The notes beneath the pieces were generated by a model. It saw only the letters and a list, made by a program, of their open reading frames with translations, had not been told where the DNA came from and searched no databases. From Halarchaeum grantii (lineage in GTDB: Archaea > Halobacteriota > Halobacteria > Halobacteriales > Halobacteriaceae): 64,000 nucleotides of DNA. The translations under genes and the position numbers were made by a program. Positions 1 to 64,000 of the stretch are shown here, in pieces (within the stretch, counting starts at the first letter, position 1; the number at the start of each line of letters is the position of its first letter). The stretch is from positions 248,001-312,000 of the forward strand of contig NZ_BMPF01000003.1 in assembly GCF_014647455.2 (NCBI RefSeq). The letters are read 5' to 3'.

Positions 1-1309
1 GACGGTCGCGTGCGTACTGCACGAGGAGGCCGAGCGTCGCGAGCGCGACGAGGACGGCGAAGACGAGGACGGCGCCCGCGAGCGGCGCGAAACCACCGGA
101 GAGCTGTTCGCGCACGAAGTTCGCGGCGAGCGCGCCCGTGACGACGAGGAGCGCGATGCCGCCGAGGTTCGCAGCCGCCGAGTTCGACTCGGGGACGGCG
201 TCGGAGTTGAGGAGGTAGAGGACGACCGCGATGGCGAACGGCGTGCCGACGGTGCCGAGCGCGAGCACGAGCACGAGCTGGCCGAGCACCGCCCCGCCGA
301 CGAACGCGCCGGGCGCGGAGAGCAGCGCGACGGCGGCGAGCAGGCCGCGATAGCGGGCGTCGGAGACGTCCGTCTCCCACCCGAGTTTGTCCGCGAGGAC
401 GAACGGCGGGACGATGGTGTTCCCGCCGAGCGTGGAGACGGCCGCACCGCCGAGTCCGAGGAGGAAGAGCCACTGGGCGTTCGCGCCGACGAGCGGGCCG
501 AGGGCTTGAGCGGCGCCGACGGTGCCGAGGCTCGGGTCGGTGAGGACGCTCGCGGCGACGAGGAAGATGGCGACGCTGTAGACGCCGAACGCGCCGAGCA
601 TGGAGACGCCGACGTCGAAGGTCGCGAGGCCGTAGTCCTCACGCGTCCAGTCGCGCGCACGCATCGTGTAGGAGTGCATCGTGATGAGCGTGACGTGGAC
701 GGCCCCACCGAGGATACCGGCGGCGACGAGCGCGCTGTTCGCGGGGAGCGTGGGGACGAGGCCGGCGGCCGCCGCGCCGGGGTCGACGGGGACGACGAGG
801 AGCGACGCGGCGAACGCGAGGACGACGCCGGCGACGAGGAGTTTCGCGACGAGTTCGAGGAGGCGGTAGCCGCGGCCGGCGAGCCCGAGCGCGAGGACGA
901 GCGCCCAGACGACGCCCCACACCCACGCGGGCGTGCCGGTGATGGTGGCGGAGACGCTGGCGACGGTCTTCATGATGACGAGTTGGGCGACGCCGGCGGC
1001 GAGGACGACGTCGACGACGAGGAGCCACGCCCACCACTCGCCGAGGTGGTCTTCGACGACGCCGACGACGCCGCGTTCGGTGAGGAGGCCGAGGCGCATC
1101 GCGAGGTACTGGGAGAGCGCGCCGGCGACGGCCGAGAGGACGACGACCCAGAGGAGGGCGTAGTCGTAGCTCGCGCCGGCCGTCAGCAGACTCGCCATCG
1201 ACGCGGGGCCGGCGGCGATGGCGCCCGCGACCCACGACGGCCCCATCTCGGAGAGGTACTCGCGGACGCGGCCGCCCGAGACGGCGGTGATGTCGTGGCG
1301 CTCACTCAT
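1..1309 (-). CDS. Nramp-like divalent cation transporter (3' end outside window)
   Basis: This is a polytopic membrane protein read from an ATG at 1309 through the window edge (436 codons visible, no stop seen, so nearly full length for a 400-450 residue family). The fold is recognisable from the first helix (GPSWVAGAIAAGPASMAS) and the third-helix motif LAMRLGLLTERGV, which match the Nramp (NRAMP/SLC11) pattern. Nramp proteins import Mn or Fe with protons. Here the metal-binding DPGN of helix 1 reads AGPAS and the helix 6 MPH region reads HVT (GGAVHVTLITMHS), so the usual ligands are absent and the substrate is open. A TATA-like CGTATCC lies about 30 nt upstream on the coding strand. It is transcribed away from the neighbouring DMT gene by a 225 bp gap that holds nothing else I recognise. 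Confidence 0.8.
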   Translation of the reverse strand, partial: MSERHDITAVSGGRVREYLSEMGPSWVAGAIAAGPASMASLLTAGASYDYALLWVVVLSAVAGALSQYLAMRLGLLTERGVVGVVEDHLGEWWAWLLVVDVVLAAGVAQLVIMKTVASVSATITGTPAWVWGVVWALVLALGLAGRGYRLLELVAKLLVAGVVLAFAASLLVVPVDPGAAAAGLVPTLPANSALVAAGILGGAVHVTLITMHSYTMRARDWTREDYGLATFDVGVSMLGAFGVYSVAIFLVAASVLTDPSLGTVGAAQALGPLVGANAQWLFLLGLGGAAVSTLGGNTIVPPFVLADKLGWETDVSDARYRGLLAAVALLSAPGAFVGGAVLGQLVLVLALGTVGTPFAIAVVLYLLNSDAVPESNSAAANLGGIALLVVTGALAANFVREQLSGGFAPLAGAVLVFAVLVALATLGLLVQYARDR

Positions 1310-1534
1310 CCGGTCGGCCCCCGTGAGCGGCGTGCGAGCGGATACGTGAGCGCGCGAGCGCGAGCGAGGACGCGGCGGGCGGCGAGCGGCCGGGCCTCAC
1401 CGGCCGCCGCGTGCGGAAGGCGCGAGACCGGCCGCGTCCGTTCCGAGTCGGGTCGTCGGTGGCGACGAACTGCATACCACGAGGTTTTACTCTCCAGTAA
1501 TAAGGCGTGTGAATTCGGGACGGCCGTCCCGTGC

Positions 1535-2425
1535 CTACTCGGTGTTCACGAGGAGCGTCCCCGCTGCGAGGAGGACGGCGCCGACGAGGAAGCCGGAAGT
1601 GAGCCGTTCGCCGAGGAACGCGACGCCGAGGAGGACGCCGACGACCGGTTGCGCGAAGAAGAACACCGCGACGGTGCTCGCGTCCGCGTACTCCATGCCC
1701 TTGTACCAGCAGTACCACGCGAGCGCGGTGCTGAAGACGCCGAGGTAGATGACGGCGCCGACGACCGGGAGTGTGAGCGGGACGGTGGCGAACGCGCCCG
1801 GAGAGAGGGCGTACTCGAAGGGGACGAACGCGCCGAAGAGCGGCACGGAGAGGACGGTGGCGTAGGTCGCCGTCTCGAGCGCGGAGTAGCGCCGGACGAG
1901 CGGTTTCGCGTAGACGGTGAACGCCGCGAAGCAGAGCGCGGACGCCAGCAGGAGGCCGACGCCGAGGAGCGTGCCGTCCGCGAGCGACGCGAGGTCGTAC
2001 TGGCCGGCGAGGACGACGAGCGCGCCGACGGCGGCGAGCGCCGCGCCGCCCGCCTTCCGCGCGGTGAGGCGCTCGCCGAGGGCGCCGACGCCGAGCGCGA
2101 GCACGAAGAGCGGCGTCGAGACCGTGAGGAGCGAGCCCTGACTCGCGTTCGTCAGGTCGGTGCCGACGAACTGCGTCGTGAGCGCGCCCGTGACGAAGAC
2201 GGCGAGCGCCGCGAAGCGCCGCCACTCGGCGCGCGAGAAGGAGCGCGCGGGCGTCGACACGCGGACGACGGCGTAGAGCGTCGCCGCGCCGAGCACCACC
2301 CGCAGGAACGCGAGCGTCAGCGGCGGCACGGCGTCGAATCCCCACTTGCTGACGACGTACATACCGCCCCAGAGCGCGGCGGCGACGAGCGGTGCGGCGG
2401 CGAGGAGTCGCTCCCGGTCCATCAC
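1535..2425 (-). CDS. EamA/DMT-family transporter
   Basis: A 296-residue protein with about ten hydrophobic segments arranged as two EamA repeats. The N-terminus has the family hallmark LWGGMYVVSKWG near residue 18, and the second half begins near residue 150. The family exports amino acids, nucleotide sugars or other metabolites across the cytoplasmic membrane; the substrate cannot be read from sequence. The start with MMDRERLL at 2425 keeps a full first helix. A second EamA protein of the same architecture is encoded at 13229-14233. The 242 bp gap to the proline dehydrogenase gene carries divergent promoters and no gene. Confidence 0.85.
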   Translation of the reverse strand: MMDRERLLAAAPLVAAALWGGMYVVSKWGFDAVPPLTLAFLRVVLGAATLYAVVRVSTPARSFSRAEWRRFAALAVFVTGALTTQFVGTDLTNASQGSLLTVSTPLFVLALGVGALGERLTARKAGGAALAAVGALVVLAGQYDLASLADGTLLGVGLLLASALCFAAFTVYAKPLVRRYSALETATYATVLSVPLFGAFVPFEYALSPGAFATVPLTLPVVGAVIYLGVFSTALAWYCWYKGMEYADASTVAVFFFAQPVVGVLLGVAFLGERLTSGFLVGAVLLAAGTLLVNTE

Positions 2426-2667
2426 GTGGACGGGAGGACGCCGCCCTGATGAGTTGTCGGGTTCGCCACCGACTCGCCCCCCGCGAGGGACGTGGTACGC
2501 GTCGCCACCCGGTGCTCCCGGCGGCCGCCCTCGGTCGACTGCACGAACCGTCGTTAGACGCCCGATATACGTGACCGAAGCGTGACGGTTCGGTTTATTT
2601 CCATCTATAATCGTCGAATCGTTTGGTAGGGTGGCTCTTTAGGGGGATATATTCGGATGGTGTGTGT

Positions 2668-3504
2668 ATGATTCCCCCAATAGCGAATCGGTTCGTCGCC
2701 GGGGAGGAACCGGAGGCGGCGCTCGCGCACGTCGCCGAGGTCAACGACCGTGGCGTCGGCGGCATCCTCAACCTGCTCGGCGAGCACTACGACGACCGGC
2801 CGGACGCGGACGCGGACGCGGACGCCTACTGCCGGCTCGTCGACGGGATCGCCGAGCGCGGCCTCGACGCGAGCGTCTCCGTGAAGCCCTCGCAGATCGG
2901 GATCGACCTGCCGACGACGGCGTTCGAGGAGAACCTCGCGCGCATCGTCGACCGCGCCATCGAGCGCGACGTCTTCGTCTGGGTGGACATGGAGGACCAC
3001 GAGACGACCGACCAGACGCTCGACGCGGTCTGCGAGCAGGCCGAGCGCCACCCGCACGGCGTCGGGCTCGCGATTCAGGCGAACCTCAAGCGGACCGAGG
3101 CGGACTTGGCGCGGCTCGCGGACGTCCCGGCGGCCGTCCGCCTCGTGAAGGGCGCGTACGACGAACCCGCCGCGATCGCCTACCGCGAGCAGGAGACGGT
3201 CGACGAGAAGTACCGGGAGTACCTCGAGTTCCTCTTCCGGGAGTTCGACGAGGGCGTCGCGGTCGGCAGTCACGACCCCGCGATGCTCGAGTACGCGCGG
3301 GAGCTCCACGAGGAGTACGGGACGCCCTTCGAAATCCAGATGCTCATGGGCGTCCGCGAGGACGCCCAGTTCGACCTCGCCGAGGAGTACGACGTCTACC
3401 AGTACGCCCCCTACGGGCCGAAGTGGTTCCAGTACTTCTACCGGCGGGTCCGAGAGCGCAAGAAGAACGCCCTCTTCGCGTTGCGCGCCGTCGTCGGCGT
3501 GTAG
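2668..3504 (+). CDS. Proline dehydrogenase
   Basis: A 278-residue FAD-dependent proline dehydrogenase, oxidising L-proline to pyrroline-5-carboxylate (P5C). The sequence is a TIM barrel of the short, monofunctional archaeal/Gram-positive type, with the family C-terminal signature YAPYGPKWFQYFYRRVRER at about 246-264, whose RR pair binds proline carboxylate, and the substrate-strand motifs SVKPSQIGID and RLVKGAYDE. I chose ATG 2668 (MIPPIANRFVAGE) because a TATA-like CTTTAGG is centred 28 nt upstream; a longer frame exists but would include the promoter. A run of alternating Asp-Ala near residue 48 reflects a GACGCG repeat. It stands first in a proline-use island with putP, a regulator and P5C dehydrogenase downstream. 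Confidence 0.92.
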   Translation: MIPPIANRFVAGEEPEAALAHVAEVNDRGVGGILNLLGEHYDDRPDADADADAYCRLVDGIAERGLDASVSVKPSQIGIDLPTTAFEENLARIVDRAIERDVFVWVDMEDHETTDQTLDAVCEQAERHPHGVGLAIQANLKRTEADLARLADVPAAVRLVKGAYDEPAAIAYREQETVDEKYREYLEFLFREFDEGVAVGSHDPAMLEYARELHEEYGTPFEIQMLMGVREDAQFDLAEEYDVYQYAPYGPKWFQYFYRRVRERKKNALFALRAVVGV

Positions 3505-3619
3505 GGGGGCGCTCGTCGCCGTGCGGACCGCCCACGCGAACAGCTATCGGTAGACGTTCGTGCAGTTAAATCCCAATTATCCAGTTTTAAAGACATAAAA
3601 TGAACTATTGTCCAAAACA

Positions 3620-3626
3620 TTTATAG
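3620..3626 (+). promoter_or_regulatory. TATA box of the putP unit
   Basis: TTTATAG is centred 28 nt before the ATG of the 48-residue ORF, inside an AT-rich stretch (about 3560-3630) that contrasts with the GC-rich surroundings. It predicts a leaderless transcript starting at the small ORF rather than read-through from the proline dehydrogenase gene. Confidence 0.6.
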
Positions 3627-3650
3627 ACATATGGTGCAGAACGGTGAACG

Positions 3651-3797
3651 ATGCCAGACGGAAACTCGACCAACCTGTTGTACCTGTTCGGGCCGTTCGT
3701 GGTGTACTTGGTGATGCTCGTCGTCTACTACGTCTGGGAGGGGAGACGCGAGCGTCGCCTCCACGAGAAGTACGAGACGGAGGGCGAACATGCCTAG
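3651..3797 (+). CDS. 48-residue single-span membrane peptide overlapping putP
   Basis: A small ORF starting MPDGNSTNLLYLFG with one hydrophobic helix at about residues 8-29 (YLFGPFVVYLVMLVVYYVW) followed by a charged cytoplasmic-type tail (EGRRERRLHEKYETEGEHA). Its stop lies inside the putP frame: the putP ATG at 3790 precedes the TAG at 3795 by a few bases, so the two are translationally coupled. Codon use is GC3-rich like its neighbours and its ATG sits at the expected distance from a TATA box, which argues that it is real. Small one-helix partners are known next to some sodium-solute symporters (for example YhdT beside PanF); a role as an accessory subunit of PutP is inferred from position only. 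Confidence 0.7.
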   Translation: MPDGNSTNLLYLFGPFVVYLVMLVVYYVWEGRRERRLHEKYETEGEHA

Positions 3798-5451
3798 CGG
3801 GATCGCGGGCTCGGCGGGCACGTGGGTGCTCGGCACCTTCGCCGCCTACCTCCTCATCCTGCTCGGCATCGGCCTCTACTCCTCGCAGCTGATGGACACC
3901 GTCGACGACTACGTCATCGGCGGCCGCGAGGTCGGTCCCGTCGTCACCGGCTTCTCCGAGCGCGCCTCCGAGATGAGCGGGTGGCTCACCCTCGGCGTCC
4001 CCGGCGACGCCTACAACACCGGCGTCATGGCGTTCTACAACGCGCTCGGCATGATCCCCGCCGACCTCTTCGCGTGGGCGGGCATGGCCAAGCGCCTCCG
4101 CAAGTACTCCGAGATCGTCCGGGCGGTCACGCTCCCGACGTTCTTCGCGACGCGCCTCCAGGACGACACCGGCCTCGTGAAGGGCGTCTCCGCCGTGATG
4201 CTCATGCTCTTCGAGGGCGGCTACGTCGGCGCGCAGATCGTCGCCGCCGGCACCCTCCTACAGGTCCTCACCGGCGTCTCCCCGCTCGTGGGAATCCTCG
4301 CCGGCGGCGTCATCGTCGTCGGTTACACCATGCTGGGCGGGTACTTCGCCGTCGCGTGGTCCGACTACTTCCAGGGCGCCATCATACTCGCCGCCTTCAT
4401 CCTCCTGCCCGTCCTCGCGTTCACCTCCTACGGGCTCCCCTTCGACGACCTCGCCGCGATGGGCGGCGGTCTCTCCAGCGTCACCGCGGGGATGACCGGC
4501 TGGGCCGCCGTCTTCGGCATCATCAGCTACGCCGCCATCGGGCTCGGCATCCCCGGCAACCCGCACGTGATGGTTCGCTTCATGGGCATCGACGAAGTCG
4601 AGAACATCCGTCTCGCCGCCGTCGTCGCCCAGCTCTTCATGTTCGTCGCCTACATCGGCGCCGGCTTCGTCGGCCTCTACGGTCTCGTCGTCTTCGGCGG
4701 CGGCATCTCGAACACGGACAACGTCATGCCGATGCTCACCATCGACCTCTTCCCCGGCTGGCTCGCCGGCATCATCCTCGCCGCCGCGCTCGCCGCGATG
4801 ATGTCGAGTGCGGACTCACAGCTCCTCGTCGCCACCAGCGCCGTCGTCGAGGACGTCTACCACGGCTTCATCGACCCCGACGCCGGCCAGGAGAAGCTCG
4901 TGCGCTACTCCCAGCTCGTCACGCTCGCGCTCGGCGCCGGCAGCATCATGTTCGCCTACCTCGCCAAGGACACCCCGATCTACACGCTCGTCCTCGACTA
5001 CGCGTGGGGCGGCCTCGGCGCCGCCATCGGGCCGACGCTCATCGCCGCCCTCTGGTGGAAGCGCGTCACCGCGAAGGGCGCCGTCGCGAGCATGCTCGTC
5101 GGCTCCTCGACGATGATCCTCTGGACGCAGCTCTCGACGCTCCTCGGTGCGCTCGGCCTGAGCGGCCTCACCGAGGGCTCGGGCTTCGTCGCGAGCTTCC
5201 TCGGCGTCTACGGGCTCTTCCCCGCGTTCATCCTCTCCACGCTCGTCCTCGTCGTCGTCTCCCTCCTCACCCGACCCCCGGAGGGCGTCGACGAGCACTT
5301 CGACATCTTCGATAAGCCGCTCTCGACCGTCATCGAGGAGGACACCCCCGACTACGCGACCGACGGCGGCCGCGACTACGCCCCGAAGGCCGTCACCGAG
5401 ACCGACACCATCCGCGCGCACGTCGACGCCGCGGACTACTGGGAGGAGTGA
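3790..5451 (+). CDS. putP: Sodium/proline symporter
   Basis: A 553-residue sodium:solute symporter (SSSF) with about 13 transmembrane helices. The N-terminal region carries the family features YVIGGREVGPVVTGFSERAS and the SSS signature region GNPHVMVRFMGID, and MMSSADSQLLVATSAVVED matches the Na/proline branch closely. It imports proline with sodium across the cytoplasmic membrane. The last 60 residues form an acidic cytoplasmic tail. Start ATG 3790 overlaps the upstream 48-residue ORF by eight bases, with a GGAG-like site before it. Flanking genes for proline dehydrogenase, P5C dehydrogenase and a regulator support proline as substrate. Confidence 0.9.
   Translation: MPSGIAGSAGTWVLGTFAAYLLILLGIGLYSSQLMDTVDDYVIGGREVGPVVTGFSERASEMSGWLTLGVPGDAYNTGVMAFYNALGMIPADLFAWAGMAKRLRKYSEIVRAVTLPTFFATRLQDDTGLVKGVSAVMLMLFEGGYVGAQIVAAGTLLQVLTGVSPLVGILAGGVIVVGYTMLGGYFAVAWSDYFQGAIILAAFILLPVLAFTSYGLPFDDLAAMGGGLSSVTAGMTGWAAVFGIISYAAIGLGIPGNPHVMVRFMGIDEVENIRLAAVVAQLFMFVAYIGAGFVGLYGLVVFGGGISNTDNVMPMLTIDLFPGWLAGIILAAALAAMMSSADSQLLVATSAVVEDVYHGFIDPDAGQEKLVRYSQLVTLALGAGSIMFAYLAKDTPIYTLVLDYAWGGLGAAIGPTLIAALWWKRVTAKGAVASMLVGSSTMILWTQLSTLLGALGLSGLTEGSGFVASFLGVYGLFPAFILSTLVLVVVSLLTRPPEGVDEHFDIFDKPLSTVIEEDTPDYATDGGRDYAPKAVTETDTIRAHVDAADYWEE
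5441..5448 (+). promoter_or_regulatory. Shine-Dalgarno site deciding a start at 5454
   Basis: GGGAGGAG ends 5 nt before ATG 5454 and overlaps the end of putP. This favours ATG 5454 over the in-frame GTG at 5448, and shows coupled translation of the following gene. Confidence 0.6.
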
Positions 5452-5453
5452 AG

Positions 5454-5972
5454 ATGGCCGCGAACCCGACCGACTCGGACGCCCGCGCACCCGACGCCCG
5501 CACGGGTACGCGTCGCGAGTCCGCGACTCTCGACGTCATCCCGCCGCAGGTCGAGCGCGACGACGTCGAGGCCGACGGCCGCGTCGGCGCCGTCGCCTAC
5601 CCGTATCGGATCTACGAGGCGAGCGCCACCGTCGGACGTGCGTTCCTCTCGGACCGCGAGGTGACGTACGTCGCGAGCGTCGACCGCGCGCGCCGCCTCG
5701 TCCTCCGCGCGGACGTCGTCCCCGACGTCGACTCCCGCGACGTCGCGGACGTGCTCGTGCTCCCCGCCGACCTCCCGGCAGAGCTCTGCCGCGAGCGCGC
5801 CCACGACACCGTCTTCGGCTGGACGACGCGGAAGTTCGCGCTCGCGAGCGCCCCGGACATCACGTTCGAGCGTCACGTCGACGCCCGCAAGCTCTTCTGG
5901 CTCGCGGAGCGCGACGGCGGCGATGTCATCGTCGACAGCGTCACCGGCGACGAATCGCGTCTCGACGCCTGA
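5454..5972 (+). CDS. Unknown protein of the put cluster
   Basis: A 172-residue acidic soluble protein that I do not recognise. The first 30 residues are a low-complexity Asp/Ala/Arg segment; the rest looks like one alpha/beta domain (TLDVIPPQVERDDV, VAYPYRIYEASATVG, VTYVASVDRARRLVL), with no catalytic motif or membrane segment visible. It follows putP with a 2 nt gap and a ribosome site overlapping the putP stop, so it belongs to the same transcript. It ends 27 nt from the convergent stop of the HTH_10 regulator. Its position suggests a role in proline transport or metabolism, but nothing in its sequence tests this. Confidence 0.65.
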   Translation: MAANPTDSDARAPDARTGTRRESATLDVIPPQVERDDVEADGRVGAVAYPYRIYEASATVGRAFLSDREVTYVASVDRARRLVLRADVVPDVDSRDVADVLVLPADLPAELCRERAHDTVFGWTTRKFALASAPDITFERHVDARKLFWLAERDGGDVIVDSVTGDESRLDA

Positions 5973-5999
5973 ACGGCCCGCGGTTTTTCACAGTGAGAA

Positions 6000-6707
6000 T
6001 CAGAAGTCGAGGAGCGTCCCCTCGGCCTTGCGCAGGTGCTCGAGGAGCGTCGTCTTCGAGATGTCGAGTTCGTCCGCGAGCTCGCGCGTCGAGACCTCGC
6101 GCGGCCACTCGTAGTAGCCGCGTTCGCGCGCGAGCTCGAAGACCTCGCGCTGACTCGGCGTGAGCTTATCGAGGAGGCGCGTCTGGCGCGCGTCCGTGCC
6201 CGCCGTCGAGACGCTCGCGACCTCGATGTCCGCGCCCGTGCGCTCGCGTATCTCGTCGATCTCCGCCTCGATCTCCGAGCGCTCGCCCGCGTAGCAGACG
6301 TGCCACGACTCGCGGCCGTCCTCGATGCGCCCGGGCGCGTTGTGGACGAAGCCGCGTTCGAGGAGCTGCGGGCAGATCATGTCGCTCGGGTCGTACTCGA
6401 GGAAGAACTCCCGGGAAACGGAGCCGGGGGTGACGCGGCGCGTGTCGAAGCGCGTCTGGAGTTCGTTCAGGCTCCCGGTGAGCGGGGAGTCCTCGATGTC
6501 CGCGAGGAGCGCCTCGACCTCCGACTCGCTCTCCCCGAACGCCGTGAAGACGCCGCGCGCCGTCGCGTCCCCGCCGACGGGGTTGTCGTAGATGGCGTGC
6601 GCGAGCACGCCCCCGGGGAGGCGATCGGTCGCGCGGATCGCCCAGCACTCCGGGTGCCACAGGTCGAGTGTGAGATGCGTTCCCGTTCCCGCCGTTGCCT
6701 GACTCAT
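6000..6707 (-). CDS. HTH_10 (bat-type) transcriptional regulator of the put island
   Basis: A 235-residue DNA-binding protein. The C-terminal 55 residues are a classic HTH_10 domain (LTPSQREVFELARERGYYEW, then VSTRELADELDISKTTLLEH as the helix-turn-helix). The N-terminal 150 residues form the ligand- or protein-sensing part found in many small haloarchaeal bat-like regulators. It lies between P5C dehydrogenase and the putP unit; PutR-type regulators of this class are known to control haloarchaeal proline genes, so control of this island is likely. I use ATG 6707 (MSQATAGTG); a TATA-like AAAAGG on the coding strand is centred 27 nt upstream and is flanked by two copies of ACGATACC, which may be its own operator. 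Confidence 0.85.
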   Translation of the reverse strand: MSQATAGTGTHLTLDLWHPECWAIRATDRLPGGVLAHAIYDNPVGGDATARGVFTAFGESESEVEALLADIEDSPLTGSLNELQTRFDTRRVTPGSVSREFFLEYDPSDMICPQLLERGFVHNAPGRIEDGRESWHVCYAGERSEIEAEIDEIRERTGADIEVASVSTAGTDARQTRLLDKLTPSQREVFELARERGYYEWPREVSTRELADELDISKTTLLEHLRKAEGTLLDF

Positions 6708-6713
6708 AGTGTG

Positions 6714-6748
6714 ACGATACCTCTGGGTTCCTTTTGGCAAACGATACC
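6714..6748 (-). promoter_or_regulatory. Direct-repeat operator candidate around the regulator promoter
   Basis: ACGATACC occurs at 6714-6721 and again, identical, at 6741-6748 (plus-strand reading). On the regulator's coding strand these are GGTATCGT repeats, one just upstream of the TATA-like element and one between it and the start codon. Such flanking suits autoregulation. The remaining part of the 200 bp gap to P5C dehydrogenase is a purine-rich run (about 6805-6900) with no ORF. Confidence 0.45.
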
Positions 6749-6907
6749 ATAAGGCTGTCTTTCGGACGCCTCCGAGCAGGCGGGCACGCGGCACGGGCGG
6801 CGAGCGGGCGAAAAGGAGGGAAAGACGGGAGAGCGAGGCGAACGGAGCGGGAACGACGAGCGAACCGGAAGAACGTGGCGAAGCGGGAGAACCGACGCGG
6901 GTGGCGG

Positions 6908-8425
6908 TTATTCGTCGTCGGTCTTGATGTCGGCGGAGAGGCCCTGGGCCATCTCGATGTCCTTCGAGTTGTTGAGCGTCCACGCCGTGCGCTCGGTGAC
7001 GGCCTCGATGGCTTCGCGCGCGGACGCGGGCCCGGAGCCGGACTTCTTCACGCCGCCGAAGGGGAGGTGGACCTCCGCGCCGATGCAGGGGAGGTTGCCG
7101 TAGGAGAGGCCGACCTCCGCGTGGTCGCGGTAGTAGTTGATCTGGCGGTAGTCCTCGCTGACGATGGCGCCGGCGAGGCCGTAGTCGACGGCGTTGTGGA
7201 TTTCGAGCGCGCGCTCGATGTCGCCGGAGTAGGGGATGAGCGCGACGTGCGGGCCGAAGACTTCCTCTTCGATGCAGCGCAGTTCGGCGTCGTAGTCGGC
7301 CTCGTAGACGAACGGCCCGACCCAGAAGCCCTCCTCGTGGCCGTCGGGGATCTCCTCGGCGTCGAGGTCCTCGCGGTCGACGAGGACGTCCACGCCCTCC
7401 TCGCGGGCGAGCTGGTTGTAGTCGTGGAACTTCTCGACCTGATCGGCGTCCGCGAGCGGGCCCATGAAGGTGTTCTCGTCGAGCGGGTCGCCGACCGCGA
7501 CGTCCTCGGCGAGGTCGACGAAGCGCGACTTGAACTCATCGTAGACGTCCTCGTGGACGATGAGGCGCTCGGCGGAGACGCAGCGCTGGCCCGTCGTCTT
7601 GAACGAGGACATGAGCGCGGAGTGGACGGCGATGTCGAGGTCGGCCTCCTCGGTGACGACGACCGCGTTCTTCCCGCCCATCTCGAGGGCGACGTCGCGG
7701 CCGGGGACGCCGCCGAGTTTCTCCGCGATGGAGTGGCCGACCTCCGCGCTCCCCGTGAAGAGCACGGTGTCGACGGTGTCGTTCTCGACGATTGCGTTCC
7801 CGGCGTCGCCGTACCCCTGCACCATGTTGAACACGCCGTCGGGGATGCCGGTGTCGTCGAACATCTCGGCGATTATCTGCCCGCAGTACGGCGTCTGCTC
7901 GGCGGGCTTCCACACGACCGTGTTGCCCTCAACGAGCGAGAGCGCCATGTGCCAGAACGGAATGGCGACCGGGAAGTTCCACGGCGTGATACAGCCGATG
8001 ACGCCGCGAGGCTTGCGGCGCATGTAGGCGTCCTTGCTCGGGATTTCGGAGGGGACGACGTCGCCGTGCGGGTGGCGGGCGTTCCCGGCCGCCCACTCGA
8101 CCATGTGCCACGCCTCGGTGACGTCCGCCTTCCCCTCGCTGATCTCCTTCCCGCACTCCTGTGAGACGGTCCGCCCGAGCTCCTCGTGGCGGTCCTTCAG
8201 CTCCTCGTAGATCTCCCAGAGGTACTCCGCGCGGTCCACGTAGGAGAGCGCGCGCCACTCCTCCTGTGCGTCCTCGGCGGCCTCGACGGCCGCCGCGACG
8301 TCCGCCGGCGTCCCGCGCTGGAACTCGCCGAGCGTCTCGCGCGTCGCCGGCGAGCGACTCTCGAACGTCTCCTCGCCCTCACCGGACCGCCATTCGCCGT
8401 CGATGTAGTGCTCGTGAACGGGCAT
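6908..8425 (-). CDS. 1-pyrroline-5-carboxylate dehydrogenase (aldehyde dehydrogenase superfamily)
   Basis: A 505-residue aldehyde dehydrogenase, full length for the family. Visible active-site elements are N150 in TPWNFP, the FTGSAEVG cofactor loop at 223-230, general base E248 in LEMGGKN, and the nucleophile C282 in TTGQRCVSAER. The second Glu region EEEVFGPHVALI is also present. It oxidises a semialdehyde with NAD(P). Assignment to P5C (making glutamate) rests on the neighbouring proline dehydrogenase and putP rather than on a substrate-specific residue, so another aldehyde remains possible. The start ATG 8425 lies 27 nt from a TATA-like TTTAGTG, and an inverted repeat at 8461-8478 abuts that box. 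Confidence 0.88.
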   Translation of the reverse strand: MPVHEHYIDGEWRSGEGEETFESRSPATRETLGEFQRGTPADVAAAVEAAEDAQEEWRALSYVDRAEYLWEIYEELKDRHEELGRTVSQECGKEISEGKADVTEAWHMVEWAAGNARHPHGDVVPSEIPSKDAYMRRKPRGVIGCITPWNFPVAIPFWHMALSLVEGNTVVWKPAEQTPYCGQIIAEMFDDTGIPDGVFNMVQGYGDAGNAIVENDTVDTVLFTGSAEVGHSIAEKLGGVPGRDVALEMGGKNAVVVTEEADLDIAVHSALMSSFKTTGQRCVSAERLIVHEDVYDEFKSRFVDLAEDVAVGDPLDENTFMGPLADADQVEKFHDYNQLAREEGVDVLVDREDLDAEEIPDGHEEGFWVGPFVYEADYDAELRCIEEEVFGPHVALIPYSGDIERALEIHNAVDYGLAGAIVSEDYRQINYYRDHAEVGLSYGNLPCIGAEVHLPFGGVKKSGSGPASAREAIEAVTERTAWTLNNSKDIEMAQGLSADIKTDDE

Positions 8426-8460
8426 ACGTGCTGAAAGGGCGGACAGCCACTAAAGTGCCC

Positions 8461-8478
8461 ACCCGACCGTAGTCGGGT
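8461..8478. promoter_or_regulatory. Inverted repeat upstream of P5C dehydrogenase
   Basis: ACCCGAC-CGTA-GTCGGGT is a perfect 7 bp inverted repeat with a 4 nt spacer. It sits just upstream of the TATA-like box of the dehydrogenase gene (centred near 8452), the position occupied by BRE or an operator. It lies about 80 nt upstream of the divergent gene at 8558 and may serve that too. Confidence 0.45.
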
Positions 8479-8557
8479 CGATGCTGGTATATTTCCGCCG
8501 CCACCGGACGGCGCGGTCGAGTGAGAGTTTTACGCCCGGCGCACGCACGCTCGACGC

Positions 8558-8941
8558 ATGAGCATCACCGGCGGTAGTGACGGCGGCGAGATGACGCTCG
8601 CGTTCTCGCTGGCGGCCATCCAGCGCCTCGCGGACCCGAAGGCGGCCCTCGAGGACGCGCGGCGGTGGAGTCGGCACGTCGGCGTCGTCGACCACGACCG
8701 AGGCGGCGTCGAGCGCGTCGTCGAGGCGGACGACCTCCCGCAGGACTACGACCTCGGCGAGCTCGACATCTGGCTCGCGCTCGAGGGCATCCGCGACGAC
8801 GCGGACACCGCGCGCTACGTCTACGTCGCCACCACCGAGGACGACCGGCGGCCCGCCGACTTCCTCGACTGGGAGTTCCAACTCGTCGGGGACGCCGCCG
8901 AGCGGGCGGGATGGCCGCTCGTAGAGGACGAAACGGCGTGA
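8558..8941 (+). CDS. Conserved-looking haloarchaeal protein of unknown function
   Basis: A 127-residue acidic protein, rich in Asp, Glu, Ala and Arg, without membrane segments or recognisable catalytic motif. The start MSITGGSDGGEMTLAFSL is supported by GTTTTACG centred 27 nt upstream. The sequence alternates helices (AAIQRLADPKAALEDARRWS) and short strands (RYVYVATTE), like a compact alpha/beta fold. It is divergent from P5C dehydrogenase and ends 12 nt from the convergent SDR gene. I cannot assign a role. Confidence 0.7.
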   Translation: MSITGGSDGGEMTLAFSLAAIQRLADPKAALEDARRWSRHVGVVDHDRGGVERVVEADDLPQDYDLGELDIWLALEGIRDDADTARYVYVATTEDDRRPADFLDWEFQLVGDAAERAGWPLVEDETA

Positions 8942-8953
8942 GCGCCGCGCGAA

Positions 8954-9781
8954 TCAGACGGTGTGGTAGCCACCGTCCACGTAGAGCAGGTGGCCGGTGA
9001 CGTAGTCGGCGTCGTCGCCCGCGAGGAAGAGATAGGCGCCCGCGAGGTCCTCGGGCGTCCCCAGTCGGTCCATCGGGATGTCCGAGCCGACCGTCGTCGC
9101 GTCGAGGTCCGGGAGGTCGGCGTCGTCAACGATGAAGGACTCCTCGCGCTCGCCGCCGATGTCGGGGTTCCCCTCGCCGAACGACGTCTCGATGATGCCG
9201 GGCGCGACGGCGTTCACGCGGATGCCGTGCGGCGCGAGCTCCGCCGCCGCGACCCGCGTGAGCATCATCACCGCGCCCTTCGAGGCGTCGTACATCGAGT
9301 GGCCGACCTGCGCGTACTCGGAGCTCACCGACGCCGTGTTCACGATGGCGCCCTTGACGCCGCGATCGAGCATGTCGCGCGCGGCCGCCCGACAGCCCGC
9401 GAAGACGCCGCGAGCGTTTATCGCCATCACTTGGTCGAACGCCGCCGTCTCCGTCTCGGTGAGCGAGGCGTGGCGGTAGATCCCGGCGTTGTTCACCATG
9501 ACGTCCACGCCGCCGAACTCGCGCGCGCCCTCGACGACCGCCGCGACCGCGTCCGCGTCGGAGACGTCCGTCTCCACGAACTCCGCGCGACCGCCCGCCT
9601 CCTCGATGGCTTCGTGCGTCGGCGTCGAGAGACCGTCCTCCTTCGGGACCTCGCGGAGGTCCGCGTTGATGACGGTCGCGCCCGCCTCGCCGAAGCGGAG
9701 CGCGACCTCGCGGCCGATTCCGGAGGTCGCACCAGTCACGATCACGGTGTCGTCCGAGTAGTCGTGGGACGTCGTACCCAT
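8954..9781 (-). CDS. Short-chain dehydrogenase/reductase (SDR)
   Basis: A 275-residue classical SDR. It has the dinucleotide motif TGATSGIG at 16-23, NNAGIY, the catalytic Ser in NTASVSS, and the YDASK catalytic tetrad pair, then the PGIIETSFGEG loop. It reduces or oxidises a ketone/alcohol with NAD(P); the residue after the second strand is Asp (NADLRE), which usually favours NAD. The start at ATG 9781 rather than the longer frame is supported by a TATA-like CTAAGTG centred 26 nt upstream. The substrate is unknown and neighbours give no hint. Confidence 0.85.
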   Translation of the reverse strand: MGTTSHDYSDDTVIVTGATSGIGREVALRFGEAGATVINADLREVPKEDGLSTPTHEAIEEAGGRAEFVETDVSDADAVAAVVEGAREFGGVDVMVNNAGIYRHASLTETETAAFDQVMAINARGVFAGCRAAARDMLDRGVKGAIVNTASVSSEYAQVGHSMYDASKGAVMMLTRVAAAELAPHGIRVNAVAPGIIETSFGEGNPDIGGEREESFIVDDADLPDLDATTVGSDIPMDRLGTPEDLAGAYLFLAGDDADYVTGHLLYVDGGYHTV

Positions 9782-9841
9782 ACATGCCGTCGTGTGACCG
9801 GGCACTTAGCCGTTCGGTCGGCGGGGCCGCCGCGGCGCCCC

Positions 9842-12337
9842 TCACTCCGCGCGCGGAAAGACGAGTTCGAACGCCGCCCCCTCCTCCGGCCCGCCGGGGT
9901 CGGCGTCGCGGACGTCGACCGCGCCGCCGTAGGCCGCCATCATCTCCGTCACGAGGTAGAGCCCGAAGCCGTTCCCCGGTTCGCTGAGTTCGGAGACCCC
10001 CTTCCGGAGGACGGACGCCTTCTCCTCGTCCGGGATGCCGGGGCCGTTGTCGGCGACGTGCACGCAGAGCGCGTCGCGCTCGGCCGTTTCCGCCCCGTCG
10101 TCCAACTGTCCGCCCGTCCGCGCGTCGCCGCTCGCCGCGTCGGCGTCCACCGCACAGGTCGTCTCCGTCACCCACACCTCGACGCGCGGCGTCTCCGCGT
10201 CGTTGTGGACGACGGCGTTCTCGAGGACGTTCTCGAGGACCTCGCTGACGAGGTCGTCCCCGACCACCGTCGCCTCGGCGTCCGGGAGGTCGTGCGTCTC
10301 GAAGACCGCGGCCGGGTGGGAGTCGGCGACGCGCGCGACCGCCGCCTCGAGTTCCGCCCGGAGCGACACCGGGTACGTCTCGTGCTCCGACTCGTTCACG
10401 ACCGCGTCCATGAACGTCCGCATCGTGCCGATGAGCGAGGAGAGGTCGTCGGCGCGACGGGAGATCGTCTCCACGTGCTCGCGGGATTCCGGGTCGTCGA
10501 TTCGGTCCTCGAGGATGTCGGTGCGGGCGCCGACGAGGTTCAGCCCGTTCAGGATGTTGTGTCGGAGGATGCGGTTCATGAACTCGAGGCGCTCGCGCTC
10601 GTGTTCGAGTTCGCGCTCGCGCTCGCGCTGCTCGGTCATGTCCTCGACCACCTTCGTGTAGCCGACGTGCGCGCCGTCGGCGTCGTGACGCGCCGCGATC
10701 GTTACGTCCGCCCAGAAGCGCGTGCCGTCCTGCCGGACGCGCCACCCCTCGTCGTTGGCCTGCCCGGTCTCGGCGGCCTCCGCGAGCAGCGACTCGGGTA
10801 TCCCCGCCTCGACGCGCTCCTCGGGGTAGAAGACGGAGAAGTGCTCGCCGACGATCTCCGACTGCTCGTAGCCCTTTATCCGCGCCGCACCGGGGTTCCA
10901 CGACGTGACGTGCCCGCCCTCGTCGAGCGTGAGGATGGCGTAGTCGTCGACGCTGTCGACGAACTCCTCGAACTTCGCCTCCTCCTCGCGGAGGTCGCGA
11001 CGGCGCGCTTCGAGGAGTTGCGTGCGCTCGAGCTCGTAGCCGATCCAGCTCCCCATCAGCTCGACCATCGTGAGCTGCCAGTCGTCGAACGCGTCGGCTT
11101 CCGCCCGGTCGAGGAAGCAGAGCGTCCCGTAGAGCGTGCCGTCCGCGTAGACCGGCGTCCCGACGTACGACTCGAAGCCGGCGTCCGTCCCGTACGCCTT
11201 CTCCGCGACGTCGAGCGGCCGCGTGCCGAACTGGATCGTGCGCTCGGCGGCGACCGTGTGCCGGCAGTGCGTCTCCGCGAGCGGGAGGGTCTCGCCGGCC
11301 GCGACGTCGCCGGCCTCGGACTGGGCGACCTCGACGTGGTAGGCGTCCGCGTCGGCGTCGATGCGGGCGAACGAGCCGTAGTCGGCGTCGAGGAGCTCGC
11401 GACCCACCCCGATGAGGGCGTCGACCTGTTCCTCGAAGGTGAGCGACGCGTCCGAGATCGCCTCGTAGAGCTCGCGGAGCTTGCGCTCGCGGAGGTCGAG
11501 TTCGCGCTCGCGGCGCTTCACCGCCGTGACGTCCGTGTAGTGCTCGATGCGCCCGCCCGCGTAGAGCCCGCTCTCGATCGGCTGACTCGAGTGTTTGAGC
11601 CAGCGCTCCTCGCGCTCCGGCCCGCCGAGCAGGTGGCACTCGAACTCCGCCGCGCCGGCGTCGGGCGCGTACGTCTCGAGCACGCGCTCGCGGAACGCCG
11701 ACGGCTCCTCGAAGCGCGCCGCGATGGACTCCTCGACGAGGGCGGGCTTGTGCCGGCCGACGACGTCCGCGCGTTCGGTTCCGAAGTACTCCGCAACCGC
11801 CTCGTTGACCCAGACGACGTCGAACTCCTCGTCGAGGATGAACGTCGCGACCTCGGAGGTGTCGAGGACGTCGTCGGTGAGCGTCCGATACTCCTCGCGG
11901 CTCCGCGCGAGGTCGTCGCGAGCGATGCGCTGGCGCGCGCTGTAGACGCCGACGCCGAACGCGAGCGCGGCGCCGAAGACGACCCCGTCGAGCGCGAGCA
12001 CGAGCGGCTTGAGGGCGCGCATCGCCCAGAGTTGGAGCACGACGACGAGCGCGTAGAGGCCGGCGAGCACCGCGGTGATCCCGACCGTCCACTTCGCGAC
12101 CGTCGCCGTGTAGGCGTCCGCCCAGTCGCGCCGGCGGAGCCAGACGCCGCCCCAGACGAGGCCGAGCGCGAGCAGGACGAGGGGGGCGTTCTCCACGGCC
12201 GTCGCCGTCACCCCCCACGAGAGGGTGGTGACGTCGTCCCACGCGTCGTAGAGGGGCACGAGGAGGGCGAGAACGCCCAGCAGGGAGACCGCGATCCACG
12301 AATGCGCGCTCGCCCGCGCCCGAAGCCCGCCGTTCAT
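9842..12337 (-). CDS. Membrane sensor histidine kinase (4-5 TM, PAS, GAF, PAS)
   Basis: An 831-residue kinase. Four to five hydrophobic helices occupy about residues 13-135 with little external loop. Then come a PAS domain (about 145-270), a GAF domain (about 300-450, with AETHCRHTV), a second PAS (about 470-580), the phosphoacceptor H593 in RILRHNILNGLNLV, and a HATPase_c domain with ENAVVHND (N box), ADNGPGIP and GNGFGLYL. The RHN-type H box is the haloarchaeal/HisKA_7TM-associated form. No receiver or cognate regulator gene is adjacent. The start ATG 12337 is 27 nt from a TATA-like CTTAACC. The membrane part resembles that of the kinase at 23312 (WLRRRDWADAY compared with WLYRRDWEDEY), so the two are probably paralogs. 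Confidence 0.88.
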   Translation of the reverse strand: MNGGLRARASAHSWIAVSLLGVLALLVPLYDAWDDVTTLSWGVTATAVENAPLVLLALGLVWGGVWLRRRDWADAYTATVAKWTVGITAVLAGLYALVVVLQLWAMRALKPLVLALDGVVFGAALAFGVGVYSARQRIARDDLARSREEYRTLTDDVLDTSEVATFILDEEFDVVWVNEAVAEYFGTERADVVGRHKPALVEESIAARFEEPSAFRERVLETYAPDAGAAEFECHLLGGPEREERWLKHSSQPIESGLYAGGRIEHYTDVTAVKRRERELDLRERKLRELYEAISDASLTFEEQVDALIGVGRELLDADYGSFARIDADADAYHVEVAQSEAGDVAAGETLPLAETHCRHTVAAERTIQFGTRPLDVAEKAYGTDAGFESYVGTPVYADGTLYGTLCFLDRAEADAFDDWQLTMVELMGSWIGYELERTQLLEARRRDLREEEAKFEEFVDSVDDYAILTLDEGGHVTSWNPGAARIKGYEQSEIVGEHFSVFYPEERVEAGIPESLLAEAAETGQANDEGWRVRQDGTRFWADVTIAARHDADGAHVGYTKVVEDMTEQRERERELEHERERLEFMNRILRHNILNGLNLVGARTDILEDRIDDPESREHVETISRRADDLSSLIGTMRTFMDAVVNESEHETYPVSLRAELEAAVARVADSHPAAVFETHDLPDAEATVVGDDLVSEVLENVLENAVVHNDAETPRVEVWVTETTCAVDADAASGDARTGGQLDDGAETAERDALCVHVADNGPGIPDEEKASVLRKGVSELSEPGNGFGLYLVTEMMAAYGGAVDVRDADPGGPEEGAAFELVFPRAE

Positions 12338-12436
12338 GCCCTCGGCTTCGAGTCACCACCGGTTAAGCGCGATGCCCGATTCGGAGGCGACGGGTCGAGC
12401 GGCGCCCGAGTCACTGCCGGCCGGAGCGGCCGTGAG

Positions 12437-12610
12437 TCAGCGCGACTCCTCTTCGTTCGCGTCCATCCCGAGTTCCTCGCGCGCGAGCTCGATGCCCTGC
12501 GTGACCTGCGTCTCGGTCACGCTCGTTCGCTTGCTTATCTGCGCCGCCACGTCGTCCTCGTAGCCGTCGATGGCGTCGAGGAGCGTGCGGAGTGCGTCCG
12601 TGAGCTGCAT
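12437..12610 (-). CDS. Small 57-residue acidic protein
   Basis: Starts MQLTDALRTLLDAIDGYEDD at ATG 12610 and ends in NEEESR. It is predicted to be helical and has no motif I recognise. A GTGAAAAAG element is centred about 30 nt upstream of the ATG, which is why I reject a longer, Arg-rich in-frame extension. It precedes the divergent UspA gene by 132 bp. The role is unknown; the regular spacing of Leu/Ile suggests a short two-helix protein. Confidence 0.55.
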   Translation of the reverse strand: MQLTDALRTLLDAIDGYEDDVAAQISKRTSVTETQVTQGIELAREELGMDANEEESR

Positions 12611-12742
12611 GTCGCGTCGTCGGCGCCGCGCGCGTGAAAAAGTGACGGCACGCCCGCCGTCGTCCCTCGACGACGGCGTCGGTCCCGCGGGACGGCGACG
12701 GCCACCCACCGTTATTTGCGCGGGGGGCGAACTCCCGACGTG

Positions 12743-13192
12743 ATGTACGAGCGAATCCTACTCGCCACGGACGGGACGGTCGCCTCCGAGAACGCCGAGT
12801 CGCACGCGATCGAGCTCGCGGCGGCCCACGACGCGACGCTGCACGTCCTCTACGTCGTCGACGAGGACGTCTATCAGGCCTACAGCGGCGACGAGTACGT
12901 GGACGAGGCCGAAGGCCCCGAGCACGGGCTGGCGGAGCACGGCGGCGAGGCCATCGCGGCGGTGCGCGAGGCCGCCGGGGAAGCGGGCGTCGACGTCGTG
13001 GAGGCGCTCGAGCGCGGCGAGCCCGCGAACACCATCGTGGACTACGCGGAGGAGGCGGACGCCGACGTGCTCGTCCTCGGGACGAAGCGGCGCCCCGACG
13101 AGTACCGCGCGCTCATCGGGAGCATCACGGACCGCGTCCTCCGCCTGAGCACGCGCCCGGCGGTCGTGGTGAAGACGGAGACCGAGGAGTAA
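12743..13192 (+). CDS. Universal stress protein (UspA family)
   Basis: A 149-residue single-domain UspA protein. It starts MYERILLATDGT, with the usual first-strand Asp, and ends with a nucleotide-loop-like region (LVLGTKRRPDEYRALIGSIT, then RPAVVVK). The canonical ATP motif G-2x-G-9x-G-S/T is only partly kept (GTKRRPDEYRALIGS), so ATP binding is uncertain. ATG 12743 is 28 nt from the TATA-like TTATTTG at 12712. A more distant family member is encoded at 57424. Confidence 0.85.
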   Translation: MYERILLATDGTVASENAESHAIELAAAHDATLHVLYVVDEDVYQAYSGDEYVDEAEGPEHGLAEHGGEAIAAVREAAGEAGVDVVEALERGEPANTIVDYAEEADADVLVLGTKRRPDEYRALIGSITDRVLRLSTRPAVVVKTETEE

Positions 13193-13228
13193 GCGAGCGG
13201 GGTTTCGAGTCGGGGAGAGCACCGCGCG

Positions 13229-14233
13229 TCAGTCGGACTCGAAGCCGCGCGGGGCGTCCTCGAACTCGACGCCGAGGGCGTCGTCGCGGCGGCCGGCGGG
13301 GAGGCGCTCGCGGAGGGCGGCCGCGAGCGCGTCGACGTCGATGTCGGCGTCGACGGAGTCGCTCCCGAGGACGGCGAAGCCGGCGAAGACGACGAGGAAG
13401 CCGACGACGGTGAGCGTCGTGACGGTCTCGCCGAGGAGCGCCCACCCGCCGGCGGTGGCGACGACGGGCACGAGGTAGAAGACGAGGTTCGCGCGGATGG
13501 CGCCCGTCGTGTCGAGGAGACCGAAGTAGGCGATGTAGGCGATGGCGCCGGCGAAGACGCCGACGTACGCGAGCGCGAGGAGCGCCTGCGGCGTCCACGC
13601 GACAGCGGCGAGCGACTCCCCGCTCGCGAGGCTGAGGCCGTGACAGAGGAGCGCGCCGATGGGGAGCCCCCACGCGGTCCGCACGCTACTGGAGAGGTCG
13701 CTGTCCGCCCAGCGGATGAGGACGCTCCCGAGCGCGCCGGCGATGGCGCCCGCGAAGACGAGGAGCTTGCCGGGGCCGCCCGCGAGGAAGCTCGCGGGGT
13801 CGGGGTTGACGACGAGGCCGACGCCGAGCAGGCCGACGAGGAGGCCGACGGCGCCGCGCCGCGAGAGGCGTTCCTCGGCGAGGAGGAGGCCCGCGAAGAC
13901 GGGCGTGAGGATGGGGTTGAGGCTGAAGACGACGGCGGCCACGGCGCTCGAGGCGTACTGCTGGCCGACGAAGAGGAGGGCGTTCGTGAGGCCGATGGAG
14001 AGCGCGCCGGTGGCGAGGATGCCCGCGAGGTCGCCGCGCGTGCGCGGCACGAGGGCGTCGCGGTGCGCGTAGACGACGTAGGAGGCGAGCGCGACGGCGG
14101 CGACATCGAAGCGGAACGCGACGAAGAGTAGAGGCGGGAAGAACGCGAGGCCGAACTTGGTGGCGACGAACGTCCCACCGAAGAGGAGGCTCGCGGCACC
14201 GAACGCGGCGAGCGTGCGCGTAGAAGCGGTCAT
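13229..14233 (-). CDS. EamA/DMT-family transporter
   Basis: A 334-residue protein with ten hydrophobic helices in two EamA repeats (LFGGTFVATKFGLAFFPP at the N-terminus, second repeat from about 150) plus an acidic cytoplasmic tail of about 45 residues. It is a probable metabolite exporter of unknown substrate, paralogous in architecture to the protein at 1535-2425. The start MTASTRTLAAFG (14233) is supported by a TATA-like CTATCC about 29 nt upstream. It is divergent from the HTH regulator at 14380; the shared 146 bp gap contains a perfect palindrome, so the regulator may control this exporter. Confidence 0.85.
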   Translation of the reverse strand: MTASTRTLAAFGAASLLFGGTFVATKFGLAFFPPLLFVAFRFDVAAVALASYVVYAHRDALVPRTRGDLAGILATGALSIGLTNALLFVGQQYASSAVAAVVFSLNPILTPVFAGLLLAEERLSRRGAVGLLVGLLGVGLVVNPDPASFLAGGPGKLLVFAGAIAGALGSVLIRWADSDLSSSVRTAWGLPIGALLCHGLSLASGESLAAVAWTPQALLALAYVGVFAGAIAYIAYFGLLDTTGAIRANLVFYLVPVVATAGGWALLGETVTTLTVVGFLVVFAGFAVLGSDSVDADIDVDALAAALRERLPAGRRDDALGVEFEDAPRGFESD

Positions 14234-14321
14234 ACTCCTAGGGAGGGGACACGGCGGGATAGGTCCGCTCAGAAAACGTTGTGCGCGGAGAAACGCGTGC
14301 GCGACGCGCCGGCCGCTCACG

Positions 14322-14340
14322 CCGTGAAAGGATTTCACGG
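14322..14340. promoter_or_regulatory. Palindromic operator candidate CCGTGAAA-GGA-TTTCACGG
   Basis: A perfect 8 bp inverted repeat with a 3 nt spacer, lying between divergent EamA and HTH-regulator genes. It ends 11 nt before the GTTTAGG TATA-like box of the regulator, the BRE position. A dimeric winged-helix protein would suit a site of this size. Confidence 0.55.
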
Positions 14341-14379
14341 TGCGAAAGCGGTTTAGGGCGACGGGGAGGAGGATGGCGT

Positions 14380-15171
14380 ATGGAGTCAGCGCTGGAGGAC
14401 GTGGAGTTCCTCGCTCGCTCGCCGAACCGCGTCGAGGTGCTGTGTCTCCTCGCGGGCGGGCGCCACACGCGCACCGCGCTCGCCGAGGAGACGGGCGCCT
14501 CGCAGGCGACGCTCGGGCGCATCCTCACCGACTTCCAGGAGCGCGCGTGGGTCAGGCGCGCCGGGAGCGAGTACGTCGCGACGGCCACCGGCCGCCTCGT
14601 CGCCAGCGCCCTCAGCGACCTCCTCGACAGCCTCGAGACGGAGCGCGAACTCCGCGATATCGTCGACTACCTCCCGACGCACGCGATGGACTTCGACCTC
14701 GGCCATCTGCAGGACGCCACCATCACGTTCCCGAGCGAGACGCGCCCGGACGCGCCCGTGAAGCGCGTCGTCGACCTCATCAGGGACGCCGAGGACGTGA
14801 CGGTGTTCTCCCACGCGTTCAACGAGCGGAGCCTCGCGGCCGTCCACGACCGCGTTACCGCCGGCGACGCCACCTTCCGCGCGGTGTTCTCCGAGCACGC
14901 CGTCGACGCGCTCGCGGACGCTCCGGACCTCCGCGCGCGCCTCGAGGGCCTGCTCGCGCACGACGCCGCCGACGCCCGCGTCCACGGGGAGGGCATCCCG
15001 CTCGCCGTCACCATCGCCGACGAGACGGTCCACATGCTGTTGCGCGACGAGAACGGCGTCCTGCAGGCCTCGCTCGACACCGACGACGACGCCGTGCGCG
15101 CGTGGGCGAGCGACACCTTCGACCACTACTGGCGGAGCGCCGCCCCGCTCGAAAAGTCGGCCCTCGAGTAG
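14380..15171 (+). CDS. Winged-helix transcriptional regulator with C-terminal sensor domain
   Basis: A 263-residue haloarchaeal regulator. The first 75 residues form an ArsR/IclR-like winged helix (FLARSPNRVEVLCLLA, with recognition helix TGASQATLGRILTDFQERAW). The rest resembles the C-terminal domain common in halophile regulators of this class (RVVDLIRDAEDVTVFSHAFN, VFSEHAVDAL, HMLLRDENGVLQASLDTDD), probably a ligand or redox sensor. ATG 14380 is 26 nt from GTTTAGG. It is divergent from the EamA exporter and 13 nt from the convergent ABC exporter. The palindrome at 14322 is a likely autoregulatory site. Confidence 0.8.
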   Translation: MESALEDVEFLARSPNRVEVLCLLAGGRHTRTALAEETGASQATLGRILTDFQERAWVRRAGSEYVATATGRLVASALSDLLDSLETERELRDIVDYLPTHAMDFDLGHLQDATITFPSETRPDAPVKRVVDLIRDAEDVTVFSHAFNERSLAAVHDRVTAGDATFRAVFSEHAVDALADAPDLRARLEGLLAHDAADARVHGEGIPLAVTIADETVHMLLRDENGVLQASLDTDDDAVRAWASDTFDHYWRSAAPLEKSALE

Positions 15172-15184
15172 GGCGCGACACCCG

Positions 15185-17095
15185 TCAGTCGTCCGCGACG
15201 GTCGCGTCGGCCGCGTCGTCGTCGACCTGCGCCTCCCAGAGGTCCGCGTACCCGCCCGCGTTGGCGAGGAGCGTCTCGTGCGTGCCGGTCTCGGTCACGC
15301 GACCGTCCTCCATGACGACGATGCGGTCGGCGTCCCGAATCGTCGAGAGGCGGTGCGCGATGACGAACGCCGTGCGGTCCTCGATGAGGCGCTCGAGGCT
15401 CTCCTGAATGAGCTCCTCCGTCTCCGTGTCGACGTCGGAGGTGGCTTCGTCGAAGACGATGATGGCGGGGTCGTTGAGGAGGGCGCGCGCGATGGCGAGG
15501 CGCTGGCGCTGGCCGCCGGAGAGCTTCACGCCGCGCTCGCCGACGAGCGTGTCGTATCCCTCGGGGAGGTCGGTGATGAACGCGTGGGCCTCGGCGGCCG
15601 TCGCGGCCTCCACGACCGCCTCGCGCGCGTCCGCGTCCACGTCCTCCCCGTGCCACTCGGCGTCGAGGACGTCCGCGTCGCCGTACGCGATGTTCTCCGC
15701 GACCGTCCCCGAGAAGAGGTAGGGGTTCTGCTCGACGACCGCGATCTCCGAGCGGAGCGCCGCGAGGTCGTACTCGCGGACGTCCGTCCCGTCGACGCGC
15801 ACCGCGCCCCGGTCGGGGTCGTGGAAGCGCGGGAGGAGCTTCAGGAGCGTGGACTTGCCGGCGCCCGAGGTGCCGGCGAGGCCGACGGTCGCGCCCGCCG
15901 GAACGTCGAGGGAGACGTCCCGGAGCACCGGGCGCTCGTCGTAGGCGAACGTCACGTCGTCGTACGCGACGTCGCCCTCGACCGAGTCGGGGCGGTAGGG
16001 GTCGTCGGGTTCGGTGATCGTCGGCTCGCGCCCGAGCACGCCAAAGACGCGCTCCGCGCTCGACTTCGCGAGCTGGTACTTGTTCGCGGACTTGCCGACG
16101 CGGCGCATCGGCGAGTAGAGCCGGCGGAGGTAGAGGAAGAAGAGCGCGAACGCCCCGGCGGAGAGCGCGCCGGGCGCACCCGTGACGATGTCCGTCCCGC
16201 CGATGTAGAGTACGAGCACGAAGACGACGCCGGTGAGGAGGCGGAGGCCCGCGAAGAACGCGCGACGGACGCGCAGCGCCGCGACCTTCTCGTCGTGGTA
16301 GGCCTGCGACTGGGCGGCGACGCGTTCGCGCTCGAAGTCGTAGCGCTCGAAGGCCTTGATGACGGCGGCGCCCCCGAGGTTGTTCTCGAGGCGCGTGTTG
16401 AGGCGCGCGACCGTCTCGCGGATCGACGTGTAGCGGGGCTCGATCCACGTCAGGAAGCGCCCGCTCGCGAGGCCGATGATGGGGACGGGCGCGAGCGCGA
16501 TCAGCGCGAGCTTCGGCGAGTAGAGCCAGAGGATGGCGCCGATGCCGCCGACGGTCGCGATGACGCGGATGAGCTGGCGGAACTCCGTGTTCAGGAACTT
16601 CTCGAGGCGGTTGATGTCGCTGTTGAGAATCGACATCATCCCCCCGGTCTGGTGGTCGACGAAGAAGTCCATCGAGAGGTGCTGGAGGTGGTCGTAGGTG
16701 TCGTCGCGCAGGTCGCGCTGGACCTTCTGCGCGGTCGACTGGAGGAGGTATCTGGAGGCGAAGCGCGTCACCGAGCGGACGAGGTACGCGAGGACGGCGA
16801 CGGTGACGAGGCGTTCGAGCAGGGCGAGGCGGGCGGCCTCGGTCGTAATGGAGGCGGCGGGCAGGAGACCGGCGTCCGCGAGGAGGCCGGGGGTGCCGGA
16901 CCCGAGGACGACGCGGTCGATCGCCGCCGCGACGACGATCGGCGGGACGAGGCGCGCGAAGCGCGTGCAGAACGACGCGAGTACGCCGGCGGTGAGGCGC
17001 TTCCAGTAGGGGCGCGCGTACGCGAGGAGGCTGCGCATCGGGTGGCCGTCGACGTTCTCGCGGACGTGCTCGAAGCCACCGTGTTCGTCTGCCAT
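15185..17095 (-). CDS. ABC exporter with fused membrane and ATPase domains (MsbA/MDR type)
   Basis: A 636-residue half-transporter. Residues about 35-340 hold six transmembrane helices (ABC_membrane type I exporter fold; YLLQSTAQKVQRDLRDDTYD in the first coupling region). The nucleotide-binding domain has Walker A GTSGAGKST at 408-416, LSGGQ at 525-529, Walker B IIVFDEATSD at about 546-555 and the switch His in AHRLS. A short insert (DADVLDAEWHGEDVDADARE) follows the Q loop region. It probably works as a homodimer exporting a lipid or drug-like substrate. I use ATG 17095 (MADEHGGFEHV), 29 nt from a CTTTTGG element; the longer frame has no family match. Confidence 0.9.
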   Translation of the reverse strand: MADEHGGFEHVRENVDGHPMRSLLAYARPYWKRLTAGVLASFCTRFARLVPPIVVAAAIDRVVLGSGTPGLLADAGLLPAASITTEAARLALLERLVTVAVLAYLVRSVTRFASRYLLQSTAQKVQRDLRDDTYDHLQHLSMDFFVDHQTGGMMSILNSDINRLEKFLNTEFRQLIRVIATVGGIGAILWLYSPKLALIALAPVPIIGLASGRFLTWIEPRYTSIRETVARLNTRLENNLGGAAVIKAFERYDFERERVAAQSQAYHDEKVAALRVRRAFFAGLRLLTGVVFVLVLYIGGTDIVTGAPGALSAGAFALFFLYLRRLYSPMRRVGKSANKYQLAKSSAERVFGVLGREPTITEPDDPYRPDSVEGDVAYDDVTFAYDERPVLRDVSLDVPAGATVGLAGTSGAGKSTLLKLLPRFHDPDRGAVRVDGTDVREYDLAALRSEIAVVEQNPYLFSGTVAENIAYGDADVLDAEWHGEDVDADAREAVVEAATAAEAHAFITDLPEGYDTLVGERGVKLSGGQRQRLAIARALLNDPAIIVFDEATSDVDTETEELIQESLERLIEDRTAFVIAHRLSTIRDADRIVVMEDGRVTETGTHETLLANAGGYADLWEAQVDDDAADATVADD

Positions 17096-17189
17096 GTACT
17101 CGTCGTGTCGGCGTCGCGCGCCAAAAGCCCGGGGCTTCCGGTACCGTGCGCGGCGACGCCTATTTCGCCTCGCGCGCGGAAGGGCGCGT

Positions 17190-18101
17190 ATGGACACGCT
17201 CACGGACGCGACGGTGCTCGTCACGGGCGGCGCGGGATTCATCGGGAGCCACCTCGTCGAGTCGGTCGCGCCCGAGAACGACGTCCGCGTCCTCGACGAC
17301 TTCTCGAACGGGGCGCGCGAGAACGTCCCGGACGGCGTCGCGGTCATCGAGGGCGACGTCCGCGACGCGGACGCGCTCGCCGAGGCGATGGCCGGCGTGG
17401 ACGTCGTCTTCCACGAGGCCGCCATCGTCAGCGTCGAGCGCTCCGTCGACGCGCCCGAGGAGACGCACGCCGTGAACGTCGACGCGACGCTCTCCGTCCT
17501 CGAACGCGCGCGCGCCGAGGACGCCCGCGTCGTCGTCGCGTCCAGCGCCGCCATCTACGGCGCGCCCGAGACGACGCCCATCACCGAGAACGCACGAAAA
17601 GAGCCGAGGTCGCCCTACGGCCTCGAGAAGCTCAGCGTCGACCACTACTGCCGGCTCTACCACGACCTCTACGGCCTCGACACCGTCGCGTTGCGCTACT
17701 TCAACGTCTACGGGCCGCGACAGTCGAGCGGGCCGTACGCCGGCGTCATCACGAGCTTCGTCGAGCAGGCCCGCGCGGGCGGCCCCCTGCGCGTGCAGGG
17801 CGACGGGACGCAGACGCGGGACTTCGTCCACGTCTCCGACGTCGTGCGGGCGAACCGCCTCGCCGCCACCACCGAGCACACGGGCGAGGCGTTCAACGTC
17901 GGCACCGGCCGCGCGGTCGAGATCCGCCAGCTCGCGACGCTGATTCGCGACGTCGTCGACCCGGCCGTCAGCGTCGAGTTCGGCGACGCCCGAGCGGGCG
18001 ACGTCCGCGCGAGCGTCGCGGACGTCTCGAAGGCCCGCGAGCGGCTCGGCTACGACCCCGCCGTCGCGCTCGCGGACGGCCTCGCCGACCTCGTCGCGTG
18101 A
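17190..18101 (+). CDS. NAD-dependent nucleotide-sugar epimerase/dehydratase
   Basis: A 303-residue extended SDR. TGGAGFIG (12-19) binds NAD, the catalytic Ser lies in VASSAAIYG, and Y143/K147 form the YGLEK pair. DVVFHEAA, RYFNVYGPRQ and the C-terminal FNVGTG, RLGYDPAV are typical of UDP-glucose 4-epimerase-like proteins acting on UDP- or dTDP-hexoses. It probably supplies activated sugars for surface glycans made by the cluster 8 kb further on. The start ATG 17190 is 26 nt from TATTTCG. It lies divergently beside the ABC exporter. Confidence 0.85.
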   Translation: MDTLTDATVLVTGGAGFIGSHLVESVAPENDVRVLDDFSNGARENVPDGVAVIEGDVRDADALAEAMAGVDVVFHEAAIVSVERSVDAPEETHAVNVDATLSVLERARAEDARVVVASSAAIYGAPETTPITENARKEPRSPYGLEKLSVDHYCRLYHDLYGLDTVALRYFNVYGPRQSSGPYAGVITSFVEQARAGGPLRVQGDGTQTRDFVHVSDVVRANRLAATTEHTGEAFNVGTGRAVEIRQLATLIRDVVDPAVSVEFGDARAGDVRASVADVSKARERLGYDPAVALADGLADLVA

Positions 18102-18116
18102 GGCGAGTGGCCGACC

Positions 18117-18878
18117 TCACATCGTCTCGGCGATATAGGCGTCGATCGCCGTGACGCGCTCCGGCCGGTAGGTCCAGAACCCGTGCCACTCGTTTCGTCC
18201 CGTCTCGTACGCGACGAGCGCGGCGTGCTCGCCGTCGTCGTCCGCCGGGACGTGCACGACGAACCACGCCCGCCGGAAGTCCTCGCCGTACCCGCCGTGC
18301 ATCGTCACGCCGAGGTCGCGCGGCGGCGTCCAGTCCGGGATGCCGTAGACGTGCGTGTCGACGCCCGCGTCCGAGACGAGCGCGTAGACGTCGCGCGTCC
18401 CGCGCTCGTCGTCGAGGCGGGAGAGGCGCTGGAAGGACGACCGGAGCGTTCCCCCGCCCGCCGTCCACGCGAGGTGCTCGACGTGTCGCGAGACCGTGAC
18501 CAGCAGGAGCTTCTCCGTGTGCGATGCGGGGAAGCCGCGGAGCGAGAAGGGGACGTCGTCGAGGCCGTCGAGAACCGCCGGGAGGTCGACGTCGGGGAGC
18601 GAGCGCGCGCCCGACGTGTAGAGGTCGGAGTTCACGGTGAGGACGCAGTCCCGGAGCGCGGACAGCGGCGACGTGGCGACGATGTCGCTGTCGATGACGA
18701 GCGCCACCGTGTTCGCGTCGACGTCGCCGAGCTCGCGCTCGGACACCGTCACCGGCTGGTCGGCGAACAGCCCCTCGAGCATCGACTGCACCGGGCGCGG
18801 GGCGTCCCGGTTCACCACCACGAGGGCGTGCTCGGCGGGGTCGACTTCCGGGACGAACGACGCGATCGTGTCGGGCAT
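18117..18878 (-). CDS. DICT-domain sensory protein
   Basis: A 253-residue soluble protein that matches the haloarchaeal DICT (diguanylate cyclase / two-component associated) domain layout: an N-terminal ALVVVNRDAPRPVQSMLEG-type start, a central FPASHTEKLLLVTVSRHVEH strand-helix, and a C-terminal YETGRNEWHGFWTYRPERV. DICT domains are thought to sense light or small ligands in two-component networks. Its ATG follows the stop codon of the upstream kinase with a one-base gap, so the two are co-translated and probably work together. Confidence 0.75.
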   Translation of the reverse strand: MPDTIASFVPEVDPAEHALVVVNRDAPRPVQSMLEGLFADQPVTVSERELGDVDANTVALVIDSDIVATSPLSALRDCVLTVNSDLYTSGARSLPDVDLPAVLDGLDDVPFSLRGFPASHTEKLLLVTVSRHVEHLAWTAGGGTLRSSFQRLSRLDDERGTRDVYALVSDAGVDTHVYGIPDWTPPRDLGVTMHGGYGEDFRRAWFVVHVPADDDGEHAALVAYETGRNEWHGFWTYRPERVTAIDAYIAETM

Positions 18879-18879
18879 G

Positions 18880-21111
18880 CTACGTCACGTCCACGCCCGT
18901 TATCTCGAAGCGCGCGCCGCCCTCGGGGCCGTCCGTCACGTCGACGCGCCAGCCGTGACCGCCGACGATTTCGCGGACGATGTGGAGGCCGAAGCCGGAG
19001 CCGCTCTCGACGGTGGAGACGCCGCGCTCGAAGACCTCCTCGCGGAGGTCGGCGGGGATGCCGGGGCCGTCGTCCGTCACGGCGAAGCCGCCCTCAAGCG
19101 CCGTGACGCGAACGGTCACGTCCGGCCCGCCGTGCTCGATGGCGTTCGAGAAGAGGTTCTCGAGGAGCTGCTGGAGGCGGGCCGGGTCGGCGACGACGGT
19201 CCCGAGGTCGTCACCGACGGCGAGCGCGGCCGACGACCCGTCCTCGACGGTCGCCCACGCGCGCTCGACGGCCTCTCGGAGCGGGACCGGCTCGGTCTCA
19301 CCGATCTCCTCGCCCTCGCGAGCGAGGTAGAGCAGGTCGTCGATCAGCCGCCCCATCCGCTCGTGGGCGTCCCGAACGCGGTCGAACTGCTCGGGGTCGC
19401 CGTCCTCGCGCGCGAGCTCGAGATAGCCCTGCGCCACGGAGAGCGGGCTTCGGAGGTCGTGGCTCACCATCGACGCGAACTCCTCGAGGCGTTCGTTCTG
19501 CGCCTCGAGCTCCGCCGTGACCTGATCGCGTTCGAGCTCGTAGCTCACCCACTGCGCGAGCAGCTCGACGAACGTCCGCTCGGCCTCGGAGAAGGCGTTC
19601 GCGCGCGGCTCGGTGCCCGCGAAGCAGAACGTCCCGTAGAGCTCGCCGTTGACGAGGATCTTCGACCCGACGTAACACCCGAGTTCGAAGCGCTCGTACG
19701 CGGGGTCGTCCGAGAGCCCCTCGGCGACGGCGTTCTGCACGGTGACGAGCTCCGCGCGCGTGACCGTCTCCCGGCAGTAGGCCTCCGAGAGCGGGCACGA
19801 CTCGCCCGGCTGGAGGAGTTCGTGGTCGCCACACGCCGCGACGATGTGCTGGGTGTCCCCGTCGATCTCCGTGAGGAAGCCGTACGGGACGCCGAGGAAC
19901 TCGCGGCCGACGTCGAGGAGCCGGCGGATCTTCGTCTCGAAGCCCATCTCACGCGTGGCGATTATCTCGTAGATCTCGCGGAGGGTGTCGCGCTCGGTCA
20001 GCAGCTGCTCCTCGAGGCGCTCGCGCTCGGTGACGTCGCGGAGCACGGAGAGGTGCTCGCCGGGCGCGATTTCGGCCGTCGCCGCGTACTCGACCGCGCG
20101 GCGCTCGCCGTCCGGTCGCAGGAGCGGGAACGTCCCCCGGTCGAGGCCGCCCCGCTTGAACCCCTCCCACTCGGTCGCGAAGTCGTAGTCCGCGGGGGCG
20201 AAGTCGGAGACGTGCGAGCCGAGCAGTTCCGCGCGCGGGAGGCCGAACAGTTCGACCGCGCTCCGGTTGGCCTCGACGTACGTCCCGTCGTCGTCCGCGA
20301 TCACCATCGCGTCCATCGCCTGCTCGAACGCGGTCCGATAGCGCACGCGCTCGTGAGTGTCGGACACCCGCTCGGCGAGCGCGCGGACGATGCCCACGGT
20401 CGCGTCCCGGCCGCCCCACGAGACGGCGCGGCGCGTCACTTCCGCGGGGAACGCCGTGCCGTCGAGCGCGCGAATCGTGCGGCGCTCCCACGTGACGCTC
20501 GCCTCGGTCGCGTGCTCGTCGGCAGCGTCGGCTGACCCGAGGAGCGCGGTCATGGAGCGACCGCGGAGGGCGTCGGCGTCGGCGGCGCCAAATTGGTCGA
20601 CGGCGGCGGCGTTCGCGAAGACGCAGTCGCCGTCGACGCCGACGAGTATCGCGTCCGGTGAGGCCTCGAGGACGGTCCGTGCGACGTCCGGGGACGCCGC
20701 GGTCTGCGGCCGCGCCCGGTACTGGTCGACGGCGGCGCGGACGCGCCGCGCGAGGGTCGCGTACGGGTCGTCGTTCGCGTCCCTGCGGACGTAGTCGGTC
20801 GCCCCCGCCGAAATCGCGTCGCTGGCGACCGCCTCGCTGCCGCCGGCGGTGAAGAGGACGAACGGGAGGTCCGGGTGGGTCGCGCGGACGGCTTCGAGAA
20901 ACTCGATCCCGTCCATCCCCGGCATGTCGAAGCCGCTGACGACGCAGTCGACGTCGCCCGCCTCGAGTCGCGTCAGGCCCGCCCTCGCGCTCGTGGCGAC
21001 GGTCGTGGTGATGCGGTCGTCGGCGCGTGCGACGCGCTCGCCGACGAGAGCGGCCATATCGGGCTCGCCGTCCACACAGAGCACCGATATCGGTCCGCTC
21101 CGGTCAGTCAT
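18880..21111 (-). CDS. Hybrid histidine kinase with degenerate receiver, PAS and GAF domains
   Basis: A 743-residue cytosolic kinase. Residues 1-125 are a receiver fold, but the phosphoacceptor Asp is Gly60 (CVVSGFDMPGMDG) and the acidic pair reads D14-G15, with Arg in place of the usual Lys (DYVRRD); it should not accept phosphate in the normal way. Two PAS domains (about 165-290 and 295-405), a GAF (about 425-555, with SEAYCRETV), H551 in VSHDLRSPL, and a HATPase with FSNAIEHGG, TDDGPGIP and SGFGLHI follow. Start ATG 21111 is 25 nt from a TATA-like GTATTAG. The DICT gene follows immediately. Output partners are not encoded nearby. Confidence 0.88.
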   Translation of the reverse strand: MTDRSGPISVLCVDGEPDMAALVGERVARADDRITTTVATSARAGLTRLEAGDVDCVVSGFDMPGMDGIEFLEAVRATHPDLPFVLFTAGGSEAVASDAISAGATDYVRRDANDDPYATLARRVRAAVDQYRARPQTAASPDVARTVLEASPDAILVGVDGDCVFANAAAVDQFGAADADALRGRSMTALLGSADAADEHATEASVTWERRTIRALDGTAFPAEVTRRAVSWGGRDATVGIVRALAERVSDTHERVRYRTAFEQAMDAMVIADDDGTYVEANRSAVELFGLPRAELLGSHVSDFAPADYDFATEWEGFKRGGLDRGTFPLLRPDGERRAVEYAATAEIAPGEHLSVLRDVTERERLEEQLLTERDTLREIYEIIATREMGFETKIRRLLDVGREFLGVPYGFLTEIDGDTQHIVAACGDHELLQPGESCPLSEAYCRETVTRAELVTVQNAVAEGLSDDPAYERFELGCYVGSKILVNGELYGTFCFAGTEPRANAFSEAERTFVELLAQWVSYELERDQVTAELEAQNERLEEFASMVSHDLRSPLSVAQGYLELAREDGDPEQFDRVRDAHERMGRLIDDLLYLAREGEEIGETEPVPLREAVERAWATVEDGSSAALAVGDDLGTVVADPARLQQLLENLFSNAIEHGGPDVTVRVTALEGGFAVTDDGPGIPADLREEVFERGVSTVESGSGFGLHIVREIVGGHGWRVDVTDGPEGGARFEITGVDVT

Positions 21112-21202
21112 GCCACGACGTAGCGTCGCGTGGCTAATACCTGTTGTGCCCTCGACAACGGCGTCCCAAGGCGTTTTGTGCCACCGCACGGAAGCCGCCG
21201 AC

Positions 21203-21904
21203 GTGTCCCCGACCAGACAGTCCCTCCACGACGCGGACCCGAGCGCGCGCCGTGCGCTCCGCGCCGCGCTCTCGCTGCTCCCGTCCGCGCCCGGTATCGT
21301 CGTCGCCTACGCCGGTCTCGCGGTCGTCACCGTCGTCTCGAACACCCTCGGTAACCTCGTTTCGGCGGTCGTCCTCGGTGCCGCCATCGTCCTCGCTGCG
21401 GGCGCGCTCGGCCTCGACACCGACGCCCGTAACTCCCTCGGCGTCCGGCTCCTGCTCGCGGTCATCGCCGCCATCGTCGCCGGGATCGCGATCATCATCG
21501 GCTTCGTCTTCCTCGTCCTCCCCGGCGTCTACCTCGCCGTCCGCCTCGTCGTCGCCGCCGTCGTCCTCGAGGACTGCGGGCCGCTCGAAGCGCTCGGCCG
21601 GAGCCTCGAGTCGACGGCGGGAGAGGGCTGGACGGTGTTCGGCGTCTGGCTCGCCACGACCCTCCTCAACGCGGCCGTCGCGGGCGCCGTCACCCTCCTC
21701 CTGCTCGGCGGCGTCCCCGCCCTCGACACGCGCGCCGGTCTCGTCGCGCTCCAGAACGCCCTCCCGCTCGCCGCCGCGCTCGGCACGTTCGTCTCCGGCC
21801 CCGTCACCGCCGCCTCGGACGCCGTCCTCTACGGCTGGTTCGCGGACGCGATGCCGGACGAGGACGCGTCGAACGCGGCCACGAGCGGCGTGCGAGCGCC
21901 CTGA
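21203..21904 (+). CDS. Integral membrane protein of unknown function
   Basis: A 233-residue protein with about five to six hydrophobic helices, Ala/Val/Leu rich, containing LVLPGVYLAVRLVVAAVVLE, a motif reminiscent of the glycerophosphoryl-diester-phosphodiesterase-associated membrane domain and haloarchaeal DUF7847-like proteins; the identification is tentative. I use GTG 21203 because GTTTTGTG is centred 27 nt upstream and no ATG is available in frame after the upstream stop region. Its TGA directly touches the convergent stop of the phosphohexomutase gene. Confidence 0.65.
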   Translation: MSPTRQSLHDADPSARRALRAALSLLPSAPGIVVAYAGLAVVTVVSNTLGNLVSAVVLGAAIVLAAGALGLDTDARNSLGVRLLLAVIAAIVAGIAIIIGFVFLVLPGVYLAVRLVVAAVVLEDCGPLEALGRSLESTAGEGWTVFGVWLATTLLNAAVAGAVTLLLLGGVPALDTRAGLVALQNALPLAAALGTFVSGPVTAASDAVLYGWFADAMPDEDASNAATSGVRAP

Positions 21905-23236
21905 TCAGGCCGCGTCGTCGAGCACCGCGTTCGCCTCCGCGAACACCGCGTCGGCGCGCTCGTCGCTCCGCGCTTCGGCGGTGACGCGAACCATGGGCTC
22001 CGTGCCGCTCGGCCGGAGGAGGAACCACGCATCGCCGAGGTCGACGCGGACGCCGTCGAGCGCGTCCACCTCGTCGTACGCCTCCGAAACCGCCTCACGA
22101 ACGCGCGCCATCACGGCGGTCTTGTCGGCGACCGCGCGGGTGTCGCGGCGGATCGGATACGATCCGAGCGCGGCGAGTCGGTCGTCGAGGCCGGGGCCGT
22201 TCGCGACGAGTTCGACGAGCTTCGCGGCGGCGAGCGGGCCGTCCGGGCAGAGCGTCTCCCCCGGGAATATCCACGCCCCGCTGGGTTCGCCGCCGAAGAC
22301 GACGTCGTCCGCGACGGCGCGCTCGGCGACGTAGACGTCGCCGACGCGGGTGTGCACGAGCGCCGCGCCCACCTCCGCGAGCGCGTCGTCGACGAGGAGG
22401 CTGGTGTCGACGGGCGCGGCGACCCGGTCGCCCTCGCCGGCGAACGCCTGCGCGAACACCGCGAGGAGCGCGTCCCCGGCGACGAACGCGCCGTCGCCCG
22501 TGACCGCCATCATGCGGTCCGCGTCGCCGTCGTGCGCGATGCCGAGGTCGGCGTCCGAGGCCGCGACGAGGTCGCAGAGCGACTCGCAGTTCGCCGCCGT
22601 CGGCTCGCTCGGCCGCCCCGGGAAGCGCCCGTCCGGGTTCGCGTTCAGCGTCTCCACCGCGCAGCCGAGTTCGATGAGGGCGTCGACGGACGCCGCGCCC
22701 GCGCCGTTCCCGAGGTCGACGACGACCGTGGGCGCGTCGTCGGGGTCGACGTCGACCGCGTCGACGATGGCGTCGACGTGGCGCTCGCGCGCACCGGGGC
22801 GGTCGCGGCGCGCGCCCGTGGCGTCCCAGTCGGCGTAATCGAACGACTCGGCGACGAGGCGGTCCGTGAGCGCGTCCTGCATCGGCGAGTCGAACGCCTG
22901 CCCGGAGGGCTGCCAGAGCTTCAGGCCATTGTACTCCGGGGGGTTGTGCGAGGCGGTGACGGCGACGCCGGCGTCCGCGCCCTCCCACGCGACGCTCCGC
23001 GCGACCGTCGGCGTCGCGGCCGGCCCGAGGTCGACGACCGCACAGCCGCACTCCGCGAGGCCGGCAGCGAGCGCGTCCGACAGAAACGTCCCGCTCGGGC
23101 GCGGGTCGCGCCCCACCACCACCGTCTCGGCGTCGGCGGCGAGCGCGCGCCCGACGTTCAGCGCGAGGTCGGCCGTGAGGCCGTCGCCGACGCGCTCGCG
23201 GATCCCGCTCGTTCCGAAGTACTCCCGGCGTTCCAT
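21905..23236 (-). CDS. Phosphohexomutase (GlmM-like phosphoglucosamine/phosphomannomutase)
   Basis: A 443-residue alpha-D-phosphohexomutase. Active-site phosphoserine S96 lies in TASHNPP, the metal loop is D236-G-D-A-D-R241, the sugar-binding loop is GEPSG at 316-320, and the C-terminal phosphate loop is RPSGTEP near 408-414. It moves phosphate between C1 and C6 of glucosamine, glucose or mannose. GEPSG is found in GlmM and PMM/PGM alike, so the preferred sugar is uncertain. The start ATG 23236 has a CATAGG element centred 28 nt upstream. It probably provides hexose-1-phosphates for the nucleotidyltransferase at 33666. Confidence 0.88.
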   Translation of the reverse strand: MERREYFGTSGIRERVGDGLTADLALNVGRALAADAETVVVGRDPRPSGTFLSDALAAGLAECGCAVVDLGPAATPTVARSVAWEGADAGVAVTASHNPPEYNGLKLWQPSGQAFDSPMQDALTDRLVAESFDYADWDATGARRDRPGARERHVDAIVDAVDVDPDDAPTVVVDLGNGAGAASVDALIELGCAVETLNANPDGRFPGRPSEPTAANCESLCDLVAASDADLGIAHDGDADRMMAVTGDGAFVAGDALLAVFAQAFAGEGDRVAAPVDTSLLVDDALAEVGAALVHTRVGDVYVAERAVADDVVFGGEPSGAWIFPGETLCPDGPLAAAKLVELVANGPGLDDRLAALGSYPIRRDTRAVADKTAVMARVREAVSEAYDEVDALDGVRVDLGDAWFLLRPSGTEPMVRVTAEARSDERADAVFAEANAVLDDAA

Positions 23237-23311
23237 GCGGCTACCGAGGGAGCGCGGGCACCTATGCGTTTGCCCATCAGGCTTTTCGCCGCCGCCACGA
23301 ATGGTTCGGTA

Positions 23312-25159
23312 GTGACGTCCTCCCTGCGACGACGCATCGCAGTACTCGTCGTTGCGTGCCTCGGACTGGTGCTTCTCGGGCCGCCGGTCTTCGACATCCT
23401 CGACGACTGGCTCCGCCCGCCGTTCAAGCCGCTGTGGACGACGCTGATCGAGAACGGGGTCGGCGTCGTGCTCGCCGGCACGCTCCTCGCCGGGAGCCTC
23501 TGGCTCTACCGGCGCGACTGGGAGGACGAGTACGTCTCGAGCGCCGCCGTCTGGGTGCTCGTCGTCGTCGTCGGCCACGCCCTCGTCATGGGGTGGATAC
23601 TCTACGTGCAGGTCGTCCTCCAGAACGACATCAAACCCTACGTCATCGCGATGGACAGCATCGTCCTGAGCGCCGACGTCGCGCTCGCCGTCGGCATCTA
23701 CAACGCCCGGAGCAAGCGCACCCGCGACACGCTCGAACGCGAGCGCGATCGACTCGCCGCGCTCTACGAGAACTCGGACGACCCCATCGCGACCGTCCGC
23801 GTGAGCGACGGAGCCGTCGAGACGGCCAACGAGGCGTTCCGCGAGCGATTCGGCGACGACGCCGCGCCGATACTCGACGCCGCGCCGCGCCCGATCCCGG
23901 ACGGCGGCGCCGCCGTCCACGCGGTGAGCGACGGGACGGTCGAGTACGAGTGGGGCGGCCGCGACGGCGACCACGACTACCTCGTCAGCGTCACGCCGAT
24001 CCACGAGGCGGACGGCCGGTCGCGGCACGCGCACGTCCGCGTCGCCGACATCACCGAGCAGAAGGCGCTCGCGCGCGAGCAGGAGGCCCGCGAGCGCCTC
24101 GAACACCTCCACCGCGTCGCCTCCGACCTCGCGTCCGCCGACGACGAGCGCGACGCGTTCGACCGGACGCTGAACGCGCTGCGCGCGACGATCGACTTCG
24201 ACGCGGCGTGCATCGTCGTCGACGGCGAGGTGGTGGCGAGTCGCGGGACGACGGCGGTCGTGGACAGCGACGGCATCGACCGCGTGCAACCGGGTGTGGT
24301 CCCGACCGACGGCGGCGCGCTCACGCGGACGACCGAGGACGGCCGGCGCACCCTCACCGTCCCCATCGGGGACGACGCCGTCCTGCAGGCCGCGCTCGAC
24401 GAGGGCTCGTTCCGCGAGTCGCAGGTGACGGCCGCCGAACTCCTCGGGACGCATCTGCGCGAGACGCGGCGCCGACTCGCCCGCGAGGACCGCCTGCGCG
24501 ACCAGCGCGAGCGCCTCGAACTCCTCAACCGGACGTTCCGCCACGACCTCCTCAACGACGTGAACGTCATCTCGGCGCGCGCGACGCTCCTCGAGGAGTT
24601 CGTCGACACGGGCGGCGAGCGCTACCTCGAGACGATCGGCGAGCGCGCCGACGACATGGACGAGCGCATTCAGACGATGCGCTCGCTGATGCAGGCCGTC
24701 GAGGGCGACGACCACGACCTCGTTCCCGTCCCGCTCGCGGAGACCGTGAAGGGCGAGGTCGATCAGGCGCGCGACGCGTACCCGAGCGCGGCCTTCGAAG
24801 TGGAGACGCCGCTCCCGTCGCTGACCGTGCGCGCGGACGAACTGCTCGGCGACGTCTTCGAGAACCTGTTCGCGAACGCCGTCGAGCACAACGACGCGGA
24901 CGCCCCGCACGTCCGGGTGTCGGCGGAACGCGACGGCGACGACGTCGTCGTCACCGTCGCCGACAACGGCCCCGGCGTCCCCCCGGAGCGCCGGGACGAG
25001 ATCTTCGAGCTCGGCGAGAAGGGCGAGGAGAGCGGCGGGACGGGGGTCGGCCTCAACATCTGCGAGCGCGTCGTCGCGTCCTACGGCGGCGCACTCGACG
25101 TCGGCGACGCCGACCTCGGCGGCGCGGCGTTCACCGTCCGCCTCCCCGCCGCGACGTAG
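23312..25159 (+). CDS. Membrane sensor histidine kinase (4 TM, PAS)
   Basis: A 615-residue kinase. Four hydrophobic helices occupy about 8-130, followed by a PAS domain (about 145-255), a GAF-like region (about 270-385), H411 in TFRHDLLNDVNV, and a HATPase with FANAVEHND, ADNGPGVP and GGTGVGLNI. Start GTG 23312 is preferred to ATG 23264: CTTTTCG is centred 27 nt before the GTG, and the ATG lies inside the divergent mutase promoter. Its membrane region resembles that of the kinase at 9842-12337. No receiver gene is adjacent. Confidence 0.87.
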   Translation: MTSSLRRRIAVLVVACLGLVLLGPPVFDILDDWLRPPFKPLWTTLIENGVGVVLAGTLLAGSLWLYRRDWEDEYVSSAAVWVLVVVVGHALVMGWILYVQVVLQNDIKPYVIAMDSIVLSADVALAVGIYNARSKRTRDTLERERDRLAALYENSDDPIATVRVSDGAVETANEAFRERFGDDAAPILDAAPRPIPDGGAAVHAVSDGTVEYEWGGRDGDHDYLVSVTPIHEADGRSRHAHVRVADITEQKALAREQEARERLEHLHRVASDLASADDERDAFDRTLNALRATIDFDAACIVVDGEVVASRGTTAVVDSDGIDRVQPGVVPTDGGALTRTTEDGRRTLTVPIGDDAVLQAALDEGSFRESQVTAAELLGTHLRETRRRLAREDRLRDQRERLELLNRTFRHDLLNDVNVISARATLLEEFVDTGGERYLETIGERADDMDERIQTMRSLMQAVEGDDHDLVPVPLAETVKGEVDQARDAYPSAAFEVETPLPSLTVRADELLGDVFENLFANAVEHNDADAPHVRVSAERDGDDVVVTVADNGPGVPPERRDEIFELGEKGEESGGTGVGLNICERVVASYGGALDVGDADLGGAAFTVRLPAAT

Positions 25160-25205
25160 CGCGGTCACCGGCAGGGTTTTGCCGCCACCGTGGGACGTCT
25201 CGGGC

Positions 25206-27221
25206 ATGCTCTCGCGGCGCCGCGCCCTCCTCGTCCTCGCGTCCCTCGGCGTCGTCGCCGTCGCCGGCCTCCTCGGCGCGCTCGCCGCTCTCGAGGTGTT
25301 CGCGCTTCCGACGGCGATCCGCTCGGGGTACGCGCTCGGCGGCGCGCTCCTCGCGTGCGTGGCGTATGCCGCGACGCGGCGCCGCCACGCCGGCCGCAAC
25401 GCGCTCCTCCCCGCCTCGGTCGCCTCGAAACTCGTCGTCGCGCTCGGCGCGGCCTGCGCGTTCGCCGTCGTCGAACTCGACGCACGCGTCCTCCCGGTCG
25501 CCGCCTTTCTCCTCGTCGCGTACGCCCTCGTCGCCGACCAGCTCGCCGGCGACCCCGAACCGGCGTCGGTGCTCCTCGCGCTCGCGACGTGCTTCTTCGT
25601 CCCGGCCTACGCGAAATACCGCACCACGGGGTTCTACTTCGGCGGCACCGATACGTTCGCGCACGTCGACGCGCTCCGCCGCCTCCTCGCGACCGGCGCG
25701 AGCGCATCGATCCCCTACGGCTACGACCTCTTCCCCGTCTTCCACGTCTATACGGGGACGGTCGCGCTCTTCTCCGGCCTCGGTTTCTACGACGCCATCG
25801 TCCTCACGGGAATCGTCGCCTACACCGCGCTCGTGCCCGTCGTCTACCTCGTCGGTGTCCGCCTCCTCGGCGACTCGCGAACCGCGCTCTGCGTCGCCGC
25901 CGCGTTCACCGTCCTCGACCTCCCCGCCTACTACGCGGTCTACTTCTTCCCGCAGTCGTTCACGCTCGGCCTCCTCCTCGTCGGCTTCTACGCCGTCCTC
26001 GCGCTCCGGGCGAGCCGACACACGAGTCGCGTCCGCGAGCACGCCGCCTACGCGGTCGCCCTCGTCGCGACGCTCGTCCTCACCCACCACCTCACGTACG
26101 TCCTCCTCGGCGGCGTCCTGCTCGGCCTCGCCGTCGTCGCCGCCCTCCGCGCGCGCCTCCCCCGACTCGTCGGCTGGGACGCCCTCGCGAGCGAGCGCGG
26201 CGCGTGGCGCCGCCTCCGGTTCCGCTTCCCGGTCTACCTCGGCGTCCTCGCCGTCCTCGCCTACCTCGTCTACTCGCCGAGCCTCATCCTCTACGCCATC
26301 GTCGGCCTCACCGCCCAGATATTCACGGACACCGTCACTGCCGCCGTCTCCGTCGTCTTCACCTACGGCGTGACGCTCCCCGCCGACTCCGTGGCGCGCG
26401 CGGTCGGCTGGCTCGCGACGCCCGTCGGGGTCTACTACACGCTCGGCTGTGGCGTCCTCCTCCTCGGCGCCTACGAGTTCCTCGACCGCGCGGAGTCCTA
26501 CGCGCGCGCCGCGACCGTCCTCGTCGGTGCCACCGGGTTCGCCGTGCTCCTCCTCCCGCTCCCGGTCAGCCTCCCGCAGGGCGAGCGCCTCCAGTTCGTC
26601 GTCGTCCTCCTCGCCGTCCTCCCGTTCGGCCTCGGCATCGCGCGCCTCCTCCGCGCGCCGCGCCGCCACGCGCCCGTCGTCCTCGCCGTCGCCGTCGTGG
26701 TCGTCGCCGCCTTCGGCGCGAGCGGTGCGTTCACGCGCGCGACCGCCGACGACCTCGGCCACGACGCCGGCGTCTACGTCGAACAGCGAAGCGTCCAAGT
26801 GGCGATGAGCGACGCCGAGTACGCCGCCGTCGGCGACGCCGCGCGCTTCCTCGCGCGCCATACGCCGCCGAACGCCACCGCGAGTTCGGACGTCGTCACG
26901 CGGCGCGCGTTCGCGTCCGTCCCCGGCTCCGGCGGCGGCGTCGAGGGGGTGAACGCGAGCGCGCGCGGCGTCACCGCGCCCGCCGGCTACGTCGTCACGC
27001 GCGAGGTGTGGACGGACTCCTTCGTCCCGACGGCGGAGAGCGACGTCGCCGTCTCCGCGAAACTCCAGTGGTACACCGTCTCCGACGCGCGCTATCGCGT
27101 GAGCGTCGCGACGCACGACCGGGTGTTCAGCGCCGCCGGCACGAGCGTCCTCCGAGGGCGAGGCGGCTATCGGCTGTTCGGGAACGGCACCGTCCCGGTG
27201 ACGGGCGGGCCGGGCGGCTAG
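25206..27221 (+). CDS. Polytopic GT-C-like membrane protein of the glycan cluster
   Basis: A 671-residue protein with about 13-14 transmembrane helices in the first 520 residues and a C-terminal extracellular domain of about 150 residues. The first large loop reads GGTDTFAHVDALRRLL and PYGYDLFPVFHVYTG; an acidic residue followed by His in that loop is typical of GT-C (PMT-like) lipid-linked-sugar transferases. No family is certain. ATG 25206 is 28 nt from GGTTTTG. It opens a group of glycosyltransferases and may assemble or transfer a surface glycan outside the membrane; a polymerase-like role is also possible. Confidence 0.65.
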   Translation: MLSRRRALLVLASLGVVAVAGLLGALAALEVFALPTAIRSGYALGGALLACVAYAATRRRHAGRNALLPASVASKLVVALGAACAFAVVELDARVLPVAAFLLVAYALVADQLAGDPEPASVLLALATCFFVPAYAKYRTTGFYFGGTDTFAHVDALRRLLATGASASIPYGYDLFPVFHVYTGTVALFSGLGFYDAIVLTGIVAYTALVPVVYLVGVRLLGDSRTALCVAAAFTVLDLPAYYAVYFFPQSFTLGLLLVGFYAVLALRASRHTSRVREHAAYAVALVATLVLTHHLTYVLLGGVLLGLAVVAALRARLPRLVGWDALASERGAWRRLRFRFPVYLGVLAVLAYLVYSPSLILYAIVGLTAQIFTDTVTAAVSVVFTYGVTLPADSVARAVGWLATPVGVYYTLGCGVLLLGAYEFLDRAESYARAATVLVGATGFAVLLLPLPVSLPQGERLQFVVVLLAVLPFGLGIARLLRAPRRHAPVVLAVAVVVVAAFGASGAFTRATADDLGHDAGVYVEQRSVQVAMSDAEYAAVGDAARFLARHTPPNATASSDVVTRRAFASVPGSGGGVEGVNASARGVTAPAGYVVTREVWTDSFVPTAESDVAVSAKLQWYTVSDARYRVSVATHDRVFSAAGTSVLRGRGGYRLFGNGTVPVTGGPGG

Positions 27222-27250
27222 CTAGGGGATACGTGACGGCGGCGCGCCGC

Positions 27251-28009
27251 TCAGAGCGGGAGGTACGTCCGCAGGAACCCGAGGAGGGCGTAGGGATGGG
27301 GCGTGATGCGGAGCGCGCGCAGGAAGTACTCGCGGGCGCGCGCCGCCTCGCCGGCGGCCGCGTGCGCCCGCCCGACGTCCGCGTACACCTGCGTGTAGTA
27401 GGTGGGGAGGTAGGGCTGGGCGTCGGGGACGCGCTCGCTCACCCGGTAGCCGAAGCGCTTGGACTGCGTGAGGTACGCCTCGGCGTCGATGCCGCGACCC
27501 GTGACGCTCCCCGCGTGGTCGCGGTGCGTCGTGAGGTCCGGTCGGAGGCAGACGCCGGCCTCCGTCGCGGCCTCGAGGACGTAGAGGAGGTCCTCGCCGC
27601 GCGAGAGGTCGCGGTCGAACGTCGCCGTGACGCGCGCGGTGTCGACGAGCACGGAGGACATCAGGGTCGTGAGGTCGCCGACGAAGACGTCGTGGACGAA
27701 GTCGTCCATCGTCCGCGGGTCGCCCTCGACGCAGAGGCCGACGCCCGCGTCCGCCATCGCGTCGAGTTGGCGCTCGAGTTTCTCCGCGTGCCACGTGTCG
27801 TCCGCGTCGAGGAAGGCGACGTGGCGGTGCGCGGCGCGCTCGATGCCCTCGTTGCGCGCGGCCGCCGGCCCCTCATCGCCCTCGACGACGACGAGTTCCG
27901 TCTCGACGGACTGGGAGTCGACGGAGGCCGTCGCCTCCTCGAGCATCCACGCCGGCGTGTACTCCTCGCTGTACGGGACGACGACGGAGACGGGCGGGTA
28001 GTCGGACAC
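27251..28009 (-). CDS. Family 2 glycosyltransferase
   Basis: A 252-residue GT-A glycosyltransferase. The N-terminus has [13 protein letters not shown], then [24 protein letters not shown], where DAD is the nucleotide-sugar/metal motif, and the end is a helical tail ([11 protein letters not shown]) resembling a TPR pair. The acceptor domain is short. I prefer GTG 28009 over an ATG at 28042 because a CTAAGTGG box lies about 34 nt upstream of the GTG and would overlap the ATG. It follows a 195 bp gap holding a remnant ORF on the other strand. Confidence 0.8.
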
Positions 28010-28046
28010 GAGCGTTCGCGTGAGGGGAGGGCAGGACGCCACTTAG

Positions 28047-28208
28047 TCGCTCGCACCCGCCGTCGCGCTCGCCGCGTGGACGCTCTGGCGCGACACGACG
28101 CTCACTCTCGTCGTCTTCGCCCTCGCGGCGCTCGCCCTCCTCAAACCGTTCTATCCGAACTTCCGCCGCCGCCGCTCGCCGGAGGTCGGCGGCGAGGAGG
28201 GAGGTTAA
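28047..28208 (+). pseudogene. C-terminal remnant of a membrane protein (no start codon)
   Basis: Between a TAG at 28044 and TAA at 28206 the plus strand encodes 53 residues with a hydrophobic helix (TTLTLVVFALAALALLKPF) followed by a basic end (YPNFRRRRSPEVGGEEGG), in fully GC3-biased codons. The frame contains no ATG, GTG or TTG before the helix, so it cannot be expressed as it stands. It looks like the last transmembrane helix and tail of a lost gene left inside the glycosyltransferase operon. I cannot name the parent family; chance coding on a GC-rich strand remains possible. Confidence 0.35.
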
Positions 28209-29143
28209 GCTCGGAGCGCCGCGCGAATCCCGCCGAGCGTCCACCACGCGAGGCGCGCGAGGTTCCCCGGGTCGGCGAGCGCGCGCGCGTCGAGATAGCG
28301 CGCGGCCTCGCGGAAGCGGCCCTCGTGGAGGTAGTGGCCGACGAGACCCATCCGGTGGACGCGCTCGACGTCGACGCCGCGCTCGCGGAGGGCGGCGACG
28401 AGGCCGGCGTTGCGGTCGAGGTAGCGCCGGTCGTTGCGCGCGTAGGCGTCGGCGGGCGCGTCCCCGGAGTAGTGGACGAGCGCGAGCCGCTCGGGGACGT
28501 GCGCGAGGTTGCCGCGCGCGAGCACCCGGAGGACGAGGTCCCAGTCCTCGTAGATGCTGAGGCCCTCGTCGAAGCGCACGTCGGCGAGGGCGTCGCGCTC
28601 GACGAGCAGGGTCGAGCCCGGCCCCATGAACACCCGCATCGAGAGCAGGGCCTCCGCGAGTTCGCGCCCGCCCTCCCGGACCGCGTCCGCGCGGAAGACG
28701 CGCTCGGAGACGGCGTCGGCGATCCGCGCGCCCGCCGGGAGGTCGGCGCTCGCGTAGTCGCAGTACGCGCCCACCCAGCCCTCGCCCCGCTCCGCGAGGA
28801 CGGCGAGTTGGCGCTCGAGCTTCCGGGGGAGCCACTCGTCGTCCGAGTCGAGGAAGGCGACGTAGTCGCCGCGGGCGGCCTCGATGCCGGTGTTGCGCGC
28901 GGCGCTCACGCCGCGGTTCGTCTCGTGGGCGACGTAGCGGACGCGCGGGTCGTCGTAGGCGCGAACGACGGCGGCCGTGTCGTCGGGCGAGCCGTCATCG
29001 ACGACGACGACTTCGAGGTCCGCCATCGTCTGCGCGAGGGCGCTGTCGACCGCGCGCGGGAGGACGGCCGCGCGCCGGTAGGCGGGAATCACGACGCTCA
29101 CGCGCGGGGCGTCCCCGTCGCGTGTATCGTCGATCTCGCTCAT
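28205..29143 (-). CDS. Family 2 glycosyltransferase
   Basis: A 312-residue GT-A enzyme with RVSVVIPAYRRAAVLPRAV, VVVVDDGSPDDT, AARNTGIEAARGDYVAFLDSDDEW (DSD metal motif) and a downstream acceptor-side Glu-Asp (YEDWDLVLRVLA). It adds a sugar, donor unknown, in the cytoplasm. The ATG at 29143 overlaps the stop of the upstream group 1 transferase as ATGA, so the two are translated together. The acceptor region and C-terminal helical tail resemble those of the GT2 at 27251. Confidence 0.85.
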   Translation of the reverse strand: MSEIDDTRDGDAPRVSVVIPAYRRAAVLPRAVDSALAQTMADLEVVVVDDGSPDDTAAVVRAYDDPRVRYVAHETNRGVSAARNTGIEAARGDYVAFLDSDDEWLPRKLERQLAVLAERGEGWVGAYCDYASADLPAGARIADAVSERVFRADAVREGGRELAEALLSMRVFMGPGSTLLVERDALADVRFDEGLSIYEDWDLVLRVLARGNLAHVPERLALVHYSGDAPADAYARNDRRYLDRNAGLVAALRERGVDVERVHRMGLVGHYLHEGRFREAARYLDARALADPGNLARLAWWTLGGIRAALRA

Positions 29144-30351
29144 TCGGCCATCACGTCCCGGTGGATCTCGCGGACGCGCTCGGCGTGGCGCGCCCACGTC
29201 CAGTCGTTTGCGAGGAGGCGGCGATGGCCGCGCTCGCCCATCGCGCGCAGGCCGTCGGGAGAGTCGAGGAGGGCGTCGATGGCGTCCGCGAGCGCGTCCG
29301 CGTCGCGCGGCGGGACGAGGATGCCGGTCTCGCCGTCGGCGACCATCTCCGGGACGCCGCCGACGGCCGTCCCGAGGATGGGCGTCTCCGCCGCCATCGC
29401 CTCGTACATCACCGTCGGGCGCGCCTCGGTGTGACTCGGGTGGACGAGGAGGTCGGCGGCGACGTGCCAGCGCCGCACCGCGACGGGGTCCATCCGCCAG
29501 AAGGCGTGCGTGCCGTGGTGCATCTCGCCGAGTTCGTTCACGAACCACCACCGGAGGTCGCCGTCGTGCCCGATGGCCGCGAGATAGACGTCCTCGCGTT
29601 CGAGTTGGTTCAGCGCCGCGACGAGCTCGCGCACGCCCTTCGCGGCCTCGAAGCGCCCGACGTAGAGGAGGACCTTCGTGTCGGGGTCGAGGCCGAGTTC
29701 GCGCCGGATGGCCTCCCGTCGGTCGGTCGGGAACTTCGACGGGTCCTCGCCGATGGGCACCGTCTCCACCTTCGAGGCGGGCGCGAAGCGCCGCGCGACC
29801 GCCGCGAGTTCGTCGGAGACGGTGAGCACCCGGCTCGCGTAGTCGATGGTCTCGCGAATCCGCGCCTGCACGTCGTCGGTGAAGGAGTCGTAGTTCCGCA
29901 GATCACCCGCGTGCGTCATCGCGACGAGCGGGACGTCGTTGTCGCGGCAGTAGTCGAGCGCGCCGTAGCCGTCGAGGTAGACGCCGCAGGTGTGGACGAC
30001 GTCGTGTGGCGTCTCGAACGTCTCCGGGACGAAACTCGAGAGGCGTCTGCGCATCGAGTTCCCGGAGACGTGGTAGAAGCGCGACTTCGGGAGCGCGTAG
30101 AGGAAGCGCGGGTAGTGGACGCGATAGCGGCCCCAGCGCTCGGTTCGCGGGACGTGTCTGTACTCCGAGTAGGGGCCGACCGGGGGCGCGATGGGGGAGG
30201 GAGAGACGACGTCGAGGCCGACGCCCGCCTCGCAGAGCGCGTCCAGCGAGCGGTGGTTGAACGGCGTGCGGACTTGGAAGACGTGGCTCGGGTGCTCGAC
30301 GGCGACCGCGAGCGCGCGGTAATCGGCGGCGTCCGCGTCGGCCTCGGACAT
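29140..30351 (-). CDS. Family 4 glycosyltransferase (GT-B)
   Basis: A 403-residue GT-B enzyme. The N-terminal domain carries the acceptor side (VVHTCGVYLDGYGALDYCRD), and the C-terminal domain has LLYVGRFEAAKGVRELVAAL, HPSHTEARPTVMYEAMAAETP (the EX7E-type donor motif) and GETGILVPPRDADAL. It transfers a sugar from a nucleotide donor with retention of configuration. Start ATG 30351 is chosen over GTG 30357 because a GTTATCC element is centred 29 nt upstream of it. It is the first gene of the GT4-GT2 pair and lies head to head with the deacetylase. Confidence 0.87.
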   Translation of the reverse strand: MSEADADAADYRALAVAVEHPSHVFQVRTPFNHRSLDALCEAGVGLDVVSPSPIAPPVGPYSEYRHVPRTERWGRYRVHYPRFLYALPKSRFYHVSGNSMRRRLSSFVPETFETPHDVVHTCGVYLDGYGALDYCRDNDVPLVAMTHAGDLRNYDSFTDDVQARIRETIDYASRVLTVSDELAAVARRFAPASKVETVPIGEDPSKFPTDRREAIRRELGLDPDTKVLLYVGRFEAAKGVRELVAALNQLEREDVYLAAIGHDGDLRWWFVNELGEMHHGTHAFWRMDPVAVRRWHVAADLLVHPSHTEARPTVMYEAMAAETPILGTAVGGVPEMVADGETGILVPPRDADALADAIDALLDSPDGLRAMGERGHRRLLANDWTWARHAERVREIHRDVMAE

Positions 30352-30450
30352 ATCCACGCAATCGCTGACACGGCGGATAACGCTTCCGGGGACCCCGCCG
30401 AGCGCGCGAACGGGGGTAGACGTTTACTCGCGCGGAGACGAGTGTGGCGC

Positions 30451-31266
30451 ATGGACATTCCGGAGGCCGTCTCGGCGGGAAAGGAGGCCGTCTGGCGGAC
30501 GCTCGCGGAGGCGGACGCCCGCCTCGGCGTCGCGGCGCCGACCTCGCAGAACGTGGTGTTGATGTACCACTCCGTCGGCGGGAGCGCCGGGAACACCGAC
30601 GGTCGCGTCGTCACCGTCGAGGCGTTCCGCGAGCTGCTCGCGTGGCTCGACGGCCGCTACGAGTTCGTCGACCTCCCGGCCGTGCTCGACGCCGGCGACG
30701 GCCCGCGCGTCGCCGTCACGTTCGACGACGCCTACCGGAGCGTCCACCGTCACGCGCTCCCCGTCCTCCGCGAGTTCGACGCGCCCGCCACCGTCTACGT
30801 CATCGCCGACCGCGTCGGCGGGGCGACGGAGCGCGGCGTCCCCTACCTCACCGAGGCGCAGATACGGGAGCTCGTCGCCGACGACCTCGTCACGGTCGGC
30901 AATCACACGCGCACCCACGCGCGGTTGAGCGCGCTCGACGAGGCCGCCCTCCGCGAGGAAGTCGTCGGCGCCAAGGACGCGCTCGAAGCGCGCTTCGACT
31001 GCGACGTCGAGCGCTTTTGCTACCCCTACGGCGACTACACGCCCCGCGTGGTTGACGTCGTCCGCGAGAGCCACGACTACGCGACGGCCGACGACGGGCA
31101 CGTCGCGCCCGCGACCGACCCGCACCGAATCCCGCGCGTCGATGCCTCCCAGCGGCCGACGGTGGTGCGTTGGGAGCTCACGGGCGCCGCCGAGAGCCTC
31201 CGGCGGCGCGTCGGGGGCGCCCCGCAGGGCGAAGGTTATGCCGATACGGGGACACGGATAGCGTAG
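30451..31266 (+). CDS. Polysaccharide deacetylase (NodB/CE4)
   Basis: A 271-residue CE4 esterase-type deacetylase. TFDDAYRS gives the catalytic base D92 and metal ligand D93, and NHTRTHARLS gives the metal ligands H152 and H156; YPYGDYTP and the C-terminal RIPRVD complete the family set. It removes N- or O-acetyl groups from a glycan. No signal peptide is visible, so it acts in the cytoplasm or is exported by an unseen route. ATG 30451 is 26 nt from CGTTTACTC. The next gene, a Tat lipoprotein, begins 15 nt after its stop. Confidence 0.85.
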   Translation: MDIPEAVSAGKEAVWRTLAEADARLGVAAPTSQNVVLMYHSVGGSAGNTDGRVVTVEAFRELLAWLDGRYEFVDLPAVLDAGDGPRVAVTFDDAYRSVHRHALPVLREFDAPATVYVIADRVGGATERGVPYLTEAQIRELVADDLVTVGNHTRTHARLSALDEAALREEVVGAKDALEARFDCDVERFCYPYGDYTPRVVDVVRESHDYATADDGHVAPATDPHRIPRVDASQRPTVVRWELTGAAESLRRRVGGAPQGEGYADTGTRIA

Positions 31267-31281
31267 TGTGTACTCGATGCC

Positions 31282-32505
31282 ATGACCCGAGACCGCTGCG
31301 GCCCGCCGCGACGCGCCGTCCTCGGCGCGTCGCTCGCCGCCGCCCTCGGCGCCACTGCCGGGTGCGCGTCCCTCTTCGACGGCGACGACGACGGGGACGA
31401 CGGGGGTGGCGTCGTGCCTGACGGCGCGCCGCTCACCGAGGGGGTCTTCGCCGCGCTCCGCGACGGCTACGTCGTCGGGATGGCGGACGCGCTCGACGGC
31501 GCCGTCTTCGACCCCGAATCCACCGAGACGCCCGTCCAGGACGCGCTCGACGCCGTCGACGCCCGCGGCGGCGGCCGCGTCTACCTCCCGCCGACGCGCG
31601 TCACCGAGACCGGCCCCATCCGCCCGCACGCGAACACGGGCGTCGTCGGGTTCGGCATGAACGTCTCCGTCGTCGAAATCACCGGGGCGGGAACGGACGG
31701 CGTGCGCTTCGACCGCCCGACGTCCGTCCAGCGCGTCGTCCTTGACGGCTTCGAGCTCAGGGGGCCCGGAGGCAAGCGGGATACCGGCGTCGCCTGCCAC
31801 TACGTCGACGCGACCGGCGACCCCGCCGACGACCCCGCCGACGTCCACGTCGGCCGCCTCTACTGCCGGCGGTGGGCGAACAGCGTCCTCCGCGTCGAGA
31901 CGGGCGTCGGCCCCTTCCAGTGTCGCTACGACTTCCTCCGCGCGGACGACTGCGACGCCGGCGCCGAGCGCGCCCTCCTCGACTGGCGCTCCTCGTACGG
32001 GCCCGCGAACCGCTTCGGCACCGTCGTCGCCTACCCGGCGGCGGGCGCGAGCGGGCGCGCGTCGACGATACTCGCACAGGACGGCGGCGAGCTCGCGTTC
32101 GGCGACGTCACCGTCGGCGGGACCGCCGGCGCGCTCGTCGCCCAGCGCGACGGCCGCCTCCACGTCGAGCGCGCGCACTGGGAGCCCGAGCGCCAGCCCA
32201 CGACGCCGGACGCGCTCGTCTCGCTCGCCGGGGAGGGGGCCACCCGCGTCGGTGACGTCGTCGTCGACGCCGGCCGCGTCCCCCACGTCTACGAACTCGG
32301 CGGCGGCTTCGCGAACAAGCTCCTGCTCGCGCCGGGCGCCGCGCGCGGGCGCGTCACCGACGCCGTCGTCCACGTCACGGGCGGCGCGGCGGCGGGAAGC
32401 CGCTCGTGGTACTTCGGCCCGCTCGCGGACGTCAGCGTCGACGGCGGCGTCCCGAACCGCGGCCGCCTGCGCGTCCTCGGCGACGCGGGCGACGGCGTCG
32501 CCTAA
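31282..32505 (+). CDS. Tat lipoprotein with right-handed beta-helix (pectate lyase-like)
   Basis: A 407-residue secreted protein. Arg10-Arg11 start a Tat signal (RRAVLGASLAAALG) ending in the lipobox TAGC with Cys28, followed by an Asp/Gly linker. Residues about 70-400 resemble a pectin-lyase-like beta-helix (TPVQDALDAVDARGGGRVYLPP, the usual start of such domains). It is paralogous to the protein at 34987-36297 (shared VGPFQCR, DCDAG, YGPAN.FGT). It likely binds or cleaves polysaccharide on the cell surface. It is part of the deacetylase transcript; its stop overlaps the convergent gene by 4 nt. Confidence 0.8.
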   Translation: MTRDRCGPPRRAVLGASLAAALGATAGCASLFDGDDDGDDGGGVVPDGAPLTEGVFAALRDGYVVGMADALDGAVFDPESTETPVQDALDAVDARGGGRVYLPPTRVTETGPIRPHANTGVVGFGMNVSVVEITGAGTDGVRFDRPTSVQRVVLDGFELRGPGGKRDTGVACHYVDATGDPADDPADVHVGRLYCRRWANSVLRVETGVGPFQCRYDFLRADDCDAGAERALLDWRSSYGPANRFGTVVAYPAAGASGRASTILAQDGGELAFGDVTVGGTAGALVAQRDGRLHVERAHWEPERQPTTPDALVSLAGEGATRVGDVVVDAGRVPHVYELGGGFANKLLLAPGAARGRVTDAVVHVTGGAAAGSRSWYFGPLADVSVDGGVPNRGRLRVLGDAGDGVA

Positions 32506-33665
32506 GCCCGGAACATCCCGATGGCCCAGTGGTGGTCGCCGGTGGCCTGCCAGCCCAGTCCCGGGTTCCCGTCCACCGCGCACCACCACCCCTCGCCGTC
32601 GTACCACGGGTCGAACTGGTGTGCGAACCCGGAGCGCCAGCCGAGCGTCTCGCCGCTCGCGGACACCACCGGCGTCTCGCTCGCCGGCCGGTCGCGGTAG
32701 GTGTCGGGCGTCAGCGCCGTGATTTCGTAGGCGCACACCGCGCCGCCGTAGTGGTCGGTGCCGTCCTGATAGAACGCGAGCACGCGGTCGTCGCGAACGA
32801 CCGGTCGCCCGCCCGGCCGGCCGCCCGCAGGCCGCCCGGAGACGACGGGGTTCGCGTCGTGTGCCATCCACGCGCCGTCGAGCGTCGCCGCGTGGTAGGC
32901 GTGGACGTCGCGGCCGTCCCCGAGCAGCGCCCACCAGCGCCCCTCCCAGCGGAAGAGCGTGGCGTCGTGGAGGCCGGCGGGGGGCGCGATGAGCTCGGCG
33001 ACGCGCTCCCAGCCGTAGGGGAACTCGCGGGCGCGGTAGAGCGTCACGGGCGCGGGGTTCGCGGGGTCCTTCGACCACGCGTCCGGAACCATATACTGCT
33101 CGCCGCGCCACCGGAAGACGTACGGGTAGGAGAGGTGGTCGTCCGTCGCGAGCACCACCCGGTCGTAGGACCAGTCCGCGCCGTCCTCGCTCGTCGCGTG
33201 CGCGATGACGGCCGTCGGCTCCCGGTCGTGGGCGTACACCTCGAAGAAGCAGTGCCACTCGCCGTCGCCGCAGAAGAGGAAGGGGTCGGCGACGCAGTGC
33301 GCGCCCGTCACGTCCGTCACGTCCTCGACGGTCAACACCGGTTGGACGACGCCGGGCGCGGGCGCGGGCGAGAGCGGGTCCGACTCGGGCGCCGCCGTCG
33401 GGTACGTCGGGACGTCCGGGCCGCCGTGGAGGCCGTCGAGGCTGCCGGCGTCGACGCGTCCGGGCCGGCGCTCCGTCCGCGTGTGGTGGAGGAGTTCGCC
33501 GACGCGCCACGCGAGATTTCCCAGCGTCGGCGACGCGCCGAGACGCGAGCGGAGCGCGCGCACGGCGTCGCTCGCGCCCACTCCGCGATCCGCCGACGTG
33601 GCGTCGAGACGGCCGCGGGGATGGGTGGTTGGCGTCCCGTCGCCGCGCCGGCCGTCGCCCGTCAT
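32502..33665 (-). CDS. Beta-propeller glycan protein (GINT1-like / GH43-like)
   Basis: A 387-residue protein whose last 270 residues form a five-bladed beta-propeller-like sequence: VADPFLFCGDGEWHCFFEV, HATSEDGADWSYDRVVL, YPYVFRWRGEQYMVPDA, DATLFRWEGRWWAL. This pattern belongs to the family named after plant glucosamine inositolphosphorylceramide transferase 1, also found in bacterial glycan loci. The first 110 residues are a disordered Arg/Gly-rich segment with a helical patch. No signal peptide is seen. Its ATG directly follows the nucleotidyltransferase stop. A glycosyltransferase or glycan-binding role is inferred from family and context. Confidence 0.7.
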   Translation of the reverse strand: MTGDGRRGDGTPTTHPRGRLDATSADRGVGASDAVRALRSRLGASPTLGNLAWRVGELLHHTRTERRPGRVDAGSLDGLHGGPDVPTYPTAAPESDPLSPAPAPGVVQPVLTVEDVTDVTGAHCVADPFLFCGDGEWHCFFEVYAHDREPTAVIAHATSEDGADWSYDRVVLATDDHLSYPYVFRWRGEQYMVPDAWSKDPANPAPVTLYRAREFPYGWERVAELIAPPAGLHDATLFRWEGRWWALLGDGRDVHAYHAATLDGAWMAHDANPVVSGRPAGGRPGGRPVVRDDRVLAFYQDGTDHYGGAVCAYEITALTPDTYRDRPASETPVVSASGETLGWRSGFAHQFDPWYDGEGWWCAVDGNPGLGWQATGDHHWAIGMFRA

Positions 33666-34892
33666 CTACTCGCCCCCGCGCTCGCGGCGGCCGCGCTCGC
33701 TGTCGGGGTCGAACATGACCGTCTCGCCCGGGCGCGTCGCGCCGTCCGTCGGGAGCTTCACGCCCGCGTTCAGGCTCGTGTTGATCCCCGTCTTCGCGCC
33801 GTCGCCCAGCACCACGCCGAGCTTTCGGCGGCCCGTCGAGACCGCCTCGCCCTTCACGAGCATCTTCACCGGCCCGTCGTCGTGGCGGAGGTTCGCGACC
33901 TTCGTCCCCGCGCCGAGGTTCGTGTGACGACCCAAGACGCTGTCCCCGACGTAGTTCAGGTGGGGAGCGTGCGCGTCCGCCATCAGGACGCTGTTCTTCA
34001 CCTCGACGCCGTGGCCGATCTTCCCGCCGGGCCCGAGGTAGGTCGCACCCCGAACGTAGGCGTTCGGCCCGACCGTCGCGTCCGCGTCGAAGTACGCGGG
34101 CCCCTCGACGACGACGCCCGAGCGGACCGTCGCGCCCGCCTCGACGACCACCGGCCCCGAGAGGTCGGCGTCGTCGTGGACGTCGCCGTCGATTCGCCCC
34201 TCGAGTTCGCCGAGCTTCCACTCGTTCGCCTCCAAGAGCTCCCACGGCCGCCCGACGTCCAGCCAGCGCTCGAACGCCACCGGCGCGACCGAGTACGCCT
34301 CGCAGGCCCGCGCGAGCACGTCCGTGAACTCAAGCTCGCCGCGCTCGGACTCCCCGACGTCGAGCCACGCCTTCGCCTCGGCGGGCAGGGCGTACGCGCC
34401 CGTGTTCACGAGGTCGCTCGGTGGCTCCGCGGGCTTCTCGACGACGCCCGTCACCCGCTCGCCGGCGTCGTCCGTGATGAGGACACCGTACTGCGTCGGG
34501 TCAGGGACTCTGAACGCGCCGACGGCGGGCGCGCGATCGTAGAGCACCGAGAGCGAGTCCTCATCGTAGAGCGCGTCGCCGTTCAGCACGACGAACGGCG
34601 CGTCCTCGAGTTTCGGCGACGCCGCGCGCACCGCGTCCGCCGTCCCGCGCTGCTCGGTCTGCGTCGCGTACTCGAGGTCGAGGCCCGCGTGCGTCTCGCC
34701 GAACTGCTCGCGAACCGAGTCGTCGTCCGACTGGACGACGAGGACGACGCGCGACGCGCCCGCCGCCGCGGCCGCCTCGACGGTGTGCGCGACGAGCGGC
34801 CGTCCCGCCACCGGGAGCATCGGCTTCAGCTGGCGGTCCGTCAGCGGCCGCATCCGCGTCCCGCGACCCGCGGCGAGAACGACTGTCTGCAT
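33666..34892 (-). CDS. Sugar-1-phosphate nucleotidyltransferase with left-handed beta-helix domain (GlmU-like)
   Basis: A 408-residue two-domain protein. The N-terminal domain is a nucleotidyltransferase with LAAGRGTRMRPLT at 6-18, KPMLPV, NGDALY and EKP; the C-terminal half (from about 245) is a hexapeptide-repeat beta-helix (GPVVVEAGATVRSGVVVEG, then NSVLMADAHAPHLNYVGDSV). It makes a UDP- or dTDP-sugar from UTP or dTTP. The helix could be an acetyltransferase as in GlmU, or only regulatory. The start ATG 34892 is 25 nt from CTTTATATCC. It is first in a transcript with the propeller gene. Confidence 0.87.
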   Translation of the reverse strand: MQTVVLAAGRGTRMRPLTDRQLKPMLPVAGRPLVAHTVEAAAAAGASRVVLVVQSDDDSVREQFGETHAGLDLEYATQTEQRGTADAVRAASPKLEDAPFVVLNGDALYDEDSLSVLYDRAPAVGAFRVPDPTQYGVLITDDAGERVTGVVEKPAEPPSDLVNTGAYALPAEAKAWLDVGESERGELEFTDVLARACEAYSVAPVAFERWLDVGRPWELLEANEWKLGELEGRIDGDVHDDADLSGPVVVEAGATVRSGVVVEGPAYFDADATVGPNAYVRGATYLGPGGKIGHGVEVKNSVLMADAHAPHLNYVGDSVLGRHTNLGAGTKVANLRHDDGPVKMLVKGEAVSTGRRKLGVVLGDGAKTGINTSLNAGVKLPTDGATRPGETVMFDPDSERGRRERGGE

Positions 34893-34986
34893 GAGTCGAC
34901 CATCGACGACGGGATATAAAGAACCACGTCTATCGCGCCCCCGTCGAGTCGTCAGCCCGTGACGCGGCGGCGCGCCGCGACGTGCC

Positions 34987-36297
34987 TCACCCGAGCGGCG
35001 TCCCGGCCTCGCCGAGCGCGCGCAACCCGCCGGTGGTCGCCGAGGAGTGCGTGACGTCGACGTCGCTCGCGGCGCCCTCGTAGAACGACGGCTTCGCGGG
35101 ATCGTTGGGGGCGCTGAGGTTCACGACGTTCGACGCGAAGCTCCCGCCGAGGCCGTAGTACGGGCCGAGCCGCTTGCGCGCGGGGTCGTTTCCGTTGTAG
35201 GCGTCGTGGCCGAGTTCGTAGACGTAGTCGGTGGTGCCCGTGATCTGCTTCACGTCGCCGATGGTGGCGGTGCCGTTGCCGAGGAGGCGCACGAGCGCGC
35301 TCGGCGTCGTGGGGTTCGACGTCGGCTCCCAGTGGATGCTCTCGAAGCGCACCTGCGCGTCCCACGTCTGGTGGAGGACGGTGCCCGCGCTCCCGCCCAT
35401 CGTGAGGTAGTCGACGGTCTGCGTGCCGCCGCGCGTGAAGAACACCGTCGTGTTCCGCCCGCTCGACTCCGCGATTGGGTAGGCGGCGATGGTGCCGAAC
35501 CAGTTCGCCGGGCCGTACCACGAGCGGAACTCGAAGAGCCCGTCCTCGTCGCCGGCGTCGCAGTCGTAGACCGTGAGTTCCTCGTGGCGGCACTGGAAGG
35601 GGCCGACGCCCTCCTCAACACGGTAGACGGAGTTCGTCCACCCCCAGAGGACGAGGCGGCCGATGTGGAGGTTCTGCGTGTCGCCGCTCACGTGGTGGAT
35701 GGCGACGCCGGAGTTCGTCCCGGGCCCGGGGCCGTTCAGCGCGAACCCGTCGAGGTGCGCGTGGTCGACGCCGCCCGCCTCGTCGAAGACGACGCCGCCG
35801 ACGCCGGCGAGGGTGATGTTCACCTTCGAGATGTCGGGCCCGAAACCCCGGATCTCGGTGTTGCTCGGGACGGTGATGCTCCCAGCTTCGCTGATGGAGT
35901 TCGGCGGGAGGCGGACGGTGCCGCCGCCGTTCGCGTCGAGGAGGTCGACGGCGTCCTGAACGGGCGTGTCGGTGTCGGCGGGGTCGACGGTCTGTGGCGC
36001 GGCGAGCTGGCGCGCAAGGACGACGAGGTCCCCCTTCACGAGCGCGTCGGTCACGCCACCGTCGAGGTCGCTCGTCAGCGACCCGAGCGCGTTCCACCTC
36101 GCGCCGTCCCCGACGTAGACGCGGCCCGTGTCGGTCGCGAGGAACTTCGAGTTCTCCTTTGGCGCGTAGTTCGTCCGGTTCGCGTCCGCGTCCCGGACCT
36201 CGACGTCGGCGTCGAGCGCCTCGAAGTTCGCGTTCAGCGGGACGTGCCAGTCGGTCGTGCCCTCGGCGGGCGTGTTGTAGCTGTGGTTCTCGGTCAT
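34987..36297 (-). CDS. Beta-helix (pectate lyase-like) protein without signal peptide
   Basis: A 436-residue protein. Residues 1-75 are a distinct N-terminal module (NTPAEGTTDWHVPLNANFEA, FLATDTGRVYVGDGARWN) like those at the start of phage tail fibres and spikes. From about 105 it is a right-handed beta-helix (TPVQDAVDLLDANGGGTVRL) paralogous to the Tat lipoprotein at 31282. No Tat or Sec signal is visible. The ATG 36297 is 2 nt after the stop of the LamG lipoprotein gene, so both come from one mRNA. Possible roles are surface-glycan binding or depolymerisation; how it leaves the cell, if it does, is unclear. Confidence 0.75.
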   Translation of the reverse strand: MTENHSYNTPAEGTTDWHVPLNANFEALDADVEVRDADANRTNYAPKENSKFLATDTGRVYVGDGARWNALGSLTSDLDGGVTDALVKGDLVVLARQLAAPQTVDPADTDTPVQDAVDLLDANGGGTVRLPPNSISEAGSITVPSNTEIRGFGPDISKVNITLAGVGGVVFDEAGGVDHAHLDGFALNGPGPGTNSGVAIHHVSGDTQNLHIGRLVLWGWTNSVYRVEEGVGPFQCRHEELTVYDCDAGDEDGLFEFRSWYGPANWFGTIAAYPIAESSGRNTTVFFTRGGTQTVDYLTMGGSAGTVLHQTWDAQVRFESIHWEPTSNPTTPSALVRLLGNGTATIGDVKQITGTTDYVYELGHDAYNGNDPARKRLGPYYGLGGSFASNVVNLSAPNDPAKPSFYEGAASDVDVTHSSATTGGLRALGEAGTPLG

Positions 36298-36299
36298 GG

Positions 36300-37346
36300 T
36301 CAGATGGTACCGCCGTAGCCGTAGGCGCCATAGCCCTGCTCGCCGTAGTCGTCCTCCGGCGAACTCGTCGTGGTGGTCGGTTCGGGCGTCGTGGTCGTCG
36401 TAGTCGGTTCGGACGTCGTTGTGGTGGTCGGTTCGGACGTCGTGGTCGTCGTCGGCGTCGCGGGGCTCGTCGTCGAGGTGCCGTCGTAGAGCGCCTTCAC
36501 GGACGCGGCGGGGAGCGCGACGTCGTAGACCCGGACGTCGTCGATGGCCCCGCCCATGTCGTAGACGTCGTTCCACTCGTTGTGGCCGCGCCCGAGGTAG
36601 AGCGGGCTGTTGTCGGGACGCACCGCGCCGGACTGACTCTCGTCGCGCCCCACTTCCGCGCCGTCGTAGTAGCAGACGAGGGCGTCGCCGTCCCACGTCG
36701 CGAAGAGGTGGTGCCACTCGCCGTCGTGGGGGTCGAAGTCGGCCCACGGGTTGACGAACGCGCGGCCGGAGTCGACGCCGACGCGCGCGCGGACGCTCCG
36801 CGCGGTCTGCACGTCGAGGACGTAGCCCGACCCCCACATGTGGTCGGTGGCCTTCTGAACGACCGTCTGCTCGACGGCCGAGGAGCGCGTGCGGAACCAC
36901 CCACCGAAGGAGAGTTCGGCGGTCGGGACGAGCGCGGGGTCCGACGGGACTCGCGCGTAGTGGCCGTCGCGGCGCCGGCAGTCCATGCTCCCCGCGCCCC
37001 GAACGCCGGGCCGGCCGAGGATCGGATCACCGACGAGCGTCCCGTCGCACCCGCCGGCGACGTCGCGAACGGTGCGGCCGCCCTCCTCGTCGAGCGTCCA
37101 GCGCGCGACGGGCGCGGGAAGCGACACCGCGACCGACGCGTTACCGGTGACGTGCGCCAGTTCGACGGGGGTACCGCCGTAGCCGTACGCGACACCGCCG
37201 GCGTCGCCGCCCTCGGTACCGTCGAGGACCGACGCACAGCCGGCGAGCGACGCGAGCGTGGACGCGCCGGCGAGTTTCACGAGGTCGCGACGCGAGAGCG
37301 GGAGGCCGCCACCGTCGCCGTCGTCGGCTGGTCTTCGTTCACCCAT
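36300..37346 (-). CDS. Tat lipoprotein with LamG/concanavalin-like domain
   Basis: A 348-residue protein. Twin-Arg at 19-20 in SRRDLVKLAGASTL and lipobox LAGC with Cys37 predict lipid anchoring after Tat export. A LamG-type jelly-roll domain spans about 85-285 (ARWTLDEEGG, ELSFGGWFRT, GEWHHLFATWDGDALVCYYD, IDDVRVYDVALPAASVKALY). A Thr/Ser/Pro linker (SEPTTTTT units) ends in a Gly/Tyr tail, YGEQGYGAYGYGGTI; the same AYGYGGT motif occurs just after the lipobox. LamG domains bind or hug polysaccharide. The gene starts the unit that includes the beta-helix gene at 34987. Confidence 0.82.
   Translation of the reverse strand: MGERRPADDGDGGGLPLSRRDLVKLAGASTLASLAGCASVLDGTEGGDAGGVAYGYGGTPVELAHVTGNASVAVSLPAPVARWTLDEEGGRTVRDVAGGCDGTLVGDPILGRPGVRGAGSMDCRRRDGHYARVPSDPALVPTAELSFGGWFRTRSSAVEQTVVQKATDHMWGSGYVLDVQTARSVRARVGVDSGRAFVNPWADFDPHDGEWHHLFATWDGDALVCYYDGAEVGRDESQSGAVRPDNSPLYLGRGHNEWNDVYDMGGAIDDVRVYDVALPAASVKALYDGTSTTSPATPTTTTTSEPTTTTTSEPTTTTTTPEPTTTTSSPEDDYGEQGYGAYGYGGTI
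36366..36455 (-). repeat. Short tandem repeat encoding the Thr-rich linker
   Basis: Three imperfect copies of a unit containing GTCGGTTCGG followed by a GTCGT-rich part start at about 36376, 36403 and 36427 (24-27 nt apart). They encode SEP/PEP-TTTT repeats of the LamG lipoprotein. Such repeats can change copy number and linker length. Confidence 0.6.
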
Positions 37347-37369
37347 CAGTCGTACTATAGACATCCGTC

Positions 37370-37385
37370 GAGATACGTCTATCTC
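37370..37385. promoter_or_regulatory. Inverted repeat in the LamG gene promoter
   Basis: GAGATA-CGTC-TATCTC is a perfect 6 bp inverted repeat centred about 30 nt before the LamG ATG at 37346, overlapping the expected TATA position on the minus strand. It may be promoter plus operator. Confidence 0.35.
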
Positions 37386-37553
37386 TACGACGGGCAGTCG
37401 ACCGCTCGGCCACACGCATCCGACGCAGTCGTCAGGTCCCCCTCGAAGCGCTATATTCCGAGATATATCGCAGTCAGACGATATTAGAGGAGGTCGTGTT
37501 CCACATCGGGTCTCGGACCGCCGCCGACAGCGACGAATCCGCGCCACCATATT

Positions 37554-37571
37554 GTTCGACTATCGTCGAAC
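37554..37571. promoter_or_regulatory. Inverted repeat upstream of the CobW-type GTPase
   Basis: GTTCGAC-TATC-GTCGAAC is a perfect 7 bp inverted repeat with a 4 nt spacer. It ends 27 nt before the CTTTTAG TATA-like element (37598-37604) of the GTPase gene. It could bind a metal-responsive or other dimeric regulator. Confidence 0.4.
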
Positions 37572-37630
37572 CATCCGGTGGGTGTCGGCGGGCGAACCTT
37601 TTAGCGCGGGCGTGCGAAGCACGGGACGTG

Positions 37631-38728
37631 ATGACGGAGTCCATCCCGGTGACGGTCGTGAGCGGCACCCTCGGCGCGGGGAAGACGACGCTGGTCAATC
37701 ACGTCCTCGCGAACCAGCGGGGCTACGAGGTAGCGGTCATCGTCAACGACATGGGCGACGTCAACGTCGACGCCGAACTCGTCGCCGACCGGAACGAGGA
37801 GACGGGCGTCGTCGACCTCTCGAACGGCTGTATCTGCTGTCGCCTCCAGGACGACCTGCTCACGGAGGCGAAACGGCTCGCCGACGAACGCGACTTCGAC
37901 TACCTGCTCGTCGAATCGTCGGGTATCAGCGAACCCGTCCCCGTCGCGCGCGTCTTCCTCGACGGCTCCGAGGACAGCGACGTCGACCCCGCGGAGTTCT
38001 TCCGCCTCGATACGATGGCGACGGTCCTCGACAGCTACGGGTTCTGGAAGGAGTTCGATGCCGGCGCGAGCCTCCCCGGGGACGCCGAGGCCGCGAGCGC
38101 GGACGAACGGCCGCTCAGCGAGGTGCTTGTCGAGTCCGTCGAGTTCTGCGACGTCCTCCTCCTCAACAAGTGCGACATGGTGCCCGACGACGTCCTCGAC
38201 GACGTCGAGGCGGTCGTGCGCGAACTCCAGCCGCGCGCCGATATCGTGCGCACGACGCACGCCGAAATCGACCCCGGACGCATCCTCGACACGGGGCGCT
38301 TCGACTTCGCGGAGGTGTCGCGCTCGCAGGGGTGGAAACGCCACGCCGCCGACGCGGGCGACGGCGGACACGGGCACGCGCACGGCGAGAACGCGGCCGA
38401 GCGCCACGGCGTCACCTCGTTCGTCTACCGGAGCGAGCGCCCGTTCCACCCGGCGCGCCTCGCCGCGTGGCTCGACGACCCCGACCCCGGTATCGTCCGC
38501 GCGAAGGGGTTCTGCCGCGTCGCCGGCTCCGAGGAGGTCCTCGGCGTCAGCCAAGCGGGGGCGGCCGTCCAAGCCGGCCCCATCGGCGCGTGGGAGGACG
38601 GCGACGACCGGGAGACGCGCCTCGTCTTCATCGGGCAGGAACTCGACGAAGCGCGTCTGCGCGAGGAGCTCGACGCGCTCCTGTGTGGGGACGACGAGGA
38701 CGCCGAGACGTACCCGTTCCCGCTCTAG
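37631..38728 (+). CDS. CobW/COG0523-family metal-chaperone GTPase
   Basis: A 365-residue G3E GTPase. The P-loop GTLGAGKTT is at 12-20, the CXCC-type metal motif CICC at 67-70, ESSGISEP forms switch II, and the base-specificity motif NKCD lies at 179-182. A His-rich loop (GHGHAHGEN, about 243-251) and the C-terminal CobW domain (FVYRSERPFHPARLAAWLDD) follow. These proteins use GTP to deliver zinc or another metal to client enzymes. The N-terminal SGTLGAGKTTLVNHVL is well kept. ATG 37631 is 29 nt from CTTTTAG. A small CxxC protein is encoded convergently at its end. Confidence 0.9.
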   Translation: MTESIPVTVVSGTLGAGKTTLVNHVLANQRGYEVAVIVNDMGDVNVDAELVADRNEETGVVDLSNGCICCRLQDDLLTEAKRLADERDFDYLLVESSGISEPVPVARVFLDGSEDSDVDPAEFFRLDTMATVLDSYGFWKEFDAGASLPGDAEAASADERPLSEVLVESVEFCDVLLLNKCDMVPDDVLDDVEAVVRELQPRADIVRTTHAEIDPGRILDTGRFDFAEVSRSQGWKRHAADAGDGGHGHAHGENAAERHGVTSFVYRSERPFHPARLAAWLDDPDPGIVRAKGFCRVAGSEEVLGVSQAGAAVQAGPIGAWEDGDDRETRLVFIGQELDEARLREELDALLCGDDEDAETYPFPL

Positions 38729-38877
38729 ACGCCGAGTTCCTCGCGCAGGTCGTCCCAGGACTCCTGGAAGCCGTGCGTCGACGTCGACTCGCCGCCCATC
38801 GCATCCTGATAGAGGTCGTCGTACTCGAGGAGTTGTCCCCAGCCCCCGTCGTAGACGGCGCTACAGTAGATGCACAT
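38725..38877 (-). CDS. Small 50-residue CxxC protein
   Basis: It starts MCIYCSAVYDGGWGQLLEYD at ATG 38877 and ends DDLREELGV. CIYC at residues 2-5 is a possible metal or redox site; the remainder is acidic. A TATA-like AGATAAGG is centred about 29 nt upstream, supporting the short start over a longer Arg-rich frame. Its stop overlaps the CobW gene by 4 nt on the opposite strand. A metal-related role is only suggested by the CxxC motif and neighbour. Confidence 0.55.
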   Translation of the reverse strand: MCIYCSAVYDGGWGQLLEYDDLYQDAMGGESTSTHGFQESWDDLREELGV

Positions 38878-38958
38878 AGTGCGGGATACGCGACGTGACG
38901 CCTTATCTGTTCGCCCGCGACCGGAGCGCTCTTCCCCGGGCGACGCCGAGAGCCGGGC

Positions 38959-39216
38959 ATGACGGCGAACGCGGCGAGCGACGAGAACGTCGTGGTCGAG
39001 TGCCGCGACTGCGCGTTCCGCGAGGCGGTCCGGAACCTGGGGCGTGCGCGCGTCGCGCTCGACGACCACGAGACGGCGACCGGCCACGAGGTGGACTGGG
39101 AGATCCGGCGCGTCGCGGCCGGCGTCGAGCGAGCGGGCGCGGACGCCGGCGTCTGCGGCCTCCCGAATCGGTCGACCCCGGAGACGCCGCTGCTCGACTA
39201 CGAGGACGACGCGTAG
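38959..39216 (+). CDS. Small zinc-finger-like protein
   Basis: An 85-residue protein. CRDC near residues 15-18 and DDHETATGHEV near 36-46 give a Cys2-His2 arrangement resembling other small haloarchaeal putative zinc proteins. The C-terminal half (GADAGVCGLPNRSTPETPLL) has one more Cys. It may bind nucleic acid or act as a small metal protein; this is not established. A convincing promoter is not obvious. It ends 57 nt from the convergent dehydrogenase gene. Confidence 0.65.
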   Translation: MTANAASDENVVVECRDCAFREAVRNLGRARVALDDHETATGHEVDWEIRRVAAGVERAGADAGVCGLPNRSTPETPLLDYEDDA

Positions 39217-39273
39217 CGCGCGGACGGGACGGCGGAGCGGACGCGACGCGGCAAAAAACGGGACGGTCGGTGG

Positions 39274-40458
39274 CTAGGGTTCGAGGATGACCTTCGTGAC
39301 GCCTTCCTCGCGGTCGTCGAACTTCTGGTACATCTCGGGGGCGTCCGCGAGGGATTCGCGGTGCGAGACGACGAAGCTCGGTTCGGCGCGGCCGGCGACG
39401 ATGAGGTCGCGCAGGTAGCGGTTGTAGGACTTCACGTCACACTGGCCGGTGGCGAGCGCTTGGCCCTTCTCGAAGAGCTTCCCGAAGTCGATGCCGAGGC
39501 GGCCGGCGGCCTCCATCTCGCTGATGGTCTCGGGCGCGCCGGGGTCCTCGGGGACGTAGAGGCCGATGATGCCGAGCTTCCCCTTCGGCTCGACGACGCG
39601 GATGAGCTGGTTGATGAGGACGCCGGGGTTCTCCTTCGTCGGGTCGTAGGGCTCGTCGTCGTCGCGGTCCTCGTCCGGTTCGACGGACTGGTAGCCGACG
39701 GCGTCGACGCCCTTGTTGACCTCGCCGCCGTTGGCGTCGATGATCTGCTCGACGGGGTTGCCCTCCTCGAAGTTGATGGGGGTGGCGTCGCAGTGCTCCT
39801 CGGCGAGGTCGAGGCGACTCGGGACGCGGTCGACGACGTAAATCTCCGAGGCGCCCTTGATCTTCGCGCTGTAGGCGGCCATCAGGCCGACGGGGCCGGC
39901 GCCGAAGATGGCGACGGACTCGCCGGGCTGGAGGTCGGCGAGTTCGGTGCCGTGCCACCCGGTCGGGAAGATGTCCGCGAGCATCGCGAAATCGTCCTCG
40001 TGGCCCTCGTCCGGCAGTTTGAGGGCGTTGAAGTCCGCGTAGGGCACGCGCATCTTCTCGGCCTGTCCGCCCTGATAGGGGCCCATGCCGACGTAGCCGT
40101 AGGCGCCGCCGGCGGGGACGCCCCCGTCCGGGTTGACGTTCAGGCAGAAGCCGGTCTTCCCCTGCTCGCAGTTCTTACAGTGTCCGCACGCGACGTTGAA
40201 CGGGATGGAGACGCGGTCGCCGACGTCGAGCGAGTCGACGCCCTCGCCGACCTCCTCGACGACCCCCATCGCCTCGTGGCCGAAGACGATGCCCTCGTCG
40301 GCGGCGGTTCGGCCCTCGTACATGTGCAGGTCGGACCCGCAGATGCACGTCGACGTGACGTCGATGACGACGTCCGTCGGGTTCTGTAGCTCCGGTTCCG
40401 GCACGTCCTCGACGGCGACTTCGTGTGCGCCCTTGTATACGACTCCTTTGATTGACAT
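39274..40458 (-). CDS. Zinc-dependent alcohol dehydrogenase, glutathione-independent formaldehyde dehydrogenase type
   Basis: A 394-residue medium-chain dehydrogenase. Catalytic zinc ligands are in CICGSDLH (about 38-45) and H61-E62 of GHEAMG; structural zinc Cys are 91, 94, 97 and 105 (CGHCKNCEQGKTGFC). The Rossmann motif GAGPVG at 186-191 is followed by VVDRVPSRL, where Asp favours NAD. The long insertions and PYQGGQAE motif match the formaldehyde dehydrogenase/dismutase branch. It probably detoxifies formaldehyde or oxidises alcohols. Two GTTAACCAA-like direct repeats lie between its TATA box (TTATTATAA) and start. Confidence 0.88.
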   Translation of the reverse strand: MSIKGVVYKGAHEVAVEDVPEPELQNPTDVVIDVTSTCICGSDLHMYEGRTAADEGIVFGHEAMGVVEEVGEGVDSLDVGDRVSIPFNVACGHCKNCEQGKTGFCLNVNPDGGVPAGGAYGYVGMGPYQGGQAEKMRVPYADFNALKLPDEGHEDDFAMLADIFPTGWHGTELADLQPGESVAIFGAGPVGLMAAYSAKIKGASEIYVVDRVPSRLDLAEEHCDATPINFEEGNPVEQIIDANGGEVNKGVDAVGYQSVEPDEDRDDDEPYDPTKENPGVLINQLIRVVEPKGKLGIIGLYVPEDPGAPETISEMEAAGRLGIDFGKLFEKGQALATGQCDVKSYNRYLRDLIVAGRAEPSFVVSHRESLADAPEMYQKFDDREEGVTKVILEP

Positions 40459-40500
40459 TGGTTAACTCCCATTAGTTGGTTCACTATCAATTATAATAAG
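40458..40500 (-). promoter_or_regulatory. Promoter with direct repeats of the dehydrogenase gene
   Basis: On the coding strand, CTTATTATAATTG (about 40500-40488) is an AT-rich TATA box. It is followed by GTGAACCAA and GTTAACCAA, 18 nt apart (plus-strand 40476-40484 and 40458-40466), covering the predicted transcript start. Repeats there would block the polymerase if bound by a repressor. Confidence 0.5.
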
Positions 40501-40582
40501 CGCTAGGGCGGCGTGCACTTCTCGGGGGACCGATGCGCGCCCCCTCACAGTTATTCGCCCGAGCGGCGTACGTGCGGGTGAG

Positions 40583-41581
40583 ATGGCTCCCGACAGCGAG
40601 CGAGACGGCGTGGACGTCACCGTCGTCGTCGTCACGTACAACTCGGCGGGGACGGTCGCGGAGACGCTGGCGTCGCTCGCCGAGCAGACCTATCCGGCGG
40701 CGCGCTACGAGGTCGTGGTGGTCGACGGGGGGTCGACGGACGCCACTCGCGACGTCGTCGCGGAGTTCGACGCGACGCTCGTCGAGGCCGACGGCGCCGG
40801 TATCGGCGCGTGCCGGAATCGCGGCGTCGACCTCGCGGACGGCGACTACGTCGCGTTCACGGACTCGGACTGCCGGGTGCCCCCGACGTGGCTCGCGTCG
40901 CTCGTCGCGCGCATGGAGGAGTACGCCGACGAGGACTCGGTCGTCGGCGTCGGCGGCCCGAACGTCGCCTTCGAGGACGACCCGACGTTCGCGAGGGTCG
41001 TCGGGAGCCTGCAGCGCACGGTCTTCGGCTCCGGCGGGAGCCCGCAGTCCAAGTCCATCGACGACGAGCGCCTCGTGGAGTCCGTCGCCGCCTGCAACGT
41101 CCTCTACCGGCGGGAGGTGTTCGAGGCGTACCGCTACGACGACGACGTGAACGTCGGCGAGGACGCCGACCTTCACTATCGCCTCGCGCGCGACGGCCAT
41201 CGCTTCTGTTACGCGCCGGATATCGTGGTCCGCCACCACCTCACGCCGACGGTCGGCGCGTTCGCTCGGAAGAGCCGCTCCTACGGGAGGGCGATGGCGC
41301 ACCTCCAGCGCCGCCACGGCGCGCTCGTCCGGTGGTACGCGCCGCTCCCGACGCTCGCGCTCCTCGCCGGGGGCGCGGCCGCCGCACGCGACGCCCTGAA
41401 GGGTCCGAAGTACGTCCCGCTCCTCTGTCTCGCCTACTGCCCGGTCGCCGCGTCCGCGACGCGCGCCGTCTATCGGGAGCAACGGACGCCGCTCGCGCTC
41501 CTCGTGCCGCTCCTCCTCCTGCTCCAGTACGCCGCGTACGGCGTCGGCTTCGCGGAAGGACTCGTCGACACGACCACGTAA
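40583..41581 (+). CDS. Family 2 glycosyltransferase with C-terminal membrane anchor
   Basis: A 332-residue GT2. VDVTVVVVTYNSAGTVAETL, VVVVDGGSTDATR, ACRNRGVDLADGDYVAFTDSD (DSD motif) and the acceptor-side motif NVGEDADLHYRLARDG are all present. The last 80 residues contain two to three hydrophobic helices (ALVRWYAPLPTLALLAGG, LALLVPLLLLLQYAAYG), so it works at the membrane, probably on a lipid-linked acceptor as in mucoid or hyaluronan-type GT2 enzymes. ATG 40583 is about 30 nt from TTATTCG. It stands alone, away from the main glycan cluster. Confidence 0.85.
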   Translation: MAPDSERDGVDVTVVVVTYNSAGTVAETLASLAEQTYPAARYEVVVVDGGSTDATRDVVAEFDATLVEADGAGIGACRNRGVDLADGDYVAFTDSDCRVPPTWLASLVARMEEYADEDSVVGVGGPNVAFEDDPTFARVVGSLQRTVFGSGGSPQSKSIDDERLVESVAACNVLYRREVFEAYRYDDDVNVGEDADLHYRLARDGHRFCYAPDIVVRHHLTPTVGAFARKSRSYGRAMAHLQRRHGALVRWYAPLPTLALLAGGAAAARDALKGPKYVPLLCLAYCPVAASATRAVYREQRTPLALLVPLLLLLQYAAYGVGFAEGLVDTTT

Positions 41582-41591
41582 TCACACCATG

Positions 41592-41628
41592 CAGTATTTC
41601 TGTTCAGTACTACTGGACAGTAATACTG
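41592..41628. repeat. 37-nt near-perfect palindrome between convergent genes
   Basis: Two 18 nt arms (41592-41609 and 41611-41628) with a one-base centre pair at 16 of 18 positions: arm one CAGTATTTCTGTTCAGTA, arm two's complement CAGTATTACTGTCCAGTA. It is extended by CACAC on the left and GTGT on the right with a small bulge. It is AT-rich in a GC-rich setting and lies between the stop codons of a GT2 gene and the regulator at 41750. It could be a bidirectional transcript end, a protein site or a mobile-element relic. Confidence 0.7.
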
Positions 41629-41749
41629 TGTGTAGTCACCGGGCGTCTCGCCGTCCGCGACGGCGACTGAGACGGAACCGGGTCGGTGTCGCATCGAAGC
41701 GCCGTCGCGCTCCCGGTCCGCCTCGGACCCGGCACTGGCGGCCGGCGGT

Positions 41750-44656
41750 TCAGGAGGGGGTGCCGAGGACGTCGTCCAAGACGGCGGCGAGCGCCTTCCG
41801 TAGGTGCTGGTGGAAGGTCGGCCCGGAGACGCCGAGGTCGGACGCGACCTCCTCGCCGGTCCGCTGGCGCGGCCACTCGAAGTAGCCGTTAGCGTGGGCG
41901 GCGCGGAGCGTCTGGAGCTGGCGGTCGGTCAACATCTCACCGAGGTCGTGGCGGACGGAAGACGCGGCGGTGTCGGGCGTCGCGGTTCGCCGCGAGAGGT
42001 CGGCCGAGGGGAGGTATGTGCGGACGCCGTCCGCGAACGCGCGGACGTCCGTGGACGGCCGCACGACGGCCGTCACGCTCCCACCGTCGGGCGTCGCGTG
42101 AATGTGCCGGATGGTCGCGGCGCGGTCGGCGAACGCCTCGACGACCGGCGTGTTCGAGACGACGAACGCGAGCAGCGTCGTGTCGGACGCCGAGCGAACG
42201 ACGTCGGCGTCCGTGACGGTGACGCTCTGCTCGGCGGCGGCGAGGACGTCGTCGGCGCCGCCATCGACGGTCGCGTACACCAGCCACGCGTCGTCGTGAG
42301 GGGCGACCGCGTCGACGTCGAGCGTCCGGTCGGCGCGGCGCGCGAGCGCGAACAGCGGGTCGTCGACGTCGTCGAGGTCGAACTCGAGTTCGAGCGAGCC
42401 ACCGGAGAGGAGCGTCTCGCTCCGCTCGACGGTGTCGAGGGCGTTCGCGATGTGCGCGGCGAGTTCGACGAGGACGTCGCGTTCCTCGCCGACGAACGCG
42501 TCGGGGACGCCCGCGTAGAGTTCGAGGACGCCGTAGTCGGTGTCGTTGTAGCGAAGCGGGAGCGTTATCGCGCTCCTGAACCCGCGTGCCATCGCCTCGC
42601 GCCGGAGGTCCGCGACGGTGGGGTCACGGAGGACGTCCTCGACGACGACGGGCTCGCCAGATTCGACGGCGCGGCGAGCGCGGCTGTGCTCGGCGTCGCG
42701 TTCGATGACGTAGTCGAGGAAGGACTCGCCCTCGCCCGCCCACGCGGCGACGTCGATGTCGGGGTCGAGCGTCCCGATCCACGCGAGCGCGTAGCGGTCG
42801 TCGGTAGCGAGGTTCTCGCAGACGGCGCGGAGGACGCTTCCGCGCGAGTCCGCCTGCACGAGCGCGCCCATGATGTCGCGAATGACGCGGTTCAGTCGGT
42901 TGAGGCGCTGGAGGTCGCGGTTCCGTTCGCGGAGCTGGACTTCCGTCTCGCGCAGGTCGGCTTCGCGGGCGGCGCGTTCGAGCGCGCTCGTCGCGTTCGT
43001 CACGAGGAGGTCGGCGACGGCGGCGTCGCGTTCGCCGAACGAGGACCGGTCGGGTGCACCGGCGACGAAGACCCCGTGGTCGCCGAGCGGGTACGCCATC
43101 GCGCTTCGGGCGTCCGGCCACGGCGCGTGCTCGGCGTCGAGGTCGTGTTCGACGACGGTGCGCTGGTCGACGAAGGCGTCCCAGACGAGGCGGCCGCCGC
43201 CCGACGCGTCGACCGGCGGGAGGTCGCCGTCGCCGGCGACGGGGCGGAGGCGGCCGTCGGCGTCGTCCCAGCGATAGACGGCGATACGGGGCGCATCGAG
43301 GACGTCGTGGGCCGCCTCGACGGTGATGTCGGCGACTTCGTCGGGGTCCGAGGCGCGCGAGAAGTCGTCCGAGCGCGCGTGGAGGATGGCGAGCGCGCGT
43401 TCGCGGTCGCGGAGCGCGGCGGTGCGCTCGATGCGGTCGAGGGCGGCCGTGGCGTTCGTCGCGAGGATGTCGGCGAGCGTCCACACGCGAGCGGGCGCGC
43501 TGTGTTCCTCGAGCCCGAAGACGAGGACGCCGTGCGACCCGAGCGGGACGTAGAGGGCGGCGTCGGCGAGTCCGCGCTCGCGGCCGTCGTCGATGTCGGC
43601 GACGGCGTACTGTTCGGGCGTCCCGGAGTGGTAGACGCGGACGGCGGGGGTGTCCTCCGTGAGGTCGTAGTGGAACGGCCCGCTGTCGGCGATATCGGCC
43701 GTCGCGGCGGCGGGAACGAGGCGCTCGGTCGCCTCCTCGACGAGGTAGACGACGCTGTGCGAGACGGGGACGACGTACTCGACGGTGTCGGCGACGGCGT
43801 CCACGACGGCGGTCCGGTCGTCGGCTTCGAGGAGTCGCGTGGCGGTATGCTGGAGGCCCTCGAACGCCCGCTCGTAGCGCTCGCGTTCCGTGAGGTCACG
43901 GCCGATGCCGGCGATGCCGACGACGTCGCCGTCGTCGCCGTAGAGCGGGGCGGCACTGAACTCGAAAGGGGTCGTCCCGCCGTCGTCGCGTTCGAGCGGG
44001 AGTCTGACCGTCACGGACTCGCCGTCGAGGACGGCGGCGATCGTGGCTTCGAGGGCGTCGTGATGCGTCGGTGGGACGACGTCGGCGGCGGTGAGTTCGG
44101 AGAGGTCGGCGTCGTCGTAGCCGGTGACGTCGCGGAGTTCGTCGCTCCAGTAGAGCGGCGTGCCGTCGGGCGAGGAGACGTAGATGACGTCGTCGAGCGC
44201 GCCGAGAACGGTGTCGACGAACGAGAGGTACTCGTCGAGCACGGCGTCGCGGTGGTAGCGGCGGATGGCGTCGCTCGCGGTGTCGAGGAGGTGCTCGGCG
44301 AGCGCGCGTATGCTGTCAGAGCCGTCCTTCCGGAGGTAGCTCGTGACGGACGCGTCGATGGCGTCGCTCGCGACGCGCTCGCTCCCCTCGGCCGTGAGGA
44401 GGACGAACGGGAAGCGCTCGTCGCGCGCTCGGACGGCGGCGAGGAGTTCGAGGCCGGTCCGCTCGGGCATCGAGTAGTCGCTCACGATGCAGTCGGCCGT
44501 TTCGTCCTCGACGGCGGCGAGGGCGTCCGTGGGGTCGGTGGTCGTCGAGACGTCGACGCCGTCGTCGGCCGCGCGCTCGAGATGCGTCTGCAGGAGGTCG
44601 AGGAACGCCGGGTCGTCGTCGACGAGGAGGAGGCGGTACGGGTCGGAGACGAGCAT
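41750..44656 (-). CDS. Multidomain receiver-PAS-GAF-HTH_10 regulator (bat type)
   Basis: A 968-residue regulator. Residues 1-120 are an intact receiver (D13/D14, phosphoacceptor D60 in IVSDYSMPERTG, Lys in YLRKD). A PAS domain (about 145-260) and three GAF-like domains (about 265-405, 420-570, 590-745) follow; ENLATDDRYALAWIG and GVLELYAG mark the last GAF. A BAT-type domain (about 750-890) and the HTH_10 (LTDRQLQTLRAAHANGYFEW, then VASDLGVSGPTFHQHLRKAL) end the protein. It links phosphorelay to DNA binding. The cognate kinase is not obvious; the start MLVSDPYRLLL (44656) has a GCATACCC element about 32 nt upstream. Confidence 0.88.
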   Translation of the reverse strand: MLVSDPYRLLLVDDDPAFLDLLQTHLERAADDGVDVSTTTDPTDALAAVEDETADCIVSDYSMPERTGLELLAAVRARDERFPFVLLTAEGSERVASDAIDASVTSYLRKDGSDSIRALAEHLLDTASDAIRRYHRDAVLDEYLSFVDTVLGALDDVIYVSSPDGTPLYWSDELRDVTGYDDADLSELTAADVVPPTHHDALEATIAAVLDGESVTVRLPLERDDGGTTPFEFSAAPLYGDDGDVVGIAGIGRDLTERERYERAFEGLQHTATRLLEADDRTAVVDAVADTVEYVVPVSHSVVYLVEEATERLVPAAATADIADSGPFHYDLTEDTPAVRVYHSGTPEQYAVADIDDGRERGLADAALYVPLGSHGVLVFGLEEHSAPARVWTLADILATNATAALDRIERTAALRDRERALAILHARSDDFSRASDPDEVADITVEAAHDVLDAPRIAVYRWDDADGRLRPVAGDGDLPPVDASGGGRLVWDAFVDQRTVVEHDLDAEHAPWPDARSAMAYPLGDHGVFVAGAPDRSSFGERDAAVADLLVTNATSALERAAREADLRETEVQLRERNRDLQRLNRLNRVIRDIMGALVQADSRGSVLRAVCENLATDDRYALAWIGTLDPDIDVAAWAGEGESFLDYVIERDAEHSRARRAVESGEPVVVEDVLRDPTVADLRREAMARGFRSAITLPLRYNDTDYGVLELYAGVPDAFVGEERDVLVELAAHIANALDTVERSETLLSGGSLELEFDLDDVDDPLFALARRADRTLDVDAVAPHDDAWLVYATVDGGADDVLAAAEQSVTVTDADVVRSASDTTLLAFVVSNTPVVEAFADRAATIRHIHATPDGGSVTAVVRPSTDVRAFADGVRTYLPSADLSRRTATPDTAASSVRHDLGEMLTDRQLQTLRAAHANGYFEWPRQRTGEEVASDLGVSGPTFHQHLRKALAAVLDDVLGTPS

Positions 44657-44726
44657 TCGGGTTCCCACCTAGAGCGAGCGAACGGGTATGCGTTTCGCGG
44701 TTTTCGAGCCGTGAGCGGGGGGTGTC

Positions 44727-45728
44727 TCAGTCCTCGGTCGAGTTCGCGCGCGGCGTGTACCGGTAGCGCGCGGCCGGCGTGAGGACGACGTAGTGGCCCG
44801 ATTCGGCGTCGTGGACGACGCGCCCGTCCACGTCGATGGCGACGTCGACGAGGTCCTCGAGCGTCGCGACGTCGACGACCGCGTCCGCCGTGTCGGGCGG
44901 CACGCGTCCGGCCGAGATCCACGCGTCGTAGCGGTGTCGGTGCAGGTCCTCGGCGACGGCCGCGAGCGACGGGCGGTAGGCGCGATGCCACGCGAGGACG
45001 CCGGCGGCGGTGAGCGCGAGCACCGCGCCGAGGCCGCCGAGCGCGGGGGGCGGAACGAGCCGTGCGGACGGCACGGGTACGGTCCGCGTTCGCGGCGTGT
45101 CGTGGTCGCGCGCATTCGACGGCGTCGCGGCGTCGTACCAGTCGCCGTGGAACGTGAGCGGCGCGCGCTCGGTGACCGTCCCGGTGTAGCCGGCGAGCGT
45201 GTAGGTCGCGTTCGCCCGGACGGCGACGCTCACCGTGCCGGCGCCGCCGACGTCCGCGCGGTGGGTGGCGAGGCGCTCGCGCACGCGCTCGGTGTCGATC
45301 GCGACCGGGGTGGCGAGCGCGCGCGTGTCGGACGCGGTCCGGGTGGTGAGCGGGACGCGGCGCGTCCAGAACGTCTCGCCGTCGCGCGTCGCGGAGTAGA
45401 CGAGCGTCACGGTCTGTGTGACCGAGTCGAAAGAGGCGTTCGAACTGGCTAGTGTCGCTGTCATGCGGAGCGTCGGCGCCTCGCGCGGGATGACGGCGGG
45501 GTCGCGGAGGACGGTCCCGGAGTCGTAGAGCGACGTGTTCTCGGTGACGGTGGCGTTCGCGTCGAACGCGAGCGTGGCGCGCTGGGCGTTCTCGCGGTCG
45601 GTGACGTCGGTCGTGGGCGGGTGCGTCGCCGTCCAGCCGGCGGCGCCGAACGCCACGAGCGCGAGGACGCCGAGGACGAGCGCGACCTGCGGGCCGCGTT
45701 TCGCGAGGAGGTAGGTGAGTCGGAGCAT
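44727..45728 (-). CDS. DUF5305-like membrane protein of the SipW cassette
   Basis: A 333-residue protein with an N-terminal helix (about 14-34), an extracellular domain of about 190 residues rich in Thr/Asn (ATLAFDANATVTENTSLYDS, TFWTRRVPLTT), a second helix near 230-250 and a cytoplasmic alpha/beta tail (DAWISAGRVPP, YVVLTPAARYRYTP). This layout is that of haloarchaeal DUF5305 proteins, which commonly accompany signal peptidases. It begins 5 nt after the preceding secreted-protein gene, last in the four-gene unit. A role in assembling or anchoring the secreted subunits is inferred. Confidence 0.72.
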   Translation of the reverse strand: MLRLTYLLAKRGPQVALVLGVLALVAFGAAGWTATHPPTTDVTDRENAQRATLAFDANATVTENTSLYDSGTVLRDPAVIPREAPTLRMTATLASSNASFDSVTQTVTLVYSATRDGETFWTRRVPLTTRTASDTRALATPVAIDTERVRERLATHRADVGGAGTVSVAVRANATYTLAGYTGTVTERAPLTFHGDWYDAATPSNARDHDTPRTRTVPVPSARLVPPPALGGLGAVLALTAAGVLAWHRAYRPSLAAVAEDLHRHRYDAWISAGRVPPDTADAVVDVATLEDLVDVAIDVDGRVVHDAESGHYVVLTPAARYRYTPRANSTED

Positions 45729-45733
45729 ACGTA

Positions 45734-46234
45734 TCAGGTCGTGACGGTAGTCGAACGGTTCGGTGCGGAGACGGTGACGCCGGCCCCGTCGGCCTCGACG
45801 TCGAAGGCGAGCGAGCTGCCGTCGCTCGCGGTCCCGTCGACGGCGACGTCGACGGTCCGGTTCGCGCCCGCCGCGAGGGTGACCGACGCGCTGTCGCCGA
45901 CGGTCGCGCCGTCGACGACGAGGTCGGCGTCGCTCGCGGCGTCACCCCGGAGCACGACGGTGACGGTGGTGGACTGACCGAGGTAGTTCGTGACGGTGAC
46001 GAGTCGGCTCGTCTCGTTCGCGGTGACGGCGTCGGCGACGTCGAGCGCGAGGAGGCCGTTCGCGTCGGAGGCGACGGGGACGGACGACCCACGGTCGAGC
46101 GCGCCCGTCGTGTACGCACCGCTACCGGCGACGCCGTAGGCGAGCGCGCCGACGAGCGCGAGCGAGAGGACGGCGACGAGCGTCGTGTGCGACCACCCGC
46201 CGGACCGGCTCCGACTCCGGCGTCGGCGACTCAC
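45734..46234 (-). CDS. TasA/DUF1102-like secreted subunit B
   Basis: A 166-residue protein beginning at GTG 46234, which overlaps the signal peptidase stop as GTGA. A basic head (SRRRRSRSRSGG) precedes a hydrophobic helix (TLVAVLSLALVGALAYGVAG), then GSGAYTTGALDRGSS, and a beta-rich domain (LVTVTNYLGQSTTVTVVLRG). The motif (F/Y)TT..(V/L)DR directly after the helix is shared with the subunit at 47252, as is GL(I/L)AL about 20 residues later. Such proteins are SipW-dependent in TasA-like systems. It probably is a minor subunit or anchor of the fibre. Confidence 0.7.
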   Translation of the reverse strand: MSRRRRSRSRSGGWSHTTLVAVLSLALVGALAYGVAGSGAYTTGALDRGSSVPVASDANGLLALDVADAVTANETSRLVTVTNYLGQSTTVTVVLRGDAASDADLVVDGATVGDSASVTLAAGANRTVDVAVDGTASDGSSLAFDVEADGAGVTVSAPNRSTTVTT

Positions 46235-47235
46235 TCGAACCCCTCCACGAGGAGGCGGCGGAGCCGCGACCGGGACGCCCGCAGCCGCTCGCCGCCGTCG
46301 ACGACGAGGGCGACGAGCGCGAACAGCGGGGCGAACGCGAGTGCGGTGCAGGCGAACGCGGCGAGCAGCGGGTGGATGGCGTCCAGTCGCGCGACGGTCC
46401 CCTGCGGGAGGACGGCCGGATAGCTCCGTATCGCGACTTCCACGGGGACCGGGCCGGGCGTCGCGGGTGCGCGAACGGTACCGGTGGCGGTGACGGCGGT
46501 GGCGTTTCGCGTCGTCTCGACGGCGTGCAGGCCGGTGGTGTGGACGACGCGGGTCGCCCACGGCTGGTCGGCGACGCCGACGGCGTAGGAGACGGTCTGC
46601 GCGGTGCCGACGGCGAGCGTCGAGGCGGAGCCGGTCGCCGTCGCGTCCTCCACGGCGAGGAAGGTCTCGGAGTGCGACGCGCCGCCGAACGCGACGACCG
46701 CCGCGGTCCCGAGGAGGCCGGCGACGAGTAGCGGGTAGACGACGCTTCGCGCGCGTTCGGGTCGGTCGCTCGCGGGGGCGTCGCGGCGCGCGCCGAGGAG
46801 GCCGGCGGCGGCGAGCGCGCCGATGAGGACGGCGACGTTCTCGCGGGCGATCCGGACGGCGCGCCCGAGGCCCGGGAGGAGCACGGGGTCGCCGTTCCAC
46901 GTCAGCACCGCGCCGACGATGGCGTCGCGCGCCACGGGCGGGTAGCCGGCGCGCTGGTCGGTCACGGGGTTGTTGTCGCCGCGCGTGAGGTAGCCCTCGG
47001 GCGTCTCACCGACGACGCGGTGCGTGGTGTAGTCGCCGCGCGCGGCGCTCCAGAAGGTCACGATGTCGCCGGATTCGACGTCCCCGGCGGGGACGACGAC
47101 GTAGCCGTCGCCGACGCCGATGGTGGGCTCCATGCTGTCCGAGTAGACGTACGACACCTGTACGGGCGCACCGGCGGGTGCGGCGACGAGCAGTGTCGAG
47201 AGCACGAGGACGGCGAGAACGGCGATGCGGAACAA
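46231..47235 (-). CDS. SipW-type archaeal signal peptidase I with C-terminal membrane extension
   Basis: A 334-residue membrane protease. After an N-terminal helix, catalytic Ser34 sits in YSDSMEPTIG, His72 in YTTHRVVGE (His replaces the bacterial Lys) and Asp87 in LTRGDNNPVTD: the archaeal/ER/SipW Ser-His-Asp type. Residues 120-334 add three to four helices and an outer domain (SHSETFLAVEDATATGSAS) not found in a minimal peptidase. It is encoded between two TasA-like genes, 16 nt after the first and overlapping the second, so it likely processes these proteins rather than general secretion substrates. Confidence 0.88.
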   Translation of the reverse strand: MFRIAVLAVLVLSTLLVAAPAGAPVQVSYVYSDSMEPTIGVGDGYVVVPAGDVESGDIVTFWSAARGDYTTHRVVGETPEGYLTRGDNNPVTDQRAGYPPVARDAIVGAVLTWNGDPVLLPGLGRAVRIARENVAVLIGALAAAGLLGARRDAPASDRPERARSVVYPLLVAGLLGTAAVVAFGGASHSETFLAVEDATATGSASTLAVGTAQTVSYAVGVADQPWATRVVHTTGLHAVETTRNATAVTATGTVRAPATPGPVPVEVAIRSYPAVLPQGTVARLDAIHPLLAAFACTALAFAPLFALVALVVDGGERLRASRSRLRRLLVEGFE

Positions 47236-47251
47236 GAACGGGGAGAGGTGC

Positions 47252-47797
47252 TTAGGCGTTGACCGTGACCGTCCCGGAGAGGTCGGTGCTGTTGTTGAGG
47301 CCGGTGGTGTCGACGCTCACGACGACGTAGTGCGTCTCGTCGGGATCGGCGGTGAAGGTAGTACTGGTCGTGTCGACGGCGGTGCCCACGTACCCGCCCG
47401 TGGAGTTGTAGACTGCGAGCTCGACGTTATCGCCAGAGGGGTCGGTGTTGTCGAACGCGTAGCCGAGCTCGAAGCTGTGCGAGGCGGCGCCGTTGTTGGT
47501 GACGTTGAACGCGTACGTCGGCGAGGAGGTCGTGTTGTCGCCGATGCTGAACGTGCTGTCGCCGTTGACGCCGGAGGCGGCGCTGTTCGTGAAGTCGATG
47601 GTGAGCTGGCCGTTGCTCCCGGTCCGGACGAGGTCGGTCGAGGCGTTCCCGGGACTGAGCGCGATCAGACCGGCGTCGTCAGCGACGACGTCCATCGTGG
47701 ACGTCCGGTCGACGGACGCGGTCGTGAACGCGCTCGCGCCGACGGCGGACGCGATGACGACGATTCCAAGTGCGAGTGCAGCGATTTTGAGACGCAT
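47252..47797 (-). CDS. TasA/DUF1102-like secreted subunit A (major fibre candidate)
   Basis: A 181-residue secreted protein. The signal peptide MRLKIAALALGIVVIASAVG ends near ASA-FTT, followed by FTTASVDRTSTMDVVADDAG, a motif shared with subunit B. The mature part is Thr/Asn/Ser/Gly-rich beta sequence (YAFNVTNNGAASHSFELG) with many N-x-S/T sequons for N-glycosylation. It resembles archaeal DUF1102 proteins, a family related to TasA and archaeal bundling pili, whose subunits join by donor strands. It is first in the four-gene unit; a weak CCTTTCC element lies about 32 nt upstream. Confidence 0.75.
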   Translation of the reverse strand: MRLKIAALALGIVVIASAVGASAFTTASVDRTSTMDVVADDAGLIALSPGNASTDLVRTGSNGQLTIDFTNSAASGVNGDSTFSIGDNTTSSPTYAFNVTNNGAASHSFELGYAFDNTDPSGDNVELAVYNSTGGYVGTAVDTTSTTFTADPDETHYVVVSVDTTGLNNSTDLSGTVTVNA

Positions 47798-47943
47798 ACA
47801 GACTAAACAGAGTACGTTCGGACCGGAAAGGTCGCTGTCTATTCACTTACCCGCGCGCGTCGAGAGCCTATCTGAATAGGGTCGGGGGCCGACGGCGGTG
47901 ACGGGGAGACAGAGCTATGGGCCTGTGGTCGCTGGGTCGTGCC

Positions 47944-48396
47944 ATGGCTGAACAGAGCACGTACCGACGCCTCGTCGGCATCTACGCGAAGGACGCGACG
48001 GCGACGGCGACGGGGGTCGTGATCGCACTCGTCGCGTTCTTCGGGCTCCCGGTCGGGCCCATCGAGGTACGACTACTGCTCGCGCTCGCGGTCGTCGGGA
48101 CGCTGTTGAACCTCTTCGAGTTGCACGCGCCGGAGGAGCGAACGCGGGGGTTCACGGTCGCGTGGGTGCTCGCCGGCGGCGCCCTCACGGTCGCGTTGTT
48201 CGTCGTCGGCTTCCTGCTCGCCGCGCCGTTCGTCGAGGCGGTGTACGCGGGCCTCGCGTCGTTCCTCGTCACCTCCATCGGCCAGTACGTCGCGGTGGTG
48301 TCGACGAAGCCCATCTGGGGCGACGAGGAGGAGGAAGAGGACGCGGAGCGGCCGGGGTCGGAGTTACCTACGCAGGGGCGGGGAGGTCGTAGGTGA
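47944..48396 (+). CDS. Small membrane protein with acidic tail
   Basis: A 150-residue protein with three to four helices (ATATGVVIALVAFFGLPVG, VRLLLALAVVGTLLNLF, VAWVLAGGALTVALFVVGFL, AGLASFLVTSIGQYVAVVS) and an acidic C-terminal tail (DEEEEEDAERP). The start MAEQSTYRRLVGIY at 47944 is preferred, since the ATG at 47917 is inside the TATA-like GCTATGG. Its end overlaps the convergent SDR gene by 29 nt. I do not recognise the family. Confidence 0.68.
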   Translation: MAEQSTYRRLVGIYAKDATATATGVVIALVAFFGLPVGPIEVRLLLALAVVGTLLNLFELHAPEERTRGFTVAWVLAGGALTVALFVVGFLLAAPFVEAVYAGLASFLVTSIGQYVAVVSTKPIWGDEEEEEDAERPGSELPTQGRGGRR

Positions 48397-49321
48397 CGCC
48401 GGTCAGTTCCTCGGAGACCGACCAGAGGCGCCGGGCGGTCGCGCGGTCGTAGGAGCGCTCGCTCGACTCCTGCGTGGTCGGGTGCCCGCGCATGTTCCGG
48501 AAGCCGCCGGGGCCGACGTACTCGCCGCCGTCGACGCTCGGGTGGGTGGCGGCGTAGAGGAGCGGCCACGCGCCCCGCTCGGCGGACTGCGCGAGGAGGG
48601 CGTTCGCGGCCTCCATGAGGAGGACGCGGAGGCGCGAGCCCTCGGCCTCGGGGCCGCGCCGCTGGAGGTTCGTCGCGGCGTAGCCGGGGTGGCAGGCGAC
48701 GCTCGTGACGCTGGCGCTCGCGGCGCGCAGCCGGCGGTCGAGCTCGTAGGCGAAGAGGACGTTCGCGAGTTTCGACTGCGCGTACGCGCCCCACTTCTCG
48801 TAGTCGACCTCGCCGTGGAGGTCCTCGAAGTCGATGCGGCCGTTCTCGTGGACGCCGCTCGACTGCGTGACGACGCGGGACTCGCCGGTGGTCCGCCGGA
48901 GGACGGGGAGGAGGCCGGCGGTGAGCGCGAAGTGCCCGAGATGGTTGACGCCGAACTGTGTCTCGAAGCCCTGCGCGGTCTCGGAGCGCGGAATCGCCAT
49001 CACGCCCGCGTTGTTGCAGAGGACGTCGAGCGCGTCGAACTCGCTCCCGTACCAGTCGACGAACGCGCGCACGGAGTCGAGGTCCGCGAGGTCGAGTTCG
49101 CGGACGGTGAGTGACGCGCCCGGGTAGTCGGCTTCGACGTCGGCCTTCGCGTCGCGGCCGCGCTCGGTGCTCCGACACGCCATGACGACGTGCGCGCCGC
49201 TCGCGGCGAACGCCTCCGTCGCCTCGTAGCCGATACCGCTGTTCGCGCCGGTGACGACGACGGTCCGGCCGGCCTGTGCGGGCATCTCGGTCGGCGTCCA
49301 CTCGGCTGACTCGTCGAACAT
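48368..49321 (-). CDS. Short-chain dehydrogenase (retinol dehydrogenase/WWOX-like)
   Basis: A 317-residue SDR. TGANSGIG at 24-31, CNNAGVM, QSSGVH and YAQSKLAN (Tyr and Lys of the active site) are present; CRSTERG after strand two suggests NADP. The longer C-terminal region (YVGPGGFRNMRGHPTTQ) fits the retinol-dehydrogenase-like group used on lipid or isoprenoid carbonyls. ATG 49321 is 28 nt from GTTATACG. No metabolic partners lie nearby. Confidence 0.85.
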   Translation of the reverse strand: MFDESAEWTPTEMPAQAGRTVVVTGANSGIGYEATEAFAASGAHVVMACRSTERGRDAKADVEADYPGASLTVRELDLADLDSVRAFVDWYGSEFDALDVLCNNAGVMAIPRSETAQGFETQFGVNHLGHFALTAGLLPVLRRTTGESRVVTQSSGVHENGRIDFEDLHGEVDYEKWGAYAQSKLANVLFAYELDRRLRAASASVTSVACHPGYAATNLQRRGPEAEGSRLRVLLMEAANALLAQSAERGAWPLLYAATHPSVDGGEYVGPGGFRNMRGHPTTQESSERSYDRATARRLWSVSEELTGVTYDLPAPA

Positions 49322-49381
49322 GCGTTCAACTCGCACCGCCAGCCGTATAACTCGTGTCGCCGCGGTGTGTGCCGCCGCGAC

Positions 49382-50308
49382 TCACTCGGCCGCGGCGACG
49401 AGGGCGAGCGCGCGCGAGACTGCGTCGCGGGCGTCCGTGCCGAAGACGTAGCAGACGGGTTCGACGCCGTACGCGCCGCGGTGATAGGCGACGGCGGGGA
49501 CGCCGTCCGCGAACGCGCGCCGGAGCTCCGCGTCGCGGCCGTCGTAGTCGGCGTCGAACTCGACAGGGTCGTCGCCTCGCTCGCGGGCGGCGTCGAGGAG
49601 GGCGTCGCTCGTCGCGAGATTGAGCGCACCCCGTATCGTCGCGTCGCGCTCGTTGGCGGCGAGGAGCGCGCCGGCGACGTGCTGGGACGCGCCGAAGGCG
49701 GGGTCGGAGGGGACGTCGATACGCCCGCGAACGGCGTGGACGCGCCCGGGGACGGCGGCGACGTCCGCCTCTCCCGTGGGGTCGGGGAGCGCGCTCGCGA
49801 CGTTCGTCCCGACGTTCGGGACGTGTGCGGCGGCGTCGGCGTCGGCGGCGAGCGTGCGGACGGCGACGCGGACGTCGCGGAGGCGCTCGCGTTCGCGCGC
49901 GGCGGCCGCATCGGGTCCGCGCACGCAGAGGTCGCATTCGAGGCCGTCGAGCGCGGGCATCGCCTCCTCGTGGAGCGCGCAGACGGGACCCCGGTCGACG
50001 AACGACTGGAGGAGGGTCTCGATTTCGACGAGCGCGTCGTAGGCGTCGAGGTCGCCGTCGACCCAGCCGTCGGCGACGCGCGCCGCGGTCCGCCGGAGGC
50101 GCTCGTCGTCCGCGAGACGCTCCTCGACGTGCGCCTGCCCCGCGAGGTACTTGCTCACCGCGGCCTGCGTGATGCCGAGGAACTCGCCGATTTCGCGCTG
50201 GGCGCAGCCGCGCTCGGCGAGTTCGTGCGCGAGCGCGACGCGAACGGCGGGGACGAACGACTCGGCGACGATTTCGGCCGGGAGGCGGAGTCCGTCTCGC
50301 TGCTCCAT
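49382..50308 (-). CDS. ThiR-like regulator (HTH plus ThiN-type domain)
   Basis: A 308-residue regulator. The HTH (CAQREIGEFLGITQAAVSKY) is at about 35-54. A central Cys segment (GPVCALHEEAMPALDGLECD) could hold a metal. The C-terminal 140 residues resemble the ThiN thiamine-phosphate-synthase domain (HVPNVGTNVASALP, DPAFGASQHVAGALLAA, NLATSDALL). HTH-ThiN fusions are the archaeal ThiR thiamine regulators, which sense thiamine phosphates. It is divergent from tenA, and motif TTATACMACMMA sites lie at its own, tenA and thiV promoters. Its promoter GGTATGG is centred about 30 nt upstream of ATG 50308. Confidence 0.83.
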   Translation of the reverse strand: MEQRDGLRLPAEIVAESFVPAVRVALAHELAERGCAQREIGEFLGITQAAVSKYLAGQAHVEERLADDERLRRTAARVADGWVDGDLDAYDALVEIETLLQSFVDRGPVCALHEEAMPALDGLECDLCVRGPDAAAARERERLRDVRVAVRTLAADADAAAHVPNVGTNVASALPDPTGEADVAAVPGRVHAVRGRIDVPSDPAFGASQHVAGALLAANERDATIRGALNLATSDALLDAARERGDDPVEFDADYDGRDAELRRAFADGVPAVAYHRGAYGVEPVCYVFGTDARDAVSRALALVAAAE

Positions 50309-50321
50309 CGGTGACTACTGG

Positions 50322-50337
50322 ATTATACCACCCAACC
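50322..50337. promoter_or_regulatory. Putative ThiR operator at the regulator's own promoter
   Basis: ATTATACCACCCAACC shares TTATACCAC with the copies at 50377 and 51731. It lies between the regulator's TATA-like box (near 50338 on the minus strand) and its start codon at 50308, where a bound protein would block transcription. Confidence 0.5.
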
Positions 50338-50365
50338 ATACCTCTGTCGGTGGCGGGACGGCGAG

Positions 50366-50400
50366 GGTATAATTGAGTTATACAACAAACTATTACCCGT
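50366..50400. promoter_or_regulatory. tenA promoter with ThiR-type site
   Basis: GTATAA-TTGAG-TTATAC (50367-50383) is a perfect 6 bp inverted repeat. Its right half is part of GTTATACAACAAAC (50377-50390), the second copy of the shared motif. CTATTACC (about 50390-50397) acts as TATA box, about 27 nt before the tenA ATG, so the site lies just upstream of TATA. Confidence 0.55.
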
Positions 50401-50420
50401 ATCGCCGCCCCCGTTAGCGC

Positions 50421-51086
50421 ATGCCCATCAGCGACGACCTGCTCGACGCGGGAGAGGCGCTCTGGCGCGCACAGAAGACCCACCCGTTCGTCACCGAGTT
50501 GGCGGACGGCACGCTCGACGAGGCGGCGTTTCGCCACTGGGTCGAACAGGACTACCGCTACCTCCTCGACTACGCGCGCCTGTTCGCCGTCGCGGGCGCG
50601 AGAGCGCGCGACGAAGCGACGATGACGACGCTCGTGGGGATCGCGCACGACACGCTCGCCGAGGAGATGGACCTCCACCGCGAGTTCGCCGCCGACTACG
50701 GTATCGCGCGCGAGGAGCTCGAGTCGGTGAGGAAGGCGCCGACGTGCGAGGCATACACGGGCTTCCTCGTGCGCACGGCCTACGAGGGGTCGCTCGCGGA
50801 GATCGCGGCCGCGCTCTACCCGTGCGCGCAGGGCTACCTCGACATCGCCGCGCACGCCGCCGAGCGCGCGACGGGCGAGCACCGATACACCCCGTGGCTC
50901 GAGGCGTACACGAGCGACGAGTTCCGGGCGGTCGTCGAGCGGATTCGCGACTTCGTCGACCGCTGTGGCGAGCGCTCCCCGGGCGAGCACGACGCGATGC
51001 GCGAGGCGTTCCTGACGAGCGCGCGACTCGAGTACCGCTTCTGGGAGATGGCGTACACGCGCGAGGGCTGGGAGGTGGACGCGTGA
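50421..51086 (+). CDS. tenA: Thiaminase II / aminopyrimidine aminohydrolase
   Basis: A 221-residue all-helical TenA protein. It contains the catalytic Cys135 in YPCAQGYLD, D44 and Y45 in EQDYRYL, and the C-terminal acid region RLEYRFWEMAY (E204), matching the TenA_C class. It hydrolyses aminomethyl-pyrimidine products of thiamine breakdown to hydroxymethyl-pyrimidine (HMP) for reuse. The start MPISDDLLDAGEALW at 50421 is 27 nt from a TATA box. The next gene, a TenA paralog, overlaps its stop by 4 nt. Confidence 0.9.
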   Translation: MPISDDLLDAGEALWRAQKTHPFVTELADGTLDEAAFRHWVEQDYRYLLDYARLFAVAGARARDEATMTTLVGIAHDTLAEEMDLHREFAADYGIAREELESVRKAPTCEAYTGFLVRTAYEGSLAEIAAALYPCAQGYLDIAAHAAERATGEHRYTPWLEAYTSDEFRAVVERIRDFVDRCGERSPGEHDAMREAFLTSARLEYRFWEMAYTREGWEVDA

Positions 51087-51727
51087 GCGACGGCGTCGAA
51101 GCGTTGCGCGACGCGAGCGCGTGGGACGCCGCCGTCAGCCACGAGTTCGTCGGCGGACTCGCGGACGGCACGCTCGACGCGGCGGTCTTTCGGGACTACC
51201 TCGAACGGGACTACGCGTTCGTGGAGACGCTCGCGGGCCACATCGGCCACGCGGTCGCGGACGCGCCGACGATGGCGGCGAAACGCCGCTTCTCCGAGTT
51301 CCTCGCGACCGTCGTCGGCCCCGAAGACGACTACTTCGAGCGGGCGTTCGACGCGCTCCCCGGGCCCGCGCTCGCCGACGCGGACCCGGACGCGGGCGAC
51401 GTCGGCGCGGCGTTCGCCGACTGCTTCGCGCACGCCGCAGCGGCCGGCGGCTACGCGGAGACGCTCGCCGTCCTCTGTCCCGTCGAGTGGGTCTACCTCG
51501 AATGGGCGAGCGCAATCGAGACCCCGCCGGAGCCGTTCCACTACCGCCGGTGGGTGGAGATGCACGCGAACGAGGCGTTCCGCGAGTTCGTGACGTGGCT
51601 CCGCGCGGAACTGGAGCGCGAGCTCGAGCGGGTGTCCGCGCGTCGCGCGGCCCGCGTGGAGCGCCTCTTCGTGCGCGCAGTCGACCTCGAAGTCGCATTC
51701 TTCGACGCCGCGCTCGCGGACCCATAA
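51083..51727 (+). CDS. TenA paralog lacking the catalytic cysteine (TenA_E-like)
   Basis: A 214-residue TenA-fold protein starting at GTG 51083, which overlaps the tenA stop as GTGA and has GGAGGTG at 51071-51077. It keeps the core pattern (FVGGLADGTLDAAVFRDYLE, RDYAFVETLAGHIG). In the segment VLCPVEWVYLEW the position of catalytic Cys135 is Val, with a Glu next to it, as in the TenA_E subgroup. It may act on a related amine, help TenA, or salvage another degradation product. Expression with tenA under the thi sites supports a thiamine-related role. Confidence 0.82.
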   Translation: MSDGVEALRDASAWDAAVSHEFVGGLADGTLDAAVFRDYLERDYAFVETLAGHIGHAVADAPTMAAKRRFSEFLATVVGPEDDYFERAFDALPGPALADADPDAGDVGAAFADCFAHAAAAGGYAETLAVLCPVEWVYLEWASAIETPPEPFHYRRWVEMHANEAFREFVTWLRAELERELERVSARRAARVERLFVRAVDLEVAFFDAALADP

Positions 51728-51730
51728 CCT

Positions 51731-51752
51731 AGTTATACCACAACATTATATA
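51731..51752 (+). promoter_or_regulatory. thiV promoter: ThiR-type site joined to TATA box
   Basis: AGTTATACCACAAC (51731-51744) is the third motif copy and runs straight into ATTATATA (51745-51752). The TATA centre is 26-27 nt before GTG 51776, so the mRNA should begin at that codon. The arrangement, site directly upstream of TATA, is the same as at tenA. Confidence 0.55.
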
Positions 51753-51775
51753 CCGGTGAGCGGCCACTGCGGGAC

Positions 51776-51856
51776 GTGAGCGACCACGACACGCCGAGAC
51801 AGGAACCGACGCCAGAGACGCACCGAGCGGCGAGTGACGGAGCGGAGGTGGCGTGA
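51776..51856 (+). CDS. 26-residue leaderless microORF before thiV
   Basis: It reads MSDHDTPRQEPTPETHRAAS followed by DGAEVA, from GTG 51776 at the predicted transcript start, and ends with TGA overlapping the thiV ATG (TGATG). The peptide is soluble, polar and acidic. It is either a true small protein or a leader whose translation delivers ribosomes to thiV. GC3 bias is moderate. There is no similarity to the membrane peptide upstream of putP. Confidence 0.45.
   Translation: MSDHDTPRQEPTPETHRAASDGAEVA
51844..51850 (+). promoter_or_regulatory. Ribosome-binding site of thiV
   Basis: GGAGGTG, complementary to the archaeal 16S rRNA 3' end, lies 5 nt before ATG 51856. It favours this ATG rather than the in-frame GTG 51853 as the start, and shows that thiV is translated from an internal site. 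Confidence 0.6.
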
Positions 51857-53331
51857 TGCTCGACGCGACGCTCACGCTCGCCGTCGCCGTCGTCGCGCTC
51901 GCCGCGACGAGCGCCGTCGGCGTCTGGTACGCGCGTCGCGGCGAGCGCTCCCTCGACACCCTCCTCACCGCACGCGGGAGCGCGAGCGAGGGCACCACCG
52001 CCGCCTCCATCGTCGGCTCCGTCATGGGCGCGTGGATCCTCCTCAGCCCCGCCGAAGCCGGCGCCGCCTACGGCGGCCTCACCGCCGTCCTCGGATACGC
52101 GCTCGGGAGCGCCGTCCCGCTCCTGCTCTTCGTCCCCGTCGCGCGACGCGTGCGCAGCGTCATGCCGGACGGCCACTCGCTCACCGAGTACGTCCGCGCG
52201 CGCTTCGGCACCGGCTTCTACCTCTTCGTCCTCGTCGTCTCCGTCTTCTACATGTTCGTCTTCCTCGCCGCCGAGATGACGGGCGTGACCGCCGCGCTCG
52301 CGCTCGTCGCCGGCGTTCCGCCGTGGGCGACCGCCGCCGTCATCGGCGGCTTCGTCCTCGCCTACACCGCCTACGGCGGCCTCGTCGCCAGCCTCGTCAC
52401 CGACACCGTCCAGACCGCCGTCGCGCTCCCACTCCTCGTCGCCGCCGCCGTCGGCGCGCTCTGGCAGGTCGGCGGAACGGGCGCCGTCCACGGCACCGTC
52501 GCGCGCGAGACCCCACAGCTCCTCACGCTCACCAATCCGGCGGCCGTCGCGTTCGGCTTCTACGTCGTCTTCGCCGTCCTCGGCGCGAACGTCCTCCATC
52601 AGGGGGTCTGGCAGCGCGTCTGGGCCGCCGAGAGTACGACGTCCGTCCAGCGCGCCTTCGGCGTGAGCGCCGTCGCCGTCGTCCCCCTGATACTCCTCGC
52701 GGGGCTCTTCGGTGTCGTCGCCGCCGCGCGCGGCCTCGTCGACGGCAACGCCGGCATCTCCTTCTTCCTCGTCGTCAACGACGTCTTCCCGCCGTGGCTC
52801 GCGCTCGGCGTCGTCGTTCTCGCCGTCCTCCTCGTCGCCAGCACCGCCGACACCGTACTCAACGCCATCGCGAGCGTCGTCACAGTCGACCTCGCCGAGT
52901 TCAGCGATGCCGACGAACGCACACTCACACGCGTCGCGCGCGCCGCCACCGGCCTCGTCGCGCTCGCCGCCGTCGTCGTCGGCGCACAGGGCTACGACGT
53001 CCTCACGCTGTTCTTCCTCGCCGACCTGCTCGGCGCCGCGACGTTCGCGCCGTTCGTCCTCGGCCTCTACCTCACCTCGCTCGGCGAACGCGGCGCGCTC
53101 ACCGCCTCCCTCGGGGGACTCGCCGTCGGCCTCGCGTTCTTCCCCGGCGTCGCCGGCGTCCTCGGAGAAGCCGGTCTCCCCGTCTCGCCCTCGTTCTTCT
53201 GGGTGTTCGTCGGCTCCACCGCCGTCTCCGTCGCCGCGACGCTGCTCGCCGCCGCCGTCTCCACCGGGGAGTACGACTTCCGCGCACTCGGCCGCGTCGG
53301 CGCGCGCCTCACGGAGGTGAGCGAGCGATGA
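51856..53331 (+). CDS. thiV: Sodium:solute symporter, predicted thiamine-precursor (HMP) transporter
   Basis: A 491-residue SSSF transporter with about 13 helices. Family elements include LLTARGSASEGTTAASIVGS, AYTAYGGLVASLVTDTVQT and STADTVLNAIASVVTVDLAE. ThiV, a PanF-related SSS protein beside tenA in haloarchaea, has been predicted by comparative genomics to import HMP, and the tenA/ThiR context here fits. Direct evidence of substrate is lacking. Its 3' end overlaps a 30-residue membrane peptide by ATGA, and its 5' end touches a 26-residue microORF. Confidence 0.82.
   Translation: MLDATLTLAVAVVALAATSAVGVWYARRGERSLDTLLTARGSASEGTTAASIVGSVMGAWILLSPAEAGAAYGGLTAVLGYALGSAVPLLLFVPVARRVRSVMPDGHSLTEYVRARFGTGFYLFVLVVSVFYMFVFLAAEMTGVTAALALVAGVPPWATAAVIGGFVLAYTAYGGLVASLVTDTVQTAVALPLLVAAAVGALWQVGGTGAVHGTVARETPQLLTLTNPAAVAFGFYVVFAVLGANVLHQGVWQRVWAAESTTSVQRAFGVSAVAVVPLILLAGLFGVVAAARGLVDGNAGISFFLVVNDVFPPWLALGVVVLAVLLVASTADTVLNAIASVVTVDLAEFSDADERTLTRVARAATGLVALAAVVVGAQGYDVLTLFFLADLLGAATFAPFVLGLYLTSLGERGALTASLGGLAVGLAFFPGVAGVLGEAGLPVSPSFFWVFVGSTAVSVAATLLAAAVSTGEYDFRALGRVGARLTEVSER
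53313..53319 (+). promoter_or_regulatory. Ribosome-binding site of the 30-residue peptide
   Basis: GGAGGTG lies 8 nt before ATG 53328, inside the end of thiV. Its presence supports translation of the very short downstream ORF. Confidence 0.55.
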
Positions 53332-53420
53332 TCTCGGAGCTGGGGTTCGCCGCGCTCGTCTGGGGCTCCGTTGCGCTCACCCTGCTCGTCCTCGCGTACA
53401 TCCTCGCGACGCTACGCTGA
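53328..53420 (+). CDS. 30-residue single-span membrane peptide after thiV
   Basis: Sequence MISELGFAALVWGSVALTLL then VLAYILATLR: a single transmembrane helix spanning nearly the whole peptide. The ATG overlaps the thiV stop (ATGA) and has a GGAGGTG site. The stop overlaps the end of the convergent lipoprotein gene by 9 nt. It resembles in design the 48-residue peptide overlapping putP, also a symporter gene, so a small stabilising or regulatory subunit of the transporter is plausible. Confidence 0.65.
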   Translation: MISELGFAALVWGSVALTLLVLAYILATLR

Positions 53421-54746
53421 GAGCGCGCCGACGACCCGCTCGCTCGCCCCCGGGACGGCCGCCGCCACGTACGCGACCCGGACGTAGCGCCCGACGTCGC
53501 GCACGAGATAGGTGACGGGCACGGGGTCGTCGTAGCTCGCGAGTTCGTCGTCGCTCCGCCGGATCGTCTCCGGGAGCCACCGGAGCCCGAGCGCGTTGAG
53601 CCGTGGGTGTCGGCCGCCCCGGGCGCCCGTGAGCGCCGTGACGGCATCGGAGCGGATCGCGACGACGTCCTCGGCGTTCTCGACGGTCGCGTAGTCGCCG
53701 CTCTCCACGGCCGCGACGAGCGCGTCGAGCGCGCGCAGGCCCGCGAGCCGGCCGTGGTGCTCGCGGATCGCGCCCGCGACGCGATCCATCTCGCGGTAGT
53801 AGCTCGCGTCGGACTGGACGTCGAAGAGGATGTCGTCGAGCGCGCTCCTGACTGCGATGGCGTCGATGTCCGCGTCCACGAGGTCGCTGCCGTGGTCGGC
53901 GTCCGAGACGTCGCTCGCGCGCTCCGCGACGGCGTTCGCGAGCGTCGCCTCCGCCGCGTCGAAGGTCCCCGCGTACGACCGCGTCGCGTCGAGCGAGGCG
54001 ACGAAGCGGTCGTAGAGGTATGCGGCGTCCGCGACCGCGACGCGCGCCGATTCGAGCGCCGCCGCCTCGTCGGCGACGGCGGGCGGCCCGTCCGGGGCGG
54101 GGTCCACGAACGACCGGGGCGAGCGGAGCGACCGGATGCTCGTCCGGGCGTTCGCAACGAGGTCCTCGAGTTCGGCGTGCACGAGGAGCGCGCGCACGGC
54201 GTCCTCGGGGCTCCCGACGTAGCGCCAGCGCTCCCGGAACGCCCGCACGTCGTCCGCCACCGGCGGGGCGCGCTCGCGGACGTCCGCGCGAGTCAGCGAC
54301 CCGTCGACCGCGCGCCACCCCGCGCGCGCCGCGGCGGCCGCCCGGCGCGCGTCGCGGAGCGCGTCGAGCGTCCCGGCGTCGGTCGAGGCCGACCCCGCCC
54401 GGTCGAGGGCGTCCGTCGCGTCCGCGTAGCGCTCGGCGAGCGCGTCGCGAACCGCGCCGTTCGGCACGTCGTCTCCCGTGAGCGGATGCGGGACGGCGTC
54501 GAGGTCGGCGCGCGCGCTCGCCGCCGCGCGGTCGAGGTAGTCCGACGCGACGGCGACGGGGAGCGGCGTGGGGATGGTCGGCAGGTCGCCGCCGAAGTCG
54601 TCGAAGGGCGCCGTCTCGACCGTCGGCTCGGTGTCGTCCCCGTCGATGGGGTCGAGGGCGCTACAGCCCGCGAGCGCGCCGAGGCCGACGGCGCCGACGC
54701 CCGCGAGGAAGCCGCGTCGGTCGCGGCCCGAATCGGCGTCGCTCAT
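53412..54746 (-). CDS. Tat lipoprotein, mostly helical, unknown function
   Basis: A 444-residue protein. Arg10-Arg11 and the lipobox LAGC with Cys28 (RRGFLAGVGAVGLGALAGC) predict Tat export and lipid anchoring. The remainder is Ala/Arg/Asp-rich and helical, with many regularly spaced helices (YLDRAAASARADLDAVPHPL, ALAERYADATDALDRAG) suggesting a helical bundle such as a solute- or haem-free imelysin-like fold, but no key motif is recognised. It overlaps the preceding lipoprotein stop as ATGA and is co-translated with it. Function is unknown. Confidence 0.72.
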   Translation of the reverse strand: MSDADSGRDRRGFLAGVGAVGLGALAGCSALDPIDGDDTEPTVETAPFDDFGGDLPTIPTPLPVAVASDYLDRAAASARADLDAVPHPLTGDDVPNGAVRDALAERYADATDALDRAGSASTDAGTLDALRDARRAAAAARAGWRAVDGSLTRADVRERAPPVADDVRAFRERWRYVGSPEDAVRALLVHAELEDLVANARTSIRSLRSPRSFVDPAPDGPPAVADEAAALESARVAVADAAYLYDRFVASLDATRSYAGTFDAAEATLANAVAERASDVSDADHGSDLVDADIDAIAVRSALDDILFDVQSDASYYREMDRVAGAIREHHGRLAGLRALDALVAAVESGDYATVENAEDVVAIRSDAVTALTGARGGRHPRLNALGLRWLPETIRRSDDELASYDDPVPVTYLVRDVGRYVRVAYVAAAVPGASERVVGALSA

Positions 54747-55426
54747 CGCTCGCCCCCGCTCGCGGTGTCGCTCGCGTTTTCGGGGAGCGGGCCGGCGTCG
54801 AGCGGGGGGCGCTCCGTCCGGTTCTCGATTTCGCCGGGTCGCGGACTGCAGCCGCGACTGCTCCACGAGGAGCCGTGGCTCGTGACGGCGTCGGGGTCGA
54901 GAGCGTCCGGGATGCGAATGAACCACGCGGTCACGTCGTCGGCGTCCGCCTCGCAGGCGTCGGACGCGTCGCGGTAGTAGCTCCCGTAGTCGATGTCGAT
55001 GCTCGTCGCCGTCCAGTTCACGTAGCAGAGTTCGAGGCGGTGGCACGCGCCGACGGACCGGTGTTCGAGATAGACGGTCTCGGAGCCGTAGTCGGTGGCG
55101 TCGAGGAAGTCGCGTGCGGCGCTCGCCTCGACGCCGTCGGCGAAGCGGACGCGCTCGGCCGTCTCGTCGGTGGCGATGAGCGGGCGGCCGACGTAGCGCG
55201 GCGGCGACTCGGTGGTCGTCGTCGCGTCGCGCGGGCGGACCCACGCCAGCAGGCCGTTGCCGCTCGCGCGGAGGGTGACGGTATCGGGGTCGGCGAGCGT
55301 CGTGCCGGACAGCGACCGGTCTGGTGCGCTCTCTGAGGACGACGAGCTACCGTTACAGCCGGCGAGCGCGCCGAGGCCGACGGCGGCCGCGCTCGCGAGG
55401 AACCGTCTGCGCGTGTGGAGGGCCAT
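54743..55426 (-). CDS. Tat lipoprotein of unknown function
   Basis: A 227-residue exported protein with the signal TRRRFLASAAAVGLGALAGC (Cys24), a Ser-rich linker, and a beta-rich domain (DTVTLRASGNGLLAWVRPRD, VYLEHRSVGACHRLELCYVN, WFIRIPDALDPDAVTSHGSS). Four Cys residues in the mature part could form two disulfides. It is first in a two-gene unit with the helical lipoprotein. ATG 55426 is about 30 nt from GTTTTTGTG on the coding strand. No enzyme motif is visible. Confidence 0.75.
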   Translation of the reverse strand: MALHTRRRFLASAAAVGLGALAGCNGSSSSSESAPDRSLSGTTLADPDTVTLRASGNGLLAWVRPRDATTTTESPPRYVGRPLIATDETAERVRFADGVEASAARDFLDATDYGSETVYLEHRSVGACHRLELCYVNWTATSIDIDYGSYYRDASDACEADADDVTAWFIRIPDALDPDAVTSHGSSWSSRGCSPRPGEIENRTERPPLDAGPLPENASDTASGGER

Positions 55427-55549
55427 CTCTGGACGGGGTGACGGAAACCGGGCACAAAAACCCGTCCCTGACTGCGGCGCGCGTTCGTGCGAAGGAGTGT
55501 CACGGTCTCACCCAAGGGCTATACGCCGCCTGTCTGAACACCTACCCGT

Positions 55550-56479
55550 ATGGCCGCCATCGAAATACGGTCCCTCCGGAAGCGATTCGGCGACGTCACC
55601 GCCCTCCGCGGTATCGACCTCACCGTCGAGGAAGGCGAGGTGTTCGGCTTTCTAGGCCCGAACGGCGCCGGGAAATCCACCACCATCGACGTCGTCCTCG
55701 ACTACCTCCGTCCCACCGACGGGTCGGTGTCCGTCTTCGGGCACGACGCCCAGACGGAGACGAAACGCGTGCACGAGCGTCTCGGCGTCCTCCCGGACGC
55801 CTACGGCCTCACCGGCCACCTCACCGCGCGCCAGCACGTCCAGTTCGCGATCGACTCGAAGGACGCCGACGACCACCCGCTCGAACTCCTCGATCGGGTG
55901 GGAATCGCGGAAGCCGCCGATCGGAACGTCGAGGGCTTCTCGAAGGGGATGAAGCAGCGCCTCCTCCTCGCGTGCGCACTCGCCGGGTCGCCCGACCTCC
56001 TCATCCTCGACGAACCCTCGACCGGCCTCGACCCGAACGGCGCGCGCCGGATGCGCGAGATCGTCCGCGAGGAAGCCGAGCGCGGCGCGACCGTCTTCTT
56101 CTCGAGTCACATCCTCGGGCAGGTCGAGGCCGTCGCCGACCGCGTGGGCATCCTCGCGGACGGCGAAATCGTCGCCGAAGACCACATCGCCGACCTCCGC
56201 GACGCCGTCGGCGACGCCGGCGGGACGCTCGTCCTCACGCTCGACCGCGCGCCCACGGAGTCCGAGCTCGCCGCCGTCCGCGGCGTCGACGGCGTCTCCG
56301 GTGTCGACGTCCGCGAGAACGCCGTCACCGTCGCGTGCCCGGCCGAGCGGAAGGCCGCGGTCGTCGACGCGATACGCGGGGAGGGCGCGGTGCTCCTCGA
56401 CATCGAGTCCCGCCAGACCTCGCTGGAGGACCTCTTCGCGACGTACACCGACGGCGCCGAGGGGGAGGTGGAGCGATGA
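55550..56479 (+). CDS. ABC transporter ATP-binding protein (ABC-2 exporter type)
   Basis: A 309-residue ATPase. Walker A GPNGAGKST is near 39-47, the signature reads FSKGMKQRL, Walker B LLILDEPSTGLDP, and the switch His is in SSHIL. The last 80 residues are a C-terminal domain typical of DrrA/CcmA-type exporters (TLVLTLDRAPTESELAAVRG). It powers the permease encoded next. ATG 55550 is 29 nt from GCTATACG, supporting the start over a longer upstream frame. The cargo is unknown. Confidence 0.9.
   Translation: MAAIEIRSLRKRFGDVTALRGIDLTVEEGEVFGFLGPNGAGKSTTIDVVLDYLRPTDGSVSVFGHDAQTETKRVHERLGVLPDAYGLTGHLTARQHVQFAIDSKDADDHPLELLDRVGIAEAADRNVEGFSKGMKQRLLLACALAGSPDLLILDEPSTGLDPNGARRMREIVREEAERGATVFFSSHILGQVEAVADRVGILADGEIVAEDHIADLRDAVGDAGGTLVLTLDRAPTESELAAVRGVDGVSGVDVRENAVTVACPAERKAAVVDAIRGEGAVLLDIESRQTSLEDLFATYTDGAEGEVER
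56464..56470 (+). promoter_or_regulatory. Ribosome-binding site of the ABC permease
   Basis: GGAGGTG ends 5 nt before ATG 56476, inside the ATPase gene, and fixes the permease start. Confidence 0.6.
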
Positions 56480-57264
56480 GCTGGCGTGTCGTCGCCGAGC
56501 GCGACGCGCGCGACCCGTTCCGCTCGATGAGCGCGCTCGTGCTCTTCGGCCTCTTCGGCCTGCTGTTCGCCGCCGTGGGCTACCTCGCGTCGGGGAGCAC
56601 GGGCGTCGCCGGCATCCTCGGCTCCGTCGCGAACGGCATCGTCCCGCTCGCCGGCTACGGGATCTGCTACGGCGTCATCGCCGGGAAGCGCGACAGCGGC
56701 TCGCTGCGCGTCGTCCTCTCGCTCCCGCACTCCCGGCGCGACATCGTCCTCGGGAGCGCGCTCGGCCGCCTCGCCGTCCTCGCGCTCGCCGTCACCGTCG
56801 GGTTCGTCACCGCCGTCCTCGTCTTCCTCGCGGCGGGCGGGGGCGGCATCGACGCGACCGCCGTCCTCCTGACGTGGGCGCTCGCCGTCCTCTTCGCCGC
56901 CAGCGTCGTCGGCGTCGGCGTCGGCATCTCGGCGGCCGCGCGGACGGCCGGACGCGCCGTCGCGGGCGTCGCGAGCGCGTACGTCCTCTTCGTCGTCGCG
57001 TGGAACTGGATCCCGGGCCTCGTCCGCTACGTCATCGGTGGCTTCCGCTTCCCGACGGGCCCGACGCCGACGTGGGCGACGGTGTTCGCGTACTGTAACC
57101 CGGAGCGCGCGTACGCGGTGCTCTCGTCGACGGTCGCGAACCGCGCACCGCCGGTATCGAGCGAGGTGTATACGTCGCCCGGGTTCGCGCTCGCGGTGCT
57201 CGTCGCGTGGACGGTCGTTCCGCTCGCGCTCGGCTACCTGCGCTTCGAGCGCGACGACCTCTGA
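56476..57264 (+). CDS. ABC-2 type transporter permease
   Basis: A 262-residue membrane protein with six helices and a short cytoplasmic start (MSWRVVAERDARDPFRSMSA). The motif SGSLRVVLSLPHSRRDIVLG is characteristic of NosY/ABC-2 permeases. It overlaps the ATPase gene as ATGA. Together they form a two-component exporter, perhaps of a hydrophobic compound or membrane-inserted protein. The gene ends at 57264, followed by a 159 nt gap described separately. Confidence 0.85.
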   Translation: MSWRVVAERDARDPFRSMSALVLFGLFGLLFAAVGYLASGSTGVAGILGSVANGIVPLAGYGICYGVIAGKRDSGSLRVVLSLPHSRRDIVLGSALGRLAVLALAVTVGFVTAVLVFLAAGGGGIDATAVLLTWALAVLFAASVVGVGVGISAAARTAGRAVAGVASAYVLFVVAWNWIPGLVRYVIGGFRFPTGPTPTWATVFAYCNPERAYAVLSSTVANRAPPVSSEVYTSPGFALAVLVAWTVVPLALGYLRFERDDL

Positions 57265-57294
57265 GCGACGCGCCCGCGCGCCGTTTCGACGGAG

Positions 57295-57416
57295 TTATAT
57301 CGAACGCGAAAATACGGATGGGTAGCGACTGCTGTAGCAGTGTTCTTCTTGCTCTCGTTCGCGTGTCGTTCGCCCGGCGGCGCGGTGGGTGAGCGCCGCG
57401 ACGGGTGAGCGGCGCG
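57295..57416 (+). other. Possible small transcript with hairpins in a 159 nt gap
   Basis: TTATAT (57295-57300) could direct a transcript starting near 57322-57326. There it would begin with ACTGCT-GT-AGCAGT (57328-57341 region), a perfect 6 bp hairpin, and end with GCGCCGC...GCGGCGC (57393-57399 and 57409-57415). An in-frame reading from ATG 57318 gives a 24-residue Cys/Arg peptide, but the ATG lies slightly before the expected transcript start. A small RNA or microgene is possible; it may also be intergenic chance. Confidence 0.3.
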
Positions 57417-57423
57417 GAGTGCG

Positions 57424-57891
57424 CTACTCCTCGGACTCCGTGTGCACGGTGACGTAGCCGTCGAAGTCGAGGAGGATGCGCTGGATCCAGTCGCCGAAGA
57501 GGGCCTTCCCGGCGGGCGAGCGGCGCCGGCCGGTGACGAAGATGTGGTCGCAGTCGTAGTCGTCGGCGGCGGAGAGCGTCGCGGTCCCGTAGCCGCCGTC
57601 GATGACGCGAACGGCGACCTCGTACTCGACGTCCACGCCGTCGAGGGCGTCAGCGACGTAGTCAGCGAGCGCGCCCTCGGCGGCGTCGATGAACTCCGCC
57701 TCGTTGTCGTAGGTGACGCCCTCGATGCCGCCGAGCGCCTCGAACTTCTCGGCGTCCGAGCTGAGGTGGCGTTCGGTGGCGAACGTCAGGACGGTGAGCG
57801 GCGCGTCCGCGCCGCGTGCGTGTTCTGCTGCCTCGCGGAGGAGGTTCGAGTGTGCTTCCGACTCTTCGACGACGACGAGTCCTCGATGCAT
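57424..57891 (-). CDS. Divergent universal stress protein-like protein
   Basis: A 155-residue protein. MHRGLVVVEESEAHSNLLRE as first strand/helix, LTVLTFATERHL, and DYDCDHIFVTGRRRSPAGKA before a final strand fit a UspA-like fold; GRRRSPAGKALFG resembles the nucleotide loop with GxxG lost. The usual first-strand Asp is Glu here. ATG 57891 is 28 nt from TTTTATCAG on the coding strand. It is divergent from the GntP permease gene, separated by 132 bp of AT-rich sequence with both promoters. Confidence 0.8.
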   Translation of the reverse strand: MHRGLVVVEESEAHSNLLREAAEHARGADAPLTVLTFATERHLSSDAEKFEALGGIEGVTYDNEAEFIDAAEGALADYVADALDGVDVEYEVAVRVIDGGYGTATLSAADDYDCDHIFVTGRRRSPAGKALFGDWIQRILLDFDGYVTVHTESEE

Positions 57892-58023
57892 AGTCGGGGG
57901 TAACGACTCCCATCTGATAAAACCCACTGTCTATAATTAAAAATAATCATTCTCTTATAGTAACACCATGTCCAGTATTGCATAATTTTTATGTGGTGGG
58001 ATTATCGTTCGTGAGATAGAGCG

Positions 58024-59421
58024 ATGTCAGCAACACTCCCAGCACTCGCAGCGTTACTAATTGGCGTCGCCGTGGTCGTCCTGCTCCTCGTCGTGTGGGA
58101 CCTCCCGGCGTTCGTCGGCCTCGTCATCTCCGCGCTCGTCGTCGGAGTCGTGAACGCAGCGCTCCTCCCGGACATCGCGTTCGGCTCGATACCCGGGGAC
58201 GTCGCGACTGCGTTCGGGAACAACATGGCGGGTATCGGTATCCCCATCCTGATGGCCGCCATCATCGGGAAGTCGATGACCGAATCGGGCGCCGCCAACC
58301 GCGTCGTCCGGTCGTTCCAGTCCATCGTCTCGGACAAGAACGCCGACTTCGCGCTCTGGGGGAGTAGCACCATCCTCGCGATCCCGGTGTTCTTCGACAA
58401 CGTCTTCTACCTCATGGCGCCGCTCGCGCGCTCCATGCGGGCCCGCATCGGCGATAACTACGCGCTCTACATCGCCGTCGTCGGTGGCGGTGGCACGGCC
58501 GCGCACGCGTTCGTTCCGCCGACGCCCGGCCCGCTCGCCGTCGCCCAGGAACTCGGACAGGGTACCTCGATCCTCGGTACGACCATCGTCATCGGCCTCG
58601 CCGTCGCGATCCCGTCCGCGCTCATCGCCGGCGTCGCCTACGGCCGCTTCATCAACACGCGCATCGACATCCCGCTCCGGGAGTCGATGGGCACCACCGC
58701 CGAAGACCTCGAAGAGCAGGCGAAGAAGTCCACGGAGAGCCTCCCCGGCTTCTTCGAGTCCCTGCTCCCGATCTTCGTCGCCGTCGCGTTCATCGCCGCC
58801 GGCACGTTCGTCACGACGTTCAAGGACATCTACCCGTCGCTCGCGGCCGTCCAGCCGTTCACGAACTTCATCGGTGACGCGAACTTCGCGCTGACCGTCG
58901 CCGCGATGGTCGCCGCGCTCACCTACCTGCGCATGGACGACTTCCCGCGTCAGGTCTGGCAGGACGAACTCACCGAAGCACTCCAGAACGGTGGTAACAT
59001 CGCCGCGATCACCGCCGCTGGTGGCGCGTTCGGTGCGATGCTCGCCGCCTCCGGCATCGGCATGGTCATCGCTGACGCCCTCAGCGGCGTCGGCATCGGC
59101 CTGCTCATCACGGCGTGGCTCATCGCCGCCATCGTCCGCATCGCACAGGGGTCCGCGACCGTCGCGATGATCACCACCGGTGGGATCATGGCGCCGCTCG
59201 TCCCCGAGCTCACCGTCCACCCGGCCTACCTCGTCATGGCCATCGGCGCGGGCGGTATCACGACCTCGTGGTACAACGACTCCGGCTTCTGGATCGTCAA
59301 GGAGATCGGTGGCCTCACGCAGATGGAGACCCTCAAGACGTGGACGGCGGTCACGTCCATCCTCTCGGTCGCCGCGCTCGTCATCGTCCTCATCTACTCG
59401 ACGATCCTCCCGCTCGCCTGA
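58024..59421 (+). CDS. GntP-family gluconate-type permease
   Basis: A 465-residue transporter with 12-14 helices of the GntP/ion transporter superfamily. The regions AGIGIPILMAAIIGKSMTES, PVFFDNVFYLMAPLARSMRA, FVPPTPGPLAVAQELG and VRIAQGSATVAMITTGGIMA are hallmark segments. GntP proteins import gluconate and related sugar acids with protons. It is preceded by an AT-rich promoter (GCATAATTTTTATG, 57979-57992). Nearby sugar-oxidising and glycosidase genes support a sugar-acid substrate, though they lie on the other strand. Confidence 0.88.
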   Translation: MSATLPALAALLIGVAVVVLLLVVWDLPAFVGLVISALVVGVVNAALLPDIAFGSIPGDVATAFGNNMAGIGIPILMAAIIGKSMTESGAANRVVRSFQSIVSDKNADFALWGSSTILAIPVFFDNVFYLMAPLARSMRARIGDNYALYIAVVGGGGTAAHAFVPPTPGPLAVAQELGQGTSILGTTIVIGLAVAIPSALIAGVAYGRFINTRIDIPLRESMGTTAEDLEEQAKKSTESLPGFFESLLPIFVAVAFIAAGTFVTTFKDIYPSLAAVQPFTNFIGDANFALTVAAMVAALTYLRMDDFPRQVWQDELTEALQNGGNIAAITAAGGAFGAMLAASGIGMVIADALSGVGIGLLITAWLIAAIVRIAQGSATVAMITTGGIMAPLVPELTVHPAYLVMAIGAGGITTSWYNDSGFWIVKEIGGLTQMETLKTWTAVTSILSVAALVIVLIYSTILPLA

Positions 59422-59747
59422 GCGACGACGAGACAGCCGCGACCTCCGTTCGACCCGTCGGTCGGCGTCGCACGCGCGACGCTTCTTTTTCGTTCCGCCG
59501 CTTCCGGATAGAGTCGTTGAGCGGGTTCCACACCCGAGGATCGTTTCTCGACGCTGATTGCCGCATCACAGCGACGCATAGACGGCTCGCGCGTATCGTT
59601 CGAGTCGGGGCGGCACGAAATAGGTTCCGGGAGAAGCGGACAGTATGAGGGAGGACTTTACGCGATTATTCCCGTAATACGTCGGTACAGACGGTGCAGT
59701 CGTCCGACGATACCGGCAGAAGCGGCTGCTAGTTGCGGGGTGCGCGC
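59422..59747. other. 326 nt intergenic region
   Basis: No gene is supported here. A TTCTTTTTCG run at about 59482-59491 may end the GntP transcript (archaeal terminators are T-rich). The rest of the region, up to the stop of the convergent dehydrogenase, shows only very short ORFs and no clear repeat. Confidence 0.5.
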
Positions 59748-60818
59748 TCAGTCGAGCGCGACCGTCTCGCCCGACTCGGCGGACTCGTGGAGCGCCGCGA
59801 GGACGCGCATATCGTAGAGGCCGTGCTCGCCGTCCGCGTAGACCGGCTCGTCGGAGAGGACGCGGTCCGCGAAGTAGTCGAACTCCTCCGTCATCTCGTT
59901 CACGTCCTCGGCTTCCGCCGACACCGAATATCCCTCGCGGTCGAGTTCGAGGCGACACTCCATGTGGAACGCCGGCGAGAGCGTGAGCTTCCCCTCGGTG
60001 CCGGTGATGGTCAACTCCGTGTCGTCGTAGGCGTTCTGCGTCGCCGTGAACGCCGCGTGCACGCCGCCCTCGTAGACCGCCGTCGCCGTCGAGCGCTCGT
60101 CCGGGACGTCCGCGAACGCCTCGTCGTAGGACGCCATCTGCGCCTGCACGCGCACCGGGTCCGCGCCGAGGACGAAGCGCGCCGTGTTGATCGGGTAGAT
60201 GCCGAGGTCCATCATCGACGTCCCGTAGCCGCTCGCGTCCGGGTCGAGGCGCCACTGGTTCGGGTCGTCGATCAGCGAGAGGATGGGCTGGGAGTTGTTC
60301 CCGTACACCTGCACGGGCTCGCCGATGGCGCCCGCCTGCACGAGGTCGCGCGCGCGCCGGACCGCCGGTTCGGTGTGCATCCGGTAGGCGACCATCAGCG
60401 GGACGTCGCCGCCCTCGGCGGCCTCGACCATCGCCTCGGCCGTCTCGACGCTCTCCGCCATCGGCTTCTCGCAGAGCACCGCCTTGTCGAGGTCGGCCGC
60501 CGTCTCGACGTACGCGCGGTGGTAAGCGTTCGGCGTCGCGATGTAGACGGCGTCGTACTGCTCGGCGAGCGCGCCGTCGTGGAAGTCGTCGCCCGACATC
60601 GCGTGCGGGACGTCCGCCTCCTCGGCGTAGCGCTCGGCCTTCTCCACGGAGCGACTGATGAGCACCGACACCTCACAGAGGTCCGTCTCGCGGATCGCCG
60701 GGATGGCCTCGTCGACCGTCCACCACCCGAGGCCGACGAGGGCGAACCGGACCGTCCCCTCCGTCGTCGTCTGCCAGTCGCGCTCCGCGAACGAATCGAA
60801 GACGTCGTCGAACTCCAT
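59748..60818 (-). CDS. Gfo/Idh/MocA-family dehydrogenase, possibly D-xylose 1-dehydrogenase
   Basis: A 356-residue NAD(P)-dependent sugar dehydrogenase. The Rossmann start is RFALVGLGWWTVDEAIPA (about 23-40); GLGWW replaces the more usual GxGxxG and is seen in the haloarchaeal xylose/glucose-fructose oxidoreductase-like group. CEKPMAES is the conserved EKP motif, and the catalytic region is DLGIYPINTARFVLGADP. The closest functional group I recall is haloarchaeal D-xylose 1-dehydrogenase (NADP), making xylonolactone; this is family-level inference. ATG 60818 is 28 nt from CATATTTATTG. It lies 49 nt after the GH2 stop. Confidence 0.83.
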   Translation of the reverse strand: MEFDDVFDSFAERDWQTTTEGTVRFALVGLGWWTVDEAIPAIRETDLCEVSVLISRSVEKAERYAEEADVPHAMSGDDFHDGALAEQYDAVYIATPNAYHRAYVETAADLDKAVLCEKPMAESVETAEAMVEAAEGGDVPLMVAYRMHTEPAVRRARDLVQAGAIGEPVQVYGNNSQPILSLIDDPNQWRLDPDASGYGTSMMDLGIYPINTARFVLGADPVRVQAQMASYDEAFADVPDERSTATAVYEGGVHAAFTATQNAYDDTELTITGTEGKLTLSPAFHMECRLELDREGYSVSAEAEDVNEMTEEFDYFADRVLSDEPVYADGEHGLYDMRVLAALHESAESGETVALD

Positions 60819-60867
60819 AGCGATTAATCCGCAGAGCGGACAATAAATATGTGTGGAACGCCCCGCC

Positions 60868-63495
60868 TCACTCGGCGAGGAGGCGGTCGAGGACGGCGCG
60901 CGCGACCGGGTTCTCGTCGTAGGCGTCGGTCACGCGGAGCGTGCAGACGTCGAGGCGCCCGTCGCCGAGCGAGCGCGAGACGACGGCACCGCCGGGGTTC
61001 TCGATCCAGCCCTCGACGTAGCCGACCGACACGTCGTCGGCCACTTCGAGGTCGCTGACGTACGCGTACGGGTAGAGGTCCGCGAACGCCCACCCCGGCA
61101 CCGCGTCGAGTTCCGGGAGGAGGTCCTGAAAGAGGACGCCCGCACAGAGGTTCCAGCTCTCCTCCTCGGGGAGCGCGGTGTACGTCACGTCATCGACGGG
61201 CGCCATCCCGCCCTCCTCGTCCGGGAGCACGACGACGTGTCCGCCGTGCTCGACGAACTCGCGGAGCGTCGCGTCGACGGCGGTGACGACCGAGACGTCG
61301 GCGTCGCCGGGGACGTCGGCCGTCGCGTAGCCGTGCTCGGCGAGTACGTCGCCGAGTCCGTCGTCCTCGACGAAGACGGAGACGGGCGGCGCGTCGTGGG
61401 CGGCGTCGACCGCGACGTCGCGGCTCGCGGTGCGCTCGCCGTCCGTCACCGAGAGCGTGGCCGTCGTGAGCCCCGGGGCGGCGGGCGCCTCAGCCGTGAC
61501 GGCGTCCGTGAGACGGGTCTGCTCGTGGGCCGGAACGGCGACGTCGACGGTGCCGGTCTCGCCGAACGCCGACCACTCCAGCGTCGCCTCGTAGGGTTCC
61601 GCAGTGTCGTTGGCGACGACGACGTCCGCGCTGACGCGCTCGCCCGCCTCGAAGGCGTGTCGCGACGGCGCGAGGTGGAGCATGACGGGGGCGTTGAGGC
61701 GCGCGAAGTCGTCGTGGAAGACCTTCTCCTCGCGCTCGTAGTCGAGGATGCCGTTGAACTCCCACTCGATGTCCGTGAGCTCGGTGATGACGTAGCCGGC
61801 GACGCCCTCGTGCTCGCGCATGTCGGCGATGATCGGCTCGACGGACTGGAACTCGCGGCGTTGCCACGCTTCGGCGAACGCGTCGAGCGAGTCGAAGACG
61901 TCCGCCGCCGGGCTCTCGGCGAAGCGCTCGCGGACGCCCGCGGGGCGCTTCATCCCCGTGAGGAAGTCGTGGTCGAACCAGTGGGGGTCGCCGCCGTCGC
62001 GGCCTTCGAGGCGCGAGACGTCGCAGAGCCCCCACGTCCCGAACTCGGAGACGAGGAGGGGGACGTCGGGGTCGGCGCGGACGTCGCCGTAGTTCTCCTC
62101 GGGGTGCTCGACGATGTGGTCGAGTTTCTCGCGCCACGCGCCCACGCGGTCGGGCGCGACGAAGTACTCGTGGTAGTCGTTGAGGTCGGTCGCGACGTGC
62201 GCCCACCCCGAGTTGTCGCAGACGAGACGCGTCGCGTCGAGTTCGCGCGCGTCCGCGTAGAACGCCTCGAGGTAGTCCTGCTTCTCCGTGTCCGTCCAGA
62301 GCGGCTCCTCGTCGTCGTCGTGGCCGATGCCCCACTCCTCGTTGTAGAGGCTCCACGCGATGACGCTGGGGCGGTTGTAGTCGCGGGCGACCATCGCCTC
62401 GAACTGCTCGCGAACCTCGCGCTTCGAGCGCTCGGAGTAGACGGCGGGGTTCGCGGGTTCCTCCCAGACGAGGATGCCGAGGCGGTCGGCGAGGTCGAGG
62501 AACGCCGGATGGGCGGGCTTGATGTGCTTGCGCAGGAGGTTGAACCCGAGTTCCTTCGCCGTCCGGATCTCGCGCTCGAACGTCTCGAGGTCGGCGGGCC
62601 GGTAGTAGGTGTCCGGGTAGAACGCCTGGTCGAGCGCGCCGCGCATCGTGAACGGCTCGCCGTTGAGGTAGAGCTCACCGTCCTCGCGGGAGACACTGCG
62701 CATCCCGAAGGTGTCCGTGTGCTCGTCCAGCGTCTCGCCGCCCGCCGCGAGGCGGACCTCGACGTCGTAGAGCGCCGGGTCGTCGGGCGTCCAGTAGTCG
62801 GCGTCCGGGATGGCGAGGTCGAGCGACGCCGTCTCGCCGTCGAGCGCGGCCGACTCGCTCGCGACGGGGGCGCCGGCGTCGTCGACGACGGTGACGTGAA
62901 CGTCGGTCGGGCTGTCGTCGGACGCGGTGACGGCCACGCGGGCGGTGTCGTCCTCGAGGTCGGGGGTGACGCGGGCGGCCGCGACGCGCGTCTCGGGGAC
63001 GGTGACGAGGTCGACGGCCTGCCACGGGCCGCTGACGCGCGTGTACCACGGGTCGCCCTGCTTGCCGTGCGGGATCTCCGAGATGTCCTCGGGGTCGCGG
63101 ACGCGGAGGACGATAGTGTTCTCGCCGGCGGTCAGCGCGTCGGTCACGTCGAGGCCGAAGGGGAGATACCCGCCGGTGTGGTCGCCGACGCGCTCGCCGT
63201 TCACCCACACGGTCGCCTCGTAGTCCACGGCGCCGAAGCGGGCGAAGACCCGCTCGTCGCCCGCCGCGAGCGCGTCGGCGTCGAACGTCCGGCGATACCA
63301 GCCGACGCCGGTGTACTCGCGGAGGTCCGGTTCCTCCTGCCACGAGTGGGGGACGGAGACGTCGCGGGCGTCCGGCCACGCGGCGTCGGGTTCGTAGAAC
63401 GCCTCGTCGAGCCCCGCGTCGTCGGGGTCCGTGATGAACGCCCAGCGACCCGAGAGCGTGCGCGTCGCGTCGCGAGCGTGTAGCGCCTCGTTCAT
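60868..63495 (-). CDS. Glycoside hydrolase family 2
   Basis: An 875-residue GH2 enzyme. The sugar-binding domain (about 1-170; WYRRTFDADAL, VWVNGERVGDHTGGYLPF), the Ig-like domain (about 175-270), the TIM barrel with acid/base E386 in LYNEEWG and nucleophile E484 in LVSEFGTWG are followed by about 300 residues of C-terminal beta domains. GH2 includes beta-galactosidases, glucuronidases and mannosidases; the substrate is open. It has no signal peptide, so it acts on imported oligosaccharides. ATG 63495 is preferred to 63501 on a TATA spacing of 30 nt. Confidence 0.88.
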   Translation of the reverse strand: MNEALHARDATRTLSGRWAFITDPDDAGLDEAFYEPDAAWPDARDVSVPHSWQEEPDLREYTGVGWYRRTFDADALAAGDERVFARFGAVDYEATVWVNGERVGDHTGGYLPFGLDVTDALTAGENTIVLRVRDPEDISEIPHGKQGDPWYTRVSGPWQAVDLVTVPETRVAAARVTPDLEDDTARVAVTASDDSPTDVHVTVVDDAGAPVASESAALDGETASLDLAIPDADYWTPDDPALYDVEVRLAAGGETLDEHTDTFGMRSVSREDGELYLNGEPFTMRGALDQAFYPDTYYRPADLETFEREIRTAKELGFNLLRKHIKPAHPAFLDLADRLGILVWEEPANPAVYSERSKREVREQFEAMVARDYNRPSVIAWSLYNEEWGIGHDDDEEPLWTDTEKQDYLEAFYADARELDATRLVCDNSGWAHVATDLNDYHEYFVAPDRVGAWREKLDHIVEHPEENYGDVRADPDVPLLVSEFGTWGLCDVSRLEGRDGGDPHWFDHDFLTGMKRPAGVRERFAESPAADVFDSLDAFAEAWQRREFQSVEPIIADMREHEGVAGYVITELTDIEWEFNGILDYEREEKVFHDDFARLNAPVMLHLAPSRHAFEAGERVSADVVVANDTAEPYEATLEWSAFGETGTVDVAVPAHEQTRLTDAVTAEAPAAPGLTTATLSVTDGERTASRDVAVDAAHDAPPVSVFVEDDGLGDVLAEHGYATADVPGDADVSVVTAVDATLREFVEHGGHVVVLPDEEGGMAPVDDVTYTALPEEESWNLCAGVLFQDLLPELDAVPGWAFADLYPYAYVSDLEVADDVSVGYVEGWIENPGGAVVSRSLGDGRLDVCTLRVTDAYDENPVARAVLDRLLAE

Positions 63496-63567
63496 TATCA
63501 ATGGTGTAACTACCGGCGATCCTATTCTATCTTTCGGAGGGCACGAGGGCGGAGGGGCGGGTCCGGC

Positions 63568-64000
63568 TCAGAGGTCCGCGTGGATGTGGTCGGCGGCCTT
63601 GAGCGAGAGCGCCCCGATAGTGACCGTGGGGTTCATCGCGCCGCCCGTCGGGAAGACGCTGCTGGAGGCGATGGAGAGGTTCGAGAGGTCGTGGGTGCGC
63701 AAGCGCTCGTCCACCACGCTCTCGCTCGGGTCGGTGCCCATCCGCGTCGTCCCCATCGGGTGGCTCCCCGCCCACGGCTGCGTGGGGTTCGCGGCGTACG
63801 TCACCGTCACGCCGAGCTCGTCCATGATGTCGCGCTGGACGTCGAGGGCCTTGCGCGCGGTCTCCACGGCGTGCTCGCCGATCTTCCACGAGACGTCCGG
63901 GACCGGGTTCCCGTGGTCGTCCGTCTTCGAGGTGTCGAGCGTCACTCTGCTGTCCTCGCGCGGGAGCTGCTCGACGAGCGCCTCGGTGCCGACGTAGCCG
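63568..64000 (-). CDS. GMC-family oxidoreductase (5' end outside window)
   Basis: The C-terminal 144 residues of a glucose-methanol-choline flavoprotein. EQLPREDSRVTLD, then GSHPMGTTRMGTDPSESVVD with the active-site His, DLSNLSIASSSVFPTGGAMN and the final helix complete the C-terminal domain. These FAD enzymes oxidise alcohols or sugars. The reading frame is open to the window end. It precedes the GH2 gene on the same strand by about 70 nt; together with the Gfo/Idh dehydrogenase it suggests sugar breakdown and oxidation. Confidence 0.88.
   Translation of the reverse strand, partial: GYVGTEALVEQLPREDSRVTLDTSKTDDHGNPVPDVSWKIGEHAVETARKALDVQRDIMDELGVTVTYAANPTQPWAGSHPMGTTRMGTDPSESVVDERLRTHDLSNLSIASSSVFPTGGAMNPTVTIGALSLKAADHIHADL

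Follow-up and report, generated by a model that had tools for sequence, protein, structure and literature searches.

A compact four-gene cassette of Halarchaeum grantii, very probably a donor-strand surface-fibre operon and a sister variant of the haloarchaeal Tat-fimbriae

What do two secreted proteins, a signal peptidase and a membrane protein do together when their genes lie head to tail in a haloarchaeal genome? The question was raised by the window, the whole 64,000-nucleotide stretch of Halarchaeum grantii DNA that was analysed, in which 44727..47797 of the minus strand holds the genes for a secreted protein (subunit A), an S26 signal peptidase, a second secreted protein (subunit C) and a DUF5305 membrane protein, in that order. 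The first-pass annotation, made from the letters of the DNA, had read them as a surface-fibre cassette, and we found all four open reading frames, with DUF5305 at the end, at the positions and on the strand it gave. A and the peptidase are separated by 16 nt and C and DUF5305 by 5 nt, and the overlapping start and stop codons that had been described are seen as a 4-nt GTGA overlap between the peptidase and C. The cassette is single-copy, as its A-like, C-like and DUF5305 proteins were the only ones found in the genome. Elsewhere in the window, the gene of a ThiN-domain protein (49382..50308, minus strand) adjoins a TenA gene (50421..51086, plus strand), forming a small thiamine gene pair.

We then found that the arrangement is not peculiar to this species. 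In a sample of 243 genomes of the order, the peptidase has relatives of some kind in 165; few of these are close and full-length, and all 16 other genomes with such a version also have the A–S26–C–DUF5305 order. The same order, which the first-pass annotation had proposed to look for elsewhere, occurred in 16 of the 20 regions retrieved for the highest-ranking peptidase matches, with at least eight families represented. In a named collection of 80 loci, 20 were compact loci like that of the window, and every one of these (20/20) carried all four genes on one strand. The four-gene order thus recurs far beyond chance. Most of the other loci encode a longer peptidase (~385 aa), with DUF5305 as its usual neighbour and several A-like or C-like proteins on either side. 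Both kinds of locus can occur in one species, namely Halobellus clavatus (L058, L117) and Halomicroarcula rubra (L068, L116). The cassettes of Haloferax massiliensis (L063) and Halomicroarcula rubra (L068) are very similar although the species belong to different families, suggesting recent transfer. At a further locus (L050, G163:C1:75000-89000), three consecutive A-like pilin genes precede those of S26 and DUF5305, and C was not detected. An Archaeoglobi MAG (L129) has an S26 peptidase with a related extension next to a pair of A-like proteins, which raises the possibility that the wider system is not confined to haloarchaea.

Among known systems the nearest is tafi, the haloarchaeal Tat-fimbriae built from TafA, TafC, TafE and TafF (Galeva et al., iScience 2025, as cited in PMC12687288), which is taken here as that citing paper, the PDB title of 9P0A and the NCBIfam names present it. 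Subunit A, the probable major pilin (47252..47797, minus strand; 181 aa), begins with a signal peptide of residues 1–23 (MRLKIAALALGIVVIASAVGASA; 47729..47797, minus strand) that has no twin arginine and is of the non-Tat, Sec type. Cleavage was predicted at A23|F24, and this site is supported by the alignment of A residue 24 with the first modelled residue (28) of 9P0A, the Tafi pilus of Natrinema sp. J7-2. An AlphaFold2 model of A computed from 39 sequences (mean pLDDT 81.8) showed a beta-sandwich core, with residues 24–44 unpaired, free of strand and of low confidence in the monomer. Comparison of this model with solved structures by VIA-align revealed the Pyrobaculum bundling pili (7UEG) as the best match (Z 9.5, rmsd 3.8 over 138 residues, yet only 12% identity), together with 9P0A (Z 8.8, 20% identity) and the Sulfolobus thread filament 7PNB (Z 8.4 but 14% identity, a comparison made on the structure of A alone). 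These three archaeal filament subunits head the matches; two tube or cannula proteins come next (Z 7.4 and 7.3), and unrelated entries score about 6–7. Foldseek returned 7PNB alone, and weakly (E 2e-3). Structure prediction had been suggested as a check on the fibre reading, and for A it gave the beta-sandwich fold of bundling pili and of the solved haloarchaeal pilus.

Profile searches of A agreed with this. Searched as a single sequence against solved structures, A gave no useful match and did not find 9P0A; a profile of 18 A proteins, made from the cassette relatives and a second Halospeciosus copy, matched 9P0A at E 1.1e-5, and a wider profile with tafi-type relatives added did so at E 3.4e-27. 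A TafE match of window A by itself (E 0.02) was set aside as meaningless, the signal being carried by the relatives. A Pfam search gave no family match for A or C. The first-pass annotation had tied its reading to a kinship of the subunits with TasA or DUF1102. DUF1102 (PF06510) was absent from the Pfam matches of A and of its 17 aligned relatives, and membership of A in that family was therefore rejected, whereas DUF1102 does match related pilins in tafi-type loci. Bacillus TasA was absent among the 50 structural matches listed for A, an absence that is uninformative either way.

Subunit C (45734..46234, minus strand; 166 aa, GTG start) is TafC-like. Its signal has an Arg-rich n-region, with cleavage predicted at A40|Y41, and the strand that follows is like that of A. 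In A, this post-cleavage segment is the N-terminal strand 24–47 (FTTASVDRTSTMDVVADDAGLIAL; 47657..47728, minus strand), the proposed donor strand. We found that the 24 post-cleavage residues of the A and C families align without gaps and are nearly identical (hhalign probability 98.1%, E 1.3e-13), with an Arg and an Asp invariant, which bears out the common motif reported after the signal peptides; the cores of the two families show no more than a distant likeness (78.6%, E 1.7e-5). A near-identical segment in both subunits fits the expectation of a common donor strand. Some longer relatives of C carry additional modules: Laminin_G_3 in Haloferax mucosum, LTD in Halorientalis, and Malectin with CBM35 in a third genome (G034). 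TafC of the Haloarcula tafi locus likewise has Laminin_G_3, and the C of the window is the bare form without added modules. Lectin- or carbohydrate-binding-like modules in some relatives would fit a tip adhesin. Given a strand common with A, a different core and adhesive modules in relatives, C is probably the initiating or tip subunit of the fibre.

Together, the fold of A and the common strand bear on another reading, in which A and C remain unpolymerised after secretion, as matrix or S-layer-associated proteins, and the peptidase merely processes them. Beta-sandwich folds are frequent among archaeal surface proteins, and to our knowledge no fibres have been seen for this species or for any compact locus. 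However, the best structural matches of A are all filament subunits, and strong conservation marks the strand after the cleavage site in both A and C, making such a matrix role highly improbable. We put the probability that the cassette is instead a surface-fibre (pilus) operon of donor-strand type at about 0.85. Donor-strand polymerisation in this species is what the unpaired residues 24–44 of the monomer model and the strand shared by A and C would suggest.

The peptidase (46231..47235, minus strand; 334 aa, TTG start) passed the TIGR02228 model of archaeal signal peptidase I (63.2 bits, cut-off 51.85). The Ser-His-Asp signal peptidase that had been recognised between the two secreted proteins proved well founded, as its catalytic residues Ser34, His72 and Asp93 are invariant across 54 peptidases. 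The additional part of about 200 residues is likewise present, and consists of about three more membrane helices and an outer, extracytoplasmic beta domain at residues 186–273 (46417..46680, minus strand), which is found in all compact members. The model places helices at 134–151, 162–183 and 289–311, the last being a membrane helix, and gives 186–273 high confidence. By sequence, hhalign linked the outer domain to neither A nor DUF5305, and its score against C (8.7%) was not significant. When the full-length model was compared with solved structures, the matches were mostly to the catalytic domain, with no convincing one for the outer domain; a match of residues 180–274 to the adhesin DaaE (Z 5.1) was within noise and was discarded.

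Which enzyme cuts the subunits can also be considered from these data. The closest solved structure to the peptidase by VIA-align is SipA (4N31, Z 11.8), tied within 1 with the E. coli signal peptidase, and by the title of its PDB entry the Streptococcus pyogenes SipA is a signal peptidase homologue essential for pilus polymerisation. The cassette enzyme might thus, like SipA, serve assembly only, with the subunits processed by a housekeeping signal peptidase, for which the second S26-like protein of the genome (G000:C2:708123-708650) is available. This is quite unlikely in our view, since none of the 54 relatives departs from the catalytic Ser, His and Asp, and since a second locus of Halospeciosus flavus (L081), where an A-like pilin gene overlaps that of a short 195-aa S26 without the outer domain, pairs A with a peptidase in a way that fits processing. 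We infer that A and C are cut by the cassette S26 and not by the second S26 protein. No C or DUF5305 was detected in the neighbourhood of L081; this is the only loss of the outer domain seen in the clade, and its coincidence with theirs hints, from one case, that the domain works with C and DUF5305. An assembly role for the outer part, raised by the first-pass annotation, is plausible. More tentatively, and with the odds against it, the peptidase may be bifunctional, cutting the subunits while its outer beta domain and DUF5305 catch the freed donor strands and drive ordered polymerisation. If true, the enzyme would be a single-membrane counterpart of the usher, and four genes would make a complete pilus assembly system.

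The fourth protein, of 333 aa (44727..45728, minus strand), matched the DUF5305 family PF17231 with 113.7 bits (gathering cut-off 29). It has a membrane segment at 11–35, an outer domain, a second membrane segment at 227–247 and a cytosolic tail; in the Halobacteriales genome QS_8_69_26 (L057:7506-11324), the tail is about 940 aa long, acidic, of low complexity and predicted to lie on the cytosolic side. A search of the literature library gave no paper on DUF5305 or DUF1102. This protein and the anchored outer beta domain of the peptidase probably form a membrane platform or anchor. A Bat-type regulator with the architecture receiver-PAS-GAF-BAT-HTH_10 is encoded 58 nt downstream on the same strand (41750..44668), and it is possible that it regulates the cassette. 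A regulator of this type lies close to 8 of the 20 compact loci and to none of the 59 others (Fisher 4.8e-6, optimistic because the loci are related to each other).

How, then, does the compact cassette stand to tafi? In the Haloarcula locus L156, genes for TafF, TafE, TafA, a DUF7344 protein, TafC, DUF5305 and S26 are adjacent. The likenesses are considerable: the tafi pilins have the same post-cleavage motif as window A and are homologous to it, as 9P0A indicates by profile and by fold, and a TafC-like second subunit, an extended S26 peptidase and DUF5305 occur in both. It could be argued that this is an ordinary tafi locus in which a few features have merely been lost, given that its component classes (TafA/TafE-like pilins, TafC-like, DUF5305, S26) are those of the Haloarcula locus and that the S26 extension is partly common to both types. 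The differences speak otherwise. The signal of window A is non-Tat and has no RR; a simple regular expression recognised Tat-like signals in 3 of the 20 compact A proteins versus 51 of 60 A-like proteins of tafi-type loci. Window A scored 14.7 bits against TafE (cut-off 155) and C had no Taf match, leaving all below the TafA, TafC and TafE cut-offs. The window has no DUF7344 gene, unlike the Haloarcula locus, and DUF7344 neighbours were found at 0/20 compact versus 40/59 other loci (Fisher 2.6e-8, again optimistic as the loci are related). Compact peptidases are shorter, the order of the four genes is fixed, and the peptidase tree places the compact set in one group (100/99) apart from the longer tafi-type set (99/98), the sole intruder being the truncated Halospeciosus copy, whose locus comprises A and a short S26. 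Moreover, some species (Halobellus clavatus, Halomicroarcula rubra) have both types, and mere loss from a tafi locus is therefore unlikely. From the Tat, DUF7344, Bat and cut-off differences, we conclude that the compact cassette is not a tafi member but a sister variant, simpler and with another export route. The first-pass annotation had offered it as a candidate for a little-described system; with a filament structure solved and families curated for TafA/C/E/F, tafi has already made the kind known.

A parallel had also been drawn with Bacillus sipW-tasA. This is right in kind: the Bacillus tapA-sipW-tasA operon likewise pairs a SipW-like peptidase of its own with two secreted proteins that have similar mature N-termini, and there the accessory protein TapA shows a likeness to the donor strand of TasA (Nat Commun 2022, PMC9674648). 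The window peptidase, however, reached 31.3 bits against the SipW model NF046067 (cut-off 190), and the Bacillus operon, as described in PMC9674648, is without DUF5305; the nearest relative is the haloarchaeal tafi instead.

We propose the following mechanism for the cassette. A would be exported probably via Sec, and C with its strongly basic signal; the cassette's own S26 peptidase would cut both after a conserved Ala, freeing an N-terminal segment of the form FTT...R...V..D..GLIAL. As the major subunit, A would polymerise by insertion of this strand into the next subunit, and C would start the fibre and finish at its tip. The anchored outer beta domain of the peptidase and DUF5305 would form the membrane platform or anchor. 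With its pilin, tip subunit, peptidase and anchor, the cassette appears to be the smallest gene set that is complete for such fibres, and this would make single-membrane donor-strand fibre assembly directly testable. DUF5305, found beside both tafi and compact systems, gains a concrete proposed role, and in C adhesive modules appear to be exchanged on a constant base. Furthermore, tafi and the compact cassette share a pilin fold and differ in export, so that delivery in the unfolded (Sec) and the folded (Tat) state to one kind of fibre may be compared in natural systems.
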